A program made the position numbers and the translations under genes. Shown piece after piece: positions 1 through 64,000 of a stretch of DNA of 64,000 nt. This stretch comes from Leisingera sp. ANG1 (GTDB lineage Bacteria; Pseudomonadota; Alphaproteobacteria; Rhodobacterales; Rhodobacteraceae), in NCBI RefSeq assembly GCF_000203975.2, contig NZ_AFCF02000009.1, positions 431,552 through 495,551 on the forward strand, given 5' to 3'. Position 1 is the first letter of the stretch. The number at the start of each line of letters is the position of its first letter. Under the pieces are notes generated by a model that had not been told where the DNA came from, made no database searches, and saw only the letters and a program-made list of their open reading frames with translations.

Positions 1-181
1 GCAGCCCGTATTTCAGCGCAAACCCCTTCCAGCTGAACCGGCGCCTGCCGCTGGCCGCCTTCGGCTTCCCTGCCGTACGGTCGAACTCATACATATCGAT
101 GGCCCGCTCGGCGCAGCCGCAGGCCTCGCCCAGTCCAACCTTCTTGAAATAGAAATTCTCGAAGTTCTCAGGTTTCTGCAT
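1..181 (-). CDS. Conserved small protein of unknown function, 3' end cut off by the window
   Basis: About 60 N-terminal residues are visible before the window edge. The ATG at 181 is preceded by a GGAGGG ribosome-binding site four bases upstream, which supports this start. The protein is hydrophilic, rich in Lys, Phe and Glu, and has a Cys-Gly-Cys pair near residue 22. I do not recognise the family. It lies downstream of the TetR gene and paaK on the same strand, so it may be co-transcribed with the phenylacetate genes, but it does not read like PaaA, PaaB, PaaC, PaaD or PaaE. Calling it a gene rests on the start signal and reading frame only. Confidence 0.5.
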   Translation of the reverse strand, partial: MQKPENFENFYFKKVGLGEACGCAERAIDMYEFDRTAGKPKAASGRRRFSWKGFALKYGL

Positions 182-243
182 GGCACCCTCCGGTATCCGG
201 ACAGGCTAGCGCAGAAACAACCAAACACCAAACCGCGCCGCTG

Positions 244-840
244 TCAGAGCCCCTTGACCCCGCTCAGCGTCAGGTCTGCGACCAGCCCCGCATAATCCTC
301 GCGCGCCTTTGATCCGGCGCCGGAATTCCACATGTAATACCAGTTCAGCATGCCAAAGACGGACATCGTGGCGCCGCGCAGCTTGGCCGCGTCACCGTTG
401 AAAATCTCCGGTGCCACATCCTTTAGCGCATCGCTCATGAACTGAACCATCTCGCGCTGGTAGCCGCGCAGATGCTTCTGCTGCACCTCCGGCAGCGCCC
501 CCATCGCGCCCAGCTGCACCTGATGCTCATGGTCGGCGCCCTGATAGGCCAGCATGATTTCCGACACGATGCGGCGCAGCCGGTCCTCGGCACCAAGCCC
601 CGCCAGATCCACCCCGCAGACCCGGTCGCGCAGCTCGCAAAGGTAGGTATCAAGGAGGCCGTAGAGCACGGCATCCTTGCTGTCGTAATAGTGGTAGATG
701 TTCGCCTTGGAGATCCCGCACTCGCGCGCCAGCTGGGTCATTGAGGCCCGGTCGTAGCCGGACTCGGCAAACACCTTGGCTGCCGACTTCAGGATCTGCG
801 CGCGTTTCTCATCGTGGTCTTTTGCGATCGTGCGGGCCAA
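244..840 (-). CDS. TetR/AcrR family transcriptional regulator of the phenylacetate genes
   Basis: A 198-residue TetR-family repressor. The N-terminal helix-turn-helix spans roughly residues 12–58 (a Phe-Ala-Glu-Ser-Gly-Tyr segment, then a Gly-Ile-Ser-Lys-Ala-Asn-Ile-Tyr-His-Tyr-Tyr recognition helix), followed by an all-helical ligand domain. The start is TTG at 840 with GGGAG upstream; no ATG is available at the conserved N-terminus. It sits 16 bases after paaK on the same strand, as the last regulator of a paaG–paaI–paaK–tetR operon. By analogy with PaaR-type repressors it probably responds to phenylacetyl-CoA and binds the ACCG-centred palindrome between paaG and paaZ. The family call is firm; ligand and target are inferred from position. 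Confidence 0.88.
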   Translation of the reverse strand: MARTIAKDHDEKRAQILKSAAKVFAESGYDRASMTQLARECGISKANIYHYYDSKDAVLYGLLDTYLCELRDRVCGVDLAGLGAEDRLRRIVSEIMLAYQGADHEHQVQLGAMGALPEVQQKHLRGYQREMVQFMSDALKDVAPEIFNGDAAKLRGATMSVFGMLNWYYMWNSGAGSKAREDYAGLVADLTLSGVKGL

Positions 841-856
841 GGCTCACTCTCCCGGG

Positions 857-2167
857 TCAGGTCTTGCTGCGGTTGTCGACGACGCGCTTGGCCTTGCCCT
901 GGCTGCGCTCGACGGACCCTGGGTCGCCTACAATGATCTCGGTTGAAACGCCAACCATATCCTTGATCCGCTTGGTCAGCATCCGCGCCGCTGCGGTTTT
1001 GCTCAACTCGTCAGTGGCATCCGGATTGGCCTCCACAAACACCCGCATCGCGTCCATGCGGCCGGATTTGTACAGCTCGATCTGATAGTAAGGCGCGAGG
1101 CCCCCGGTCGCCAGCAGCTGCTCCTCCACCTGGCTGGGGAAGACGTTGACACCGCGCAGGATGATCATGTCGTCGCTGCGGCCGGTGATCTTCTCCATCC
1201 GCCGCATCGAGCGCGCGGTGCCCGGCAGCAGGCGTGTCAGGTCGCGGGTGCGGTAGCGGACCATCGGCAGGCCTTCCTTGGTCAGCGTGGTGAACACCAG
1301 CTCGCCCAGCTCCCCGTCCGGCAGCACTTCGCCGGTCTGCGGGTCGATGATCTCCGGCAGGAAGTGGTCCTCCCAGATCACCGGGCCGTCCTTGGTCTCA
1401 ACGCATTCGTTGGCGACACCCGGCCCCATAATCTCGGACAGGCCGTAGATATCGACCGCATGCATGTCAAAGGCGTCTTCAACTTCCTTGCGCATCGCGT
1501 CGGTCCAGGGTTCGGCGCCAAAGACGCCCACCTTCAGCGAGCACTCGCGCGGGTCCATGCCGACCTTGTGGTACTGCTCCAGGATGTTGAGCATGTAGGA
1601 CGGCGTCACCATGATACCGTCGGGTTTGAAGTCGGTGATCAGGCCAACCTGCTTCTCGGTCTGGCCGCCCGACATCGGAACGACAGTCGCCCCCAGCCGT
1701 TCGATCCCGTAGTGCGCGCCGAGGCCGCCGGTGAACAGACCATAGCCATAGGCGTTATGCACCATGTCGCCCTTGCGCAGGCCAGATGCCCGCAGGGACC
1801 GCGCCACCAGATCCGCCCAGTTCGAAATATCATTGGCAGTGTAACCCACCACCGTCGGCTTGCCGGTGGTGCCGGAGGACGCGTGCAGACGGATGATTTC
1901 ACTGCGCGGCACCGCAAACAGGCCAAAGGGGTAATTGTCCCGCAGGTCATTCTTGTAGGTGAAGGGGAACTTGGCCAGATCCTTCAACTCCTGCAGGTCG
2001 TTCGGATGCACACCTGCCTCGTCGAACCGCTGCTTGTACATCGGCACGTTGTCATAGGCGTGGCGCAGCGACCACTTCAGCCGCTCCAGCTGCAGGCTGC
2101 GGATTTCGTCGATCGAGGCAATCTCGATCGGGTCCAGTTCACCCTTCTTGGGGCTCAGGTCTTCCAT
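857..2167 (-). CDS. paaK: Phenylacetate-CoA ligase
   Basis: Activates phenylacetate with ATP and CoA to phenylacetyl-CoA, the first step of the aerobic hybrid pathway, in the cytoplasm. The 436-residue length is normal for PaaK. The AMP-forming signature Ser-Ser-Gly-Thr-Thr-Gly-Lys-Pro-Thr is at residues 97–105. The Tyr-Gly-Leu-Ser-Glu motif, a Tyr-Arg-Thr-Arg-Asp segment and the C-terminal Gly-Arg-Ser-Asp-Asp hinge follow in order. An in-frame GTG lies 12 bases further upstream at 2179, but GGAGGA overlaps that codon and sits correctly for the ATG at 2167, so I chose the ATG. It follows paaI closely in one operon. Confidence 0.95.
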   Translation of the reverse strand: MEDLSPKKGELDPIEIASIDEIRSLQLERLKWSLRHAYDNVPMYKQRFDEAGVHPNDLQELKDLAKFPFTYKNDLRDNYPFGLFAVPRSEIIRLHASSGTTGKPTVVGYTANDISNWADLVARSLRASGLRKGDMVHNAYGYGLFTGGLGAHYGIERLGATVVPMSGGQTEKQVGLITDFKPDGIMVTPSYMLNILEQYHKVGMDPRECSLKVGVFGAEPWTDAMRKEVEDAFDMHAVDIYGLSEIMGPGVANECVETKDGPVIWEDHFLPEIIDPQTGEVLPDGELGELVFTTLTKEGLPMVRYRTRDLTRLLPGTARSMRRMEKITGRSDDMIILRGVNVFPSQVEEQLLATGGLAPYYQIELYKSGRMDAMRVFVEANPDATDELSKTAAARMLTKRIKDMVGVSTEIIVGDPGSVERSQGKAKRVVDNRSKT

Positions 2168-2182
2168 GGCGTCCTCCACACC

Positions 2183-2608
2183 TTATTCTTCAAACAACTG
2201 GCCTTTGACCGCCCGGGAGAATCCCCGGAACTCGGCAATCTGCTGGCCGTCCTGGTTGGTCACTGTCACGTCGTAAATACCGCTGCGCCCGGTCAGGGAA
2301 ATCTCGCGGGCCGTGGCAATCAGCTTGTCGCCCAGCCGTCCCGGCGCGGTGAAACTGATCACATTGTGCTGCGCCACGGTGGCCTGATTGCGGCTGTTGC
2401 AGGCAAAGGCAAAGGCGCTGTCGGCCAGCATGAAGGTCACACCGCCATGGCAGATGCCATGCCCGTTGCAGTGGTGCTGGGCGATGGTCAGCTCCAGCGT
2501 GGCCTCACCCTCGTCCACATGGGTGATCTCCATCCCCGCCCATTTGGACGCGTGGTCGTCCGCCCACATAGCGGCGGCGGATTTCTGGGCGCGTTCTTTC
2601 GGGGTCAT
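2183..2608 (-). CDS. paaI: Hydroxyphenylacetyl-CoA thioesterase PaaI (hotdog fold)
   Basis: A 141-residue single-domain hotdog thioesterase. PaaI-type enzymes hydrolyse ring-hydroxylated or dead-end phenylacetyl-CoA derivatives to free CoA trapped during the pathway. The characteristic His-Gly-Gly followed by Phe-Met-Leu-Ala-Asp-Ser-Ala-Phe-Ala and an Ala-Cys-Asn sequence is present (about residues 50–70). The frame is open further upstream, but the ATG at 2608 gives the expected N-terminus and lies two bases after the paaG stop, so translation is probably coupled. It sits between paaG and paaK in the same operon. Confidence 0.93.
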   Translation of the reverse strand: MTPKERAQKSAAAMWADDHASKWAGMEITHVDEGEATLELTIAQHHCNGHGICHGGVTFMLADSAFAFACNSRNQATVAQHNVISFTAPGRLGDKLIATAREISLTGRSGIYDVTVTNQDGQQIAEFRGFSRAVKGQLFEE

Positions 2609-2610
2609 GG

Positions 2611-3396
2611 TCACTTGCCCTTGAACGCGGGGGCGCGCTTTTCCAGAAAGCTGGCCACGCCCTCGGCGTAGTCCGCGCTTTCGCCGCAGGTCTTCATCGC
2701 GTCCGCCTCGATCTCCAGCTGGTCGGACAGCGTGTTGACCGCCGCGGCTTGGATGCACTGTTTGGTCAGCCCCAGACCCAGCGTCGGGCCGTTGGCGAAT
2801 CTCTCAGCCATCGCACGCGCCTCTGCCATCAGTTCGTCATCCGGCAGCGCCTTCCAGATCAGGCCCCAGTCCTCGGCCTTCTTCGCGGGCAGCGGCTCTG
2901 CGGTCAGCGCCAGCCCCTTGGCGCGGGCCTCACCCAGAAGCCGCGGCAGATGCCAGCTGCCGCCGGTGTCCGGGATCAGGCCAACCTTGGAAAACGACTG
3001 GATGAACTTGGCGCTTTCCGACGCCAGCACCATGTCGCAGGCCAGCGCCAGATTGGCACCCGCCCCTGCGGCCACACCGTTCACCGCGCAGATCACCGGG
3101 AAGTTCAATTCGCGGATCAGCCGCACCAGCGGCGCGTAGAATTTGCGCACCGTCTGGCTCAGGTCCGGCGGCCCGTCCATCTTGCGCGGGTCGCGGTCGC
3201 CCAGATCCTGGCCGGCGCAAAAGCCGCGCCCGGCGCCGGTCAGCAGCACCGCGCGGGCGCCGCCGTCGCGGGCGGCCTCCAGCGCGGCGCGCAAGGCGTT
3301 GTGCATCTCCTCGTTGAAACTGTTCAGCCGGTCCGGGCGGTTCAGGGTGATCTCCACCCAGGTGCCGTGGTCCTCAACCAGAATCGTATCGCTCAT
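2611..3396 (-). CDS. paaG: Ring-1,2-epoxyphenylacetyl-CoA isomerase PaaG (crotonase family)
   Basis: A 261-residue crotonase-fold protein. PaaG isomerises the ring epoxide to oxepin-CoA and later shifts a double bond in dehydroadipyl-CoA. Visible motifs are the Gly-Phe-Cys-Ala-Gly-Gln-Asp-Leu oxyanion segment (about residue 60), the Gly-Val-Ala-Ala-Gly-Ala-Gly-Ala second oxyanion strand (about 108) and a Leu-Ile-Pro-Asp-Thr-Gly-Gly loop whose Asp fits the PaaG catalytic acid. It is first in a minus-strand operon with paaI, paaK and the TetR gene, and faces paaZ across a 124-base regulatory region. Assignment as PaaG rather than a generic enoyl-CoA hydratase rests on this context and the Asp loop. 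Confidence 0.9.
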   Translation of the reverse strand: MSDTILVEDHGTWVEITLNRPDRLNSFNEEMHNALRAALEAARDGGARAVLLTGAGRGFCAGQDLGDRDPRKMDGPPDLSQTVRKFYAPLVRLIRELNFPVICAVNGVAAGAGANLALACDMVLASESAKFIQSFSKVGLIPDTGGSWHLPRLLGEARAKGLALTAEPLPAKKAEDWGLIWKALPDDELMAEARAMAERFANGPTLGLGLTKQCIQAAAVNTLSDQLEIEADAMKTCGESADYAEGVASFLEKRAPAFKGK

Positions 3397-3443
3397 CGCT
3401 CCCTCACCCTGTCAGCGGTGCATTTGACAAACTTCTTGCATAA

Positions 3444-3457
3444 ACCGACCGGACGGT
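3444..3457. promoter_or_regulatory. Candidate TetR-family operator between paaG and paaZ
   Basis: The 14-base sequence ACCGACCGGACGGT is an imperfect palindrome (12 of 14 positions symmetric) in the short divergent region between paaG and paaZ. Its size and ACCG/CGGT ends are typical of TetR-family sites, and the only TetR gene of the locus lies at the end of the paaG operon. Binding is inferred. Confidence 0.55.
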
Positions 3458-3520
3458 CAATATATCTCAGCATCGGATTCCAGCCAGCCGGCCCCGCGCC
3501 GGCCTGATGAAAAGGACGAC

Positions 3521-5554
3521 ATGATGAGCCTTCTAGAGATTTCCAGCTTTGCAGCGGGTCAATGGGTCGCACCGGGCGCAGGTGCCCGCAACATCGCCAG
3601 CGCCATCACCGGCGAGGTGATCGCCAGCGCCGGCAACGACGCGCTCGACGTGCAAGCAATGCTCGACTACGCCCGCACCGTTGGCGGCGTCAACTTGCGG
3701 AAGTTGACCTTCCACGACCGCGCCCGGATGCTGAAGGCGCTGGCAAGCCACCTGAACCAGCACAAGCAGGCGCTTTATGATCTGTCGTTCAACACCGGCG
3801 CCACCCAGTCCGACCACATGATCGACATCGACGGCGGCATCGGCACCATGTTTGTCTTTGCCTCCAAGGGCCGCCGCGAAATGCCGGATGCCCATGTCTA
3901 CCTTGACGGCGATGTGGAACAGCTCTCCCGCAACGGCACCTTCCTGGGCCAGCACATCTGCACCCCACTTCGCGGCGTTGCGGTGCACATCAACGCCTTC
4001 AACTTCCCGGTCTGGGGCATGCTGGAAAAACTCGCCCCCACCCTGCTGGCAGGCGTACCGGCCATCGTGAAACCGGCCACCAACAGCTGCTATGTGACCG
4101 AACTGGCAGTGAAACTGATGCTGGAGTCAGGCATCCTGCCCGAGGGCGCGCTGCAGCTGGTCTCCGGCGGCCTCGGCGACATGCTGGATCATCTGAACAT
4201 GCAGGACGTGGTCAGCTTCACCGGCTCCGCCAGCACCGCGCTGAAACTGCGCGCCAACCCGGTGATCCTGGAAAACTCGGTCCGTTTCGTTGCCGAACAG
4301 GACAGCCTCAACGCCTCGATCCTCGGCCCCGACGCGCAGCCCGGCACGCCGGAGTTTGACCTGTTCGTCAAGGAAGTCAGCCGCGAGATGACCACCAAGG
4401 CGGGCCAGAAATGCACCGCCATCCGCCGCATCATCGCACCGCAGGCACAGGTGGACGCAGTGATCGAGGCACTGTCCGCCCGCCTGTCTAAAACCCAGAT
4501 CGGCGACCCGCGCCTGGAAACCACCCGCATGGGCGCGCTGGTCTCGGGCAGCCAGAAACGCGACGTGCTGGAGAAGGCCGCGATCATCGGTCAGGAAGCA
4601 GAGCGCGTCTTTGGCGACCCGGAAAACTTCTCCGTCGATGGCGCCGACGCCGAAAAAGGCGCCTTTGTGCCGCCGATGCTGTTCCACTGCGCCGATCCGG
4701 ACAACGCACAGCGCGTGCACGATACCGAGGCCTTCGGCCCCGTCTCCACCATCATGGGCTACCGCGACCTGGGCCACGCCATTGATCTGGCCAACCGCGG
4801 CCAGGGCTCGCTGGTGGCCTCGGTCATCACCCATGACCCCGCCACCGCCCGCGAAGTCGCCATCGGTGCCGGCGCCTACCACGGCCGCCTCTACTTCAAC
4901 AACCGCGACTCGATGAAGGAATCGACCGGCCACGGCTCCCCCTTGCCCCACATGGTGCATGGCGGCCCGGGCCGCGCCGGCGGCGGCGAGGAGATGGGCG
5001 GCGTGCGCGGCGTCAAACACTACATGCAGCGCACCGCCATCCAGGGCTCGCCCGACATCCTGTCCGCGATTGGCGAGAAATGGGTCCCCGGCGGCACCGA
5101 GATCGAAGGCCCGGCACACCCCTTCACCCGCAAGTTCGGCGAGCTGTCCATCGGCGAGACCCTGCACACCGCCCCGCGCACCGTCACGCTGGAGGATATC
5201 GAGACCTTCGCCCATTTCACCGGCGACACCTTCTATGCCCACATGGACGACGAAGCGGCCAAACGGAACCCGTTCTTCCCGGGCCGTGTCGCCCATGGCT
5301 ACCTGCTCCTGTCCTTTGCCGCGGGCATGTTCGTGCAGCCGGACGAGGGCCCGGTTCTGGCCAACACCGGCCTCGACAACCTGCGCTTCATGAAACCGAT
5401 TTCGGCGGGCGAAAGCATCAAGGTCCGCCTCACGGTCAAAAAGAAGACGCCCCGCAACGAGGAATACGGCGAGGTGCGCTGGCACGTCACCCTCACCAAC
5501 CAGGACGGCGAGATCGCGGCAGAGTATGAACTGCTGACCATGAACGCCTTCTGA
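3521..5554 (+). CDS. paaZ: Bifunctional oxepin-CoA hydrolase / 3-oxo-5,6-dehydrosuberyl-CoA semialdehyde dehydrogenase
   Basis: A 677-residue two-domain enzyme that opens oxepin-CoA and oxidises the resulting aldehyde in phenylacetate breakdown. The N-terminal aldehyde dehydrogenase domain (about 1–520) carries the catalytic Cys298 in Gly-Gln-Lys-Cys and the general-base Glu259. The C-terminal MaoC-like hydratase domain (about 540–677) has the Asp569/His574 pair five residues apart, as in E. coli PaaZ. Both halves look active. Two ATGs lie in tandem; AAAGGA sits four bases before the first and seven before the second (3524), so either may be used. It is divergent from paaG and is followed by paaX. 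Confidence 0.95.
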
Positions 5555-5594
5555 GCTTGTGCAAAAGTGGTAGGCAGCGGTAACGCTGCCGCAC

Positions 5595-5621
5595 GCCCGG
5601 ACTGGTCTAACCAGTCCGGGC
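5595..5621. promoter_or_regulatory. Perfect 12-bp inverted repeat between paaZ and paaX
   Basis: GCCCGGACTGGT, three bases CTA, then ACCAGTCCGGGC. The inner TGGT-CTA-ACCA core has the form of FadR/PdhR-subgroup GntR operators. The outer GC-rich arms could also form an RNA hairpin, but no T-tract follows, so an intrinsic terminator is less likely. It ends about 18 bases before the preferred paaX start, so an operator for paaX autoregulation or a translation-blocking hairpin are both possible. Confidence 0.6.
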
Positions 5622-5638
5622 GAACTATGTTTATCCCC

Positions 5639-6439
5639 ATGAACGAACAGCATAACCCCTGGTTTGACGCCGCCGTCCAACAGCTGAACGACCCGCAGAA
5701 CCAGCGGGTCTGGTCGGTCATCGTGTCGCTGTTCGGCGATCTGGCGCAGGACAAGGGCGCCCAGATCAGCGGCGGTGCGCTCACCCGCATCATCACCCCG
5801 ATGGGGATCAAGCCCGAGGCGATCCGGGTAGCCTTGCACCGGCTGCGCAAGGACGGCTGGATCGAAAGCGAGCGCGCAGGCCGCGCCTCGGTGCATTACC
5901 TGACGGAATACGGCCGCAACCAATCCGCAGCCGTCACCCCGCGGATCTATGAACGCAACGCCGCAGCCCCGGGTGAATGGCACCTGCTGATCGCCGAGGA
6001 CGGTGCCGGCCAGGCCACCTTGGATGAGGTGCTGCTGCTGCCCAGCTATGTGGCCGTGAACCGCACAACCGCCCTGGGCCGCGGCCCGATGCCGCGAAGC
6101 CTGGATGACCTGCTTGCAGCCGGCGTCAGCTCCATCGCGGTGCCGGACTGGCTCAAGACACGCCTGTTTCCGGATCACCTGTGCGATGCCTGCGCAGCCC
6201 TGCAGCAGGACCTGCAAAAAATCTCTTCGCCGCCCACGGGCCTGACACCTGCGCAGACCGGCACCCTGAGAACTCTGATTGTGCACCGCTGGCGCCGCGT
6301 GGTGCTGCGCCACCCGGACCTGCCGCCGGGCTTCCACCCTGCGGACTGGACCGGTGAATCCTGCCGCGGACTGGTGTTTTCCCTGCTGGACCAGCTGCCG
6401 CGGCCGGATCTGACGGCCCTCGACGGCCTGTCCGAATAA
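5639..6439 (+). CDS. paaX: PaaX family transcriptional repressor
   Basis: About 266 residues from the ATG at 5639. PaaX proteins repress phenylacetate genes and are released by phenylacetyl-CoA. The N-terminal winged-helix (PaaX-like N domain) is seen around residues 20–85, with the Ile-Ser-Gly-Gly-Ala-Leu-Thr-Arg segment followed by Arg-Val-Ala-Leu-His-Arg-Leu-Arg-Lys-Asp-Gly-Trp; a PaaX C-terminal domain follows. An alternative ATG is at 5627, and the frame is open to 5567, but starting there would place the 27-base inverted repeat inside the gene. It follows paaZ and is closed by a strong terminator at 6556. The locus thus has two regulators, TetR and PaaX types. Confidence 0.9.
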   Translation: MNEQHNPWFDAAVQQLNDPQNQRVWSVIVSLFGDLAQDKGAQISGGALTRIITPMGIKPEAIRVALHRLRKDGWIESERAGRASVHYLTEYGRNQSAAVTPRIYERNAAAPGEWHLLIAEDGAGQATLDEVLLLPSYVAVNRTTALGRGPMPRSLDDLLAAGVSSIAVPDWLKTRLFPDHLCDACAALQQDLQKISSPPTGLTPAQTGTLRTLIVHRWRRVVLRHPDLPPGFHPADWTGESCRGLVFSLLDQLPRPDLTALDGLSE

Positions 6440-6555
6440 CCAAGCCGCCACTGACCCGCCCGCGCCGCGACAGCGTCAGTGACCGGCCGCAACCAGGCAA
6501 GTGAACTTGTAAGCAGTTGAATTTTCTATGCTAATGCAAGAGGTCATAAAAATCT

Positions 6556-6584
6556 CGGAAGAATCCGGGATTCTTCCGCTTTTC
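6556..6584 (+). terminator. Rho-independent terminator after paaX
   Basis: A 10-bp perfect stem, CGGAAGAATC / GATTCTTCCG, with loop CGG, followed by CTTTTC. It separates paaX from the tRNA promoter. Confidence 0.8.
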
Positions 6585-6587
6585 TGC

Positions 6588-6616
6588 TTGACCCGGCTGG
6601 CGGCATTCCGTAAATC
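6588..6616 (+). promoter_or_regulatory. Candidate sigma-70 promoter of tRNA-Met
   Basis: TTGACC at 6588–6593, a 17-base spacer and TAAATC at 6611–6616. The expected start point lies about nine bases before the mature tRNA, a usual distance. Confidence 0.55.
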
Positions 6617-6631
6617 GCCTCCACACAGAGC

Positions 6632-6708
6632 GGCGGAGTAGCTCAGTTGGTTAGAGCAGCGGAATCATAATCCGCGTGTCGGGGGTTCAAGTCCCTCCTC
6701 CGCTACCA
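6632..6708 (+). tRNA. tRNA-Met (anticodon CAT), elongator type
   Basis: A 77-base tRNA with encoded CCA (6706–6708). The acceptor stem pairs GGCGGAG with CTCCGCT (one G·T pair at 1–72). The D-arm is GCTC/GAGC. The anticodon stem is GCGGA/TCCGC with loop ATCATAA, giving anticodon CAT at 6666–6668. The T-arm contains TTCAAGT. The sequence resembles alphaproteobacterial elongator tRNA-Met more than initiator tRNA or the lysidine-modified tRNA-Ile. The 194 bases after it, up to rtcR, hold nothing I can identify. Confidence 0.95.
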
Positions 6709-6902
6709 TCCTTCCCCATATATTCGGATCAGCTGGAAACATCGGCACCCAAGCGGCCTTTGATTTCAACCTGCTTGCAACCGGCCCCGAAAACCCCGTT
6801 CGTGAATGCGGTCCAGTCCAGGCGATTACCGGATCACGGCGCAGAGCGTCTTCCACGGCGCCGGGCTGCCGCTGTTTCGCCGTTTGGCTTGCACTCCGAA
6901 AT

Positions 6903-8483
6903 TCAACCCGTCCCGGGCGCACTTAAGGACTCCCAGTCCAGGCCAAATTTGTGCAGGTACTTCCGCAGCCGGTCGGCGTCATTCTGGGTCTTTCGCTTGC
7001 GCCGCGATGCTGAAAACAGGGTGCGCCCAGCCGCGCTCAGGCTTGTCGATGCCCGGCAAACACGCACAACTTTGGCCAGTTGAACCATGTCAAACGGATC
7101 AATGTCCGCTGCAGCTGCGCCCAAAACCTGCTCTACCAGCCGCACATCGGTATCGGAACTGGAAGCCTGCCAGTCCGTTTGCAGCCTGAGCATTTCGCCC
7201 TCGACCATCGCGCGGGTGATCCTGCCGCGGGGCGCCAGGGTGCACAGGCGCCGGACCGACCCGCTGAAATCGCGGAAATTCGCCGGCCAAAGCGTCGCCG
7301 GATCCTGGGCGAAGCGAAGGAATTTTTCCCGTGCATCCGCGTTGAAACCGACCTGCGTTCCCAGTGCCCGCTCTGACCGCACAAGTTCAAAAGCCAGATT
7401 GGCCTCGATGTCCTCCCGGCGAGCGCGCAGCGGCGGCAGGCTGAAGCGCCACATGCTCAGCCGCGCCAGCAGATCAGACCGGAACTTCCCGGCGGCAGAA
7501 AGGCTGCGCAAGTCACGGCTGGCACCCGCGATCACCTGAAAGCGGCTTGAGACCTCGTGGTCTGACCCCAGCGGGTAATAGCGCCCGGTTTCCAGGGCAT
7601 GCAGCAGGATGGCCTGCATGCTGAGATTCAATTCATCCACCTCATCCAGGAACAGCAACCCGCCATCTGCCTCGCGCAGCAGCCCGCTGCGCTCAGACCC
7701 GGCCTGGCCCAGGTAGCTGCGGCGCTGGCCAAACAGCGTTGCAACCGCGTCAGGTCCGTTCAGGGTCGCGCAATTGACATGCACCAGCCGTCCTTTCACC
7801 CGGCGGCGGTCCAGCTTCAGGTTATAGATGCGCTCTGCCAGTTCGCTCTTGCCGGTGCCGGTTTCACCCAGCAGCAGAATCGGCTCATCGGAACTGCCCG
7901 CCACCAGTTCAACCTGGTCAATCAGGGCGTTATAGGCCGGGTTCCGGGTCTCGATCCCGCCCTTCAGCTGATCGCTGTATTCCCGTGACAGCTGGTCGAA
8001 CCGCTGCTGCAGGGCGTTGTAGCGGCTGAGATCCAGATCGATGATGTCGAACTTTGCCGCGGTGTCCTCCGGACCTGGCGGGCCGGTCTGAACAAGCCTT
8101 GCCGGCACATGGCGGCTTTCCGTCAGCAGGAACCAGCAGATCTGCGCCACATGGGTGCCGGTGGTCAGATGCACATGATATTTTTCGCGGTCCTCGTCAA
8201 ACCCGTATCCCCGGGCGAAATCAAACAGCTTGCCGTAGACCTCCTGAAAATCCCAGGGGTCGTTCAGGTTCAGCTCCTGCAGCAGCACCTCCGTGCCCGG
8301 CGACGCGTCCTCGACCTCGCGCTTCACCTGATGGGCAAGGCGGTTGAACTTGATGTCAAACAGCAGTTCCAGCCGGTCCACGCGGAAGCTGCCGTGTTCA
8401 ACCAGGCTCAGCGTCGGGCGCCAGCGCCGTTTCTTGCCCATGTCGAGCTGCGTTCCAAGAAAGCCGATGACGACATTCCGCAT
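6903..8483 (-). CDS. rtcR: RtcR, CARF-domain AAA+ activator of the RNA-repair operon, with altered GAFTGA motif
   Basis: A 526-residue regulator. The N-terminal CARF-like domain (about 1–180, with Thr-Thr-Gly-Thr-His-Val-Ala-Gln-Ile-Cys-Trp-Phe-Leu-Leu) is thought to sense RNA ends with cyclic phosphates. The AAA+ domain has Walker A Gly-Glu-Thr-Gly-Thr-Gly-Lys-Ser and Walker B Leu-Leu-Phe-Leu-Asp-Glu. The C-terminal helix-turn-helix contains Leu-Ser-Ala-Ala-Gly-Arg and ends in Asn-Asp-Ala-Asp-Arg-Leu-Arg-Lys-Tyr-Leu, like E. coli RtcR. Oddly, the loop that carries GAFTGA in sigma-54 activators reads Ser-Tyr-Leu-Gly-Gln-Ala. The gene is divergent from rsr–rtcB. The ATG at 8483 fits the conserved N-terminus. 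Confidence 0.94.
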   Translation of the reverse strand: MRNVVIGFLGTQLDMGKKRRWRPTLSLVEHGSFRVDRLELLFDIKFNRLAHQVKREVEDASPGTEVLLQELNLNDPWDFQEVYGKLFDFARGYGFDEDREKYHVHLTTGTHVAQICWFLLTESRHVPARLVQTGPPGPEDTAAKFDIIDLDLSRYNALQQRFDQLSREYSDQLKGGIETRNPAYNALIDQVELVAGSSDEPILLLGETGTGKSELAERIYNLKLDRRRVKGRLVHVNCATLNGPDAVATLFGQRRSYLGQAGSERSGLLREADGGLLFLDEVDELNLSMQAILLHALETGRYYPLGSDHEVSSRFQVIAGASRDLRSLSAAGKFRSDLLARLSMWRFSLPPLRARREDIEANLAFELVRSERALGTQVGFNADAREKFLRFAQDPATLWPANFRDFSGSVRRLCTLAPRGRITRAMVEGEMLRLQTDWQASSSDTDVRLVEQVLGAAAADIDPFDMVQLAKVVRVCRASTSLSAAGRTLFSASRRKRKTQNDADRLRKYLHKFGLDWESLSAPGTG

Positions 8484-8487
8484 TCAC

Positions 8488-8573
8488 TTATCCATTCAGA
8501 TAAATCCTTATATTTACAGATAGTATGACCGGAGACTTATTTCCGCAACAATCCAATTATCCATTCATTATCA
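8488..8573. promoter_or_regulatory. Repeated TTATCCATTCA motif, candidate RtcR sites
   Basis: The 11-base sequence TTATCCATTCA occurs exactly at 8488–8498 and 8557–8567 in the rtcR–rsr divergent region. The first copy continues to GATAA, making TTATC-N6-GATAA; the second is followed by TTATCA. They lie upstream of the rsr start as enhancer sites would. One copy overlaps the rtcR ribosome-binding region, so autoregulation is possible. Function is inferred from position and repetition. Confidence 0.4.
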
Positions 8574-8620
8574 GCACACTACGTGGATTTCCCAATTTTC
8601 TCGATCGCCACCTCCACGCA

Positions 8621-8636
8621 TGGCAAAACAATTCCA
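8621..8636 (+). promoter_or_regulatory. Weak candidate sigma-54 promoter for rsr
   Basis: TGGCAAAACAATTCCA has a good -24 element (TGGCA) and the right 10-base spacing, but CC instead of GC at -12. Transcription would begin near 8646, leaving a leader of roughly a dozen bases that starts at the ribosome-binding site. I regard it as tentative. Confidence 0.3.
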
Positions 8637-8658
8637 CAAACAGAGAAGGACGAGGAAA

Positions 8659-10215
8659 ATGGCAAACAAATCCGTGTTTGCATCGCTGAAGGGCCGGCTG
8701 CAGCCGAAAGTGGACGCTAAAAACGCCGCAGGCGCACCGGCCTACGCCCACACTGACGAACAGGCGCTGGCGCAGGCGGCCATGACCGGCACCTTCGGCG
8801 GCCTGTTCTACCAAAACGCCCAGGCGGAGCTGGAGTTTACCCTCGCCGCGGCCGAAGCCGTTCCGGCAGAGTTCCTGGCCCGGACCGCTGTCTATGCCCG
8901 CACCCAAGGGCACATGAAGGACATGCCGGCGGTGCTGCTGGCGGTACTGGCGCGCCGCAACCCGGTGCTGTTCCGCGCGGTCTTTGGCCGTGTCGTGGAC
9001 AACGGCAAGATGCTGCGCAGCTTCGTGCAGGTCGTCCGCTCCGGCCAGACGGGGCGCAAGTCGCTGGGCTCCGCGCCCAAGGCGATGGTCCAGGACTGGC
9101 TGAACACAGCGTCCGAGCGGGCGCTGCTGCAGGCCAATATCGGCAACAACCCGTCGCTGGCGGATGTGATCCGGATGGTGCACCCGAAACCGGCAACCCC
9201 GGAGCGGGAGGCGCTGTTCGCCTGGATCGTCGGGCGGCCGTGCAATGCGGCACGGCTGCCGCAGGTGGTGCAGGACTGGATGGTGTTCAAGGAAACCGGC
9301 CAGGGGCCGGTGCCGGATGTGCCGTTCCAGATGCTGACCCAGCTGCCGCTGACACCGCAGCACTGGGCGCAGATCGCCCGCCAGGGCTCGTGGCAGATGG
9401 TCCGGCAGAACCTGAACACCTTCCACCGCCACGGTGTGTTCGAGGTGCGCAAGAACGCGGACCGCGTTGCGGCCCTGCTGCGCGCACCCAAGGCAATCGC
9501 CAGGGCACGGGTGCTCCCGTACCAGCTGATGGCGGCGGCGCAGAACGTTGTGCCGGATATGCCGCCTCAGATCGTGGATGCGCTGCATGACGCGATGGAG
9601 ATTGCGGTCTCCAATGTGCCCCAGGTGGCGGGCCAGGTTGTGGTGTGCCCGGATGTGTCCGGCTCGATGACCTGGCCGGTAACGGGCCACCGCCCGGGGG
9701 CGGCTTCGGTGGTGCGCCACGTGGACGTGGCCGCCCTGGTTGCCGCGGCCTTTGCCCGGGTGAACCGCGGCTGCCAGGTGCTGCCGTTCGATCTGGAAGT
9801 GCGCGATGTGCGGCTTCAGGCGCGCGATACGGTGCTGACCAATGCCGAGCGGCTCGCCGCACTGGCAGGCGGCGGGACCAACTGTTCGGCGCCGCTGAAA
9901 TGGCTGAACAGCCGCGGCCGGGCGCCGGATCTGGTGGTCTTTGTCTCCGACAACCAGTCGTGGGCAGATGCCCGCGGCGGACGTCAGGGCACAGCGATGA
10001 TGCAGGAATGGGAGCTGATCAAGCTTCGCAATCCCAAGGCCAAACTGGCCTGCATCGACATCGCGCCCTACGGCACCACCCAGGCGCAGACACGCAGGGA
10101 TGTGCTGAACATCGGCGGCTTCTCGGATGCGGTATTCGGCCAGATCGCCGATTTCGCCGCAGGCCGGACCGGCCCGGACCATTGGGTTGGCGAGATCGCA
10201 AGGATCGCATTGTAA
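8659..10215 (+). CDS. rsr: Rsr, TROVE-domain Ro60 orthologue
   Basis: A 518-residue ring-shaped RNA-binding protein of the Ro60 family. In bacteria such proteins bind Y RNAs, which can gate access of structured RNAs to polynucleotide phosphorylase. The TROVE (HEAT-like) region covers about 1–310. A von Willebrand A domain follows with a MIDAS signature Asp332-x-Ser-Gly-Ser, the Gly-Gly-Gly-Thr-Asn-Cys segment and a later Val-Ser-Asp. The ATG at 8659 follows AAGGACGAGG and is preferred over an upstream in-frame ATG at 8620. Three Y-RNA-like genes and rtcB follow on the same strand, the arrangement known for the Salmonella rsr–yrlBA–rtcBA operon. Confidence 0.95.
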   Translation: MANKSVFASLKGRLQPKVDAKNAAGAPAYAHTDEQALAQAAMTGTFGGLFYQNAQAELEFTLAAAEAVPAEFLARTAVYARTQGHMKDMPAVLLAVLARRNPVLFRAVFGRVVDNGKMLRSFVQVVRSGQTGRKSLGSAPKAMVQDWLNTASERALLQANIGNNPSLADVIRMVHPKPATPEREALFAWIVGRPCNAARLPQVVQDWMVFKETGQGPVPDVPFQMLTQLPLTPQHWAQIARQGSWQMVRQNLNTFHRHGVFEVRKNADRVAALLRAPKAIARARVLPYQLMAAAQNVVPDMPPQIVDALHDAMEIAVSNVPQVAGQVVVCPDVSGSMTWPVTGHRPGAASVVRHVDVAALVAAAFARVNRGCQVLPFDLEVRDVRLQARDTVLTNAERLAALAGGGTNCSAPLKWLNSRGRAPDLVVFVSDNQSWADARGGRQGTAMMQEWELIKLRNPKAKLACIDIAPYGTTQAQTRRDVLNIGGFSDAVFGQIADFAAGRTGPDHWVGEIARIAL

Positions 10216-10219
10216 CAAA

Positions 10220-10248
10220 CCGGTCAGGCGGATCGCCTGCCTGACCGG
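10220..10248 (+). other. GC-rich hairpin directly after the rsr stop codon
   Basis: CCGGTCAGGC and GCCTGACCGG form a 10-bp perfect stem around nine bases, beginning five bases after the rsr stop. There is no T-tract, so it looks more like an mRNA 3'-end stabiliser or processing site separating rsr from the Y RNAs than a terminator. Confidence 0.5.
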
Positions 10249-10272
10249 GCCTGAAACTGGAATGAAAGGATA

Positions 10273-10442
10273 CCCCTGGCGAATGCCGGCGGAACTACAG
10301 AGCTGATAACTCCCTTGTCGCGGGTTCGAATCCCGCCGCGCCAGCCAATCAAGTGATGGCGCGTAGCTCAGTCTGGTAGAGCAGGAATGTTTCGCCCCGG
10401 CCGTGCTTTGCACGCAAACACGGCCACCTTGTCGCCAGGGAC
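10273..10442 (+). ncRNA. Y RNA 1 (YrlA-like) with a circularly permuted tRNA-like domain
   Basis: The ends pair through CCCTGGCGA (10274–10282) and TCGCCAGGG (10432–10440). Inside is a tRNA in permuted order. First comes an anticodon-loop-like CTGATAA (10303–10309), then the T-arm GCGGG-TTCGAAT-CCCGC (10320–10336), then acceptor 3' strand CGCGCCA plus GCCA (10337–10347). After a nine-base linker come acceptor 5' strand TGGCGCG (10357–10363), TA, and the D-arm GCTC-AGTCTGGTA-GAGC (10366–10382). A partial anticodon-stem helix GGAAT/ACTCC joins the two modules. A further hairpin GGCCGTG/CACGGCC lies at 10399–10424. Positions corresponding to U8, A14, G18G19, T54-T55-C56 and A58 are kept. The likely partner is the Rsr protein. 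Exact ends need mapping. Confidence 0.85.
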
Positions 10443-10452
10443 CAAATAAAAT

Positions 10453-10549
10453 GCAGGAGGAATGCCTGTGGGACTACATCTGGTGCTGCCTGTTCGATTC
10501 AGGCTCGCCCTTCGGGGTTAGAATGTCCCGCACCCCTTTGTCCTCCTGA
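10453..10549 (+). ncRNA. Y RNA 2, short form with a T-arm-like hairpin
   Basis: Terminal helix CAGGAGGA (10454–10461) with TCCTCCTG (10541–10548). It shares with its neighbours GAATGCC, three bases, GGGACTACA at the 5' side and CCTTTGTC at the 3' side. An internal helix GGTGC/GCACC encloses GCCTG-TTCGATT-CAGGC (10488–10504), whose seven-base loop looks like a tRNA T-loop, and a CCC-TTCG-GGG tetraloop hairpin (10508–10517). It has no D-arm or acceptor counterpart. It starts about ten bases after Y RNA 1, so the three are probably processed from one transcript. Confidence 0.75.
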
Positions 10550-10565
10550 CCCGAATTGAAAGGAA

Positions 10566-10725
10566 AGCCCCGGCGAATGCCGAAGGAACTACAAGGCACT
10601 TCACCTCCGGAACGGCCGAGCGGGTTCAACTCCCCTCCTTGCCGGCGCCCAGACGGAAAACGCATCTGCCCATTCAGATGCGGGGCGGGCCTCCGGGTTG
10701 TTTCTTCCCCCTTGTCGCCGGGGCC
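10566..10725 (+). ncRNA. Y RNA 3 (YrlB-like)
   Basis: Terminal helix of ten pairs, GCCCCGGCGA (10567–10576) with TCGCCGGGGC (10715–10724). It shares GAATGCC, three bases, GGAACTACA and a 3' CCCTTGTC with the other two. Internal helices include CAAGG/CCTTG (10592–10596 with 10637–10641) and a perfect 8-bp hairpin CGCATCTG/CAGATGCG (10661–10682). A GGG-TTCAACT-CCC element at 10622–10634 is a weaker T-arm-like structure. It ends about 22 bases before the rtcB start. Confidence 0.75.
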
Positions 10726-10747
10726 ATTGTCAGAGTGAGATAACGGT

Positions 10748-12163
10748 ATGACCAATGACGCGACCTTCGACCCTGTCACCGGGGCGCATCTGAAGGACTG
10801 GGGCCACCGCCCCGGCAAACAGTTCCCGGCCCTGCTGGACAAGGCCAACGCACTGCGGGCCGAAGGCTTTGGCCTGGTCCGCATCCGCCAGGAACTGGAA
10901 GGCGAGATCCCGCCGCAGCCGGCCACCCTGAGCCTGCGCGCCCGCGGCGAGGTGCCGTTTGAGGAAAACATCACCGCGGCGCACCCGGACGAGGAAACCA
11001 ACGTGACCCAAGTCCGTGCGACCATGACAGAGCTGATGCGCACCCCGACGATCGACGCCGGCGCCATCATGCCGGACGCCTGCCCGGCCGGCCCGGTGGG
11101 GACAATCCCGGTCGGCGGCATTGCCGCTGCGCGGAACGCCATCCATCCTGGGATGCATTCGGCGGACATCTGCTGTTCCGTTATGATCACCGATCTGGGC
11201 AACGCAGACCCCAAGGCAGTGCTGGACGCCGCCCAGTCGGTCACCCATTTCGGCCCCGGCGGGCGGCCGCAGGGCAAGCGGTTCACCACCTCGCTCAAGC
11301 TGCTGGATGCGTTCCGGGCAAACCCGTTTCTGGACAACCCCAAGTCGCTGCGCATGGCGCAGGAGCACATGGGAACCCAGGGCGACGGCAACCACTTCCT
11401 GTTTGTGGGCCGCTCGCGCAAGACCGGCCGCACCGCGATTGTGACCCATCACGGCTCGCGCGGGCCGGGGGCCGTGCTCTACAAGAACGGCATGGCTGTG
11501 GCGGAGCGCTTCCGCAAAGAGCTGTCACCGGAAACCGCCAAGCAGAACGCCTGGATCCCTGCGGACACGCAGGAGGGCCGCGACTACTGGGAAGCGCTGC
11601 AACTGATCCGCAAATGGACCAAGGCCAACCATAACGCCATTCATCAGGCGACGGTGGAGGCCGCCCGGACAGGCGACGTCGGCGACCGCTACTGGAACGA
11701 ACACAACTTTGTCTTCAAGCGCGGTGACCTCTACTACCACGGCAAGGGTGCGACCCCTGCCTGGGGGGATTACGCCGCTGATGCCACCGGCCTCACGCTG
11801 ATTCCGCTGAACATGTCGGAACCGGTGCTGGTGGCCCGCGGCAAGGATGCGGCCCGCGGCCTGGGCTTCAGCCCGCATGGCGCGGGGCGGAATTTTTCCC
11901 GCTCCGAGCACAAGCGCCGGATGGGGTCCGTGACGCCGGAACAGATGCTGCAGGCCGAGACCGAAGGCCTGGACATCCGCTTTCATGCCGGCGGGGTTGA
12001 CGCCTCGGAGCTGCCGTCGAGCTACAAGAAGGCGCAGAGCGTTGTCGATCAGATCAAATCCTACGATCTGGCCGAAATTGAGGACTACATCGACCCTTAC
12101 GGCTGCATCATGGCCGGCGATGTGCCGCCGTTCTGGAAGAACCGGAAGAAAGGCCGGCGATAG
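10748..12163 (+). CDS. rtcB: RtcB family RNA-splicing ligase
   Basis: A 471-residue RNA ligase that joins 2',3'-cyclic-phosphate (or 3'-phosphate) and 5'-hydroxyl RNA ends using GTP and Mn2+. Recognisable family segments are Asp-Ile-Cys-Cys (residues 140–143, metal site), Gly-Thr-Gln-Gly-Asp-Gly-Asn-His-Phe (209–217), His-His-Gly-Ser-Arg-Gly (234–239) and Pro-His-Gly-Ala-Gly-Arg (376–381) with the guanylylated His377, then Tyr-Lys-Lys near the C-terminus. Some residues differ from the usual forms (Asp-Gly for Gly-Gly, His-His for His-Ser), so it may be a divergent subgroup. Last gene of the rsr–Y RNA–rtcB unit; no rtcA follows. The ATG at 10748 has only a weak ribosome-binding site. Confidence 0.93.
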   Translation: MTNDATFDPVTGAHLKDWGHRPGKQFPALLDKANALRAEGFGLVRIRQELEGEIPPQPATLSLRARGEVPFEENITAAHPDEETNVTQVRATMTELMRTPTIDAGAIMPDACPAGPVGTIPVGGIAAARNAIHPGMHSADICCSVMITDLGNADPKAVLDAAQSVTHFGPGGRPQGKRFTTSLKLLDAFRANPFLDNPKSLRMAQEHMGTQGDGNHFLFVGRSRKTGRTAIVTHHGSRGPGAVLYKNGMAVAERFRKELSPETAKQNAWIPADTQEGRDYWEALQLIRKWTKANHNAIHQATVEAARTGDVGDRYWNEHNFVFKRGDLYYHGKGATPAWGDYAADATGLTLIPLNMSEPVLVARGKDAARGLGFSPHGAGRNFSRSEHKRRMGSVTPEQMLQAETEGLDIRFHAGGVDASELPSSYKKAQSVVDQIKSYDLAEIEDYIDPYGCIMAGDVPPFWKNRKKGRR

Positions 12164-12182
12164 GCCCTAATCCCGACAGGCA

Positions 12183-12208
12183 CCGCCCTGGCCGCTGGCC
12201 TAGGGCGG
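12183..12208. terminator. Hairpin between convergent rtcB and the AraC-type gene
   Basis: CCGCCCTGGCC, GCT, GGCC-T-AGGGCGG: an 11-bp stem with one bulged T between two convergent genes. No T-tract is obvious, so its use as a terminator is a guess from position. Confidence 0.4.
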
Positions 12209-12213
12209 ACGCC

Positions 12214-13197
12214 TCAGAACGGCCGCTCCTGATGCGGTGATTTACCAAAGTAACGACGGTAGACCTTGGCGAAATGGGTCTGGCTGTTAAAGCCCGCCGC
12301 CAGCGCCACGTCGATTATCCGCATGTTGGTCTGCAGCAGCAGGCTGCGCGCATAGTCCAGCCGCAGCTTGGTGTAGTAGACCTTGGGCGTGGTCTGCAGA
12401 TACTTGGAAAACAGCCGCTCCAACTGACGTACCGACAGGCCGACCAGATCAGCAATGCCGCCGGGGGTTAGCGGCTCTTCCAGGTTGCTGCGCATCAGCC
12501 CCAGCGCCGCGGCCAGTTTTTCGTGCCGAACGCCTGCGCGCCCGAATTCGGAAACCGTCTGGTCCTGACTGCCCTTGCGGGCCGAGGAACAAACCATCAG
12601 ATCCGCCGCCGCGGTCGCCGCATCAGCCCCGTGATGATCCGAAATCAGGTTCAGCATCATGTCGACCGTGGCTGTGCCGCCGGCGCAGGTGATCAGTTTG
12701 CCGTCGATGGTGAAAAGCGAGTTTTTCACTTCCACGTCCGGGTGCATCTCAGCCAGCGTCGCGCGCTGCGCCCAATGGGCTGAGGCCTGACGCCCAGCCA
12801 GCAGACCGGCCCGTGCCAGCGCCATGATGCCTCCGCCCAGCGCCGCCATGGGCAGCCCCTTCCGCTGCGCCTTCCGAAGCCAGCCCAGCACCTTCAGCGA
12901 GATCCCCGGCTCCACCCCCTGGCCGCCGCAGACAAACACCATGCTGCCGCGCGCCAATTCCGGCAGGCCGCCATCGACGGCCACACCCAGCCCGTTCGGG
13001 GCGGTGACCGCCTGCCCGTCCTCGCTGACCACGCGCCAGTCATAGCGCGCAGTCCCGCCATGTGTATTCGCAGCCTCCAGCGCCGCCACCGCGCTGGACA
13101 GATCCAGCGGCGAAAAGGTCGGCAGCAGCAGGAAGATGCAGCGGCAGGCCGGCACGGCCTCAGCCGCTTCGGGGAGCGTCCGCATGGGTTTGGTCAT
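12214..13197 (-). CDS. GATase1-like / AraC family transcriptional regulator (GbdR/GlxA type)
   Basis: A 327-residue regulator with an N-terminal DJ-1/PfpI-like (class I glutamine amidotransferase-like) domain (about 15–190) and a C-terminal AraC double helix-turn-helix (about 220–325, with Ile-Ala-Asp-Leu-Val-Gly-Leu-Ser-Val-Arg-Gln-Leu-Glu-Arg-Leu-Phe and Ala-Leu-Ala-Ala-Gly-Phe). Members such as GbdR and CdhR control catabolism of glycine betaine, dimethylglycine and carnitine. The frame is open upstream into the preceding gene, but ATG 13197 with GGAAG upstream gives the expected N-terminus. It follows the dimethylglycine-dehydrogenase-like gene by about 20 bases, so it is probably co-transcribed with what it controls. 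Confidence 0.88.
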   Translation of the reverse strand: MTKPMRTLPEAAEAVPACRCIFLLLPTFSPLDLSSAVAALEAANTHGGTARYDWRVVSEDGQAVTAPNGLGVAVDGGLPELARGSMVFVCGGQGVEPGISLKVLGWLRKAQRKGLPMAALGGGIMALARAGLLAGRQASAHWAQRATLAEMHPDVEVKNSLFTIDGKLITCAGGTATVDMMLNLISDHHGADAATAAADLMVCSSARKGSQDQTVSEFGRAGVRHEKLAAALGLMRSNLEEPLTPGGIADLVGLSVRQLERLFSKYLQTTPKVYYTKLRLDYARSLLLQTNMRIIDVALAAGFNSQTHFAKVYRRYFGKSPHQERPF

Positions 13198-13219
13198 GGC
13201 TTCCGCTCCCCTGCCTTGA

Positions 13220-15694
13220 TCAGGCGCGCATGTTGGCGCCGTTGGCGTCATAGATCGGCGCGCCCAGAACCTCGGCGTCATACATCTCGCCCAGGATCTC
13301 CACCTGCAGCCCGGTGCCGGCCGCGGCGTGTTCAGCCGAAACATAGCCCATCGCCATCGACGTCTTTGCGTGATGCGCATAGCCGCCGGAGGAGATGTAG
13401 CCAACGGCCTCGCCGTCCTTCAGGATCGCTTCGTCGTTGGAGACATCAATGCCATCCACGTCGATGGTCATGGTGACCAGCTTGCGGCTCGGACCGGCCT
13501 CGCGGGCCTTCAGCGCGGCCTCCTTGCCGACGAAATCCTTCTTCCAGTTGATGAAGACATCCATGCCGCTCTCCGCCGCATCGAAATCCGGGCGGAAGTC
13601 CAGCGTCCACACACCCCAGCCCTTTTCCAGCCGCATCGACATCAGCGCCCGCGCCCCGTACCAGCGGTAGCCCAGATCGGCGCCCGCCTCCTCGATCGCC
13701 TCCGCCAGGCGCAGCAGATACTGCGGCTTGCAGTAGATCTCGTATCCCAGCTCACCCGAGAAGCTGATCCGGTTCAGGATCACCGGCACGCCGCCCACGA
13801 AGGTCTGGCGCAGGTCGCGGAACTTGAACGCCTCGCCCGATACATCCTCGCGGGTGATCCGCTGCAGCAGTTCCCGTGACTTCGGCCCCGACAGGGCAAT
13901 CCCGTGCCAGTCGTCGGAGACGTTCTGGTACGACACATCCGCGGGCAGGTCCTTCTCGAACCAGCGGCGGTGCGCCTCCTGCATCGCGCCGGAGCCAAAC
14001 AGCATGAAGTGATCCTCCCCCAGGCAGGCCACGGTCAGATCGCCATAAAGCTTGCCCTTCGGCGTCAGCATCGGGGTGAGCGTCAGGCGCCCCGGTTTCG
14101 GCACATAACCGGCCAGCACCCGGTCCAGATAGGCGCGCGCGCCCGCGCCCTTGAACTCATGCTTGGCAAAGTTGGCAACCTCGATGCCGCCCACAGCCTC
14201 GCGCACCGCCTTGACCTCGCGCGCCACATAATCGTGGCTGCGGTTGCGCTCAAACGTCGGCTCTTCATGGGCGTCCTCCGGCCCGTCGGCAAACCACAGC
14301 GCGTTCTCCAGGCCAAAGCCCTGGCCCATCCGCGCGCCCTTGGCAACCAGCCGGTCATAGAGAGCAGTCGTTTTCTGCATCCGCCCCTTCGGCAGGGTCT
14401 CGTTCGGGAAAGTCATTACAAACCGGCGCTCATAGTTCTCGGTCGACTTCACAGTGCCCCAGTCGGGGGTCGCAAACTCGCCGAACCGCGCCACATCCAT
14501 CGCCCAGACGTCGATGGACGGCTCACCGTCGATCATCCACTCCGCCATGGTCAGGCCCACACCGCCGCCCTGGCAGAAGCCCGCCATGACGCCGACGGCG
14601 CACCAGTAGTTCTTCATGCCCGGAACCGGGCCGATCATCGGGTTGCCGTCGGGGCCGAAGGTGAAGGGCCCGTTGATCATGTCCTTGATGCCCGCTTCCC
14701 CGATGGCCGGGATGCGCTCAAACGACATCTCCAGACGGTCGGCAATCCGGTCCAGATCGGGCTGCAGCAGTTCATGGCCGAAATCCCAGGGCGTGCCGCC
14801 CACCTTCCAGGGCGTGCCTTTCGGCTCATAGGTGCCCAGCAGCATCCCCTGCCGCTCCTGGCGGAAATAGATGTTGGCCTCATAGTCGATGCCGGCCGGC
14901 AGGCGGGTCGGGTGGTTGGCGACCGCGTCGATCTTGTCGGTGATCAGGTAATGGTGCTCCATCGGCTGCACCGGCAGGTTGATGCCCTGCATGTGGCCGA
15001 CTTCCCGCGCCCACAATCCGCCGCAGTTCACAATATGCTCCGCGTTGATCACCCCGCGCGGGGTTACCACATCCCAGCTGCCGTCCGGACGCTGGGTGGT
15101 GCCAGTCACCGGCGTATGGGTGAAATACTGCGCGCCATGCACGCGGGCGGATTTGGCAAAGGCATAGGTCGCGCCCGACGGGTCCAGATCGCCGTCCTGA
15201 TCATCCCACAGCGCCGCGTGGTAATGCTTCGGATCAATCAGCGGGTGGCGTTCCGCCACTTCCTTGGGGCTGATGAATTCCTGGTTCAGCCCCATGTAAC
15301 GTGCCTTGGAGCGTTCCCGCTTCAGATAGTCATACCAGGTCTTGTTCGACGCCAGATAAAACCCGCCGGTGATGTGCAGGCCGACACTGTGGCCCGAGGT
15401 CTCTTCGATCTCCTTGTACAGGTCGATGGTATAGGACTGCAGGCGCGAGATATTGGGGTCTGAAGAGATCGTATGAATCTGCCCCGCCGCGTGCCAGGAC
15501 GAGCCGGAGGTCAGTTCGTCGCGCTCCAGCAGCACCACATCCTTCCAGCCGAATTTGGCCAAGTGGAACAGGATCGAGCAGCCAACAACACCGCCGCCGA
15601 TGATCACCGCCTTGGCGTGGCTCGGCAGCTTCTTGTCGCCGGTGCTCTCCTCTTTGTGGATGTTGAGCGTCGATTGGGCAAAATTGTCTGACAT
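13220..15694 (-). CDS. FAD-dependent oxidoreductase with GcvT domain (dimethylglycine/sarcosine dehydrogenase-like), paralogue 1
   Basis: An 824-residue enzyme. The N-terminal DAO-type FAD domain begins near residue 28 with the dinucleotide fold Ile-Ile-Gly-Gly-Gly-Val-Val-Gly-Cys and the Ser-Ser-Trp-His-Ala-Ala-Gly motif, where His is the usual covalent FAD anchor. A middle FAO domain and a C-terminal aminomethyltransferase (GcvT) domain (from about 450) follow. Such proteins oxidatively demethylate dimethylglycine or sarcosine and pass the one-carbon unit to tetrahydrofolate. It lies between an MttB-family gene and a GATase1-AraC gene on one strand. The exact substrate cannot be told from sequence alone; two paralogues are at 51097 and 56672. 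Confidence 0.88.
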   Translation of the reverse strand: MSDNFAQSTLNIHKEESTGDKKLPSHAKAVIIGGGVVGCSILFHLAKFGWKDVVLLERDELTSGSSWHAAGQIHTISSDPNISRLQSYTIDLYKEIEETSGHSVGLHITGGFYLASNKTWYDYLKRERSKARYMGLNQEFISPKEVAERHPLIDPKHYHAALWDDQDGDLDPSGATYAFAKSARVHGAQYFTHTPVTGTTQRPDGSWDVVTPRGVINAEHIVNCGGLWAREVGHMQGINLPVQPMEHHYLITDKIDAVANHPTRLPAGIDYEANIYFRQERQGMLLGTYEPKGTPWKVGGTPWDFGHELLQPDLDRIADRLEMSFERIPAIGEAGIKDMINGPFTFGPDGNPMIGPVPGMKNYWCAVGVMAGFCQGGGVGLTMAEWMIDGEPSIDVWAMDVARFGEFATPDWGTVKSTENYERRFVMTFPNETLPKGRMQKTTALYDRLVAKGARMGQGFGLENALWFADGPEDAHEEPTFERNRSHDYVAREVKAVREAVGGIEVANFAKHEFKGAGARAYLDRVLAGYVPKPGRLTLTPMLTPKGKLYGDLTVACLGEDHFMLFGSGAMQEAHRRWFEKDLPADVSYQNVSDDWHGIALSGPKSRELLQRITREDVSGEAFKFRDLRQTFVGGVPVILNRISFSGELGYEIYCKPQYLLRLAEAIEEAGADLGYRWYGARALMSMRLEKGWGVWTLDFRPDFDAAESGMDVFINWKKDFVGKEAALKAREAGPSRKLVTMTIDVDGIDVSNDEAILKDGEAVGYISSGGYAHHAKTSMAMGYVSAEHAAAGTGLQVEILGEMYDAEVLGAPIYDANGANMRA

Positions 15695-15732
15695 GGGTTG
15701 TTGTCCTCAGGTCCGGGGCAAAGCGCGGGATT

Positions 15733-15792
15733 TGCGGCAAGTGGCACCCAGGGGGTGCACAAGTGGTGTACGGGGGGTGCACAGGGGGTGCC
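15733..15792. repeat. Iterated GGGGGTGC motif in the mttB–dehydrogenase gap
   Basis: GGGGGTGCACA occurs at 15751–15761 and 15773–15783, and GGGGGTGCC at 15784–15792. The outer GGCACCC (15733–15739) and GGGTGCC (15786–15792) can pair. The block sits in the 154-base gap between two genes of the same operon and could fold in the transcript. Its role is unknown. Confidence 0.5.
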
Positions 15793-15848
15793 GGGGCATT
15801 CCGGCACATCCTGCATCAGCTGAACTTATGCGTGAAGAAAGTGTTAAC

Positions 15849-17369
15849 TCAGTACCACGCATCCGGGATCTCCTCCTTGCGGCGGGCAACATAGGCGGCC
15901 AGTTCCTCCTTGACCGCCTCATCCATCGGCGGCGCCTGATATTCATCCAGCATCTGGTTCCAGCGTTCATAAGCGCGCTGGCGCATGTCCTTGGAACCAC
16001 CCTCTTCCCAGCTCTCGACATTCTCGCTGTCGCTCAGTTTCGGCTCATAAAACGCGGTCTGATAGTTGCGCATGGTGTGGCCTGACCCCAGGAAATGCCC
16101 GCCCGGCGCCACTTCGGCGTAGGCATCGCGCGCCATCGCCTCATCGCTGGTATCCAGCCCCTGGCTCAGCACCTTCTGGTAGGAGCCCAGCCGGTCCGCA
16201 TCCATAATCAGCTTCTCGAACCCGGTGCACAGACCGCCTTCCAGCCAGCCCGCCGAATGCAGCACAAAATTGGCGCCTGCCAGCATGGTGGAATGCATCG
16301 AGTCGGCACTTTCATAGGCCGCCTGCGCATCCTCGATCTTGGACGCGGTCAGCGATCCTCCGCAGCGCAAGGGCAACCCGGCCCGGCGGGCCAGCTGGCC
16401 GATGGCGTAGTTGGAAATCACCGGCTCCGGCATCCCGAATGTCGGTGCACCGGACTTCAGCGACATCGACGACAGGAAGTTGCCCAGCACAAACGGCGCA
16501 CCGGGACGGACGATCTGGGCAAAGGCGCAGCACATCATCGCCTCAGCCATCGCCTGCGCAACCGAGGCGGCGGTAGAGACCGGCCCCATGGCACCCGAGA
16601 GGATAAAGGGAACAACCACAATTCCCTGATTCCGCCCGCAATAGACTCTGATTGCCTCTGTCACCACCTTGTCCACCAGAAGCGGCGAATTGGTGTTCAC
16701 ATTGCCCATGATCACGCAGTTGTTGTCCATGACGTCCTTGCCAAAGACGATCTCGGCCATGTCGACACTGTCCTGCGCCCGGGACATCTCGGTGATGGCG
16801 CCCAGATGCGGTTTGTCGCTCAGCGTCATATGAGCAAACAGCATGTCGAAATGGCGCTTGGAGACCGGCACATCACAGGGCTCGCAGATCACAAACCCGC
16901 CGTGATGCAGGTTCGGATGCATATAGGTAAGCTTCACCAGCTTCTCGAACGCGGCCATGTCGCCATAACGCCGCCCGCCTTCCAGATCCCGCACAAACGG
17001 CGCACCATAGATCGGGGCAAACACCTGGTTGTTGCCACCGATGGTGACAGAGCGCGCCGGGTTGCGGGCCAGCTGCGTGAACTCCCGCGGCGCCTTGGCA
17101 CACAGGGAACGGATCCACTGCGCATCAGCCCGGATTGTATCACCGTCGATCTTGGCCCCGGCCTCTTTCCAGATCCGCAGCGCCTCCGGGTCGTCGCGGA
17201 AGGCGATGCCGACCTCCTCGAAAATCCAGTCGACCTGAGCTTCCAGCTTGACCAGCTTTTCCTCGTCCAGCGCGTCAAAGAACGGCAGCGAACGCTGAAT
17301 CCAGGGCGAAGCCGGAGCGCCGGCGGGGGCAGTGTTTCTGTCACGGGATGCGCGGGCGCGTCGGGCCAT
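15849..17369 (-). CDS. MttB family trimethylamine/glycine betaine:corrinoid methyltransferase-like protein
   Basis: A 506-residue TIM-barrel protein of the MttB family (COG5598). The frame has no in-frame amber codon and none is needed, so this is a non-pyrrolysine member; characterised examples demethylate glycine betaine, proline betaine or carnitine. The start ATG at 17369 has GGAGAG four bases upstream; an in-frame ATG at 17381 lacks this. No corrinoid protein gene is in the window, so the methyl acceptor is unknown. It heads the operon with the dehydrogenase paralogue 1 and GATase1-AraC regulator, and is divergent from a LysR gene. That context points to quaternary amine demethylation. 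Confidence 0.85.
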   Translation of the reverse strand: MARRARASRDRNTAPAGAPASPWIQRSLPFFDALDEEKLVKLEAQVDWIFEEVGIAFRDDPEALRIWKEAGAKIDGDTIRADAQWIRSLCAKAPREFTQLARNPARSVTIGGNNQVFAPIYGAPFVRDLEGGRRYGDMAAFEKLVKLTYMHPNLHHGGFVICEPCDVPVSKRHFDMLFAHMTLSDKPHLGAITEMSRAQDSVDMAEIVFGKDVMDNNCVIMGNVNTNSPLLVDKVVTEAIRVYCGRNQGIVVVPFILSGAMGPVSTAASVAQAMAEAMMCCAFAQIVRPGAPFVLGNFLSSMSLKSGAPTFGMPEPVISNYAIGQLARRAGLPLRCGGSLTASKIEDAQAAYESADSMHSTMLAGANFVLHSAGWLEGGLCTGFEKLIMDADRLGSYQKVLSQGLDTSDEAMARDAYAEVAPGGHFLGSGHTMRNYQTAFYEPKLSDSENVESWEEGGSKDMRQRAYERWNQMLDEYQAPPMDEAVKEELAAYVARRKEEIPDAWY

Positions 17370-17462
17370 GGGGCTCTCCATCTTCAGGCGTTGCGGAACA
17401 ATAAGACCCGGCGCAGATGTTGTGACGGTTGAAAATTCTGATGATTTGGATAACACACAGTT

Positions 17463-18377
17463 ATGCAAGAACTCTGGAAACTCCTCACCAGCCCCCGCCA
17501 CCTGATCGTCTTCGAGGCCGCCGCCAGGCATGGCTCTTTCACGCGGGCGTCGGAGGAATTGAACGTGCAGCAGCCTGCCGTCAGTGCGGCGGTCAAGCAG
17601 CTGGAAGCGTCGTTGGGCGTTATTTTATTCCGCCGCGGGCACCGGAAGGTGGAGCTGACCGGGGCGGGGATGCGGCTTTACACCGATGTCTCCAAAGCGC
17701 TGGAGGACATCCTGTCCTCCGCCAAGGCGGTGCGGCAGTTCGGGCGCAATGACCATGTGACGCTCAATTGCTCCTCCGCTTTTGCATACTACTGGGTGAT
17801 GCCAAGACTGGCCCAGCTGCATGAGGCGTACCCTGATATCGACCTGCGTTTGCAAAGCTCCGACCGGGAGCCGGACATCAATACCGAAGGCATCTCGCTG
17901 GCGGTGCGGCGCGGGGACGGCACTTGGCCGGATTGCCATTCAGCCCTGATCGCACCTGAGGTGATCTTTCCGGTGGCCAGTCCGCTGGTGATGGCCTCGG
18001 CCGTCAACCTGGCAACAGTGCCGAACCTGCTGCATGAGCGGCTGATCCATCTGGAGGAACCGATCCGGGAGCGCCCTAGATGGCAGCAATGGTTTTCCCA
18101 TTTCGGGGTCACAGGCCAACTGCCCGCCGCGGGGCTGCGCCTCAACGATTATGCGCTGGTGCTTCAGGCGGCGATTGCCGGCGAAGGTTTTGCATTCGGC
18201 TGGCAGCATGTGACCGAACCGCTGATCAAACAGGGGCTTCTGGCGGCACGCAAGGAGTGGTCCTGGACCACCGGGTCAGGGTTCTATCTGGTGTGGTCCA
18301 AGACGCAGGACTTGGTTCCTAACGCAGAACTGGTGCGGCAGTGGCTCCTGGATATGGCAAAACCCGGAACCGCGTGA
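17463..18377 (+). CDS. LysR family transcriptional regulator (GcvA-like)
   Basis: A 304-residue LysR regulator. The winged helix-turn-helix is at about 10–68 (Phe-Glu-Ala-Ala-Ala-Arg-His-Gly-Ser-Phe-Thr-Arg-Ala-Ser-Glu-Glu-Leu, then Gln-Pro-Ala-Val-Ser). The periplasmic-binding-like effector domain covers about 95–300, with the Leu-Ala-Val-Arg-Arg-Gly-Asp-Gly-Thr-Trp segment typical of the GcvA/AmpR group. It is divergent from the MttB gene with 93 bases between starts, the usual arrangement for a LysR protein controlling its neighbour. The ATG at 17463 has no clear ribosome-binding site. Its stop lies against the convergent sitD stop. Confidence 0.9.
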   Translation: MQELWKLLTSPRHLIVFEAAARHGSFTRASEELNVQQPAVSAAVKQLEASLGVILFRRGHRKVELTGAGMRLYTDVSKALEDILSSAKAVRQFGRNDHVTLNCSSAFAYYWVMPRLAQLHEAYPDIDLRLQSSDREPDINTEGISLAVRRGDGTWPDCHSALIAPEVIFPVASPLVMASAVNLATVPNLLHERLIHLEEPIRERPRWQQWFSHFGVTGQLPAAGLRLNDYALVLQAAIAGEGFAFGWQHVTEPLIKQGLLAARKEWSWTTGSGFYLVWSKTQDLVPNAELVRQWLLDMAKPGTA

Positions 18378-18378
18378 C

Positions 18379-19242
18379 TCACGCGGCTCCCGTGGCTTCC
18401 CTGGCCCGCTGCTTCGAGGTCTTGCGGGTCAGGTAAAGGCGGCGCACAAAGGCCAGCACAAACAGCGCGCTCAGGATCAGCACGATGGTCGGCGCAGGCG
18501 CGCTGTCGAGGAAGAAGCTGGCATAGGTGCCCGCCAGCATCGAGATCATGCAGACCAGAACCGAAACCCACAGCATGGTGCTGAACTTGCGCACCACCAG
18601 GAAGGCAATGGCACCGGGTGCAATCAGCAGGCCGATGGCCAGGATCAGACCAGCAGCCGACAGCGTCGCCACGATGGTCAGCGACAGGGCTGCCAGCAGC
18701 CCGTAGTGCAGCACCGTGACCGGCAGACCGGAGGCCTGCGCCTGTGCCGGATCGAAACTGTGCAACAGCAGGTCTTTCCATTTCAGGACCAGCGCGGCAC
18801 CAACCACCAGAGAGATGATGCCAGCTGTCCAAAGCTCATCCGGTTCCACCCCCAGCATATTGCCGAACAGGATGTGGTCGAGGTGTGCATTGGTTTCAAC
18901 CGAGACATAGAGCACGATGCCCAGCCCGAACATGCCGGAAAACACCACCCCCATCACGGTGTCCTGCTTGACCCGGCTGTTGCCGGACAGAAACCCCGTA
19001 GCGACAGCGCAGAGCATACCGGCCGCAAAGGCTCCGATAATCAGCGGCAAACCAACGATATAGGCCAGCACGATCCCCGGCAGCACCGCGTGGCTGACCG
19101 CATCGCCCATCAGCGCCCAGCCCTTCATCACCAGGAAACAGGACAGGAGCGCGGTGGGGACCGAGACGATCAGAGAGATCAGAAAGGCGTTCTGCATGAA
19201 CGCGAACTGGAACGGCATCAGCAGCGTATCGAGGTCCATCAT
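18379..19242 (-). CDS. sitD: Manganese/iron ABC transporter permease SitD
   Basis: A 287-residue membrane protein of the ABC-3 (metal) permease family with about eight hydrophobic segments. The cytoplasmic coupling region Gly-Trp-Ala-Leu-Met-Gly-Asp-Ala-Val-Ser-His-Ala-Val-Leu-Pro-Gly (about residue 40) is the family hallmark. The start ATG at 19242 overlaps the sitC stop by four bases (ATGA), so translation is coupled; the longer frame upstream overlaps sitC fully. Last gene of sitABCD, convergent with the LysR gene. Confidence 0.93.
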   Translation of the reverse strand: MMDLDTLLMPFQFAFMQNAFLISLIVSVPTALLSCFLVMKGWALMGDAVSHAVLPGIVLAYIVGLPLIIGAFAAGMLCAVATGFLSGNSRVKQDTVMGVVFSGMFGLGIVLYVSVETNAHLDHILFGNMLGVEPDELWTAGIISLVVGAALVLKWKDLLLHSFDPAQAQASGLPVTVLHYGLLAALSLTIVATLSAAGLILAIGLLIAPGAIAFLVVRKFSTMLWVSVLVCMISMLAGTYASFFLDSAPAPTIVLILSALFVLAFVRRLYLTRKTSKQRAREATGAA

Positions 19243-20120
19243 GCAGCCCCCCCTTGTGCCGCCGGGCCGCGTTTCAGCGCCTCGCGCGCCTTGCGCTTGG
19301 CCGCCAGCAGCCCGTGTTTCGGGGCGAAGACAAAGACCACAAGGAAGATCACGGTTTGCAGCGTCACGATGATGCCGCCGGTGGCCCCGTCCAAAAAGTA
19401 GCTGGCATAGGCGCCGAAGAAGCTGGTGAGGGCACCGATAAGCACCGAGACCAGGATCAGCCGCGGGAAGCGGTCGCACAGCAGGTAGGCGGTCGCGCCC
19501 GGCGTCACCACCATGGCGATCACCAGGAACGCGCCGACGGTCTGCATTGCCGCCACCACGGAGGCCGATAGCAGCACGAAGAACACCGCCTTGAGCAGGC
19601 CGGGGCGCAGGCCGATGGTGCGGGCGTGGTTTTCGTCAAAGAAGGTGACCATCAGATCCTTCCACTTGGCCAGCAGCACCGCCAGCGAGACAAAGCCGAT
19701 GATCGCCAGCTGCAGTGTATCCTCCGGCGTGATCGCCAGGATGTTGCCCATGGTAATGGTCTGCACAGAGACAGACATCGGGCTGATTGAGACGATGAAC
19801 AGGCCAAGCCCGAAAAAGGATGTGAAGATCAGGCCGATGATCACATCCACCTTGAGCCCGGAGCGTTCCGACAGGAACAGCATCGCACCGGCAGCCAGAC
19901 CGCCCGCGATGAAAGCGCCCAGCGCAAAGGGCAGGCCGAGGATGTAAGCACCAGCCACGCCGGGGACCACCGAGTGCGAGAGCGCATCGCCAATCAGCGA
20001 CCAGCCCTTGAGCATCAGATAGGCCGACAGGAAGGCGCAGACGCCGCCAACCAACGCGGAAACCCACATTGCATTGGTCATATAGCCATAAGTGAACGGC
20101 TCCAGCAGGTATTCCATCAC
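19239..20120 (-). CDS. sitC: Manganese/iron ABC transporter permease SitC
   Basis: A 293-residue ABC-3 family permease, paralogous to SitD, with [16 protein letters not shown] near residue 40 and about eight to nine membrane segments. With SitD it forms the heterodimeric channel for Mn2+ (and possibly Fe2+) import across the inner membrane. It overlaps sitB by four bases at its start and sitD by four bases at its end, so the three downstream genes form a tight unit. Confidence 0.93.
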
Positions 20121-21034
20121 TGCTGCCCTCCGCCCTCGCCGCTGCCTTCGCTGGTCTGGGTTTTTTCGCCGTATTGGACAAAGGGGCGTTCGTCGTCAGT
20201 CAAGATGGTCACCTGGCGGGTGTCACCATCGTCATGCAGCGCTTCGCCGCCCAGGGTGAAATGGCGCAGCACGCCGCCGAAGGCGTGTTCCAGGTTTTCG
20301 CGGGTAAAGGTGGTCTCGGTCGGGCCATACCCAAGCACAGTCCCTTTCACCAGCACGGTTCGGTCGCAGAACTCCGGCACGCTGCCGAGGTTGTGTGTGG
20401 AAACCAGCATCACCCTGCCCTCGTCGCGCAACTCGCGCAAGAGGGCGATGATCTGCTCCTCGGTCTTCACATCAACGCCGGTGAAGGGTTCGTCCAGCAG
20501 GATCACCTGCCCGTCCTGCGCCAGCGCCCGCGCCAGGAACACCCGCTTGCGCTGGCCGCCGGACAGCTCGCCGATCTGGCGGTGGCGGAAGTCTTGCATA
20601 TTGACCCGGCGCAGCGCCTGATCAACCGCCTCGTGATCGGCCGCCTTGGGGCGGCGCAGGAAACCCATGTGGCCGTAGCGGCCCATCATCACCACATCCT
20701 CGACCAGCACTGGGAAAGCCCAATCGACCTCCTCCGACTGCGGGACATAGGCGACCAGATTCTTGCGCAGCGCGTCTTTGACCGTCATGCCAAGGATGCG
20801 GATCTCGCCCTGCGCGGCCGGAACAAACCCCATGATTGCCTTGAACAGGGTCGATTTACCGGCGCCGTTCACGCCGACCAGTGCCGTCACCGTGCCGCGG
20901 GGAATGGCAAAGCTGGCATCCCACAGCGCGGTATGGCCGTTGCGGTAGGTGACCGTGACATTCTTTGCGGCAATCCCGCCATCCACAGGCGCGGCGCTTG
21001 TATTCATGATGTGGGTCTCGCTGGCATCAAGCAT
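20117..21034 (-). CDS. sitB: Manganese/iron ABC transporter ATP-binding protein SitB
   Basis: A 305-residue ATPase with Walker A Gly-Val-Asn-Gly-Ala-Gly-Lys-Ser-Thr, the signature Leu-Ser-Gly-Gly-Gln, Walker B Val-Ile-Leu-Leu-Asp-Glu-Pro and the switch His in Val-Ser-Thr-His-Asn. It powers the SitCD permease. I chose the ATG at 21034 because AGGA lies at good spacing; in-frame ATGs also exist at 21058 and further in, near Met-Asn-Thr-Ser. A C-terminal extension of about 40 residues rich in charged residues ends at the sitC overlap. Confidence 0.92.
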
Positions 21035-21082
21035 GGGCTGTCCTGCTGAGTTACACACAGAAATTGTGTTTTGTGAAATGAA

Positions 21083-21110
21083 ACGCCCCGCAACATCAGC
21101 TGCGGGGCGT
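21083..21110 (-). terminator. Hairpin between sitA and sitB, possible partial terminator
   Basis: A 10-bp perfect stem ACGCCCCGCA/TGCGGGGCGT with an eight-base loop lies in the sitA–sitB gap. On the minus strand it is followed by TTTCATTTC. Such hairpins after a binding-protein gene often reduce transcription into the ATPase and permease genes, or protect the upstream mRNA. Confidence 0.6.
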
Positions 21111-21129
21111 CCGGGTTTGAAATGCGGTC

Positions 21130-22032
21130 TTAGTTGGTAACCTCTGTCAAACCGCGAGCAACGGTTTCCGACGTGACCTTAAGCAGGTCCAGATAGGTGG
21201 GCACCGGGCCGTCCGCCTCGCTGAGCGAGTCGACATAGAGTTCTCCGCCATAAGCCACGCCGGTTTCGCGGGCGACCTGTTCAGCCGGAGCAGTGTTCAC
21301 GGTGCTTTCGCAGAACACCACCGGGATGTCATTGGCGCGCACGCCGTCGATCACCGAACGCACCTGCTGCGGGGTGCCGACCTGATCGGCGTTCATCGGC
21401 CACAGGTACAGCTCCTTCATGCCGAAATCACGGGCCAGGTAGCTGAAGGCGCCTTCGCAGGTCACCAGCCAGCGCTTGTCCTCGGGGATTTCCGCGATGG
21501 AACGGCGCAGCGGCTCGATGGTGGCACGCAACTTATCTTTGTATTCACCTGCGTTCTTGACATAGACAGCGGCGTTTTCCGGATCGTGTTCGGCAAAGGC
21601 CTCGACGATGTTGTCGATGTAAATCAGCGCGTTATCCAGGCCCATCCAGGCGTGCGGGTTGGGCTTTCCCTCATAGGAGCCGGCCGCGATCGGGATCGGG
21701 TCGATGCCGTCGGTCAGGGTGACGGAGGGCACATCATCGAGGTTCGACAGGAACTGCTCGAACCACAGCTCCAGGTTCATGCCGTTCCACAGGATCAGGT
21801 CAGCGTCGGACGCCCGGACAATGTCGCGCGGGGTCGGCTCGTAGCCGTGGATCTCAGCCCCGGGTTTGGTGACCGAGACGACTTCAGCCGCGTCACCCGC
21901 CACATTGGCGGCCATGTCGGCCAGAACGGTGAAGGTGGTGACCACCTTCATCTTGTCGTCTGCCATTGCCGCGCTGGCAGCAACGGCTGCAACGGCGGCA
22001 GCGGATACGGTCTTCAGCAACTTCGGAAACAT
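21130..22032 (-). CDS. sitA: Manganese/iron ABC transporter periplasmic binding protein SitA
   Basis: A 300-residue cluster A-I metal-binding protein. The signal peptide is about residues 1–23 (Lys-Leu-Leu-Lys then an Ala-rich core ending Ala-Met-Ala). Metal ligands expected in this family are visible: His in Glu-Ile-His-Gly-Tyr-Glu-Pro-Thr-Pro, His in Asn-Pro-His-Ala-Trp-Met, a Glu in the Phe-Cys-Glu-Ser-Thr segment and an Asp near the C-terminus. ATG 22032 follows AAGGGAGAA and is preferred over 22056. The gene is first in sitABCD and is preceded directly by two Mur/Fur-type boxes, so repression by manganese or iron is likely. Confidence 0.93.
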
Positions 22033-22070
22033 CCGATTCTCCCTTTGAAGGCACAATTGACGTACTGTTA

Positions 22071-22116
22071 TTGCAAATCATTCTCAACTGTCAATGAAAT
22101 TGAGAATGATTTGCAA
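22071..22116. promoter_or_regulatory. Paired Mur/Fur-type boxes upstream of sitABCD
   Basis: TTGCAAATCATTCTCAA (22071–22087) and its exact reverse complement TTGAGAATGATTTGCAA (22100–22116) are separated by 12 bases. Each 17-base arm looks like an alphaproteobacterial Mur (manganese-responsive Fur) site. They begin 39 bases before the sitA start codon and would cover its promoter. The sequence is seen directly; the regulator is inferred. Confidence 0.8.
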
Positions 22117-22141
22117 AAGCGAGACACTCTTGCCTGACGGC

Positions 22142-23692
22142 TTACTGTGGATACCGGAGCCTGCTGCGGGGGCCGTCACCCGTGATGGCTGTCAGCGACA
22201 GCGTATGATCCATATTTTTCATCCGGTGCCGCAGCATGAGCCGGGTCAGCCGGTTAAGGTCACCTGCATACGCCGCCTGCCCGGCCACATTCTCCAGCTC
22301 CCCGCGCCCTTGGCTGTCAAACAGCATCGGCGGCAGGTCGGCGGCGAACTCGACCAGCGTGAACCGCTCATCCCGCAGGATTCCCAGGCAGGAGTCGCTG
22401 GCGGTGGTGCCGAGCTCCTGCTGCCACAGGGTCGGCTCAAGCGGGTCCGAGAAATCCAGCTCCGAGAAGGAATACTGCCGCCAATCCTGTGGCGCCTCCC
22501 CGCGCAACAGCGGCAGCAGCGACCGTCCGTCCATGGAGTTCGGCACCTCCTGCCCTACCCATTCCAGGATGGTTGGCGTCACGTCGACTGACTCGGTAAT
22601 GTGATTGAGGCTGGCTCCTGCGTGCTCCTCGTTACCCGGCATCCGGATGATCAGTGGCGTGTGATAGGCGGCGTCATAGACGGTCATCTTGCCCCAGGAG
22701 TGCCGGTCGCCCAGCATCTCGCCATGATCAGCAGTCAGCACCACCATGGTGTTGCCGTACTGCCCGCTGTCCTTCAGGAACCGGATCACCCGCCCGACAT
22801 GGTGATCCACTTCTGTTGCCAGGCCCAGATAAACCGCGCGAAGGGTTTGGATGTTCTCATCCGTCGGCTCCAGGTCCGGAAAGCCCTCGACAAAACTGGC
22901 GGCAGTGCTTTTCCGGAGCAACGGGCCAAAGAAGGGGTGCTGCGCGCTTTCCTCTTCCGGCTCTGCCAGCCGCTGCGGCAAGGGCAGGCTGGCCGGGTCG
23001 TACATGCTGTTATAGGGCGCCGGCGCCACCAATGGCGGATGCGGTCGGATGTAGGTCAGATGCGCAAACCAGCTGTCCTTGCCGTGGGCCGGCATCGTAT
23101 TCAGGAATGAGTTTGTGAGGAATGCAGTATCGCTGTCCTCTGCCGCATAAAGCGCCGGATCATTCAGCCTGGGCGCGCCGCCCTCGGGTGAGACCGGTTT
23201 GTAGACATCCCAGTAGTCCTCGAACTCATAGCCGCGGCTCATCAGATGCGACTGCCACGGGTAGGACATCTCCAGCCGCATCTCGGTCACTTCATGGAAG
23301 CCGTTCATCGGGAATTCGTAGGTCCGAAGCGCCGGATCGTTGGCGTCAAAGGCGCGGGGGTCCTGCGAGGTGTCGGTATAGCCGAACAGCATCGGCAGGT
23401 AGCCAGCCTTGCGCATCTCGGTGGCGATGTTCGGCGTGTCGTGGCGCAGGGGCGTGCCATTGCGGACCGAGCGGTGGTTCATGGCGTACTGCCCGGTCAG
23501 GATCGATGCGCGCGACGGCCCGCAAGGGTTGGTTACCGAAAAATGCCGGTTGAAGGATACCGCCTCCTGCATAAAGGCGCGGATGTTCGGCAGGTCTACA
23601 TGCTCCGCCAGCGCGCCCGACAGGCAGTCCGCGCGCAGCTGGTCAATGATGATGAACAGGACATTCCGGTTTTCGGGGCGTGCGGCAGGCAT
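22142..23692 (-). CDS. Type I sulfatase / phosphonate monoester hydrolase family protein
   Basis: A 516-residue alkaline-phosphatase-superfamily hydrolase. The N-terminal Ile-Ile-Ile-Asp-Gln-Leu-Arg metal-binding strand and the formylglycine motif Cys57-Gly-Pro-Ser-Arg followed by Ala-Ser-Ile-Leu-Thr-Gly are intact, as is Thr-Ala-Asp-His-Gly-Glu further on. Cys57 would need conversion to formylglycine. There is no signal peptide, so it is probably cytoplasmic, which fits the phosphonate monoester/sulfate ester hydrolase group. The start has GAGGAAG upstream. It lies upstream of sitA on the same strand, with the Mur boxes immediately after its stop. Substrate unknown. Confidence 0.85.
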   Translation of the reverse strand: MPAARPENRNVLFIIIDQLRADCLSGALAEHVDLPNIRAFMQEAVSFNRHFSVTNPCGPSRASILTGQYAMNHRSVRNGTPLRHDTPNIATEMRKAGYLPMLFGYTDTSQDPRAFDANDPALRTYEFPMNGFHEVTEMRLEMSYPWQSHLMSRGYEFEDYWDVYKPVSPEGGAPRLNDPALYAAEDSDTAFLTNSFLNTMPAHGKDSWFAHLTYIRPHPPLVAPAPYNSMYDPASLPLPQRLAEPEEESAQHPFFGPLLRKSTAASFVEGFPDLEPTDENIQTLRAVYLGLATEVDHHVGRVIRFLKDSGQYGNTMVVLTADHGEMLGDRHSWGKMTVYDAAYHTPLIIRMPGNEEHAGASLNHITESVDVTPTILEWVGQEVPNSMDGRSLLPLLRGEAPQDWRQYSFSELDFSDPLEPTLWQQELGTTASDSCLGILRDERFTLVEFAADLPPMLFDSQGRGELENVAGQAAYAGDLNRLTRLMLRHRMKNMDHTLSLTAITGDGPRSRLRYPQ

Positions 23693-23835
23693 CCGGGCTT
23701 CCTCGCTGGAACAAGTCAGGTTTCCGGAGACAATCTGTGGCAGTCTGCGCCTGGATTACAAGCGCAGACTGTGCCGATCCCGTGGGGCAGCCTGCCGCAG
23801 GTTGCCAGCTGGCAATTCCCGGACAATTTTAGCGG

Positions 23836-24591
23836 TCAGTCCGCAAGCGGCAGAGTAAACAGCTTACCGAACTGCGGTTGCGGATCTGTTACGCCCGCAA
23901 GCCGCAGCATGTGCCATCCCAGCGCCTGGTTGCTGGAGATCACCGGCACCCCTGTCTGCGCCTCGATTGCGGGAATGATCCGCAGGCAGCGCAGGTTGGT
24001 GCAAGAGATCACGATGGCATCGCAGTCTCCCTGATTGGCGACTTGCTTTGCCGCCTCTGCAATGGCCGACTCAGAGATCCGGGCCACCACCCGGTCATCC
24101 ATCTGCTCAAACGAGCCGAAGCCTGCAATCTCAAACCCCGCCGCTTCCAGCTTGGCGCGCATCTGCGCCGAAACCTCTGGCAGGTAGGGTGTCACAAATC
24201 CAAACCTGGCAGCGCCCAGCGCCTTGCCCGCCGCAATGATGGCGGCTAGCGGGTCGGTCACCTTGGCGTTTGGCAGAACAGTCTGCACCGCCTCGGCCAC
24301 CTTGGCGGAGCCGATCACGGTCGAAGCCGAAGTGCAGCCATAGCCGATGACATCGAAGCCTGGAGCAGAGGGAAACAGCCGGGCCGAGGCCGGCAGGTCC
24401 GCCTGCATCTGCGCCAGTGTTTCAGGGCGCACCTCAGGCACCATCGGGATGCGGCTGTGATAGAGCGCGACGCCTGGCTGTGCCATCATCCGGGAGAATT
24501 CCGGTTCCAGCGTCTCGTCGGTTTCGAGCACAATTACACCCAGAGTAGCGCGGGTGCCGATGCCTTGGTCCGTTTCATAAGCGAGCTTCAT
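23836..24591 (-). CDS. Asp/Glu racemase superfamily protein (maleate isomerase / arylmalonate decarboxylase-like)
   Basis: A 251-residue protein. Two cysteines in the expected places, one in Gly-Tyr-Gly-Cys-Thr-Ser-Ala-Ser (about 85) and one in Ile-Ser-Cys-Thr-Asn-Leu-Arg (about 198), match the two-Cys racemase/isomerase fold of the maleate isomerase and arylmalonate decarboxylase group. It lies 13 bases downstream of an M24-family gene on the same strand, so the two are probably one operon, with the M20 gene before them. The set suggests breakdown of an amide- or peptide-like compound, but the substrate is not evident. Confidence 0.8.
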   Translation of the reverse strand: MKLAYETDQGIGTRATLGVIVLETDETLEPEFSRMMAQPGVALYHSRIPMVPEVRPETLAQMQADLPASARLFPSAPGFDVIGYGCTSASTVIGSAKVAEAVQTVLPNAKVTDPLAAIIAAGKALGAARFGFVTPYLPEVSAQMRAKLEAAGFEIAGFGSFEQMDDRVVARISESAIAEAAKQVANQGDCDAIVISCTNLRCLRIIPAIEAQTGVPVISSNQALGWHMLRLAGVTDPQPQFGKLFTLPLAD

Positions 24592-24604
24592 GACTTTAGC
24601 TTCC

Positions 24605-25771
24605 TCAGATCACCGGCAGTTCCGGGGCGGCGCGCTCTGTCAGCAGCTCTGCGCCACTGGCCCGCACCACGATGTTTTCTTCGTGCACCATGATGCGGCC
24701 TGCGCCATAGCCCAGCGAGGGCTCCAGCGTCAGCACCATGTTTTCCTCAAGCACCGTCTCGTCAAAGGCCGCGTGCGAGGGCCATTCGGTCAGCTGCATG
24801 CCCAGCCCGTGGCCAAGCCGCCCAACGTCACCCCCCTGATCGTCCATTTCCGCAATCACCGACTGCATCGCCTGGAACAGGTCACGGCAGGTGGCACCGG
24901 GTTTGGCGGCGGCAATGCCGGCCTCTGTCGCGCGCCACAGCACATCATGGGCGCGGCGCGACAGGTCGTCGGCACGGCCTATGGCAAAGTTGCGGTCGAA
25001 GTCGCAGAAGTACCCGTCCCAGGTCGATCCGGTGTCCAGCATCACGATGTCGCCCGCCTGCAGCGGCCGCCCGGTCGGCGGCGAGATCACGTCGCTGTAA
25101 CCGCCCTGATCTGCTCCGCCAACCAGATAGGGCACGTCGTCTGCCCCCTGCGCCAGCGCCTCGCGCCGGAAGGCGCGGAACAAATCCTCAAACGGCAGGC
25201 CCTCATGGGCAATCTGCGGCACCTGCGCAAAGGTGCGCGAGCCAATGCCGCAGATGTGGCGCAGCTTTTCGATCTCGGCGGCGGATTTCACCATCCGCAG
25301 GCCACGCACCAGCGGGGTGGCATCGGCCACCTTCAGCCCCGGTAACCCCGCCATCAGGCGTTCGTAATCGCCGAGCGGCATTCTGAGCGAAGTCTCGTGC
25401 CCTTTCATCAGGCCGATAGAACCGCCGCGTCCGGCAATGGGCGACAGCAGTTCGGTCAGCAGGCTGATGCCGTCATCCTGCGGTGCAGGTGCGCTCCAGG
25501 TGCGGATGTCCTTGATCCAGGTGCGGCGCATCAGGTCGGCGCCGATCTCCGGAATGATGGCAATGGGTTTGCCTGCAGGCGGTACAAACAGGAACCAGGG
25601 CCGGGTCGGGCTTTGCCAGAACAGCGTGTGGAAGCCGCTGAAATAGCGCACCTCCGGCTCGGTCAGCAGCAGCAGCCCGTCCAGCCCCTGCGCCGCCATC
25701 AGCGCCTGGGCCTTTTCCGTGCGGGCGGCAAATTCAGACTCCGGAAAACCGCGAGCGGGAGCCTTGGACAT
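24605..25771 (-). CDS. M24 family (Xaa-Pro aminopeptidase-like) hydrolase
   Basis: A 388-residue pita-bread-fold enzyme with a creatinase-like N-terminal domain (1–150) and a C-terminal M24 domain. Metal ligands are visible in Asp-Thr-Gly-Ser…Asp-Phe-Asp, Leu-Gly-His-Gly-Leu-Gly, Leu-Glu-Pro-Ser and Val-His-Glu-Glu-Asn. Two ATGs lie six bases apart; AAAGGAA abuts the first, so the second (25771) has the better spacing. Family members include dipeptidases, creatinase and ectoine hydrolase. The neighbour racemase-like and M20 genes suggest a small catabolic operon. Confidence 0.82.
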   Translation of the reverse strand: MSKAPARGFPESEFAARTEKAQALMAAQGLDGLLLLTEPEVRYFSGFHTLFWQSPTRPWFLFVPPAGKPIAIIPEIGADLMRRTWIKDIRTWSAPAPQDDGISLLTELLSPIAGRGGSIGLMKGHETSLRMPLGDYERLMAGLPGLKVADATPLVRGLRMVKSAAEIEKLRHICGIGSRTFAQVPQIAHEGLPFEDLFRAFRREALAQGADDVPYLVGGADQGGYSDVISPPTGRPLQAGDIVMLDTGSTWDGYFCDFDRNFAIGRADDLSRRAHDVLWRATEAGIAAAKPGATCRDLFQAMQSVIAEMDDQGGDVGRLGHGLGMQLTEWPSHAAFDETVLEENMVLTLEPSLGYGAGRIMVHEENIVVRASGAELLTERAAPELPVI

Positions 25772-25904
25772 GGTCATTTCCTTTCATGATCGCGGCAATG
25801 GCCGCCGGGCTGGAGACTGTTCCGGAACCAGGCGGCTGTGCTGGGGCGCCTTTGGGCCGCCCCATGGTTATTCTCATCTGCGGCAGCAGGCTCGTCAAAC
25901 GAGG

Positions 25905-27050
25905 TCAGCCGTTTACGGAAGGCAGCCGGTCACGCACCAGCTGCACCCAGTATTCCGCGCCGATGGGCAGCAAAGCATCGTTGAAATCATAATCCGCCGA
26001 ATGCAGCGGCTGGCCGTGCGGCCCCTCTTCTCCGTTGCCCAAAAGCAGGAAGCAGCCCGGCACGGCGGCTGTGAAATGGGCAAAATCCTCGGAGAAGCTC
26101 ATCGGCGGGCGGTTGCGGATCACCTCGCAGCCTGCGGCTTCACCTGCGCGGCAGGCGGCCTCAGCAGGTTCTGCCGCGTTGATGGTCTCGACAAATTCGG
26201 TGTTGAAGCTCACCTCTGCTTCCACCCCGTGAGTGGCGGCGACACCGGCGGCGATCTGGCGCATGAAGCGCTCCACCGCCTCGCGGTCTTCGGGTACCCG
26301 GGCGCGCACGTCGCCCTTGAGCACCGCATGGCCCGGCAGCACGTTGCGCTGGCCGTCGGTCAGGAATTCGGTCACTGACACCACCGCGCCGGAGCCAGGT
26401 GCCAGCTTGCGCGCCACGATGGTTTGGAGCGCCAGCACCATTTCGGCGCCGACCGTGATAGCATCCACCCCCGCCTGCGGCATCGAGGCATGACCGCCCT
26501 GACCTTTGATCGAGATTTCAAACAAGCTTTCGCTGTTGCAGATCTGGCCGGGACGGGTCGAGACCTGCCCCACCGGGGCGCCGGGCAGATTGTGGATGGC
26601 ATAGACCTCTTCGATCGGAAACTGCTCCAGCACACCTTCGCCAATCATTGCCTGAGCGCCCAGGCCGTGTTCCTCGTTGGGCTGGAAAATGAACACAACG
26701 GTGCCGTCAAATCCCTGCTCTTGCGTCAGCCGTTCAGCAGCACCCAACAGCATCGTCATATGGCCGTCATGGCCGCAGGCGTGCATCTTGCCTGGCGTTT
26801 CCGAGACATAGTCGTGTGCGGAGGTTTCAGTGATCGGCAGCGCATCCATATCGGCGCGCAGCCCGATGGCGCGGTTGCCGGTACCTGCGCGCAACAGACC
26901 AACAACGCCTGCGCCCACATGCACTTCCAAACCGAGGCTGCGCAATTGCTCCGCCACCTTTGCCTTGGTGCGGTCCTCCTGAAAGCCAAGCTCCGGGTGC
27001 CGGTGGAAGTCCCGGCGCATTACGGTCAGTCGGTCTTGAAAGCTTGCCAT
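25905..27050 (-). CDS. M20 family amidohydrolase (hippurate hydrolase-like)
   Basis: A 381-residue M20D-type metallohydrolase that would cleave an N-acyl amino acid or similar amide. Zn ligands are in His-Ala-Cys-Gly-His-Asp-Gly-His, the Pro-Asn-Glu-Glu-His-Gly catalytic Glu pair and His in Pro-Leu-His-Ser near the C-terminus. A dimerisation domain separates the two halves of the catalytic domain (Gly-Gly-His-Ala-Ser-Met-Pro). The frame extends to 27107, but the ATG at 27050 follows GGAGAG at normal spacing. It lies 133 bases upstream of the M24 gene on the same strand. Confidence 0.88.
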   Translation of the reverse strand: MASFQDRLTVMRRDFHRHPELGFQEDRTKAKVAEQLRSLGLEVHVGAGVVGLLRAGTGNRAIGLRADMDALPITETSAHDYVSETPGKMHACGHDGHMTMLLGAAERLTQEQGFDGTVVFIFQPNEEHGLGAQAMIGEGVLEQFPIEEVYAIHNLPGAPVGQVSTRPGQICNSESLFEISIKGQGGHASMPQAGVDAITVGAEMVLALQTIVARKLAPGSGAVVSVTEFLTDGQRNVLPGHAVLKGDVRARVPEDREAVERFMRQIAAGVAATHGVEAEVSFNTEFVETINAAEPAEAACRAGEAAGCEVIRNRPPMSFSEDFAHFTAAVPGCFLLLGNGEEGPHGQPLHSADYDFNDALLPIGAEYWVQLVRDRLPSVNG

Positions 27051-27217
27051 CTGCACTCTCCAAGCTGTGTGCGGCGAAAATATGCGTCTGCACACGACTT
27101 GATGCATATTAATGCAGCTCTCAGGTGACGAAATTCATTCCCGTTCCGCCATTTCGCGGCGAAAAACGTATCCGGGACATCAGGGAAACCGCCAACCGGA
27201 GGAATCCCTTCAACGCA

Positions 27218-27751
27218 TCAGATCTCCTCCCCCTTCTCCAGCAATTCCTCGATCAGCTGCCGCTGAATACCCGGGCTGTCGCCGCCGCCAAACTGCAACG
27301 CCCCGCCGGTGTAAAGCGTTCCATAGGTGCGGGCGATGTTGACCGTCTGTCCCAGCGAGGAAATCAGCTGGTCTTTCTTGAGCGGAGACAGGGGGTGAAT
27401 GAAAACCGCCCACAGCTGTCCCTTGGCCACTGCATAACGCGCATCCAGCGCTGTGTCGAAGTTGGCCTGCATCATCCGCATCAGTTCCTCTGCCGTCAGC
27501 CCATCGGAGGGGCGCAGGGGCACCATCGCGCGCATCCGGTCCGCCGCCGGATCGGTGACCACCAGCATCGGCACGCCGGAAATACTCAGCTGAAACCCGC
27601 GCCCGACGGGCTGCGCCTGGTCATCCAGCGCAAATAGTATCCGCCCCAGCCGCTCATAGGTCATTGGCGGTTCCGGCGCGTCCTTCGCTTCCTGCGCAAA
27701 CGCGGGTGCGGCCAGCACAGATGCCATCAAAATTGCCCGCAGCCAGATCAT
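27218..27751 (-). CDS. Exported protein of unknown function
   Basis: A 177-residue protein with a clear signal peptide (Met-Ile-Trp-Leu-Arg then a hydrophobic core ending Ala-Phe-Ala-Gln at about 20). The mature part is acidic and mixed alpha/beta in appearance, and ends in Glu-Leu-Leu-Glu-Lys-Gly-Glu-Glu-Ile. AGGAGGTGA precedes the ATG at 27751, so the start is well supported; the longer frame is not. I do not recognise the family. It lies downstream of cmk on the same strand, where rpsA often sits in related bacteria. Confidence 0.75.
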   Translation of the reverse strand: MIWLRAILMASVLAAPAFAQEAKDAPEPPMTYERLGRILFALDDQAQPVGRGFQLSISGVPMLVVTDPAADRMRAMVPLRPSDGLTAEELMRMMQANFDTALDARYAVAKGQLWAVFIHPLSPLKKDQLISSLGQTVNIARTYGTLYTGGALQFGGGDSPGIQRQLIEELLEKGEEI

Positions 27752-27848
27752 GCCGTCACCTCCTGATTGATGCGCCTTGCCACAGGCTACTGTGCGCTGG
27801 CGCAAGGCACCATGCACAGATCAGTGAGTAACAGCGGATGATGGCTGG

Positions 27849-28472
27849 TCAGCCGGCAGTTTCGCGGAGGGCGTCAATCACCGTCATCGCCTTGGCCAGG
27901 GCTTCCTCGATGCTCAGGTCGCTGGTGTCGATCAGAATGGCATCCGCTGCCGGGCGCAGCGGTGCTTCGGCGCGGTTCATGTCGCGGTCGTCCCGGGCCT
28001 TCACGTCGCCCAGCACTTCCTCCAGTGTCGTCACCTTGCCTGCCGCGGCCAGTTCCAGGAAACGGCGCCGGGCGCGTACCTCGGCGCTGGCAGTGACAAA
28101 GAACTTTACCTGTGCATAGGGGCAGATCACGGTGCCGATGTCGCGCCCGTCCAGCACTGCGCCGCCCGCGCGGCGGGCAAAGGCGCGCTGGAAGTCGACC
28201 AGAGCGGCGCGCACCTCGGCAATCACCGCGACCTTGGACGCCGCCTGCGCAACCTCCGGCCCGCGCAGGTCGTCACGCGCCAGATCCTCAGGTGTCAAGT
28301 TCTGCGCGGCTTCCACCGGGGCCGCACCATCCAGCATCTTGGCTCCGACGGCCCGGTACAGAAGACCGGTGTCCAGATGACCAAACCCGTAATGCGCGGC
28401 CAGGGCCTTGGACAGCGTGCCCTTGCCCGCAGCAGCAGGGCCGTCGACGGCTATGGTGAAACTTTCGCTCAT
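27849..28472 (-). CDS. cmk: Cytidylate kinase
   Basis: A 207-residue kinase converting CMP and dCMP to diphosphates with ATP. The P-loop Gly-Pro-Ala-Ala-Ala-Gly-Lys-Gly-Thr is at residues 11–19, followed by the Leu-Asp-Thr-Gly motif and Asp-Gly-Arg-Asp-Ile-Gly-Thr (about 108), all typical of Cmk. The start codon overlaps the aroA stop by four bases, the classical aroA–cmk coupling. Confidence 0.95.
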
Positions 28473-29815
28473 GTGCGCTCCAGCTTGGCACCCAATCCGC
28501 CCATCAGGCTTTCAAAGATCGGGAAGGACGTTGCGATCGGGCTGCCGTCGTCGACGGAAACAGCGTTTTGCGCACCCATGCCCATTACCATGAAGGACAT
28601 GGCGATCCGGTGGTCGAGGAAGCTTTCGCAGGTGCCGCCGCCCGGCACGCCGTCCGGCCCAAGGCCGGTAACCTCCCACCAGTCATCGCCTTCGTCGACA
28701 GTGATACCATTGGCGCGCAGGCCCTTTGCCATCGCGTCGATGCGGTCGCTTTCCTTGACGCGCAGTTCCTTGACGCCCGCCATCATGGTCTTGCCTTCCG
28801 CGAAGGAGGCAACCACCGACAGCACCGGGTATTCGTCGATCATCGAGGCGGCGCGCTCCGGCGGCACTTCGATGCCTTTCATGTTAGGCGAGTATTTTGC
28901 GCGCAGATCGGCCACCGGCTCGCCGCCCTCCTCGCGCATGTTCTCGAACGTCAGGTCCGCGCCCATGTCCTGCAGGGTGTAATAGAGGCCCGCGCGGGTC
29001 GGGTTGAGACCGATGTTTGGCACCAGCACATCAGAGCCGGGGGTGATCAGCGCCGCACAGACAGGGAAAGCGGCGGAGGACGGGTCACGCGGCACAGCAA
29101 TGACCTGCGGTTTCAGCTCCGGGCGGCCGGTCAGGGTGATGACGCGGCCCTCATCTGTTTCTTCGGTGGTGATCTCTGCGCCGAAACCAGCCAGCATCCG
29201 TTCGGTGTGGTCGCGGGTGGCTTCCTTCTCGATCACCACGGTCTTGCCGGGCGCGTTGAGGCCGGCAAAGAGCACCGCCGATTTCACCTGCGCCGATGGT
29301 ACCGGGACCTCGTAACGCACCGGCATCGGGTCCGCGGCGCCAACGATGGTCATCGGCAGACGGCCGCCGGAGCGGCCAACGGATTGGGTTCCGAACAGCG
29401 CCAGAGGGTCGGTCACGCGCGCCATCGGGCGCTTGTTCAAGGACGCGTCGCCGGTGAAAGTCGCGGTGATCGGGGAGGTTGCCATCACCCCCATGATCAG
29501 CCGCACCCCGGTGCCGGAGTTGCCGCAGTCGATCACGTTTTCCGGTTCCGCAAAACCGCCGACGCCGACACCGAACACCGACCAGTTGCCGCCGCCGTGG
29601 TTCAACACCTCTGCGCCAAAAGCCTGCATCGCCTTGGCGGTGTCCAGCACATCCTCGCCTTCCAGCAGGCCAGAGATCTTGGTTTCGCCCACCGACAGCG
29701 CGCCAAGGATCAGCGAGCGGTGCGAGATCGACTTGTCGCCGGGCACCTCTGCCACGCCCTTGAGCGGGTCAGCACGGTGGGAGGTCATCGGGATGGGCGT
29801 GCCGTGTCCGGACAT
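28469..29815 (-). CDS. aroA: 3-phosphoshikimate 1-carboxyvinyltransferase (EPSP synthase), class II-like
   Basis: A 448-residue shikimate-pathway enzyme joining phosphoenolpyruvate to shikimate 3-phosphate. It shows Pro-Gly-Asp-Lys-Ser-Ile-Ser-His-Arg near the N-terminus, Asn-Ser-Gly-Thr-Gly-Val-Arg-Leu, Lys-Arg-Pro-Met-x-Arg-Val, Glu-Leu-Arg-Val-Lys-Glu-Ser-Asp-Arg and Asp-His-Arg-Ile-Ala-Met-Ser. The Lys-Arg-Pro-Met form and Arg-Asp-Pro-Ser-Ser resemble class II enzymes. The glycine in the Asn-Ser-Gly-Thr-Gly loop is not replaced by Ala. The start lies after trmB; cmk overlaps its end. Confidence 0.95.
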
Positions 29816-29901
29816 GGGGCTTCCTTCGTCTGTCGGTCGTTCGTCTGTGCGTTTGCGCTATCGGTAACGGATTGGGTCTGGCCGGTCCAGCGTAATTGGC
29901 C

Positions 29902-30678
29902 TCAGCCCAGGCGGCGGAAGGTCAGGTAATGCGGGGTCCGCCCCTCTCGCAGGGCCTTCTGCTCGTACCGCGTGGAGATCCAGTCATCCCACGGCTTGCG
30001 CCAGTCGGTTGGGCCTTCGGCCAGCCATTCGAAACCTGCCTTTGGCACTTCCTCCAGGGTCTGGCGCACATAGTCCGGGATATCGGTTGCCACCCGGAAG
30101 ATCGCGCCCGGCTTCAGGCAGCGGGCCAGCGGCTCCAGATGCTCCTGCGTCACAAAGCGGCGGCGGTGGTGGCGCGCCTTGGGCCAGGGGTCAGGATAGA
30201 GCAGGAAGGCGCGGGAGACCGATGCCTTCGGCAGAACATCCATCAGATCGCGGGCGTCGCCCGGATGCACGGCGATGTTATCCGCGCCCGCGTTGCGGAT
30301 CTTGCCCAACAGCATCGCCACACCATTGATGAAGGGCTCCGCGCCGATGATGCCCGCATCCGGGTTGCCGACCGCCTGATGCACCAGATGCTCACCGCCG
30401 CCAAAGCCGACCTCCAGCCAGACGTCCTTGCCGCCGAACAGCGCCTCAAGGTTCAGTGGTTTGCGGTCCGGGTTTTCGTCCCAGCCAACCGCTCCGGGGC
30501 TAAGGCTGGCCAGGTCCTCGTCAAGGTAGCGCTTTTGGCTGTCCTTCAGCGTCTTGCCCTTAAAACGGCCATAGAAATTGCGCCAGGGCGCGCCGCTGGC
30601 GTGTTTATCGGCAGCGTTTTCAACTGCGGGCCGGGTTTCCTTGGACTGGTCGTCGCGGGGCTTCTGGTCGCCGGACAT
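29902..30678 (-). CDS. trmB: tRNA (guanine-N7-)-methyltransferase
   Basis: About 258 residues. Methylates G46 in the variable loop of tRNAs using S-adenosylmethionine. The SAM-binding motif Glu-Val-Gly-Phe-Gly-Gly-Gly-Glu-His and the TrmB signature Pro-Asp-Pro-Trp-Pro-Lys-x-x-His-His-Arg-Arg-Arg are present. The frame runs upstream to 30771 into the previous gene, but the ATG at 30678 with AGGAG upstream is the likely start, giving a charged, disordered N-terminal stretch of about 30 residues. Confidence 0.94.
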   Translation of the reverse strand: MSGDQKPRDDQSKETRPAVENAADKHASGAPWRNFYGRFKGKTLKDSQKRYLDEDLASLSPGAVGWDENPDRKPLNLEALFGGKDVWLEVGFGGGEHLVHQAVGNPDAGIIGAEPFINGVAMLLGKIRNAGADNIAVHPGDARDLMDVLPKASVSRAFLLYPDPWPKARHHRRRFVTQEHLEPLARCLKPGAIFRVATDIPDYVRQTLEEVPKAGFEWLAEGPTDWRKPWDDWISTRYEQKALREGRTPHYLTFRRLG

Positions 30679-30757
30679 GCGTCTGGGCTCCTGTTCGAGG
30701 CGTCTTTTGAAAGGCTGGCCGCCCCTGTGCCGCAAGCAGGCCCGCGGGTCAAGCCAT

Positions 30758-31414
30758 CTAGGGCTGCTCACCCGGCTTCAATTCGCGCAGCACCCCTGCC
30801 GCGATCAGCCGCAGGCGGCTGGGGTACCATTCCCCGTCCGGATCCGTGCGCAGCGTTTCGATGGCAAAACCCGGATCGACCCCGCGTGCCACCATATAGC
30901 TCAGGTGCTCGTAAACTTCGCTCTGGGTGTCCTCGTAGATCCAGGAACCGAACTCAAACGGTGTTGCCCAGCGGCGGCGCTTGCGTTCGCTTCGGTAGTA
31001 TTTGTGCACGGCCTCGGAGGGCCAGTTGCGCTGGTGGAAGCCAATGCTGGAGCCGATTGTCATCCGCCGCCGCTCGCCCGCGAGAAACACGTCGACACAG
31101 GCGCTGATGCAGGTACCGTCAACCAGTGTGTCCAGCCCGTATTCCAGCACCAGCCCGGCGATTTCCTCTCCGGCATAGACGCTGCCGCCGACGCTGTTGA
31201 GCTGCAGCTCAGTAATCTCAGGGCTTTTCTTCAGAATGTTCCGCAGGTGCGAAACGTCCTCTTCGGTGATTTCCGCCAGCTCGCCTGTCACCTCTGTTTC
31301 GGTGTCGTAGACCAGCGTCTTGCCTTGCAGGCTGAATTTCTGCGGCAGCACCTCCTTGGCGGCAACGGCGGGCGCCAGAAACAGGCAGATCGTTAGAGGA
31401 ATTAAGCGCAGCAT
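30758..31414 (-). CDS. Exported ClpP/crotonase-fold protein (COG3904-like)
   Basis: A 218-residue protein with a signal peptide (about 1–18) followed by a ClpP-like core: Leu-Asn-Ser-Val-Gly-Gly-Ser-Val-Tyr-Ala-Gly, then Gly-Thr-Cys-Ile-Ser-Ala-Cys with the putative nucleophile Ser between two cysteines, then Ile-Gly-Phe-His with the candidate His. This matches predicted periplasmic serine-protease-like proteins of unknown substrate. The ATG at 31414 is chosen because the signal peptide starts there. It is separated from metK by a strong terminator and ends 79 bases before trmB on the same strand. Confidence 0.75.
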   Translation of the reverse strand: MLRLIPLTICLFLAPAVAAKEVLPQKFSLQGKTLVYDTETEVTGELAEITEEDVSHLRNILKKSPEITELQLNSVGGSVYAGEEIAGLVLEYGLDTLVDGTCISACVDVFLAGERRRMTIGSSIGFHQRNWPSEAVHKYYRSERKRRRWATPFEFGSWIYEDTQSEVYEHLSYMVARGVDPGFAIETLRTDPDGEWYPSRLRLIAAGVLRELKPGEQP

Positions 31415-31536
31415 CGTGGCTCCGGCAGCTGAATGGTCCCTGCGCGGAACTATGGCGCAGGCTGCCGTTTCACTCCACCCCGAACACAAGTGGTGAAGAC
31501 GAAGCCTAAGGATTCGGGCGAGCGTGCCCGCAAAAG

Positions 31537-31568
31537 AAAGGAGCGGGCACCGGGACCCGCTCCTTTTT
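31537..31568. terminator. Bidirectional terminator after metK
   Basis: An 11-bp perfect stem AAAGGAGCGGG/CCCGCTCCTTT with an eight-base loop. T-runs lie on both sides (TTTTT on plus, TTTCTTTT on minus). It closes metK on the minus strand. Confidence 0.88.
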
Positions 31569-31583
31569 AGGCAATTTCCAGCT

Positions 31584-32765
31584 TCAGACGGCTCTCTTCA
31601 GCGCCTCGGCCAGATCGGTTCGTTCCCAGCTGAACCCCCCGTCTGCTTCCGGCTCGCGGCCAAAGTGACCATAGGCCGCCGTGCGCTGATAGATCGGTTT
31701 GTTCAGCCCCAGGTGCGAGCGGATGCCGCGCGGTGTCAGATCCATGACCTGGTCGATCGCCCGTTCGATCGCCGCCGGGTCGACCTCTCCGGTGCCGTGG
31801 GTCTCAGCATAGATCGACAGGGGCTTGGACACACCAATCGCATATGACAGCTGGATGGTGCATTTCTCTGCCATGCCCGCGGCTACCACGTTCTTGGCCA
31901 GGTAGCGCGCCGCATAAGCCGCAGAGCGGTCCACCTTAGTTGGATCTTTGCCAGAAAACGCACCGCCGCCATGCGGGGCTGCGCCGCCATAAGTGTCGAC
32001 GATGATCTTGCGGCCGGTCAGACCTGCGTCGCCATCCGGGCCGCCGATCACGAATTTGCCGGTCGGGTTCACATGCCACTGGGTGGCACTGGTCAGCCAG
32101 CCCTCGGGCAGGGTTTCGCGGATGTAAGGTTCGACAATGGCGCGGATGTCATTCGAGGTCAGCGATTCATCGAGATGCTGAGTCGACAGCACCAGAGAGC
32201 TGATGCCCACCGGCTTGCCGCCTTCATAGACCACCGACAGCTGCGATTTGGCATCCGGACCCAGGGCCGGTTCGGTGCCGTTCTTGCGCACTTCCGCCAG
32301 GCGGCGCAGAATCGCGTGGCTGAACTGGATCGGCGCCGGCATCAGCGCGTCGGTCTCATTGGTGGCAAAGCCGAACATGATGCCCTGGTCGCCAGCACCT
32401 TCGTCCTTGTCCCCGGAAGCGTCCACGCCCTGCGCGATATGGGCGGATTGTTCGTGCAGCAGGTTAGTCACTTCCACTGTCTCGTGGTGGAACTTGTCCT
32501 GCTCGTAGCCGATGTCCTTGATGCAGGCGCGGGCGATTTCGTCAATCCGGCCCATGTAATCGTGCAGCTTGTCCTGATCGGACAGGCCCACCTCGCCCCC
32601 GATAACCACACGGTTGGTGGTGGCAAAGGTCTCAGCCGCGACACGCGCTTCGGGCTCCTCCGCCAGGAATGCGTCCAGAACAGCATCGGAAATGCGGTCA
32701 CAGACCTTGTCCGGGTGGCCTTCGGAAACCGATTCCGAAGTGAAAGTGTAGTTCGTACGGGTCAT
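31584..32765 (-). CDS. metK: S-adenosylmethionine synthetase
   Basis: A 393-residue enzyme making S-adenosylmethionine from ATP and methionine. Family signatures seen: Ser-Glu-Gly-His-Pro-Asp-Lys near the N-terminus, [10 protein letters not shown] (about 125) and Gly-Gly-Gly-Ala-Phe-Ser-Gly-Lys-Asp (about 270). The ATG at 32765 lies eight bases after a GGAG that is part of the SAM/SAH riboswitch, so translation is probably shut off when SAM is abundant. It is downstream of lnt in the usual order but with its own leader. Confidence 0.97.
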
Positions 32766-32771
32766 GAAAAG

Positions 32772-32814
32772 TGCTCCATTGGTTTAGCCTTGCCACGCCA
32801 GGAAGCCGTTGTGA
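32772..32814 (-). promoter_or_regulatory. SAM/SAH riboswitch (metK leader)
   Basis: On the minus strand the leader reads TCACAACGGCTTCC near its 5' side, GCGTGGC in the middle and CCAATGGAGCA at the 3' end. This is the compact SAM/SAH (metK-Rhodobacterales) class, a pseudoknot of about 43 bases. The 3' GGAGC can pair with the GCTTCC segment; it is also the metK ribosome-binding site, so ligand binding would hide it. The class match is by recognition of the sequence. Confidence 0.85.
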
Positions 32815-32881
32815 CAGGTATCAAGCCGCATTACGCGGCTCATCCGCGCAGGTCAATCTATATTCCGGTAGAGTTAAGCAG

Positions 32882-34381
32882 CTATGACCGCGGCGCAAGA
32901 GCGCGGGAGAAAAAGAATACTCCGCCCGCAATGAACATACACAGCAGGAATACAGGCCAATCACCGGTGCGGCTGTAGAGGGTCGGTGGCAGCGGCATAG
33001 GCAGGGCTGCGTCAATGTAGCCAGCCTGGCCCAGCGGCAACTGATCCAGAAGCTGCCCGTCAGGTGCAATCATTGCTGAAACGCCCGTATTGGCAGCCCG
33101 GATCATCGGCAGCCCCTGTTCCAGTGCCCGCATTCGCGCCTGCACCAGGTGCTGATAAGGGCCGGAACGGGTGCCGAACCAAGCATCATTGGTGATCTGC
33201 ACCAGCATGTCGGGACGGGCCGCGGCGGCGTTCACATCCTGCGGGAAAACAGCCTCATAGCAGATCAGCGGCAATGCGCTGCCGATGGGCAATTCCATCA
33301 GCCTTACCCCCGGACCGGCGGCATATCCGGCCCCGGCCTGGGAAGCGAAACCGTGGATTCCGAACCGGGCCATGAAGTCGCCAAACGGCACATATTCCCC
33401 GAAAGGCACCAGATGCGCTTTGTCGTAGGTTGCGGCTGGCAGACCATCTGCATCCAGCAGCACCGCTGAGTTGTAGTAGGCGCCGCCATCCTCCCGCTGG
33501 ATGCCCAGCAGAACCGGCACACCGCCGGCGCCTTCTGTGATGACCTGCAGAGTATCTTCGGCATAGTTCAGCAGTTGCGGCACCGCGGTTTCCGGCCAGA
33601 CGATCAGGTCAGGCCGCGGGTCCTCTGAAGAGAACGCCAGCGCGCGGCGAACAAACTCCCACCTGTGGTCCGGGTGCCATTTCTGATCCTGAGGCGCATT
33701 GGGCTGGACGATCCTTACTGTCTTTTCAGACGGCCCAGCCAGGTCCGGCGCAGGCACGGCCAGGACTATAGCTGCAGCCAGAACCGGCGACAGAATGCCG
33801 GCAGCAGGACTTTTCCGCAGCAGGGCAAGCGGCAGGAATGCAACCAGCGTCAGCAGCGCCAGCCCCTGCGGCCCGATCCACGGCAGCAGATTTGCAGCAG
33901 GTGTATCTATCCAGAACTGGCCGAAGGCGGCCCAGGGAAACCCAGTGAGCAGATAAGCGCGGGCAAATTCCGCAAGCGACCACAGGGCCACCAGCATCAC
34001 AAGTCGCGCGGCGCCATGGCTGAGACGGGCTGCGAGACCGAACGCCGCGCCCCAGAACAGGGCCAAGCCAGCAGCAAGAAAAACAAGCGCAAAGGGCGCC
34101 ATCCAGGCGTGACGTTCAGGGTCGATCTGAAACGGCTCAAGGATCCAGGACAGCCCAAAGGCAAAGTAGCCCAGGCCGAACAGCCATCCCGCCAGAGCCG
34201 CAGCACGGGCAGAGGCTGCCTGCAGCACCAGCCAGCCAGCCGCAGCCAGCGCAACCGGCAGCCCGATCAGCATGTGCCAGGGTGCCAGCGCCAGCGACAG
34301 CAGCGCACCGCTGCCAAGGGCCAGCCCCGCCGGGGCCAGCCGGAGCCGGCGTGCAGCCTGCCGCAGCCCGAGTGACATCAT
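32882..34381 (-). CDS. lnt: Apolipoprotein N-acyltransferase
   Basis: A 499-residue inner-membrane enzyme adding the third acyl chain to lipoproteins. The N-terminal part (1–200) has about six to seven membrane segments; the periplasmic nitrilase-like domain follows with Trp-Pro-Glu-Thr-Ala-Val-Pro (Glu), Lys-Ala-His-Leu-Val-Pro-Phe-Gly-Glu-Tyr-Val-Pro (Lys) and Leu-Ile-Cys-Tyr-Glu (Cys), the full catalytic triad; a last membrane helix is near the C-terminus. The start overlaps the stop of the corC-like gene by four bases. Confidence 0.95.
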   Translation of the reverse strand: MMSLGLRQAARRLRLAPAGLALGSGALLSLALAPWHMLIGLPVALAAAGWLVLQAASARAAALAGWLFGLGYFAFGLSWILEPFQIDPERHAWMAPFALVFLAAGLALFWGAAFGLAARLSHGAARLVMLVALWSLAEFARAYLLTGFPWAAFGQFWIDTPAANLLPWIGPQGLALLTLVAFLPLALLRKSPAAGILSPVLAAAIVLAVPAPDLAGPSEKTVRIVQPNAPQDQKWHPDHRWEFVRRALAFSSEDPRPDLIVWPETAVPQLLNYAEDTLQVITEGAGGVPVLLGIQREDGGAYYNSAVLLDADGLPAATYDKAHLVPFGEYVPFGDFMARFGIHGFASQAGAGYAAGPGVRLMELPIGSALPLICYEAVFPQDVNAAAARPDMLVQITNDAWFGTRSGPYQHLVQARMRALEQGLPMIRAANTGVSAMIAPDGQLLDQLPLGQAGYIDAALPMPLPPTLYSRTGDWPVFLLCMFIAGGVFFFSRALAPRS

Positions 34382-35277
34382 GCAGCGGCGTCCGGCAGCC
34401 GCACCCGCAGCCGCTTGATCCGGCGCGGATCAGCATCCATGACTTCGAACTCAGCGCCCTCGGGGTGTTCAATCACCTCGCCGCGCGCAGGTACACGGCC
34501 TGACAGCATGAAGACCAGTCCGCCAAGCGTATCGATCTCTTCCTCGTCCACGTCATCGTGGCTGGTCAGCGAATGGCCGGTCTCGGCCTCAAACTCCGGC
34601 AACGAGGTGCGGGCCAGTGCGATGTAGCAGCCGGGCTTTTCCTCGAACCAGGTCTGATGTTCGTCGGCGTCGTGCTCATCCTCGATCTCGCCCACAACCT
34701 GTTCGATCAGGTCCTCGATGGTGACAAGCCCGTCCACGCCGCCGTATTCGTCGATCACCAGCGCCATGTGGCGGCGTTCGGCCTGCATCTTGGTCAGCAG
34801 CACGCCGATCGGCATCGAGGGTGGCACGAACAGCAGCGGGCGCAGCATCTTTGACAAGTCAAATTCAGAGGTGCCGCCGTTAAAACCATGCGTCAGCGAG
34901 AAATCCTTGAGGTGAACAAAGCCCAGCGGCGTGTCCAGCGTGCCCTCGTAAACGGGAATGCGGGTAAAGCCGCTTTGCCGGAAAATGCCGACCAGATCAT
35001 CCTTGGCGACTGTCACAGGCACGGCAGCGATTTCGGCAGAGGGGATAGCAACGTCCTCAACCCGCATCCGGCGCAGGTTGATCATGCCGTGCGGCCCAGC
35101 ACCCGTTGCAGGCTGTTCGCCGCCGGTGTCCTGTCCGTCCTGCGGATCGGGGCTGAATACGTTGCGCAGCCGCGTCCACAATCCGGTATTTTCAGAGGCC
35201 GGCGCTTCCGCCGCCGTGCCATTGATGTCCTGCAGCGCGCCTTGCGCCGCGTTAGAACTGCCTTCTATGTCGCCCAT
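34378..35277 (-). CDS. CorC/HlyC family CBS-domain protein
   Basis: A 299-residue cytoplasmic protein with a CBS-domain pair (about 85–200; Ser-Gly-Phe-Thr-Arg-Ile-Pro-Val-Tyr-Glu and Ile-Asp-Glu-Tyr-Gly-Gly-Val-Asp-Gly-Leu-Val-Thr) and a C-terminal CorC-HlyC (transporter-associated) domain. It is historically called magnesium/cobalt efflux protein or hemolysin C; its role is still unclear but it is regularly found between ybeY and lnt, as here. The frame opens upstream inside ybeY; I chose ATG 35277 behind AGGA. It overlaps lnt by four bases. Confidence 0.9.
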   Translation of the reverse strand: MGDIEGSSNAAQGALQDINGTAAEAPASENTGLWTRLRNVFSPDPQDGQDTGGEQPATGAGPHGMINLRRMRVEDVAIPSAEIAAVPVTVAKDDLVGIFRQSGFTRIPVYEGTLDTPLGFVHLKDFSLTHGFNGGTSEFDLSKMLRPLLFVPPSMPIGVLLTKMQAERRHMALVIDEYGGVDGLVTIEDLIEQVVGEIEDEHDADEHQTWFEEKPGCYIALARTSLPEFEAETGHSLTSHDDVDEEEIDTLGGLVFMLSGRVPARGEVIEHPEGAEFEVMDADPRRIKRLRVRLPDAAA

Positions 35278-35299
35278 CGGTCCTATCCAAAAACCCCGC

Positions 35300-35812
35300 T
35301 CACGGGGCATCCTCACTCATATATGGGTTCGCGATACCCAGTTTGCCAAGTAGCAGGACCTCAATCCCTTCCATCAATGCGGCATCGCGGTCACGTATGT
35401 GATCATACCCCAAAAGGTGCAACAGTCCGTGAATGATGAGATGGCGGGTGTGATCGGTCAGTGCTTTTCCCGCTTCCAGGGCTTCCCGGGCGCAAGTGTC
35501 ATAGGAAATCGCGATGTCACCCAGCGGGATTTCCCCTGTAAAATCAGCCTCTGGCGCCAGCGGCGTGCCGCCGTCCTCCTCGGCCGCCAGCTCTTCCGCC
35601 GGCCAGCTGAGGACATTTGTAGGCTGCGGTTTACTGCGAAATTCGGCGTTAAGTTCAGCAATGCGCGGATCATCACAGGCCAGCAGCGAAATTTCGCAAT
35701 CCTCCGGGTCCAGTGCAAAATGAGCCAGCACGGCAGCAATGGCCTCTTCGGCCAGCGCCTCAAGCCCGGCATCCTGCCAGCGGCTGTCTTCGATAGTGAT
35801 ATCGAGCGTCAT
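35300..35812 (-). CDS. ybeY: Endoribonuclease YbeY, rRNA maturation factor
   Basis: A 170-residue UPF0054 metalloprotein needed for 16S rRNA 3'-end maturation and ribosome quality control. The Zn-binding motif His-Gly-Leu-Leu-His-Leu-Leu-Gly-Tyr-Asp-His is near residue 138, and the conserved Asn-x-x-Phe-Arg…Thr-Asn-Val-Leu-Ser-Trp-Pro segment precedes it. ATG 35812 is the likely start; the open frame to 35866 would run into an intergenic repeat. Part of the phoH–ybeY–corC–lnt order. Confidence 0.94.
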   Translation of the reverse strand: MTLDITIEDSRWQDAGLEALAEEAIAAVLAHFALDPEDCEISLLACDDPRIAELNAEFRSKPQPTNVLSWPAEELAAEEDGGTPLAPEADFTGEIPLGDIAISYDTCAREALEAGKALTDHTRHLIIHGLLHLLGYDHIRDRDAALMEGIEVLLLGKLGIANPYMSEDAP

Positions 35813-35827
35813 GGTACGGCTGCACAT

Positions 35828-35874
35828 GCGGGGGGCAGCCCCCGCACCCCCGGAGTATTTTTGCAAAGATGAAG
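35828..35874 (+). repeat. Intergenic repeat: G/C hairpin plus GAGTATTTTTGCAAAGATGAA
   Basis: A GCGGGGG/CCCCCGC hairpin (35828–35845) followed by a 22-base core beginning GAGTATTTTTGCAAAG (35853–35874), in the phoH–ybeY gap. Similar cores lie at 49672–49695 (minus) and 60811–60834. I take these as one short dispersed family. Confidence 0.6.
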
Positions 35875-35890
35875 CCCGGCGGTTTTTTCG

Positions 35891-36901
35891 TCAGGCGGGT
35901 GGCGTGTCCGCGTCATAAGCCTCAATGATGGCAGCCACAAGCGGGTGACGCACCACGTCGCGGGCCGTGAAATAGTTGAAGCTGATCTTGGGGATTGTTT
36001 TCAGCAGCCGTTCGGCGTCCGCCAGTCCGGACTGCACCCCGCGCGGCAGGTCGACCTGCGAGCGGTCGCCAGTTATCACCATGCGCGAACCCTCACCCAG
36101 CCGGGTCAGGAACATCTTCATCTGCATGGTGGTGGCATTCTGCGCCTCATCCAGCACCACAAAGGCATTGGACAGAGTGCGGCCGCGCATGAAGGCCAGC
36201 GGTGCGATTTCAATCCGCTTGTCCTCAATCAGCTTGGCCAGTTGTTTGCCCGGCAGAAAGTCGTTCAGCGCGTCATAGAGCGGCTGCATGTAGGGGTCGA
36301 CCTTGTCCTTCATGTCGCCCGGCAGGTAGCCAAGTTTTTCGCCGGCCTCCACCGCAGGGCGGGACAGGATGATGCGGTCGACATGGCCGGTGATGAACAT
36401 CGAAACGCCCACAGCAACCGCCAGGTAGGTCTTGCCGGTACCCGCCGGGCCGATGCCGAAGGCCAGTTCGTGCTCGAACAGGGACTGCACATAGGCCTTC
36501 TGCGCCTCGGTGCGCGGCTCCACCAGTTTCTTCCGGGTCTTGATCTCCACCCGGCCGCCGCGGAACATTTGCAGCTGTCCGTCGGGTTCAGCATCGTCGG
36601 TGTCCGGCCCCATGCGCAGTTCCCGGTCGATGTCGCCGCTTTCGACGCTGCGGCCGGTTTCAAGCCGGTCGTAAAGCGCGGTGAGCACACCTGCCGCCTG
36701 CTCCCGCGCCGAATCCTCACCCATCACTGACAGCTGATTGCCGCGGCGGACAATCTGCACGCCCAGTTTTTGTTCGATGTCAGCCAGGTTGCGGTCATAT
36801 TCGCCGCACAGGTCGATCAGCAATCGGTTGTCAGGAAATTCCAGCAGCACTTCGTGGGTTGCGGTCTGGGTCTGCGGGTCATTCAGGGCACTGATGGCCA
36901 A
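35891..36901 (-). CDS. phoH: PhoH-like ATPase (PhoH/YbeZ)
   Basis: About 336 residues. The P-loop Gly-Pro-Ala-Gly-Thr-Gly-Lys-Thr and the Walker B Val-Val-Leu-Asp-Glu-Ala-Gln-Asn are intact, with the Thr-Gly-Asp-x-x-Gln sensor later. An RNA-binding-like N-terminal part precedes it. Its partner is normally YbeY, the next gene. The best start is TTG at 36901 with GAGGAG upstream; the upstream extension to 36982 has poor coding character. It is first of the phoH–ybeY–corC–lnt run, after two unrelated envelope genes and miaB. Confidence 0.92.
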   Translation of the reverse strand: MAISALNDPQTQTATHEVLLEFPDNRLLIDLCGEYDRNLADIEQKLGVQIVRRGNQLSVMGEDSAREQAAGVLTALYDRLETGRSVESGDIDRELRMGPDTDDAEPDGQLQMFRGGRVEIKTRKKLVEPRTEAQKAYVQSLFEHELAFGIGPAGTGKTYLAVAVGVSMFITGHVDRIILSRPAVEAGEKLGYLPGDMKDKVDPYMQPLYDALNDFLPGKQLAKLIEDKRIEIAPLAFMRGRTLSNAFVVLDEAQNATTMQMKMFLTRLGEGSRMVITGDRSQVDLPRGVQSGLADAERLLKTIPKISFNYFTARDVVRHPLVAAIIEAYDADTPPA

Positions 36902-36990
36902 GCTGATCTCCTCAATCTGGCGTTGCCCTTTCAGTCTGCCTCCGCCGCAGCATTTGCGCAAGCAGGCGCTGCATAAAATCACTTCATTGA

Positions 36991-37020
36991 AACAAAACAG
37001 CCGCCCCGGACGGGCGGCTG
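36991..37020 (-). terminator. Rho-independent terminator after the lipoprotein gene
   Basis: CAGCCGCCC/GGGCGGCTG (9-bp stem, five-base loop) followed on the minus strand by TTTTGTT. It lies 20 bases downstream of the lipoprotein stop. Confidence 0.85.
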
Positions 37021-37042
37021 CAATTCACGCTGTATGCAATTC

Positions 37043-37351
37043 TCAGATCGGGTCGCCGAAGGTCGATCCCTTCTTGAATGGGCCAGTTGCCACATTGCGC
37101 GGGAGGTCACTGTTGCAGACCGGCTTGCCGTCAGGCGTGCGCCGCAGGTCTGCATAACCTTCCAGGCCATCATCGATGATCCAATGCTCGCAGCCTTGGG
37201 GATCGACCCAAATACCAGCTTCGAGATTGGACAAATGTTGAGACTTGCCATCAGCGACATGACCGTCGGTAGTCTTGTTAACCGCCGGAGTACAGGCGGA
37301 AACACCTGCGACTGCGGCAAGGAGAACGGCTGCTTTCACTGTTTTCATCAT
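37043..37351 (-). CDS. Small lipoprotein sharing a module with the adjacent OmpA-like protein
   Basis: A 102-residue protein with a lipoprotein signal peptide ending Val-Ser-Ala-Cys (Cys at about 20), then a short module Ile-Trp-Val-Asp-Pro-Gln-Gly-Cys-Glu-His-Trp…Asp-Asp-Gly…Thr-Pro-Asp-Gly-Lys-Pro-Val-Cys. The same module is in the next gene upstream (37361–37936), so the two share a duplicated unit with two conserved cysteines. Two ATGs are in tandem (37351 and 37348) behind GGGAGAGGG. It lies nine bases after the OmpA-like stop. Function unknown. Confidence 0.8.
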   Translation of the reverse strand: MMKTVKAAVLLAAVAGVSACTPAVNKTTDGHVADGKSQHLSNLEAGIWVDPQGCEHWIIDDGLEGYADLRRTPDGKPVCNSDLPRNVATGPFKKGSTFGDPI

Positions 37352-37360
37352 CCCTCTCCC

Positions 37361-37936
37361 TCAGCGCAGGCAGTAAATTTCGACGCGGCGGTTTTGCGCC
37401 ATGTTGGCCGCGCTGGTGTTGGGCACCCGCGGGTCCCGTTCACCATAGGCACGGACATCATTGATCCGGGCGCCAACCGATCGGGCAACCTGGGCCACAG
37501 CATTGGCACGGCGCTCTGAGAGGCGAATATTGTATTCATCGGAAGCGCGGCTGTCGGTGTGGCCCGCGATCACAAAGGACCGTGCACCATTCGACCTGGC
37601 CTGCTGGAAGAATTCGCCCAGCCGCTGCCGGCCGGCGGCATTGATAAAATGCTTGTCAGTGGCAAAGAATTGATCGGTCGGCATCACACCGCAGATTTTC
37701 CCGCGGCGGCAGACAGGCTTGCCGTCCGGAGTCACATGCGGCGTCATGAACCCCTCGGCCCCGTCATCCATCACCCAGTGCTCGCAGCCGTCCGGATCAA
37801 CCCAGATCGTGGGCACATAGCGTTCGCCCTTGATCGTGCGCTGCCCGGTTTGCGCGCTGGCAGGCGCGGCAGCGATGCTGAGCGCAGCCGTGGCAGCGGC
37901 AGCCAGCGCCATCGCATTGTTCAGTTTGAGTATCAT
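37361..37936 (-). CDS. OmpA family protein with an N-terminal Cys-rich module
   Basis: A 191-residue exported protein. A signal peptide (to about Ala-Ser-Ala-Gln, residue 29) is followed by the module Trp-Val-Asp-Pro-Asp-Gly-Cys-Glu-His-Trp-Val-Met-Asp-Asp-Gly…Asp-Gly-Lys-Pro-Val-Cys shared with the lipoprotein after it. Then comes an OmpA C-terminal peptidoglycan-binding domain (about 80–191) with Ala-Gly-His-Thr-Asp-Ser and Asn-Arg-Arg-Val-Glu-Ile. AAAGGA lies 11 bases before this ATG; GTG codons 3 and 9 bases upstream are alternatives. The 282 bases upstream to miaB are AT-rich and probably hold the promoter. Confidence 0.85.
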   Translation of the reverse strand: MILKLNNAMALAAAATAALSIAAAPASAQTGQRTIKGERYVPTIWVDPDGCEHWVMDDGAEGFMTPHVTPDGKPVCRRGKICGVMPTDQFFATDKHFINAAGRQRLGEFFQQARSNGARSFVIAGHTDSRASDEYNIRLSERRANAVAQVARSVGARINDVRAYGERDPRVPNTSAANMAQNRRVEIYCLR

Positions 37937-38218
37937 CACAACCACAATTCCTTTACCTAAAGTTCCCCCCAGGGTGTTGCCGCGCACAAGCGGCCACCGT
38001 TCAGGCCATAAGAGCCAAAATACCTGATAGGGACCGCGTATACATGCTAATTTTATTAATATTCCGCGCAAATTAGGCACCCACCACGAACACTCAATGA
38101 ATTTTTGAAAAATTGTTTACAAGAGCAAAGCAATGAAGAATCGCCTGAATAAGGCGGCCTGTCACGAGAGGACGGTCCACGAAAAAGCCGCCAATGGATT
38201 CGGCCGAAATCCTGCTGA

Positions 38219-39541
38219 TTAGCCGATCAGTTCACCAGCAAGAGAATTGGCGCCGGAAGACACGATCCGGACCCGCGCAAGATCACCAACCTGACGGCTG
38301 CAATCAGCAACATGAACAGCGTGCAGATAATCGGACTTGCCAACCATTTGACCCGGCAGGCGGCCTGCCTTCTCAAACAGCACACCAACCTCTCTGCCCA
38401 CCATGCTGTCCTGAACCTCGCGCTGCTGCCTGGTGAGCAGGGCCTGCAAGCGCTGCAGCCGGTCATCTGCTGCCGCCGGGTCGACTTGCGCGCGCTCTGC
38501 AGCCGGCGTGCCGGGACGGGTCGAGTATTTGAAGGAATAGGCGGTGCCGTATTTCACCTCCTCAACCAGATCCATGGTGGCCTGGAAGTCTTCCTCGGTC
38601 TCTTCCGGGAAGCCAACAATAAAGTCTCCGGAGATCAGGATATCCGGACGCGCGGCTCGAATGCGCTCGATCAGCCGGATGTAGCTTTCGGCGGTATGTG
38701 AGCGGTTCATCCGTTTGAGGATCTTATCGGACCCTGCCTGCACCGGCAGATGCAGATACGGCATCAGCTTGGCGCAAGTGCCGTGCGCCTCAATAAGGTC
38801 GTCTTGCATATCATTGGGGTGCGAGGTGGTGAAACGGATCCGTTCCAGACCGTCGATTTTGTCCAGCTCCCAGATCAACTGTGCCAGGGTCAGGTCGCCG
38901 TTGGGACCGGCGCCGTGGTATGCATTCACGTTTTGGCCCAACAGGGTGATCTCACGCACGCCGCGCTCCACCAGGTCTTGTGCCTCACGCAGGATGCGGT
39001 CCGCAGGGCGCGAGACCTCGGCTCCACGGGTGTAGGGAACAACACAGAAGGCACAGAATTTGTCGCAGCCCTCCTGCACCGTCAAAAACGCGGTTGGGCC
39101 GCGTTTGGCCTTGGGCCGGTTCTTGAGCTTTTCGAATTTGTCTTCCTCGGGGAAATCGGTGTCCAGCACCTTTTCCCCTTCACGCGTCTTGGCTTCCATT
39201 TCCGGCAGCCGGTGATAGCTTTGGGGGCCAACCACCAGATCGACCAGCGGCTGACGGCGCATGATCTCTTCGCCTTCGGCCTGGGCAACGCAACCGGCAA
39301 CACCGATCTTCAGGTCCGGTTTTTCAGCCTTGAGCCCCTTGAAGCGGCCAAGTTCGGAATAGACTTTTTCAGCCGCTTTTTCCCGGATGTGGCAAGTGTT
39401 GAGCAGGATCATGTCGGCGTCATCTGCCGATTTGGTCTCCACGTACCCCTCACCGCCCAGCGCCTCGGCCATACGTTCGCTGTCGTAGACATTCATCTGA
39501 CAGCCATAGGTCTTGATAAACAGCTTCTTCGGGGCGCTCAT
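38219..39541 (-). CDS. miaB: tRNA-2-methylthio-N6-dimethylallyladenosine synthase MiaB
   Basis: A 440-residue radical SAM methylthiotransferase. The N-terminal MTTase domain has three cluster cysteines (in Thr-Tyr-Gly-Cys-Gln-Met-Asn, Leu-Asn-Thr-Cys-His-Ile-Arg and Ala-Gly-Cys-Val-Ala-Gln). The radical SAM motif Cys-x3-Cys-x2-Cys appears as Gly-Cys-Asp-Lys-Phe-Cys-Ala-Phe-Cys. A TRAM domain closes the protein. ATG 39541 is the start that fits the family; the longer frame to 39610 is not supported. It modifies A37 of tRNAs reading UNN codons. Confidence 0.95.
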
Positions 39542-39667
39542 GCGGGTCAGCCTTCCAGCCAGGGTGGGTAAACAGCGGCTTGCAATACAGGCAAATGCCG
39601 TTGCTTGCAATGCAGCGGGATTTACCCGATTTTAGCAGCAAAGGCCAGAAAGGCAGGGCAGACCGGC

Positions 39668-40537
39668 ATGATGTATTCTTCGCTGCAGGATTTCCTGAAA
39701 GAGGGCAAGCCGCTGCTGGCCAAAGGGCCGGTTGCACTGGTTTTCATCGAAGACGAGGTGGAAATCGCCACCACCCTGCGGCACCATTTGCAAAGCGGCT
39801 TCAAGGCGGTCGTAGCACTGATGCCGGATGCCTTTGACCTGCCGCAGGATGTGCGTGCAAGAGTCCACCGAGTCCCCTTTGATTGCGGGCCTGAGGGGGC
39901 GGTGACCAGCGCCGTCAATGCTGTCATTGCCAGCGCGCAGCCGGGCTGCTGGCTGTACTACTGCTACAATGCGGAATACCTCTTCTATCCATTCTGCGAA
40001 TCCCGAGGCATCGGCGAGATGCTGACATTCCACACCGAGGAACGCCGCGATGCGATGCTCACCTATGTCATAGACCTTTATGCCGGCGATCTGACTGAGA
40101 GCCCCACAGCGGTATCGCTGGAGAAGGCCTATCTCGACAAGTCAGGCTATTACGCACAGTCACGCAAGGATCCGGAAACGGGTCATCCGCGTGAGCGGCA
40201 ACTGGATTTCTTTGGCGGTGTGCGCTGGCGCTTTGAAGAGCACATTCCAGCCGCCAGCCGCAAGATCGACCGGATTTCACTGTTCCGCGCTAAGCCTGGC
40301 CTGCATCTGCAGCCGGATCACACCTTCGACAATCAGGAATACAATACATACGCTTGCCCCTGGCACCATAATCTGACCGCCGCGGTCTGCTCCTTCCGCA
40401 CTGCAAAGGCTCTCAAGCGCAACCCTGGCTCCACTTTTGATATCGAATCTTTCCGCTGGCATAACTCGGCGCCATTTGAATGGCACTCGCGCCAACTACT
40501 TGACCTAGGGTTGATGGAACCAGGTCAGTGGTTTTGA
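39668..40537 (+). CDS. Conserved rhodobacteral protein of unknown function (possibly glycosyltransferase-related)
   Basis: A 289-residue soluble protein from ATG 39668 (a second ATG follows immediately). The N-terminal half looks like a nucleotide-sugar-transferase-type alpha/beta fold: a hydrophobic strand Ala-Leu-Val-Phe-Ile-Glu-Asp-Glu-Val-Glu, then a second strand, then Tyr-Tyr-Cys-Tyr-Asn-Ala-Glu-Tyr-Leu. The C-terminal Pro-Trp-His-His-Asn and Arg-Trp-His-Asn-Ser-Ala-Pro-Phe-Glu-Trp-His segments look strongly conserved. I recall very similar proteins in roseobacters, sometimes labelled glycosyltransferase family 2; I cannot confirm the activity. It is divergent from miaB. The 260 bases to the next gene hold nothing I recognise. 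Confidence 0.75.
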   Translation: MMYSSLQDFLKEGKPLLAKGPVALVFIEDEVEIATTLRHHLQSGFKAVVALMPDAFDLPQDVRARVHRVPFDCGPEGAVTSAVNAVIASAQPGCWLYYCYNAEYLFYPFCESRGIGEMLTFHTEERRDAMLTYVIDLYAGDLTESPTAVSLEKAYLDKSGYYAQSRKDPETGHPRERQLDFFGGVRWRFEEHIPAASRKIDRISLFRAKPGLHLQPDHTFDNQEYNTYACPWHHNLTAAVCSFRTAKALKRNPGSTFDIESFRWHNSAPFEWHSRQLLDLGLMEPGQWF

Positions 40538-40797
40538 ATGGGCCGGATAGCCGAAGGTTTCGCACCCCGCATTATGAAGAAGCCAATCACAGAGAGTTTC
40601 GCCTGGTACCGCATGGTCCAGCGGCCAAACTTCGGCTGTTGCTCCTCAATTTGGCAGGTGGTTTGGATCCGCAGGAGCACGCCAAGTGACGCTCTGCATA
40701 GCAACTTGCAGCTGTGAGGATGCTTCCTCAGACGGCAGCTGAGCGAAGGCAGAATGCAACAATTGATGAGCAGGCAAGCCGCGCGCCTGCCACCAGG

Positions 40798-43512
40798 CTA
40801 ACCTGCTTGCAGCGGCTTTCGCTCCGCTTGCCAATCACGGGCCCATGCCAGGAACCGCTTGCGGTCCATTGGGCGTCCAAAGGCATAACCTTGCAGGATG
40901 TCAGCGCCGATTTCAGAAAGAACCTCCGCCTCGCCGGCGGTTTCCACCCCCTCTACAACCGCTGCCGCTCCGGCGCTGGCGGCCATCTCAATCAGTCCGC
41001 GCATCAAGTCGCGGCGGGCCGGCTTGCAATCAATGCCTGTCGTGAACATGCGGTCGATTTTCAACCTGTCGGGCTTAAGCGCCAGCACCCCTGCGATGCT
41101 GGCATGTCCGGTTCCGAAATCATCAATCTCAATGCCGATACCCATCGCCTTAAGAGCGTCAATCTGCTTGCCATAATCGTCATTAACATGATCAAGAAAA
41201 ACCGTCTCAAGAAGCTCGAAGGCGAGGCCGCTTGCCGGGATGTCCGTGCGCTGCCGCAGCTCCTCGATCAGACCGGGGTGGCCAAGCCGCTCTGCAGAGA
41301 CATTCACTGAGATACTGGGCAGAGCAACGCCCTGTTGCTCAAACTCCCAGTAGGCGGCCAAGGCGATATCCAGCACCCGCCGGTCCAAGTCCGCCAGCAT
41401 GTTCACCTCCCTGGCGATCGGCACAAAGACGTCAGGGCCGACAATGCCGCGGCGGGGGTGGTTCCAGCGCGCCAGGGCCTCGCACCCTGCTAGCACCCCT
41501 GTTTTCCCGTCGATCTGCGGCTGAAAAGTGACTTCAATCTCGTTGTTCACGAACGCCTGTTTAAAGTCCCGGATGAGGTCCATCTTCTCATCATGTGCAG
41601 ACCCGATAGAGGCGGAGTATGCGTTCACGCAGGATCGCCCGTCGGCCTTCGAGGCATACAGCGCCAAGTCAGCCCGCCGCAGCGCGGACAGCAGGGTTTC
41701 ATGCGGTTCGCTAAGAGCAAAACCAATGGACGCCCCGACCTGGAGATCGGCATCCTTGTATCTTACCGGCTGAAGCAGCTCGAACAGAAGATCCGAGCAG
41801 AACTCAAATGCCTCCGCTTCGCTGCCGGCAAACTCCATCAGCATCGCAAATTCGTCCCCGCCGATACGGAAAGCAAAGTCGCGCCCGGCGTGGATCTTAC
41901 CGGAAATCCGCTGCGCCGCGTGTTCCAGAACCAGATCACCGGCCTCATGCCCGTAAGTGTCATTGATCTCTTTGAACCGGTCCAGGTCCAGCGCGACAAC
42001 CATTGTGCCTGCCTGCTGATCCGCCGCCGGAGCGGACGCAATTTCCTCCAGGTGCTTGCGGTTTCCCAGCCCAGTGAGCTTGTCATGCCGGGCCGACCAG
42101 GCGCTTTCCTCCTGCGCCTCCCGCATCGCCTCAAAGGCCTCTTCCGCCAGCACCCGGCTCATCCGTTCTTTGCGGATCGAGTCCACACGCAGGCTGATTT
42201 CATCTTCGACCCGGTCCAGCACACGGTTGTAACGGAACGCCAGCACTCCCAGATCAGTGGACCGTTCGACACGCACTCGGCTGCTGAAAGACCCGGACCT
42301 CTGATGCCGCTTCATCTCCTCCAGCATTTCCAGCAGCGCATTGCGCTGGTTGTTTTCAGCCAAGTTCAACCCCCGCACCTCGTCTCTGGGACGCGCTCGC
42401 AGCAGTCCAGCAGCTTTGAGAATTATAGCAAGCGGAACCGTGCACGAGATAACCCAGGCTGCTACAGCAGAAGCCCCCAAGGCCTGAATTCCGAGCTGGC
42501 CCAGCCTGCTCCCGGCAGGGAGCAGCTCCAGCGGGACCGTGAATGCCACCGCGAGCGTGCCGACCAGCCCGGCTGCCAGATGTACCGGTACCGCGCCCAC
42601 CACATCATCAATTTTCAGTGCATCCAGAATGTCCCGTGCGACGATCACTGTCACCGAACCGACGCCCCCTATCAGGAAGGCCATCGGCCCTGTCACAAGA
42701 TGGATACCCGCGGTTCCTGCCACCAGCCCGCCGAGAAAACCGTTGACCAGGATTTCAGCCCGGACACAACGGAACAGCCCTAGACCTATGATTATGCTGG
42801 CAATTCCCGCTCCCGCTGCCGACAGCATAGTGCGGGCGATCACCGGACCCACATTTGTGCTGAAAGCCAAAGCTGAGCCGCCGTTGAACGCGCCCCATCC
42901 GACCCACAGCAACAACCCGCCAAGGGTCACGAGGGAGATGGAGTTCTCTTCGAAAAACCGCTTCTTCGGCCCATAGCGGCCCAGCCGCGGCCCCAAGAGA
43001 ACGACTGCCACCAGCGCTGTCCAGCCTCCGACACTATGCACCACTGTCGCGCCGGCAAAGTCGATGAAGCCAGCCTGCCGCAACCATCCGGCCTCATTCC
43101 AGACCCAATGCCCGGCAACAGGATAAATAAAGGCCCCGAGCATCACGGACATCACTAAGTAGCCCAGAAACCTCTCCCGCTCGGCCACGGCACCGGACAC
43201 AATCGTTGCAGCTGTGGAAGCAAAAGCCATCTGAAACAGGAAAATTGCGGCTGAATGGCCTGCGGAGTTGTCGAGCTGTGGCCAGAAGCCGCCGGTCCCG
43301 AACAGGCCACCCAAGCTGGGGCCAAACATCAGACCGAATCCGGTCAGCCAGAATGCAGTGCTGACCACGCAGACATCTGACAAGTTCTTGAGTGCGACAT
43401 TTGCTGCATTCTTTGCCCGTACCGTGCCGGATTCCAAGCATAGAAACCCAGATTGCAGCACAAGCACAAGAAGCGCGGAAAACAGTATCCAGACAGCGTC
43501 GGCCTCAGACAT
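40798..43512 (-). CDS. Ammonium transporter (Amt) fused to GGDEF and EAL domains
   Basis: A 904-residue membrane protein. The N-terminal Amt domain (about 1–375, roughly eleven membrane helices) keeps the twin pore histidines His159 (Thr-Val-Val-His) and His311 (Val-Pro-Val-His) and the Phe-Gln-Met-Ala-Phe-Ala-Ser segment. A linker of about 95 residues, probably helical (380–475), joins a GGDEF domain with Gly-Gly-Asp-Glu-Phe at 551–555, then an EAL domain with Glu-Ala-Leu at 678–680, Asp-Asp-Phe-Gly-Thr-Gly and Glu-Gly-Val-Glu-Thr. All catalytic motifs look intact, so it could make and break cyclic di-GMP in response to ammonium. No glnK is next to it. Confidence 0.93.
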   Translation of the reverse strand: MSEADAVWILFSALLVLVLQSGFLCLESGTVRAKNAANVALKNLSDVCVVSTAFWLTGFGLMFGPSLGGLFGTGGFWPQLDNSAGHSAAIFLFQMAFASTAATIVSGAVAERERFLGYLVMSVMLGAFIYPVAGHWVWNEAGWLRQAGFIDFAGATVVHSVGGWTALVAVVLLGPRLGRYGPKKRFFEENSISLVTLGGLLLWVGWGAFNGGSALAFSTNVGPVIARTMLSAAGAGIASIIIGLGLFRCVRAEILVNGFLGGLVAGTAGIHLVTGPMAFLIGGVGSVTVIVARDILDALKIDDVVGAVPVHLAAGLVGTLAVAFTVPLELLPAGSRLGQLGIQALGASAVAAWVISCTVPLAIILKAAGLLRARPRDEVRGLNLAENNQRNALLEMLEEMKRHQRSGSFSSRVRVERSTDLGVLAFRYNRVLDRVEDEISLRVDSIRKERMSRVLAEEAFEAMREAQEESAWSARHDKLTGLGNRKHLEEIASAPAADQQAGTMVVALDLDRFKEINDTYGHEAGDLVLEHAAQRISGKIHAGRDFAFRIGGDEFAMLMEFAGSEAEAFEFCSDLLFELLQPVRYKDADLQVGASIGFALSEPHETLLSALRRADLALYASKADGRSCVNAYSASIGSAHDEKMDLIRDFKQAFVNNEIEVTFQPQIDGKTGVLAGCEALARWNHPRRGIVGPDVFVPIAREVNMLADLDRRVLDIALAAYWEFEQQGVALPSISVNVSAERLGHPGLIEELRQRTDIPASGLAFELLETVFLDHVNDDYGKQIDALKAMGIGIEIDDFGTGHASIAGVLALKPDRLKIDRMFTTGIDCKPARRDLMRGLIEMAASAGAAAVVEGVETAGEAEVLSEIGADILQGYAFGRPMDRKRFLAWARDWQAERKPLQAG

Positions 43513-44141
43513 TAAACAACCCCAAGATTAAAAATAACACTCGCTAAAGACGTATATTAAATATCAGACGTCAAAAATTGGTTTCCATGATTTAGCACAG
43601 CTCAGGCCGGCCCTGGACTTCTGTGTTCATTTTTACTTGCCGGAATTCCACCCAGGCGCTTCCCGCACAAATCCGGCACCTGGCGCCGCTTAAGTTGCGG
43701 CAAATGGCAGCTCCACCCAACTCCCGGACGGCCGTGGGCAGCCACGCAACTAACGCCCGCCTTTGCACCGGCAAAGCGCTGCTGTACATGCGAAAGGCGG
43801 GCTACCAGCCGGCAATCACAAGGAACTTATGGAAACAAAGAGGAGACACCTATGCCGACCGCGCAGGGCTCCCTACAAGCCTATTTGTCCGCACTACGCC
43901 AAGAGCTTGCCGACAGGGCACCGGCGGCCAAAAGTTCACCACGCGAATCGTGAATTTGCCCGCCAAGTTGGCAATCGCGAAAAGGGTAGCAGCACTTGAA
44001 ACCCCGAGATCATTTCAAAAAAGAAGACCCCAGTGCATCCAGAAACTGCCTACCCTTTACCGTATGCGAGACCCAAAACTATGGGCAATTTGCGCAAAAG
44101 TATGGGTCAAAAACACGCTTTTGGGCGATCCTACAACGGCC
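43513..44141. other. 629-base intergenic region between gyrB and the Amt fusion
   Basis: No convincing full-length gene. It contains a 10-bp perfect inverted repeat GCCCGCCTTT/AAAGGCGGGC (43755–43764 and 43793–43802, 28-base loop) and, 50 bases later, a 33-codon reading frame with an excellent ribosome-binding site (next entry). A 198-codon frame across it lacks a start signal and reads like non-coding DNA. The part next to gyrB has AT-rich stretches. Confidence 0.6.
43852..43953 (+). CDS. Possible small protein of 33 residues
   Basis: ATG at 43852 is preceded by AGAGGAGACACC, a near-ideal ribosome-binding site. The product has a possible amphipathic helix (Leu-Gln-Ala-Tyr-Leu-Ser-Ala-Leu-Arg-Gln-Glu-Leu-Ala-Asp-Arg) and a polar tail. 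Another frame continues with a helix-like Leu-Pro-Ala-Lys-Leu-Ala-Ile-Ala-Lys-Arg stretch after its stop, so it could also be the start of a frame-disrupted longer gene. No homologue is known to me. Confidence 0.3.
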   Translation: MPTAQGSLQAYLSALRQELADRAPAAKSSPRES

Positions 44142-46559
<2,418 letters not shown>

Positions 46560-46652
46560 TCACATCTTCCTGTTTTAGCTTCGGGATTTTATACGAAACC
46601 CGGGGAGGAATGTCACGAGCAAGCCCCCTTTTTTCATGGGCCCGTCAGGCGA

Positions 46653-47243
46653 TTACGCACCCAGCGCCCCGAGTTCCGCCGCTGTGCGTAGCCAGGCTTT
46701 GCGCTCCTCGCTGCTTGACCCCTGCAAAGCGCCGAAATGGCAGGTCTCAACCGGGTCAATTCCGACAAAATTCAGGATCTGGCGTTCCACCTGAACATGC
46801 GCGGCATTGTCGTAGTATTGCGCCATCAAATCGGGCGGCGTGTCTGACGCAATCAGGACCCGTCCTGACTTTCCCGTCAACAGCGGCTTGGGCAGGCCAT
46901 CGGTGACAATGCGGGGATCAAAGGTGCGGCCGGGCAGCAGGATCCGGTCGAACAGCCCCTTCAATTTACCCGGCATGCCGCCCCACCACAGGGGAAAGGC
47001 AATGACCACATGGCCCGCCCATTCGAAATCCGAAAGCACCGCCTCAATTTGGGGCTCCAGCTTCTTTGCACCGGAGAACCCGGCCTGCCCGAAATCCGAA
47101 TCGAACTCCAGCTGCGACAGATTGTGCATGCGCACGTCATGACCGGCGCCGCCAGCGGCAGACGCATAGCTGCCGCACAGCGCCCCGGTAAAGGTATTGG
47201 CAGCCGGGTGGCCGTTTAGAATCAGGATTTTCCGGGCAGACAT
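46653..47243 (-). CDS. NAD(P)H-dependent oxidoreductase (flavodoxin-like quinone reductase)
   Basis: A 196-residue flavoprotein of the NQO1/KefF/MdaB-like fold family. The FMN/FAD-binding start Ile-Leu-Ile-Leu-Asn-Gly-His-Pro and the Phe-Pro-Leu-Trp-Trp-Gly-Gly-Met-Pro-Gly segment (about 85) are characteristic. It would reduce quinones or similar electrophiles by two electrons. ATG 47243 follows GGAGAG. It is divergent from a TetR gene, with three palindromic operators between, and so is probably induced by the TetR ligand. Confidence 0.87.
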   Translation of the reverse strand: MSARKILILNGHPAANTFTGALCGSYASAAGGAGHDVRMHNLSQLEFDSDFGQAGFSGAKKLEPQIEAVLSDFEWAGHVVIAFPLWWGGMPGKLKGLFDRILLPGRTFDPRIVTDGLPKPLLTGKSGRVLIASDTPPDLMAQYYDNAAHVQVERQILNFVGIDPVETCHFGALQGSSSEERKAWLRTAAELGALGA

Positions 47244-47264
47244 TTCACTCTCCATTGGATAAGT

Positions 47265-47327
47265 TGACCATGGTCACTTTATTGAATCAAAAATGACCGC
47301 GGTCAATTATAAAAATGACCGCGGTCA
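47265..47327. promoter_or_regulatory. Three TGACC-N2-GGTCA palindromes, candidate TetR operators
   Basis: TGACCATGGTCA (47265–47276), TGACCGCGGTCA (47294–47305) and TGACCGCGGTCA (47316–47327), with centres 29 and 22 bases apart. All are perfect 12-base palindromes in the 107-base gap between the divergent quinone reductase and TetR genes. The repetition makes an operator role likely. Confidence 0.8.
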
Positions 47328-47350
47328 AAAAATAGCTTGTGAGGCTGATA

Positions 47351-47944
47351 ATGACGCGTGCACCGCAGAAACGGCGGCTGGAAACCAGGGCAAGACTGCA
47401 GGAGGTGGCAGCCACCATCGTGCAGGAGCAGGGCTACAGCGGATTGCGGGTGGAGGATGTGGTCGCCCGCGCCGGTGTGGCCAAAGGCACCCTGTTTTCG
47501 CATTTCAAGGACAAGGACGGGCTGCTGGCCGTGCTGATCGGGGATGAGGTCATGCGCCTGCTGGACGGGATGGAGGCAGGGGACCCTCCCCAGGATGCGG
47601 ATGAACTGACCGCCCGACTGGCGCCGCACCTGGACTACGTCGGCCAGGACCGGGTGATCTTTGATCTGCTTTTGCGCTACTCCGGCACCACAGCGGCGGA
47701 ACCGGATGAGGTGGTCACCGCCAGTTTCATCCGGCAGGTCACGCTGCTGACGCGCTGGCTGCAGGTTCTGCAGACGGCAGGCCAAATTCGCCAGGATCAG
47801 CCGCCGGAACTGCTGGCAGAAGGCATTCAGGCCTTCCTGAACCACGTCCTGGGCGTGTGGTTTTGCATGGAACACGATGATGAAACGCCGCCTGCCCGGG
47901 CGCTGGCGCCATACCTGCAAGCCTGGCTGCAGCCCGCCCCTTAG
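47351..47944 (+). CDS. TetR/AcrR family transcriptional regulator
   Basis: A 197-residue TetR repressor from ATG 47351 (a GTG at 47339 is in frame). The helix-turn-helix is at about 12–58 (Gly-Tyr-Ser-Gly-Leu-Arg-Val-Glu-Asp-Val-Val…Lys-Gly-Thr-Leu-Phe-Ser-His-Phe). GAGG lies a few bases upstream. It is divergent from the quinone reductase and almost certainly acts on the three palindromes in between. Its stop overlaps the convergent LysE gene by three to four bases. Confidence 0.9.
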   Translation: MTRAPQKRRLETRARLQEVAATIVQEQGYSGLRVEDVVARAGVAKGTLFSHFKDKDGLLAVLIGDEVMRLLDGMEAGDPPQDADELTARLAPHLDYVGQDRVIFDLLLRYSGTTAAEPDEVVTASFIRQVTLLTRWLQVLQTAGQIRQDQPPELLAEGIQAFLNHVLGVWFCMEHDDETPPARALAPYLQAWLQPAP

Positions 47945-48561
47945 GTGAAGGGAATCACCAGCCCGACACAGATCAGCAGCCCGCCGGACACCAGGTTGAT
48001 CCGCCGCCGGATCCGGGTGGAGGTTACCGCCCGGCGCACGCGGTGCACCATCCCCGCCAGCGCCAGGTTGCCCAAAAGCGGAACCAGGAAGGACAGGGTC
48101 ACAATTGCAGCGATGTCGCTCCCGGAGATGCCCGACAGGTCAAAGAACCCGGGCAGCACGCCCATGTAGAACAAGATCGCCTTGGGGTTGCCGAGGATCA
48201 CCGCGATACCGGCCATGAAACCGGCCCAAATGCCGGGACGGGTCAGGGCGCGGTTTTCCTCCACCGCGTCGCCGGCATGGCGGATCAGCAGATACCCCAT
48301 GCCCAGGAACATCGCGCAGGCCACCCAGCGCAGCACGGTCATGATGCCCTCGATCTCCGAAACCACCCAGGACATGCCCGCAACTGCAATCAGCGGCCAG
48401 AAGATGTCGCCGCAGGCGACGCCAACCGCCAGCGGCCAGGCCGCTGGGAACCCGCCGGAAACCGAGCGCGCCATCAGGGCCAGCCACACCGGGCCGGGGG
48501 TCAGGAACAGGATCAGCAAGGCCCCGGCATAAAGCGCCAGGTCCCAGGGCGTAACGGTCAT
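47941..48561 (-). CDS. LysE/RhtB family amino acid exporter
   Basis: A 206-residue inner-membrane protein with about six hydrophobic segments and the LysE-type N-terminus (Leu-Phe-Leu-Thr-Pro-Gly-Pro-Val-Trp-Leu). The Gly-Asn-Pro-Lys-Ala-Ile-Leu-Phe motif near residue 125 is the family signature. The substrate cannot be told from sequence. Its start overlaps the recF stop by four bases, so it is translationally coupled to recF, an unusual passenger in the replication gene cluster. Confidence 0.88.
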   Translation of the reverse strand: MTVTPWDLALYAGALLILFLTPGPVWLALMARSVSGGFPAAWPLAVGVACGDIFWPLIAVAGMSWVVSEIEGIMTVLRWVACAMFLGMGYLLIRHAGDAVEENRALTRPGIWAGFMAGIAVILGNPKAILFYMGVLPGFFDLSGISGSDIAAIVTLSFLVPLLGNLALAGMVHRVRRAVTSTRIRRRINLVSGGLLICVGLVIPFT

Positions 48562-49655
48562 TTCTGGGAAACCTCCGATACGCCCTCGTTTTCCGACACT
48601 TCCAGCACCTGCGCCCGGCCGCCCAGCTCCGTAAACAGCTCTGGGCCGGTGCCTGTCATCCAGGCCTGGGTGCCAAGCGCGCAGATCTCATCATACAGCG
48701 CAGCGCGGCGGCCCGCATCCAGATGCGCCGCAACCTCATCCAGCAACAGAATCGGCGGCGCGCCCTCGCGCTCGGCCAGCGCCCGCGCATTGGCCAGAAT
48801 CAGCGACACCAGCAACGCCTTCTGCTCTCCGGTGGAGCAGTCCTTGGCCGGGATGCCCTTGGCGCGGTAAGTGCCAATCAGATCGGTGCGGTGCGGCCCT
48901 ACCAAGGTACGGCCTGCGGCCAGATCGCGGAACCGGCTTTCCTCCAGCGCCTCTTTGAAATCAGCCTCCGAGAACGGCATGCTGCCCTCCGACTGCAACA
49001 GTTCCAGCTCCGCAGCCGGAAAGGCGGTCTCCGCCTCGGCCTGTGCCAGCTGCAGCAGCTCCACCGCCTGCACCCGGGCCGCATGAATCCGGTGCCCGGC
49101 GGCAGCCATGCGATCCTCCAGCACCCGGTACCAGGCTGCATCGCGGATCTGTTCCTTCAGCAGCCGGTTGCGCTCGCGCATTGCCTTCTCATACGCCAGC
49201 GAGGCCTCAGCATGACCCGGCTCGAAACTCAGCGCGATCCGGTCCAGAAACCGCCGCCGCCCCTCTGCAGCCTCAATCCACAGCCGGTCCATTGCCGGAA
49301 TCAGCCACACCACGCGCGCCACTTGCCCCAGCGCCAGTTGGCTGGCGGACTTGTTGTCGATCTTCACCTGCCGGGCATTACCTCCCTCGGACCAGGTTTC
49401 CACCTCGTAAGCCTGCGACGGCGCCTGCAGCTCGCCTCTCAGCTTCCAACCCAAAGCCTCTGGCTGGCGCGCCATATCGGCGGCACTGGCCCGGCGCAGG
49501 CCGCGGCCCGGGGAAAACAGAGACACTGCTTCCAGGATGTTGGTCTTGCCCGCGCCGTTGTTGCCGTGAATGGCCACCGGACGCCCGTCCAAACGCAAAT
49601 CCGCCCGCAAATGCGAGCGGAAATGGGAAAGGGTCAATGCGGTCAGAGCCAGCAT
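48558..49655 (-). CDS. recF: DNA replication and repair protein RecF
   Basis: A 365-residue SMC-like ATPase that helps load RecA at gaps. Walker A Gly-Asn-Asn-Gly-Ala-Gly-Lys-Thr is at about 31–38, the signature Asp-Cys-Ser-Thr-Gly-Glu-Gln-Lys-Ala at about 290 and Walker B Ile-Leu-Leu-Leu-Asp-Glu-Val near 315. The start lies 63 bases after the dnaN stop, next to an intergenic repeat core on its coding strand. Overlaps the LysE gene at its end. Confidence 0.94.
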   Translation of the reverse strand: MLALTALTLSHFRSHLRADLRLDGRPVAIHGNNGAGKTNILEAVSLFSPGRGLRRASAADMARQPEALGWKLRGELQAPSQAYEVETWSEGGNARQVKIDNKSASQLALGQVARVVWLIPAMDRLWIEAAEGRRRFLDRIALSFEPGHAEASLAYEKAMRERNRLLKEQIRDAAWYRVLEDRMAAAGHRIHAARVQAVELLQLAQAEAETAFPAAELELLQSEGSMPFSEADFKEALEESRFRDLAAGRTLVGPHRTDLIGTYRAKGIPAKDCSTGEQKALLVSLILANARALAEREGAPPILLLDEVAAHLDAGRRAALYDEICALGTQAWMTGTGPELFTELGGRAQVLEVSENEGVSEVSQK

Positions 49656-49671
49656 GAAGCGCGCGCCCTTT

Positions 49672-49695
49672 TTCTTCTTTGCAAAATTACTCGCG
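49672..49695 (-). repeat. Intergenic repeat core before recF
   Basis: On the minus strand GCGAGTAATTTTGCAAAG followed by AAGAA. It differs from the phoH–ybeY copy at about two of 22 core positions. Located between dnaN and recF, ending 17 bases before the recF start. Confidence 0.5.
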
Positions 49696-49718
49696 CTGCA
49701 GGCATCGCCGTCAGGCGA

Positions 49719-50837
49719 TCAAACCCGCATCGGCATCACGACGTAAACGGCGCTTTCGTCGTTGCCTTCGCGCATCAGGGTCGGATCGCCGGAGGAGTTG
49801 AACATGAACACGGCGTTTTCGCGGTCCACCTGGTTGGCGATTTCCAGCAGGTACTTTGCGTTAAAGCCGATTTCCAGCCGCTCGTCGTTGTAGGCGACGG
49901 CCAGCTCTTCCTCCGCCGCACCGCTGTCGGGCGCGTTCACCGACAGGATCAGCCGATCCTCTTCCAACTGCAGCTTCACCGCGCGGGAGCGTTCAGAAGA
50001 AACAGTGGCAACCCGGTCAACAGCCTGTGCGAACTCGGCCGCGTCCACTTCCAGGCGGCGGGTGTTTCCGGCCGGGATCACGCGGGTGTAGTCGGGAAAG
50101 GTCCCGTCGATCACCTTGGAGGTCAGGGTGATATTCGGGGTGGCAAAGCGCACCTTGGTTTCAGAAACCGAGACCGCGATATCCATGTCGTCATCATCCA
50201 GCAGCTTGCGCAGCTCGCCCACGGTCTTGCGCGGCACGATCACGCCGGGCATGTCCTCGGCACCCAGCGGCAGCTCCGCGTCGATGCGGGCCAAGCGGTG
50301 GCCGTCGGTGGCCACGGCGCGCAGAACCTTGCCGCCATCCCCCGACGAAACATGCAGGTAGACACCGTTCAGGTAATACCGGGTCTCCTCGGTGGAGATC
50401 GCGAATTTCGACTTGTCGAACAGGCGGCGCAGCACCGCGGCCTTGGCGGCAAAGTTCGAATGGTATTCCGACGAGGCCATCACCGGGAAATCCTCGCGCG
50501 GCAGAGTCGCCAGAGAGAAATTGGAGCGCCCGGCCTCGACCGCCAGACGGCCGGTTGCGGCATCGGCGGTCAGGGTGACCAGCGCACCATCAGGCAGCTT
50601 GCGGACAATCTCGTGCAGGGTGGTGGCAGCGACGGTGGTCGCGCCGGCGCGTTCCACCTGCGCGGGGGCCTTGTCGACCACCTCGATATCCAGGTCGGTG
50701 GCGCGGAACTGGACGCTGTCGCCTTCGGCTTCGATCAGCACATTCGCCAGGATCGGAATGGTGTTGCGGCGCTCGACCACAGACTGCGCCTGGGCCACGG
50801 CCTTGAGAAGCGTGCCGCGTTCGATGCTGATCTTCAT
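49719..50837 (-). CDS. dnaN: DNA polymerase III beta subunit (sliding clamp)
   Basis: A 372-residue clamp with three repeated domains, beginning Met-Lys-Ile-Ser-Ile-Glu-Arg-Gly and ending Tyr-Val-Val-Met-Pro-Met-Arg-Val, as in other DnaN proteins. It confers processivity on the replicative polymerase. It is followed by recF, but dnaA is not upstream; the 259 bases before it are followed by a methylamine dehydrogenase gene on the same strand. I see no clear run of DnaA boxes there. Confidence 0.97.
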   Translation of the reverse strand: MKISIERGTLLKAVAQAQSVVERRNTIPILANVLIEAEGDSVQFRATDLDIEVVDKAPAQVERAGATTVAATTLHEIVRKLPDGALVTLTADAATGRLAVEAGRSNFSLATLPREDFPVMASSEYHSNFAAKAAVLRRLFDKSKFAISTEETRYYLNGVYLHVSSGDGGKVLRAVATDGHRLARIDAELPLGAEDMPGVIVPRKTVGELRKLLDDDDMDIAVSVSETKVRFATPNITLTSKVIDGTFPDYTRVIPAGNTRRLEVDAAEFAQAVDRVATVSSERSRAVKLQLEEDRLILSVNAPDSGAAEEELAVAYNDERLEIGFNAKYLLEIANQVDRENAVFMFNSSGDPTLMREGNDESAVYVVMPMRV

Positions 50838-51012
50838 GTCCCAAATCCTCTTCGTCAGGCGCCCGTGTCACATGCCGGGACAAGCAACCTACCTGTTTAC
50901 CCCTGCCGCACAAGGCTTTTTATGGATTTCTCCAAGGGAATTCAGGCGGGGTCAAGAGGGGCTGAACGGCTAGGCCGTGAAACCGGGGGAAACGTTGCAG
51001 CAGAACCCGGGT

Positions 51013-51030
51013 CTGTCCCCGCGGGGACAG
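51013..51030. other. 18-base perfect palindrome upstream of dnaN
   Basis: CTGTCCCCGCGGGGACAG lies between the terminator of the dehydrogenase gene and dnaN, about 175 bases before the dnaN start. It could be an operator or an RNA hairpin. Nothing in the window tells which. Confidence 0.4.
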
Positions 51031-51035
51031 CAACG

Positions 51036-51063
51036 AAAAACGCCCCGGCACAAGGCCGGGACG
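51036..51063 (-). terminator. Rho-independent terminator after dehydrogenase paralogue 2
   Basis: On the minus strand CGTCCCGGC, a short loop, GCCGGGGCG, then TTTTT (51036–51040). It lies about 35 bases after the stop at 51097 and separates the methylamine cluster from dnaN. Confidence 0.8.
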
Positions 51064-51096
51064 CGATACGGGCAGGTGAATGCACTGGAGAGGTGC

Positions 51097-53547
51097 TTAG
51101 GCCTTCACCCGCTCCGATTTCGGATCGTACATCGGCTTGAGCGAGGCTTCCGCCTGCACCTTCACGCCGCAGACGTCGATCTCATAGGTCGAACCCAGCA
51201 CATCCGCCGCGCTTTCGCCCTCGCAAGGCACATAGCCCATGCCGATGGCGGCACCCAAGGTGTGGCCGTAGTTGCCGGAGCTGAGATAGCCCACATACTT
51301 GCCGTCGCGGATGATCGGTTCGTTGTGGAACAGCAGCGGCTCGGGATCGGTCAGCTTGAACTGAACCATGCGGTTCTTGGGGCCGCTCTCCTTGCGCTCC
51401 AGCACCGCGGCCTTGCCGATGAAGTCGTCCTTGCCGGTGGCAACCGCAAAGCCGAGCCCTGCGTCGATCACATTGTCCTCGCAGGTGATGTCGTGGCCGA
51501 AGTGGCGGAAGCCCTTCTCGATCCGGCAGCTGTCCATCATGTGCATACCGCAGAGCTTGAGCCCCATATCCTGGCCCGCCTCCCAGAGGGTTTCGAAGGC
51601 ATGGCCGGACATTTCCGCCGGGATATAGATTTCCCAGCCAAGCTCACCCACATAAGTCACCCGGTGCACACGGGCGAGCCCCATGCCAAGTTCGATCTCT
51701 TGCGCGGTGCCGAAGGGGTTCACCTCGTTGGAGAAATCATTGGGCGACACTTTCTGCAGAAGTTCACGGGAGTTCGGACCCATCACGGCCAGCACGCCCT
51801 CGCCTGCGGTCACATCGGTGAGCACGACGTTGAAACCGCCCTTGTTGCGCATCATCCAGGTCTGGTCGGCGAGGCGGGTCACCGCGGGAGTCACCACCAG
51901 ATAGACAGTCTCGCTCAGGCGGGTGACGGTCACATCCGCCTCAATCCCGCCGCGGCTGTTCAGGAACTGGGTGTAGACGATCTTGCCCGCCGGAACCGAG
52001 ACATTGGCACCGCAGATGTAGTTCAGGAACTTTTCGGCATCCGGGCCTTCAACGCGGATCTTGCCGAAGGAGGACATGTCGTACATGCCGACGTTTTCAC
52101 GGACAGCGCGATGTTCAGCGGCGGAGTTTTCAAACCAGTTCTGGCGCTTCCAGCTGTACTGATACTCGCGCTCTTGGCCGTCGTTGGCAAACCAGTTGGC
52201 GCGCTCCCAGCCGCCGATTTCGCCGAATACGGCGCCCTGTTCCTTAAGGTGATAATGGAACGGGGTGCGGCGCACGCCGCGAGCAGTGGCTTTCTGGCGG
52301 TAGGGAAAATGGTCTGCATACAGCAGGCCCAGGGTCTCTTTTGAACGCTCGAACAGATAGTGCTTGTTACCCTGGAACGGGTGCATACGGGAGATGTCCA
52401 CATCGCCGAGGTCAAACGGCTTCTGGCCGTCTTCCATCCACTGCGCCAGCGCCATGCCGGCGCCGCCTGCGGACTGGATGCCGATCGAGTTGAAGCCTGC
52501 GGCAACCCAGAAGTTGTCCATCTCCGGCGCCAGGCCAAGGTGGTAGGCGTCGTCCGGGGTAAAGGATTCCGGGCCGTTGAAGAACGTGTGAATACCGGCC
52601 TCCGCCAGCATCGGCATCCGGTTGCAGGCGGCCTCCAGGATCGGCTCGAAGTGGTCGAAGTCCTCGGGCAGCTGGTCGAACTCGAAGCTGTCGGGGATGC
52701 CGTTCATCGCCCAGGGTTTGGCGTTGGGTTCAAAGGCACCCAAAAGGATCTTGCCTGCGTCTTCCTTGTAGTAGGCGCATTCATCCGGCACCCGCAGCAC
52801 CGGCATCTGGGACAGGCCTGCGATGCCTTCGGTCACGATGTAGAAATGCTCACAGGCGTGCAGCGGCACGTTGACGCCTGCCATGCGGCCGACCTCGTGG
52901 CCCCACATGCCGGCACAGTTCACCACCATGTCGGCTTCGATGTGGCCTTGGAACTGGCCATCATCGCTGGCCCAGTCGACACCGGTGACGCGGCGGCCGT
53001 TTTTGGAGATGCCGGTGACCTTGATCCGTTCCTTGACCAGCGCGCCGCGCTGGCGGGCGCCCTTGGCCAAGGCCAGCGCGATGTTGGCCGGGTCCGCCTG
53101 CCCGTCGGTCGGCAGCCAGACACCGCCGGTCACGCCGTCCAGATTGATGTGCTCGTAGCGCTCCTTGACTTCCTTGGGCGACAGTTCCTCCACCGGCACG
53201 CCAAAGGCGCGGGCCATTGCGGCGTTGCGATAGAGTTCTTCAAGCCGTTCGTTGGTCAGCGCCGCGGACACCGAGCCGACCTGGCGCATGCCGGTGGCGA
53301 CGCCGGTTTCTTCCTCAAGCCCCAGGTACAGCTCCGCCGAATAGCGGGCGAGCTTGGTCATGTTGGAGGAGGCGCGCAGCTGTCCGATCAGGCCCGCGGC
53401 GTGCCAGGTGGTGCCGGAAGTCAGCTGCTTGCGCTCCAGCAGCACCACATCCTTCCAGCCGAGCTTGGTCAGGTGATAGGCCACCGAACAGCCGATCACG
53501 CCGCCGCCGATAATCACCACGCTGGCCTTGTTGGGAAGATCGCTCAT
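51097..53547 (-). CDS. FAD-dependent oxidoreductase with GcvT domain (dimethylglycine/sarcosine dehydrogenase-like), paralogue 2
   Basis: An 816-residue enzyme with FAD fold Ile-Ile-Gly-Gly-Gly-Val-Ile-Gly-Cys and Gly-Thr-Thr-Trp-His-Ala-Ala-Gly near the N-terminus, an FAO middle domain and a C-terminal GcvT domain. It should demethylate an N-methyl amino acid and charge tetrahydrofolate. ATG 53547 follows AGGAGCG; the longer frame to 53601 is unlikely. It ends the cluster 56672–51097 and is closed by a terminator. The anchor-motif residues (Gly-Thr-Thr-Trp-His) differ slightly from paralogue 1 (Gly-Ser-Ser-Trp-His), as is common between such paralogues. Substrate not resolved. Confidence 0.88.
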   Translation of the reverse strand: MSDLPNKASVVIIGGGVIGCSVAYHLTKLGWKDVVLLERKQLTSGTTWHAAGLIGQLRASSNMTKLARYSAELYLGLEEETGVATGMRQVGSVSAALTNERLEELYRNAAMARAFGVPVEELSPKEVKERYEHINLDGVTGGVWLPTDGQADPANIALALAKGARQRGALVKERIKVTGISKNGRRVTGVDWASDDGQFQGHIEADMVVNCAGMWGHEVGRMAGVNVPLHACEHFYIVTEGIAGLSQMPVLRVPDECAYYKEDAGKILLGAFEPNAKPWAMNGIPDSFEFDQLPEDFDHFEPILEAACNRMPMLAEAGIHTFFNGPESFTPDDAYHLGLAPEMDNFWVAAGFNSIGIQSAGGAGMALAQWMEDGQKPFDLGDVDISRMHPFQGNKHYLFERSKETLGLLYADHFPYRQKATARGVRRTPFHYHLKEQGAVFGEIGGWERANWFANDGQEREYQYSWKRQNWFENSAAEHRAVRENVGMYDMSSFGKIRVEGPDAEKFLNYICGANVSVPAGKIVYTQFLNSRGGIEADVTVTRLSETVYLVVTPAVTRLADQTWMMRNKGGFNVVLTDVTAGEGVLAVMGPNSRELLQKVSPNDFSNEVNPFGTAQEIELGMGLARVHRVTYVGELGWEIYIPAEMSGHAFETLWEAGQDMGLKLCGMHMMDSCRIEKGFRHFGHDITCEDNVIDAGLGFAVATGKDDFIGKAAVLERKESGPKNRMVQFKLTDPEPLLFHNEPIIRDGKYVGYLSSGNYGHTLGAAIGMGYVPCEGESAADVLGSTYEIDVCGVKVQAEASLKPMYDPKSERVKA

Positions 53548-53630
53548 GTCATCGCTCCTGAATGAGGGTTTGCGCCTGATTATCACGAACAGGCGGCGCA
53601 AAATGCATCAAAAACGTCAGACTCCCGGAG

Positions 53631-54644
53631 CTATTCTCCGGCCTTTAGGATTTTTTCCGAACCATCCTCGCCCAGTCGGCGGCGCTTGCGCAGAGCAAAG
53701 GGAGTAATGCCGAAGAAGCTCTTGTAAAGACTGGAGAACCCATTGGGAAACCCACAGGCAAGACCGATCTCGCGGACGCTCATGGTGGTATTGAGCAACA
53801 AGTTGTTGGCCTTGGAAAGCCGCATTTCCCGATAAAACCCATTGGGAGTGGTCCCCAGGAAAGTCTTGAACTTGCGCTCCAGCGAGCGGGTGGAGATGCC
53901 TAGCTCCCCGACGATGTCGCTGATCGGCACCGGTTCCTCGATGTTGTCCTGCATGATGCGGATGCAGTGGTCCAGATCGCTGTCTCCGGTGATGGTCGGC
54001 TTGGCGCCGGCAAAAGGCTGCAGCGAGGAGAAATCGCGCACCTGTTCGTGCAGCATGATGTTGCCCACGGTCATCTGCGCCGCAGCAGAGGTCAGCCTGC
54101 CGACCAGCGCCAGGATGATATCGACGGTGGACCCCATGCCAGCGCAGGTCACCACCAGCCCGTCCTCGCTGGCCAGCGCGTGGCTGGAATCGTTCAGCCC
54201 CATCCGCTCGCGCAGCAGGGCGGAGTTTTCCCAATGAGTCGTCAGCCGCCCGGCGGCGCCACCCTGGTCACGGATATAGCGCGCCGCGGCCTCGGCCAGC
54301 AGGTAGACCTTGATATCGCGGCAGGTGTAGCTGGAAATCACCCGTCCCAGGCTGAGGCCTGGATGGTCCGGGTCCGAGTTGCCAAGGAAGAAGGCAAAAT
54401 CCGCGTCCGGCTTGGCCGCGAAGGGTTCAGTATCCACGCTTAGGCCCGCCCGGCAGCCCACCCGGCCGCCCTGCAGTGAGCGGACGGTCCATTTGAACGG
54501 CGGCTGGGCCAGCACGCGGTTGGCGATCCGCAGAACCTCCAGGATCGCCGACATCTCGATCAGTACGAAGCCTTCGGTGACGATGATGTCGATGTGCCAG
54601 ACCCGGGCCGGTTCTGCCGCTTTGAGTTTTTCCGGAGCTGCCAT
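53631..54644 (-). CDS. GATase1-like / AraC family transcriptional regulator (GbdR-type), second copy
   Basis: A 337-residue protein with a DJ-1/PfpI-like N-terminal domain (about 15–200) and an AraC C-terminal DNA-binding domain (about 225–325; Gly-Glu-Leu-Gly-Ile-Ser-Thr-Arg-Ser-Leu-Glu-Arg-Lys-Phe and Leu-Ala-Cys-Gly-Phe-Pro-Asn-Gly-Phe). It has the same architecture as the gene at 12214 and again sits next to a dimethylglycine-dehydrogenase-like gene, here 83 bases upstream of it. It probably activates the surrounding cluster in response to a methylated amine. Confidence 0.9.
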   Translation of the reverse strand: MAAPEKLKAAEPARVWHIDIIVTEGFVLIEMSAILEVLRIANRVLAQPPFKWTVRSLQGGRVGCRAGLSVDTEPFAAKPDADFAFFLGNSDPDHPGLSLGRVISSYTCRDIKVYLLAEAAARYIRDQGGAAGRLTTHWENSALLRERMGLNDSSHALASEDGLVVTCAGMGSTVDIILALVGRLTSAAAQMTVGNIMLHEQVRDFSSLQPFAGAKPTITGDSDLDHCIRIMQDNIEEPVPISDIVGELGISTRSLERKFKTFLGTTPNGFYREMRLSKANNLLLNTTMSVREIGLACGFPNGFSSLYKSFFGITPFALRKRRRLGEDGSEKILKAGE

Positions 54645-54662
54645 GCTGATCCCCTCCCCTGG

Positions 54663-55559
54663 TCAGACGATCCGATGCCCGGCCGCGCGCAAACAGCGGG
54701 CCAGTTCGGCAATATGGTCCGGGCCGACTTCACAGCAGCCGCCGACGATCGTGGCGCCTTGGGCAACCCAGCCCATGGCAAATTCCGCGTAGGCCTTGGG
54801 CCCCAGATCCTGACGCTGCTCCAGCGCGTCCACGGTGGGGGCATCTTTCAGAAACCCCTCGGAAATCCGGGTGAACCCGTTGGCATATGCGCCGCAGGGC
54901 TTGCCGAAGGTTTTGACAATTTCCAGGCCTGCGCCGACGATCTCGGGGCGCGAACAGTTGAGCAGGACCGCCTCCGGCTGGAAATCCTCGACCACCGCCG
55001 CGAGGTCCGCCAGCGGCTCGCCGGAACGCAGCAGCGTTCCGTCTTCATCGGAAACAGAAGCCGCCAGCCACACTGGTTTCGCCGTCCCGGCGCAGCCAAG
55101 CAGCGCCCCCCTAGCGTGTTCGATAGATGACACGGTTTCGATCAGGTACAGATCCGCCTGCGGGTCCAGCAGCTGAACAATCTCTGCGTAGACCGGTGCG
55201 GCCTCCTGGTGCGGCGGGCAGATATCCGGGCGGTAAGAGGCAATCAGCGGCCCCAGCGCAGCGGCGACACGGCCTGAGCCGTGGGCGTCCCGTGCAGCGG
55301 TTGCCTGAGCGGCCGCCGTGGACAGCAGTTCTTCGAAATGCTCCTCGATGCCTGCGCGGACCAAGCGGTCGCGCAGCACCGCATAGGTATTCATGGTGGC
55401 CATTGTGGCCCCGGCAGCAAAGTAGTCCGCGTGAATGCCGCCGACCACATCCGGCTTTCCGATCATCACGGAGGTTGACCACAGCGGCGTCGCCCGGTCG
55501 CCGGACCGCTTGACAACTTCCTGCCCGATTGAGCCGTCAAGAAGAATGATATCTGTCAT
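54663..55559 (-). CDS. Homocysteine S-methyltransferase family protein
   Basis: A 298-residue zinc methyltransferase of the BHMT/MmuM group. The Zn ligands are in Leu-Asn-Cys-Ser (about 200) and Gly-Gly-Cys-Cys-Glu-Val (about 275); the N-terminal Leu-Leu-Asp-Gly-Ser-Ile-Gly segment also fits. It would transfer a methyl group from betaine, S-methylmethionine or a related donor to homocysteine, making methionine. Given two adjacent dimethylglycine-type dehydrogenases, glycine betaine is an attractive donor. The start overlaps the previous gene stop by four bases. Confidence 0.87.
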   Translation of the reverse strand: MTDIILLDGSIGQEVVKRSGDRATPLWSTSVMIGKPDVVGGIHADYFAAGATMATMNTYAVLRDRLVRAGIEEHFEELLSTAAAQATAARDAHGSGRVAAALGPLIASYRPDICPPHQEAAPVYAEIVQLLDPQADLYLIETVSSIEHARGALLGCAGTAKPVWLAASVSDEDGTLLRSGEPLADLAAVVEDFQPEAVLLNCSRPEIVGAGLEIVKTFGKPCGAYANGFTRISEGFLKDAPTVDALEQRQDLGPKAYAEFAMGWVAQGATIVGGCCEVGPDHIAELARCLRAAGHRIV

Positions 55560-56626
55560 GGGGCCTCCTGCGGGGGAATCAGGACCAGTTTGCCCGGAAA
55601 CGCCTTGCTCATGAAATCGGCTTGCGCCCGAGCGATGTCCTGCAGGGGATAGGTTGCCGAGACCAAGGGACGGATTGCGCCGGAATTGATCAGCTCCACC
55701 AGTTCAGCAAAGACCGTACGGGGGGAGAAGGTGCAGCCGTGGACAGTGATGTCGCGCAGGTAAATCTCGCGCAGGTCCGCTGTGACGATCGGGCCGGCAA
55801 TGGCGCCGGAGACCGCGTAATGCCCGCCGGGCCGCAGCGCCTGTATCAGCGCGGGCCAGGCCGGGCCGCCGACCACGTCTATGACGGCGTCGAAACTGCC
55901 TGGTTCAGGTGTTTCCACGCGGCCAATGATGCTGCAAGCCCCCATCGCGGTCACCGCATCCGCTTTGGCGGGCGATGTCTGACCGGTCACCTGCGCGCCA
56001 AGATGGGCCGCCAGCTGGACCGCAGCCAGCCCGACCCCGCCGGAAGCGCCGGTCACCAGCACCCGGTGGCCACCGGAGACACCAGCACGGTGCAGCAGGT
56101 TCCAGGCGGTTCCATAGGCACAGGGCATCGCCGCGATCTCGGTATCGGACAAGGGAGAGGCGCTGACATCGAACAGCTCTGCCGCCTCCATCAGGCAGTA
56201 TTGCGCGAAAGCACCGTCAAGCTCTGACCCTAGGGCGACAAAGGCCACCGGATTGTCCGGCTGCGGCCGGGGAATATTGATCTGGCTGGTGACCCGCTGC
56301 CCCACGTGGAAGTCACCAACATCTGGGCCGGTCTGAACCACCACGCCGCACAGGTCGCCGCCTTGGATGCGGGGAAAACTCAGGGCGCCACCCCAGCCGC
56401 CGGCCTCGACCTCTGCGTCATCGCCGACCGCATTAGTGGCCCCCGTCACATCTGACGAATACCAGCCGATCCGGGTGTTGATGTCGGTGTTGTTGACGCC
56501 GGCTGCCAGAACCTTGACCAGCACCTGCCCCGGCCCTGGGACCGGAACAGGAATATCTTCACGCCATTCGAGCGCATTCGGCCCGCCATGCCGGGTCAAA
56601 CAAACGCCTTTCATCATCTGGGCCAT
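55556..56626 (-). CDS. Zinc-type alcohol dehydrogenase-like / quinone oxidoreductase (MDR superfamily)
   Basis: A 356-residue medium-chain reductase. The GroES-like N-terminal domain shows Ala-Ala-Gly-Val-Asn-Asn-Thr-Asp; the Rossmann domain has Val-Thr-Gly-Ala-Ser-Gly-Gly-Val-Gly. The structural-zinc cysteine cluster is missing, as in quinone-oxidoreductase members. The substrate is unknown; it sits between a dehydrogenase paralogue and the homocysteine methyltransferase, overlapping the latter by four bases. Confidence 0.85.
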   Translation of the reverse strand: MAQMMKGVCLTRHGGPNALEWREDIPVPVPGPGQVLVKVLAAGVNNTDINTRIGWYSSDVTGATNAVGDDAEVEAGGWGGALSFPRIQGGDLCGVVVQTGPDVGDFHVGQRVTSQINIPRPQPDNPVAFVALGSELDGAFAQYCLMEAAELFDVSASPLSDTEIAAMPCAYGTAWNLLHRAGVSGGHRVLVTGASGGVGLAAVQLAAHLGAQVTGQTSPAKADAVTAMGACSIIGRVETPEPGSFDAVIDVVGGPAWPALIQALRPGGHYAVSGAIAGPIVTADLREIYLRDITVHGCTFSPRTVFAELVELINSGAIRPLVSATYPLQDIARAQADFMSKAFPGKLVLIPPQEAP

Positions 56627-56671
56627 CGCTGAAGCCTCCTGAATAAAGCGTGACGGGCCGACCCTAGCACA

Positions 56672-59119
56672 TCAGGCGCGCAGGCGCTCGTTGGCCGGAT
56701 CCCACAACGGTTCGTCCTTCTGAACCACCGCGCGGCACTTCTCACCGTAGATCTCTACCTCCAGTTCGGTACCCGGAACGGCCAGCTCAGGACGCACCAT
56801 GCCCAGCGCGATGGAGGCATTCACACGGTAGCCCCAGTCGCCGGACGTCGTTTCGCCCACGATCTCGCCATCTTTCCAGATGCAGGACATGTAAGGCGCG
56901 TCTGCCTCGCCAGCTTCGACAATCAGGGTCACAAAGGACTTTTTCACGCCCTGCTGCTTTTCGTTCTGGATTGCAGCCTTACCCGGGAAATCCTGCGGCT
57001 TGTCCAGTTTGACAAACCGCTCCAACCCGCCTTCGAGCAGCGAGTAGTCGGTCGACAGATCACCCTTCCAGGTGCGGTAGCCCTTCTCGATGCGCAGGGA
57101 ATTCAGCGCATACATGCCGAACGGCTTGGCGCCGCCTGCGAGCAAGGCATCATAGATTGCCGGCTGATGCTCATTGGCGCAGTGCACCTCCCAGCCCAGT
57201 TCGCCGGCAAAGGACACCCGCGCCAGGAAGGCGGGTTTGCCCGCGACCGTGGCTTCCTGGTGGGTCAACCAGCCAAGCGACAGGTCGGCGTCGGAGATAC
57301 CTGCAAACAGCTCACGCGATTTCGGGCCGGTGACGATCATAGTTGCGAATTCGGTGGTGTGGTCGGTCAAGGTCAGGCCGTCAGGCAGCGCCTTCTTCAG
57401 GATTTCGAAATCGTGCCACTGGGCCGAGCCTGCGGTGATCATGGTAAAGTGGTCTTCGCCATGACGGACACAGGACATCTCGGTCAGGATACGGCCGCGG
57501 TCGTCCGAGAAGTAGACCAGGTTCATCCGGCCCACCTTGGGCAGACCGCCAGTCACCAGGCCGCGCAGGAATTCCGCAGCGCCTTCACCGCTCAGGTTGA
57601 AGCGGGAGAAGCCCGGCAGGTCAAGCACACCGGCGCCGTCACGGACCGCTTCGCATTCTTCCTTGATGCGCTGCTGCCACGGGCCGGAGCGGCCCCAGGT
57701 GTGGGTGGCCTCTTCCGAGGTATCGTCACCCGGCTGCGCGAACCAGTTGGCGCGTTCCCAGCCGTTGTAGGCGCCCATCACGCCACCCAGTTCTTTGATC
57801 TTGGCATGGACCTGGCTGACCTTCTTGTCGCGCGCGGCCGGCCACTCGTGGTGCGGGAAGTGCATGGCATATTCGTTGCCGTAAACTTCCATGCCTTTCT
57901 GGTTGCAGTAGTCCTGATCGGTGTAGTCGGTATAGCGGCGCGGATCGACGGCCCACATGTCCCACTCAGTGTGGCCATCGATGATCCATTCTGCCAGCAC
58001 CTTGCCGGCGCCGCCGCCCTGGGCAATGCCGAAGGTAAAGCTATGTGCCTCGAAGGCGTTTTTCACACCCGGCATCGGGCCGATCATCGGCAGGCCATCG
58101 GGCGCATAGGGGATCGGGCCATTGATCACGCTGGAAACACCGGAGGTCGCCATCAGCGGCACCCGCTCCATCGCATCGGTGACAATATCCTCGATCCGGT
58201 CCAAATCTTCTTGCCATAGCTGGAACGAGAAGTCCTCAGGCATCGGATCGTCTTCGGTCAGCCAGTGGCCTTTGCAGTTCGGCTCATAGGGGCCGAGGTT
58301 GTAGCCGTGCTTTTCCTGACGCAGGTAGTAAGACACATCCACATCACGGATCAGGGGCAGCTTGCCGCCGTGTTCCTTGGACCAGGCTTCGACCTCGGGG
58401 ATCTGTTCGGTCAGCAGGTACTGGTGCTCCATCACCATGGCAGGCACGGTCCGGCCGCCGTAGGGCTTGAACATCTCGCCCACGCGCTGCGCGTAGTATC
58501 CGGCGGCGTTCACCACATACTCGCAGTCGATGTCGCCTTTTTCAGTGTGCACGGTCCATGTTCCGTCTTCGTGCTGGGTCACACTGGTTGCCGGCGTGAA
58601 GCGCAGGATCTTCGCGCCCAGGTCGCGCGCGCCCTTGGCCAGGGCCTGGGTCAGCTGTGCCGGGTCGATGTCGCCATCGGTCGGGTCATAGAGAACACCA
58701 GCCAAGTCATGCGTCTCCAGGAACGGATAGTGTTCCTTGGTTTCTTCCGGGGTCCACATCTCCATCGGGATACCCTGGTAACGGCCCATGGACATGGCGC
58801 GTTCGAATTCCTGCATCCGCTCTTTGGTGTGTGCCAGACGGATCGAGCCCGAAACATGGTAGTTCATCGGGTAGTCGACCTCTTCGGCCAAGCCTGAATA
58901 CAGCTCAGTCGAGTAGCGCTGCATGTTCATGATCGCCCAGGAGGTCGAGAAGGTCGGCACGTTGCCGGCCGCATGCCAGGTCGAACCGGCAGTCAGCTCG
59001 TTCTTCTCCAGCAGCACACAATCGGTCCAGCCTTTCTTGGCCAGATGATAAAGCGACGAGCAGCCGACGACGCCGCCGCCGATGATGACCACACGGGCCT
59101 TGGTTGGAAAATCAGACAT
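56672..59119 (-). CDS. FAD-dependent oxidoreductase with GcvT domain (dimethylglycine/sarcosine dehydrogenase-like), paralogue 3
   Basis: An 815-residue enzyme with N-terminal Ile-Ile-Gly-Gly-Gly-Val-Val-Gly-Cys, Gly-Ser-Thr-Trp-His-Ala-Ala-Gly and a C-terminal GcvT-type domain, as in the other two. It is first in a minus-strand run with the MDR enzyme, homocysteine methyltransferase, GATase1-AraC and paralogue 2. A GFA-family gene lies 15 bases upstream, so formaldehyde released in demethylation may be handled by it. The closest functional label is dimethylglycine dehydrogenase, but sarcosine or other N-methyl substrates are possible. Confidence 0.88.
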   Translation of the reverse strand: MSDFPTKARVVIIGGGVVGCSSLYHLAKKGWTDCVLLEKNELTAGSTWHAAGNVPTFSTSWAIMNMQRYSTELYSGLAEEVDYPMNYHVSGSIRLAHTKERMQEFERAMSMGRYQGIPMEMWTPEETKEHYPFLETHDLAGVLYDPTDGDIDPAQLTQALAKGARDLGAKILRFTPATSVTQHEDGTWTVHTEKGDIDCEYVVNAAGYYAQRVGEMFKPYGGRTVPAMVMEHQYLLTEQIPEVEAWSKEHGGKLPLIRDVDVSYYLRQEKHGYNLGPYEPNCKGHWLTEDDPMPEDFSFQLWQEDLDRIEDIVTDAMERVPLMATSGVSSVINGPIPYAPDGLPMIGPMPGVKNAFEAHSFTFGIAQGGGAGKVLAEWIIDGHTEWDMWAVDPRRYTDYTDQDYCNQKGMEVYGNEYAMHFPHHEWPAARDKKVSQVHAKIKELGGVMGAYNGWERANWFAQPGDDTSEEATHTWGRSGPWQQRIKEECEAVRDGAGVLDLPGFSRFNLSGEGAAEFLRGLVTGGLPKVGRMNLVYFSDDRGRILTEMSCVRHGEDHFTMITAGSAQWHDFEILKKALPDGLTLTDHTTEFATMIVTGPKSRELFAGISDADLSLGWLTHQEATVAGKPAFLARVSFAGELGWEVHCANEHQPAIYDALLAGGAKPFGMYALNSLRIEKGYRTWKGDLSTDYSLLEGGLERFVKLDKPQDFPGKAAIQNEKQQGVKKSFVTLIVEAGEADAPYMSCIWKDGEIVGETTSGDWGYRVNASIALGMVRPELAVPGTELEVEIYGEKCRAVVQKDEPLWDPANERLRA

Positions 59120-59134
59120 GTTCGCTCCCTAGTC

Positions 59135-59506
59135 TCAGTCTTCTTGCGGCACGCCGTCCGCAATCCGGTAGTAGTCGCCCTTGGAGGCGGTAAAGATGTG
59201 CTTTTCGACGCTGAGACCGGTGTTCCCGTCGACAGCGCCCAAAGCGAAACTGGTGGTGTCTTCCCCCGTCCCCTTCCAGAACAGGAAGGAGCCGCAGCGC
59301 GGGCAGATCCCGCGCTTGGCCTGCGGCGTTGCCTCGAACCAGCTCACCGGTCCGGTGATCGTGAGGTCTGCGTCGCGCACCTGCGCAGAGACCCAGATGC
59401 CGCCGGATTGCTTGCGGCACTGGCTGCAATGGCACATTGAGGCATTTTGCGGTTTGGCCGCAGTTTCAAAACGGATGTCGCCGCAGAGGCAGGATCCCTT
59501 GATCAT
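59135..59506 (-). CDS. GFA family (glutathione-dependent formaldehyde-activating-like) zinc protein
   Basis: A 123-residue zinc protein with the GFA cysteine set: Cys-Leu-Cys-Gly (about 6–9), Cys-His-Cys-Ser-Gln-Cys-Arg-Lys (about 24–31) and Cys-Pro-Arg-Cys-Gly (about 70). Most of the family is of unsettled function; one member promotes S-hydroxymethylglutathione formation. Its place just before a demethylating dehydrogenase fits formaldehyde handling. The start at 59506 has AGGAGG upstream; the longer frame overlaps the regulator. Confidence 0.87.
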   Translation of the reverse strand: MIKGSCLCGDIRFETAAKPQNASMCHCSQCRKQSGGIWVSAQVRDADLTITGPVSWFEATPQAKRGICPRCGSFLFWKGTGEDTTSFALGAVDGNTGLSVEKHIFTASKGDYYRIADGVPQED

Positions 59507-59516
59507 AACCTTCCTC

Positions 59517-60086
59517 CTAATAGACCGGCGGCGCGATAACCCAGACAGCCACCGCGGGCTCTTCATAAGGGTTTGACCACTGATACGGCTCATGCTTGAT
59601 CCGGAAACTGTCGCCAGGGCCAACAGTAAAGCTGCGGCCTCCGATCAGCAGATCCAGCTTGCCCGAGATCATGTAGCCGACCTCCTGTGTCGGCCGGTTC
59701 GCCGGGGTCTGCATCCGCGAGTTGGGCTGGAAGGTGGAGTGCACCATCTCGAAATCGTCGGTCAGGTCGGGGGAGAGCAATTCCTCGATCAGCCCTTCCT
59801 CACCGGAGCCCATCGGGCGGCGGGAGCCTGCACGCACGATATAGCCATGTTCATCTGCCGGGGCGCCGGAGTGGGCAAACAGCATCGACATCGGTACGCC
59901 CAGCGCTTCGGCAATCTGCCGCAGGTCGGAGATCGAGGGCTCGGACATGTCCCGTTCAACTTGGCTCAGCCAGCCGACCGAGCGGTTCAGCATCGCGGCA
60001 ATATCCGACAGGGTCAGACCGCGCGCCTTGCGCAAGGCCCGGATATCCGCCCCCAGTGTCGCCGTTGCCACCGTCTGATCGTTCAC
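59517..60086 (-). CDS. XRE family regulator with C-terminal cupin domain
   Basis: A 189-residue regulator. The helix-turn-helix is at about 12–65 (Ile-Arg-Ala-Leu-Arg-Lys-Ala-Arg-Gly-Leu-Thr-Leu-Ser-Asp-Ile-Ala…Gly-Trp-Leu-Ser-Gln-Val-Glu-Arg), and the cupin domain at about 110–185 (Pro-Gly-Asp-Ser-Phe-Arg-Ile). It is first in the operon-like run with GFA and dehydrogenase paralogue 3. Tandem GTGAAA/TTTCAC repeats upstream are its likely operators. Related regulators control polyamine and amino acid catabolism. Confidence 0.9.
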   Translation of the reverse strand: MNDQTVATATLGADIRALRKARGLTLSDIAAMLNRSVGWLSQVERDMSEPSISDLRQIAEALGVPMSMLFAHSGAPADEHGYIVRAGSRRPMGSGEEGLIEELLSPDLTDDFEMVHSTFQPNSRMQTPANRPTQEVGYMISGKLDLLIGGRSFTVGPGDSFRIKHEPYQWSNPYEEPAVAVWVIAPPVY

Positions 60087-60103
60087 CGGCTCTCTCCCCG
60101 CTC

Positions 60104-60168
60104 CGTGAAAAAATCCTCTCGTTTTTCACGATGGACCGAGTTCGTGAAATTTCCAAGCCTTTTTTCAC
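60104..60168. promoter_or_regulatory. Tandem GTGAAA…TTTCAC inverted repeats upstream of the XRE-cupin gene
   Basis: CGTGAAAAA (60104–60112) with TTTTTCACG (60122–60130), then CGTGAAA (60143–60149) with TTTTTTCAC (60160–60168). The first pair begins 17 bases before the gene start, so binding here would block transcription. Autoregulation is inferred. Confidence 0.65.
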
Positions 60169-60189
60169 AGGGCGGAAGAGTGCCATGAA

Positions 60190-60225
60190 AAAAACCCAGC
60201 GCCATCAGGCGCCGGGCGGCTTTTT
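60190..60225. terminator. Bidirectional terminator between msrC-like gene and XRE-cupin promoter
   Basis: CCCAGCGCC/GGCGCCGGG (nine pairs, one A·C mismatch, loop ATCA). On the minus strand it is flanked by a run of seven T; on plus by TTTTT after six bases. It would stop transcripts reading from the fRMsr gene on minus. Confidence 0.7.
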
Positions 60226-60286
60226 CTGGTCGATTGTCCCTTGGAAGAAGGCTGCAAGGCCGGGGGCAAAGCCCCGAATATGCGAA

Positions 60287-60742
60287 TCAGCCGCGGCTGA
60301 ACACCTGCCGCAGGATTGCCTCCAGCTGGTCAGCGTCTTCCTGAGTGAAGGCATCGGGCTTGTCGCTGTCAATGTCAAACACCCCGATCAGTTCTCCAGC
60401 ACCGTTCCAAACCGGCAGCACCAGCTCCGAGCGTGTAGAGGACGCGCAGGCGATGTGGCCGGGAAAGGCATCGACATCCGGTACCAGTTGCACCACACCA
60501 GTGCGCGCCGCTGCGCCGCAAACGCCGCGGGAGAATGGGATCTGCAGGCAGCCATGGCCGCCCTGATAAGGCCCGATCTTCAGCAGCTCCGGTGCCACGA
60601 CGCGGTAAAAGCCGGTCCAGTTGAAGCGGCCGTCCGCGTGGTGCACCTCGCAGGCCACGGTGGCCATCAGCGCCACTTCATCCGTTTCGCCTTCGGTCAG
60701 CGCCGCGATGGTCTTGGCCAGGGTTGCGTATTCAACCTGCAT
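60287..60742 (-). CDS. Free methionine-(R)-sulfoxide reductase (GAF domain)
   Basis: A 151-residue GAF-domain enzyme. The three catalytic/resolving cysteines are Cys65 (Gly-Cys-Leu-Gln-Ile-Pro), Cys75 (Gly-Val-Cys-Gly) and Cys99 (His-Ile-Ala-Cys), in the spacing of the fRMsr (MsrC) family, with Phe-Pro-Gly-His-Ile-Ala preceding the last. It reduces free methionine sulfoxide in the cytoplasm. ATG 60742 gives a normal N-terminus; the frame to 60826 is unsupported. Stands alone between a terminator and the thiolase. Confidence 0.9.
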   Translation of the reverse strand: MQVEYATLAKTIAALTEGETDEVALMATVACEVHHADGRFNWTGFYRVVAPELLKIGPYQGGHGCLQIPFSRGVCGAAARTGVVQLVPDVDAFPGHIACASSTRSELVLPVWNGAGELIGVFDIDSDKPDAFTQEDADQLEAILRQVFSRG

Positions 60743-60766
60743 GTGCAGCTCTCCTGAAACGTATTG

Positions 60767-60834
60767 AGGGGGCTGTCTGCCCCCTCTTGACCTCACGGTC
60801 AATTCACCCCCGCGAGTATTTCGCAAAAGTGAAG
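60767..60834 (+). repeat. Intergenic repeat: G/C hairpin plus GCGAGTATTTCGCAAA core
   Basis: A GAGGGGGC/GCCCCCTC hairpin near 60767–60788, then CACCCCC and a core beginning GCGAGTATTTCGCAAAAG (60812–60829). The order of hairpin, CACCCCC and core is the same as in the phoH–ybeY copy. Confidence 0.55.
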
Positions 60835-60835
60835 A

Positions 60836-62008
60836 TCAGACCCGCTCAATCGCAATTGCGGTACCTTCGCCACCGCCGATGCAAATCGCTGCCACGCCGC
60901 GCTTGAGGCCGCGTTTTTCAAGAGCGTTCAGCAGGGTGACCATGATCCGCGCGCCGGAGGCGCCGATCGGGTGGCCCAGCGCGCAGGCGCCGCCGTGCAC
61001 GTTCACCTTATCGCGTGGGAGGCCCATTTCATGCATGAAGGCCATCGGCACCACGGCAAAGGCCTCATTCACCTCCCACAGATCAACGTCTTCGACGGTC
61101 CAGCCGATTGACGTGAGCAGTTTCTGAGCAGCCGGCACCGGAGCGGTGGTGAACCAGCCCGGCGCTTGGGCGTGGCTGGCGTGACCTAGAATGCGGGCGC
61201 GGACTTTCAGGCCTTGCGCTTCGGCAGCTTCAGCGGAGGCCAGTACCAAGGCCGCAGCTCCATCAGAAATGGAGGAGGCATTGGCTGCGGTCACTGTACC
61301 GTCCTTGCGGAACGCCGGTTTCAGCGTCGGGATCTTTTCCGGGCGTGCGGATTTTGGCTGCTCATCCGCATCCGTGATGACATCGCCCTTGCGGGTTTTC
61401 ACGGTCACGGCTGCGATTTCACCGTCAAACGCACCGCTTTCCTGCGCTTCCAGCGCATTGGACAGCGATTTCAGCGCATATTCGTCCTGCGCCTCACGCG
61501 TAAACTGGTATTTTTCGGCGCAATCTTCGGCAAAGGTGCCCATCAGGCGGCCCTTGTCATATGCGTCTTCCAGACCGTCCAGGAACATATGGTCGATCAC
61601 CTGGCCGTGGCCGATGCGGGCGCCGCCGCGCATCTTGGGCAGCACGTAGGGCGCATTTGTCATGCTCTCCATGCCTCCTGCAATCATCGTGTCCGCCTGG
61701 CCCAGCGCAATCTGGTCAAATGCGATCATCGCCGCCTTCATACCCGAACCGCACATCTTGTTGAGCGTGGTGGCTGGCACTTCTTCGCCCAGGCCAGCAG
61801 AGAAGCCTGCCTGGCGCGCCGGTGCCTGACCCTGCCCTGCCGGCAGCACGCAGCCCATCAGCACCTCGTCCACGGTGGCAGTGCCGGCCCCTTCCAAAGC
61901 AGCCCGGATTGCCGCGCCGCCCAGCTCTGCAGCCGTCACCCCGTCATACATGCCCTGGAACCCGCCCATAGGCGTCCGGGCCGCTCCGGCGATAACAACA
62001 TCTTTCAT
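60836..62008 (-). CDS. Acetyl-CoA acetyltransferase (thiolase)
   Basis: A 390-residue biosynthetic-type thiolase. The nucleophile is Cys86 in Asn-Lys-Met-Cys-Gly-Ser-Gly; the His motif Gly-Gly-Ala-Cys-Ala-Leu-Gly-His-Pro-Ile-Gly-Ala-Ser-Gly and the final Cys-Ile-Gly-Gly-Gly-Glu-Gly follow. It condenses two acetyl-CoA or cleaves acetoacetyl-CoA. ATG 62008 follows GGAGGAAAA. It is divergent from the anti-sigma antagonist gene. Role in polyhydroxyalkanoate, ketone or amino acid metabolism is undetermined. Confidence 0.92.
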   Translation of the reverse strand: MKDVVIAGAARTPMGGFQGMYDGVTAAELGGAAIRAALEGAGTATVDEVLMGCVLPAGQGQAPARQAGFSAGLGEEVPATTLNKMCGSGMKAAMIAFDQIALGQADTMIAGGMESMTNAPYVLPKMRGGARIGHGQVIDHMFLDGLEDAYDKGRLMGTFAEDCAEKYQFTREAQDEYALKSLSNALEAQESGAFDGEIAAVTVKTRKGDVITDADEQPKSARPEKIPTLKPAFRKDGTVTAANASSISDGAAALVLASAEAAEAQGLKVRARILGHASHAQAPGWFTTAPVPAAQKLLTSIGWTVEDVDLWEVNEAFAVVPMAFMHEMGLPRDKVNVHGGACALGHPIGASGARIMVTLLNALEKRGLKRGVAAICIGGGEGTAIAIERV

Positions 62009-62103
62009 GCAATTTTCCTCCAATCGTCAAAATTATACCTACAGAAAAGTAAGCTTTGCGGTCTAGAGTACAGCCTAATGACGTTACATCCCGGGGGACT
62101 AAA

Positions 62104-62448
62104 ATGAGCCTGACCACCACCATGACGGACGGTGCACAGATCGTCAAAGTCAATGCAGAGCGCATTGATGCCGCCATGGCCATCCAGTTCAAGGAAGACA
62201 TGCGCACCGAAACCGAAGCCGGGGCCGAGCGCGTCATTCTGGACCTGTCCGAGGTGCAGTTCATCGACTCCAGCGGACTTGGCGCGATTGTTGCGGCCAT
62301 GAAGCAGCTGGGCGGTGGCCGCAAGCTGGATCTGGCCGGGCTGACCCCCATGGTGGAGAAAGTCTTCAGGCTGACGCGCATGGACACGATCTTTGATCTG
62401 TATAGTTCGCTGAGCGAAGCAACCGCCCCGGCCAGCGCAAATTCCTGA
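62104..62448 (+). CDS. STAS-domain anti-sigma factor antagonist (RsbV/SpoIIAA-like)
   Basis: A 114-residue STAS protein. The phosphorylatable Ser lies in Phe-Ile-Asp-Ser-Ser-Gly-Leu-Gly (Ser56/57), which is the family site. ATG 62104 follows GGGGG with six bases between. The RsbW-like kinase gene follows by 35 bases, so the two form a partner-switch pair. No sigma factor or PP2C phosphatase gene is in the window. Confidence 0.9.
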   Translation: MSLTTTMTDGAQIVKVNAERIDAAMAIQFKEDMRTETEAGAERVILDLSEVQFIDSSGLGAIVAAMKQLGGGRKLDLAGLTPMVEKVFRLTRMDTIFDLYSSLSEATAPASANS

Positions 62449-62483
62449 AGACGACTGCGCTGGCGGCGCAAAGCGAGAAATTG

Positions 62484-62933
62484 ATGGTAAAAACCTTTGC
62501 TTGCTCGTTCACAGCCACGAATACAGATGCCCGCTCCAGCATCTCATCGGTCGTGGCCCGACTGCGGACCTTGGGTATCCCCTCGGCCCGCGCTGACGAG
62601 GTGCAAATTGCCTTAACTGAAGCCGTGAACAACGTGGTAGAGCATGCCTATGCAGACGCAACACCTGGGGATGTTCGTATCAAAGCGGAACTTACCCACG
62701 ATCGGCTTTGGATCAGCATCCAGGACGCTGGTTCTCCTTTCCCGAACGGGCAACTGCCTGAAGGCAAGCCCGCCGATGTCAATGTTCCGGTCAAGAGCCT
62801 GCCCGAGGGCGGATTTGGCTGGTTCCTGATCCGGGAATTGGCCAGCCAAGTCCAGTATGAGCGGTCCGAAGGAAGCAATAATCTGACGCTCTGCTTCGAG
62901 ATTCAGGTTACCAGTCCCTCTGCCGAGGCTTGA
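62484..62933 (+). CDS. Serine-protein kinase / anti-sigma factor (RsbW-like HATPase)
   Basis: A 149-residue GHKL ATPase. The N-box is Ala-Leu-Thr-Glu-Ala-Val-Asn-Asn-Val-Val-Glu-His-Ala-Tyr; the G1 box is Gln-Asp-Ala-Gly-Ser-Pro-Phe and the G2-like box Gly-Gly-Phe-Gly-Trp-Phe-Leu-Ile-Arg. It would phosphorylate the upstream STAS protein and bind a sigma factor or other target. ATG 62484 is used; a TTG directly before it is in frame but not needed. Confidence 0.88.
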   Translation: MVKTFACSFTATNTDARSSISSVVARLRTLGIPSARADEVQIALTEAVNNVVEHAYADATPGDVRIKAELTHDRLWISIQDAGSPFPNGQLPEGKPADVNVPVKSLPEGGFGWFLIRELASQVQYERSEGSNNLTLCFEIQVTSPSAEA

Positions 62934-63241
62934 ACCTGATCTTGCGTTGACGGCCTCCAACACCACTTAAACGCAACTTTAACGTTTCGCCACAATAGCG
63001 CCGCATTTCCGGCCCGCCACGGCCCAACAGGTATGCGAAACGTTACTTGTAGCTGAAACGAGCTTCCCCTGGTGCCGTGTGTTCTTGCCCCCACCAGAGC
63101 ACGGCACCGGGGACATCTCTTTCAGCGCTCCCTATCTTCCCTCACCACCGTATCTCCAGTTCCTACACCCTCGCTGAGGAATTGGCTTGTTTTCCGGCGC
63201 GTGTTGCCTAGGCTCTCGGCGTCAATACGGGAAGCAAGGCC
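62934..63241. other. 308-base intergenic region before the gamma-glutamyltransferase gene
   Basis: Contains an 11-bp inverted repeat TAACGTTTCGC/GCGAAACGTTA (62980–62990 and 63035–63045, 44 bases apart) and a strong hairpin CCCC-T-GGTGCCGTG/CACGGCACC-GGGG (63066–63112). The hairpin may end the RsbV–RsbW transcript, though no T-tract follows. No gene is seen. Confidence 0.6.
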
Positions 63242-64000
63242 ATGCGAGATTTTCATTTACCCGGACGCTCGGCAGTTTTTGCTTCCGCCGGCATGTGCGC
63301 CACCTCTCACCCGCTGGCTGCCGGTGTGGCGCTGGACATGCTAAAGCGCGGCGGCAACGCCATGGACGCTGCAGTGGCCGGGGCGGTTCTGCTGGGGATC
63401 TGCGAGCCGCAAATGACCGGGATCGGTGGCGACTGCTTTGTGCTGTTTTCGCACCCGGAGCAAGGAATTCAGGCACTTAACGGATCCGGCTTCGCCCCAG
63501 CAGGAGCCAATGCAGCCGCTTTAAGAGCACAAGGTCTTGGCGCAGTTCCGCTGGGCAGCGCGGACGCCGTTACCATCCCTTGCGCCATTGATGCATTCTG
63601 CCGCCTGGCGGAGTCCGAAGGCTGCCTTGGGCTTGATGTCCTGCTGCAACCTGCCATCCGGCACGCAGAAGAAGGCGTGCCCGTAGCGGCACGCACAGCA
63701 TTTGACTGGCAGAACAGTGCCGGAACCTTAACCGGTGCGGCGCGTGACCACTTTCTGAAAGACGGAAAACCGCTAAACTCGGGTGATCTGTTCCGTGCAC
63801 CCGGCCAAGCCGAGGTGCTTCGCAGGATTGCAAAGCACGGGCGTGACGCGTTTTACTTAGGTGAAGTAGCTGACGACATGGTGTCAGCACTATCGGCTGT
63901 TGGAGGTACGCACTCGCTGCAGGACTTTGCCAGTGCCTGCAGTTTCTTTACCCAACCGGTTGAAGGCTCCTACAAGGATATGGGGTTAGCCGAGCATCCT
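63242..64000 (+). CDS. Gamma-glutamyltransferase family protein, 3' end cut off by the window
   Basis: The first 253 codons of a gene running past the window end. The start Ala-Thr-Ser-His-Pro-Leu-Ala-Ala-Gly…Leu-Lys-Arg-Gly-Gly-Asn-Ala-Met-Asp-Ala-Ala-Val-Ala and the Met-Thr-Gly-Ile-Gly-Gly-Asp segment are characteristic of gamma-glutamyltranspeptidases and related Ntn-hydrolases. The autocatalytic Thr lies beyond the window, so activity cannot be judged. There is no signal peptide, suggesting a cytoplasmic member. GGAAG lies seven bases before the ATG. Confidence 0.85.
   Translation, partial: MRDFHLPGRSAVFASAGMCATSHPLAAGVALDMLKRGGNAMDAAVAGAVLLGICEPQMTGIGGDCFVLFSHPEQGIQALNGSGFAPAGANAAALRAQGLGAVPLGSADAVTIPCAIDAFCRLAESEGCLGLDVLLQPAIRHAEEGVPVAARTAFDWQNSAGTLTGAARDHFLKDGKPLNSGDLFRAPGQAEVLRRIAKHGRDAFYLGEVADDMVSALSAVGGTHSLQDFASACSFFTQPVEGSYKDMGLAEHP

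Follow-up and report, generated by a model that had tools for sequence, protein, structure and literature searches.

That YrlA mimics tRNA in circularly permuted form is already published: in the excerpted texts for which PMC sources are cited here and below, a bacterial Y RNA superposes on tRNA by circular permutation (PDB 6CU1; PMC11472068), and YrlA, in line with the tRNA mimicry that a first-pass annotation of the present DNA took as known for bacterial Y RNAs, has D, T and acceptor arms and serves as a substrate of DusA and TruB (PMC8394870). In Salmonella the RtcR operon responds to tRNA damage, and the role of Rsr and Y RNAs in RNA repair operons is described as an open question (PMC7790460). 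Permuted order also occurs in algal and archaeal tRNA genes, in which the 3' part comes first, a linker joins the acceptor ends and the junction may fall in the D loop or the anticodon loop (PMC3978253), and in the alphaproteobacterial two-piece tmRNA, which has a permuted gene and a tRNA-like structure (PMC3985003).

In the window (i.e., the whole 64,000-nucleotide stretch of Leisingera sp. ANG1 DNA that was analysed), three Y RNAs sit between rsr and rtcB, and rtcR is transcribed divergently from rsr:

6903..8483, minus strand: rtcR, RNA repair operon regulator (Pfam RtcR PF06956, E 2.4e-72; NCBIfam RNA_repair_RtcR, 680.7 bits against a cut-off of 650)
8620..10215, plus strand: rsr, Ro60 orthologue (Pfam vWA_Ro60, E 2.4e-15)
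10274..10440, plus strand: Y RNA 1, YrlA-like (Rfam RF02553, 62.4 bits, E 7e-14; fold)
10455..10550, plus strand: Y RNA 2 (Rfam RF02553, 39.3 bits; fold)
10570..10724, plus strand: Y RNA 3 (Rfam RF02553, 17.3 bits, E 0.8; fold)
10748..12163, plus strand: rtcB, RNA ligase (Pfam RtcB PF01139, E 1.4e-33)

The rsr product scores 23.1 bits with Pfam TROVE (cut-off 23) and 76.7 bits with NCBIfam Rsr, far under the cut-off of 900 for that model. Y RNA 2 is shorter and has a T-arm-like hairpin and no D arm. Y RNA 3 carries a different module, also with a T-arm-like hairpin, and represents a second Y RNA type (GGGTTCAACTCCCC hairpin, GCCC...GGGC) that is present in many loci and barely matched by the Rfam YrlA model. 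Elsewhere in the window there are a tRNA-Met(cat) gene just past rtcR (6632-6708) and a SAM/SAH riboswitch (32772-32820, minus strand); a search of the whole 64 kb for the sigma-54 consensus, allowing at most one mismatch, gave a single match at 60582 and none near rsr.

Y RNA 1 has the hallmarks of YrlA: its gene adjoins rsr, its basal stem carries the conserved GCGAAUGC..GGAACUAC and CUUGUCGCC (sequence, fold), and its arms follow in the permuted order of T arm, acceptor and D arm. Outside the tRNA-like part, its elements are:

10274-10282 with 10432-10440, plus strand: basal stem (fold)
10283-10287, plus strand: AUGCC
10288-10295 with 10389-10396, plus strand: second helix (fold)
10399-10425, plus strand: extra hairpin, lying after the second helix and ahead of the basal stem's 3' strand

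Since its score falls short of the RF02553 gathering score of 69 bits (the alignment has a 14-nt insert and a misplaced 3' strand), we class Y RNA 1 as a variant and not as a plain YrlA member; a same-genus relative scores 72.0 bits, and the gathering score is reached in 20 of 394 family genomes. An insert similar to the extra hairpin was found in one other genome (G347).

Read in permuted order, positions 10300-10385 form a complete 77-nt tRNA, in the succession nt 29-76 (GAG, loop CTGATAA, CTCCC, TTGTC, T arm, CGCGCCA, GCCA), a 9-nt linker and nt 1-28:

10300..10314, plus strand: tRNA nt 29-43, i.e., stem 29-31 GAG, loop 32-38 CTGATAA and stem 39-43 CTCCC (sequence; covariation in relatives)
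10315..10319, plus strand: variable loop TTGTC, nt 44-48 (sequence; comparison of pair 15-48)
10320..10336, plus strand: T arm, nt 49-65 (sequence; 100% of cells paired in relatives)
10337..10343, plus strand: acceptor 3' strand CGCGCCA, nt 66-72 (pairs with 10357-10363)
10344..10347, plus strand: discriminator G73 and encoded CCA, i.e., GCCA (NCCA comparison in relatives)
10348..10356, plus strand: linker ATCAAGTGA, from CCA to nt 1 (sequence)
10357..10363, plus strand: acceptor 5' strand TGGCGCG, nt 1-7 (sequence; covariation)
10364..10383, plus strand: U8, A9, D arm (proper, 10366-10382) and nt 26 (sequence; comparison of U8-A14)
10384..10385, plus strand: nt 27-28 (GG), pairing with 42-43 over the chain break (covariation)

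The first-pass annotation had described a nearly complete permuted tRNA, and sequence and relatives together make it more complete still. The T arm and acceptor 3' strand do precede the acceptor 5' strand and D arm, the acceptor helix is a perfect 7 bp enclosing 13 nt (GCCA and the linker ATCAAGTGA), and the contact positions named at the time stand where they were placed (U8 10364, A14 10370, G18G19 10375-10376, T54T55C56 10325-10327 and A58 10329), joined by G15 at 10371 and C48 at 10319. Two points needed revision. Residues 10300-10319, ahead of the T arm, are tRNA nt 29-48 and no mere spacer, and the anticodon-like CTGATAA among them is the loop of a possible 5-bp stem (GAG 10300-10302 with CTC 10310-10312; CC 10313-10314 with GG 10384-10385). 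The Rsr module, taken to be attached at an opened anticodon end, is indeed attached there, but the arm itself is complete: judged from the letters, the chain is interrupted between nt 28 and 29, within the anticodon stem's 5' strand, and this is the site at which the putative Ro60(Rsr)-binding stem attaches. De-permuted, the module has the four stems, a 7-nt loop with U33 and purine 37, and the tertiary positions of a canonical tRNA, but not its contiguous chain with a free 3' CCA, as the break stands at 28/29 and the CCA is internal as encoded. ARAGORN calls the de-permuted letters a 77-nt tRNA-Ile(gat), though the program is lenient, having called 30 of 33 modules in that run, some of them without an anticodon arm. 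We are highly confident, from sequence and comparison, that the outer module of Y RNA 1 is a complete circularly permuted tRNA, in which the elbow and acceptor stem are kept along with an encoded NCCA and an anticodon loop like that of a tRNA.

With Salmonella Typhimurium YrlA (PDB 6CU1; RF02553), Y RNA 1 shares a Ro60-binding stem (putative here), an operon with rsr and rtcB, and the order of T arm, acceptor and D arm; unlike it, Y RNA 1 has an anticodon arm that is complete and bears a real tRNA loop, an acceptor of 7 bp, the GCCA and the 28/29 opening. The algal and archaeal permuted tRNAs, which have the same 3'-first order and linker between acceptor ends, become functional tRNAs through splicing at a BHB motif, whereas the junction of Y RNA 1 holds the putative Ro60-binding stem. 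The two-piece tmRNA resembles it in gene order and tRNA-like structure, but Y RNA 1 has no tag-coding part, and tmRNA is not known to have an anticodon arm. In the literature searched, outside which the key Y RNA papers lie, we found no Y RNA described as having CCA or a complete anticodon arm, and no mention of tRNA genes within these operons.

The YrlA model (E ≤1e-5) matched in 3 of 21 genus genomes and 31 of 394 family genomes, and operons were read for 24 of the 31 (the window's included), the other seven being all low-scoring. In addition, we used the best 80 of 521 relatives from an Rsr alignment scan, which with the window gave 81 loci, partly overlapping with the family-scan genomes, whose stretch from rsr to rtcB was read. 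The distance d from CUAC to the T arm served to sort the Y RNAs, and a finder demanding a T arm, an acceptor of at least 5/7 pairs and a D stem of at least 3/4 identified modules; pairing in those helices is therefore partly selected, whereas pairing in the anticodon stem is not. At d 18-22 with at least 5/7 acceptor pairs there are 67 modules in 56 of the 81 loci, 62 of them distinct (the module of Y RNA 1 is identical to that of locus L152 and was counted once), so that what had been called an unusually clear permuted case does not stand alone. For covariation we used an alignment, A2, of 49 of 63 modules (the 62 and the window's), which excludes L152, three Leu types, six modules of one group with 6-nt loops, and four modules from Labrys, of which three have 6-nt loops and one is armless; kindred sequences weigh more than once in its counts.

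Other Y RNAs of these operons appear to be opened elsewhere. Nineteen distinct Y RNAs at d 14-17 can pair 27-31 with 39-43 (5/5 in six and 4/5 in 13; raw counts) and would, to judge by their letters, open in the anticodon loop. By eye, the D loop seems to be the opening of some at d 28-43, a few of which have a long variable arm of the tRNA-Leu kind. Y RNAs that look, again by eye, like a permuted tRNA-Leu with such an arm and a D-loop opening are L157:5756, L163:5710, L165:5752, L166:5484, L195:6397, L197:5936, L201:6603 and L203:6289; others that look opened there have a short hairpin where the anticodon arm would be (L183:5126, L192:5167, L202:5217, L204:5661, L208:5378 and L212:5324, among others).

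Beyond these operons, 45 plasmid records, 41 of them from Rhizobium, match the Y RNA 1 query, none covering more than 80% of it; in the one examined, the flanking genes are annotated as a regulator, a 'probable ribonucleoprotein' and a hypothetical protein. A single phage match, covering 37% of the query, lies in an unannotated stretch of Pseudoalteromonas phage J2-1 (L234:2501-2562) that resembles part of Y RNA 1, shortly upstream of a gene for a PF11443 protein. Sought in the E. coli collection for an enterobacterial comparison, the Rfam YrlA consensus was not matched there. Tandem tRNA gene junctions (L003, L133-L148) are hit by the Rfam YrlA model as well, so genome-wide YrlA counts can be inflated; phylum-wide matches, which include the tandem tRNA-Lys genes of L133-L148 (by eye), were for this reason left unused as Y RNA counts.

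Pairing within each RNA far exceeded that obtained when partners were exchanged between RNAs. In the 62 modules, 116 of 124 possible pairs form at 27-28:42-43 (exchanged mean 96.4), 150 of 186 at 29-31:39-41 (105.5) and 411 of 434 in the acceptor (264.8), the last upholding the acceptor complementarity in relatives on which the first-pass annotation had staked its reading, in a helix that the finder partly selects; none of 5000 shuffles reached the observed value for any of the three helices. An earlier family-scan set of 23 modules, from largely the same genomes, gave 44/46, 63/69 and 154/161, values reached in 2, 0 and 0 of 10000 shuffles. A 5-bp anticodon stem is possible in 53 of the 62 (42 with 7-nt and 11 with 6-nt loops), in 13 different stem sequences; the remaining nine comprise five with 4/5 pairs, one armless module and the three Leu types, which fail the stem test in that their variable loop exceeds the length allowed.

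In A2, the permuted cloverleaf pairs 98.3% of cells, with a covariation of 0.512 against 0.151 when shuffled and at most 0.131 when slid. All seven acceptor pairs and all five anticodon-stem pairs show two-sided changes, including the two pairs over the break (27-28:42-43), where 100% of cells are paired and 13 are changed on both sides. A structure-blind scan of all column pairs placed acceptor, anticodon and T stem pairs of the tRNA at ranks 1-11 and the tertiary pair 15-48, the Levitt pair, at rank 12 (GC 43, AU 6, other 0; n=49). U8-A14, U54-A58, U55C56 and A21 are each kept in 49/49 modules and the D-loop GG in 48/49; together with pair 15-48, these positions support a three-dimensional tRNA core, and not stems alone. 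ARAGORN called 62/62 de-permuted modules, 28 to 37 of 62 after halves were exchanged (five runs) and 0/62 after letters were shuffled (three runs). Part of the covariation may have been inherited from different donor tRNAs.

Energy models alone do not recover this fold: in Y RNA 1 the tRNA fold lies 6.1 kcal/mol above the minimum (-70.9 vs -77.0, in a model without tertiary contacts), and the anticodon stem has pair probabilities of at most 0.003, the D arm one of 0.011. The competing helix, GAGCU 10300-10304 with AGCUC 10365-10369, is not conserved, since only 3 of 49 A2 rows begin with GAGCU. Of 42 modules, 21 have a pair probability above 0.5 for the D arm, 7 for the 29-31 stem and one for the 27-28 pairs, and none has it for all five helices; the same energy models recovered all four stems in 9 of 31 real tRNAs of the genome. 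RNAalifold predicted the T, acceptor and D helices and omitted the anticodon stem. Such disfavour, along with the Rfam YrlA consensus, which has no anticodon arm, and the other Y RNAs of these operons, in which an intact one is missing, is what would be expected if Y RNA 1 were an ordinary YrlA mimic of elbow and acceptor, its anticodon-like arm and CCA being a roleless spacer. Two-sided changes in every anticodon-stem pair, over the break as well, and the likeness of the loops to real tRNA loops make this very unlikely.

That likeness is substantial. Among 24 distinct 7-nt loops, U33 and purine 37 each occur in 22; eight equal a tRNA loop of this genome and 17 lie within one base of one, compared with means of 0.2 and 1.6 after letters were shuffled within loops (observed values reached in 0/5000). 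When columns were shuffled with U33 and A37 kept, eight exact loops were reached in 5 of 5000 shuffles and 17 within one base in 388 of 5000. The eight exact loops are those of Arg (three), Asn, Asp, His, Ile and Lys tRNAs. G34-U35, the type of Asn/Asp/His loops, was noted post hoc in 25 of 42 modules with 7-nt loops, with nine of 12 stem sequences and eight of the 24 distinct loops.

NCCA directly follows the acceptor strand in 28 of the 62 modules, 27 of these with a 5-bp anticodon stem, as against 0 of 34 distinct Y RNAs with d <18 (Fisher 2.9e-7), which have no intact anticodon loop; the NCCA modules with 7-nt loops (n=26) have 19 different acceptor helices. Position 73 is a purine in 27 of the 28, and the last base of the linker is T in 19, A in 6, C in 2 and G in 1. 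These features would suit a permuted precursor that RNase P cuts 5' of nt 1 and whose linker exonucleases trim to CCA, leaving a Ro60-tethered tRNA in two pieces that base pairing holds together, its CCA end free and maybe charged, and the order is that of the alphaproteobacterial two-piece tmRNA, whose precursor is believed to mature through RNase P and tRNase Z (PMC3985003). We nevertheless consider this fate rather doubtful: 34 of the 62 modules have no NCCA, some having linkers of 0 to 3 nt, N73 agrees with the anticodon isotype in 17 of 27, a count that 449 of 5000 shuffles also attained (mean 13.0), and G73 of Y RNA 1 misfits tRNA-Ile, for which this genome has A73.

Descent from a tRNA gene, as the first-pass annotation had proposed, finds support at the level of the family and none in a donor within this genome, for which that annotation had advised a search. 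Y RNA 1 is identical to tRNA-Met(cat) and tRNA-Lys(ttt) at 62 of 77 positions and to tRNA-Ile at 57, while the 31 ordinary tRNAs of the genome have 53 to 62 positions identical to the nearest other isotype; as its best match lies within this ordinary range, no recent donor shows, and none of the 49 tRNA matches compared stands out. By eye, however, L160:5145, L189:5581 and L201:5236 combine a tRNA-Leu-type D arm (TGGCGGAA.TGGTAGACGC) with a Leu-type loop (TTCAGGT or TTCAAAT), a match that, on the letters, is not easily accounted for unless they descend from a tRNA gene. It also weighs against the alternative in which selection for mimicry produced the tRNA shape convergently, with no tRNA gene as its source. 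Convergence would account for the missing donor and for module bodies that are rather uniform while their loops vary, but it remains unlikely given these three modules and loops whose summed distance to real tRNA loops was matched in 0 of 5000 column shuffles.

A tandem tRNA gene pair already has the permuted order, and tRNA genes are the probable source of the module, e.g., a tandem pair that lost its outer halves, with an anticodon loop that would later have changed among real tRNA loops; tandem duplication has been proposed as the origin of permuted tmRNA and tRNA genes (PMC3978253). The same proposal, and the matches of the YrlA model to tandem tRNA junctions (e.g., G000 C1:16366-16497) and to tRNA-Lys arrays (by eye), could be read as a sign that a tRNA fragment or tandem junction was captured by a Y RNA gene and is now decaying. 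A decaying relic is extremely improbable when 5-bp stems, in 13 sequences, persist in 53 of 62 modules, compensatory changes have been retained over long times and the tertiary positions scarcely vary.

Ordinary-order tRNAs are also called between rsr and rtcB, in 44 of the 81 loci (L152-L231 plus the window) and not in the window's own locus. There are 22 Asn(GTT), 16 Gln(TTG), 14 Pro(TGG/CGG), 13 Lys(TTT/CTT) and three odd calls, i.e., 65 of 68 are Asn, Gln, Lys or Pro, and the tRNA-Gln calls have at most 0.78 identity to tRNA-Gln of the window's genome. Such operon-borne tRNAs would fit a setting of tRNA damage.

We propose that the operon would be switched on by damaged tRNA, as in Salmonella, and that Y RNA 1, tethered to Ro60 by the putative binding stem that grows from its 28/29 opening, may present a full tRNA surface to enzymes that grip both elbow and anticodon loop. 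Anticodon nucleases are the likeliest of these, and repair or decay enzymes, e.g., RtcB or PNPase, may be recruited by Y RNA 1 as well. This role as bait or competitor for tRNA-gripping enzymes is tentative, and we give it somewhat less than an even chance. YrlA has been suggested as a competitor against an anticodon nuclease, and in the excerpted account no Salmonella YrlA fragments were detected while an SOS-linked nuclease acted, which counts against the proposed role (PMC7790460); a full anticodon arm would suit bait or competition better than a mimic of the elbow only. The whole explanation (i.e., a permuted-tRNA Y RNA opened at 28/29, the bait or competitor mechanism and an origin from tRNA genes) is, on balance, the one we favour. 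Its extension to alphaproteobacterial RNA repair operons at large, as systems with whole permuted tRNAs and interchangeable loops as Ro60-tethered nuclease bait, with RNase P opening the CCA-bearing acceptors and many operons supplying spare Asn, Gln, Lys and Pro tRNAs, is speculative and as a whole improbable, if worth stating.

Cumulatively, these results suggest a full stand-in for tRNA, beyond the partial look-alike known so far: a tRNA rebuilt around a new attachment point, with openings that differ among related operons. The compensatory upkeep of a full anticodon arm across numerous genomes suggests that anticodon-loop-reading enzymes are involved, and the conservation of this arm makes the decoy idea testable.
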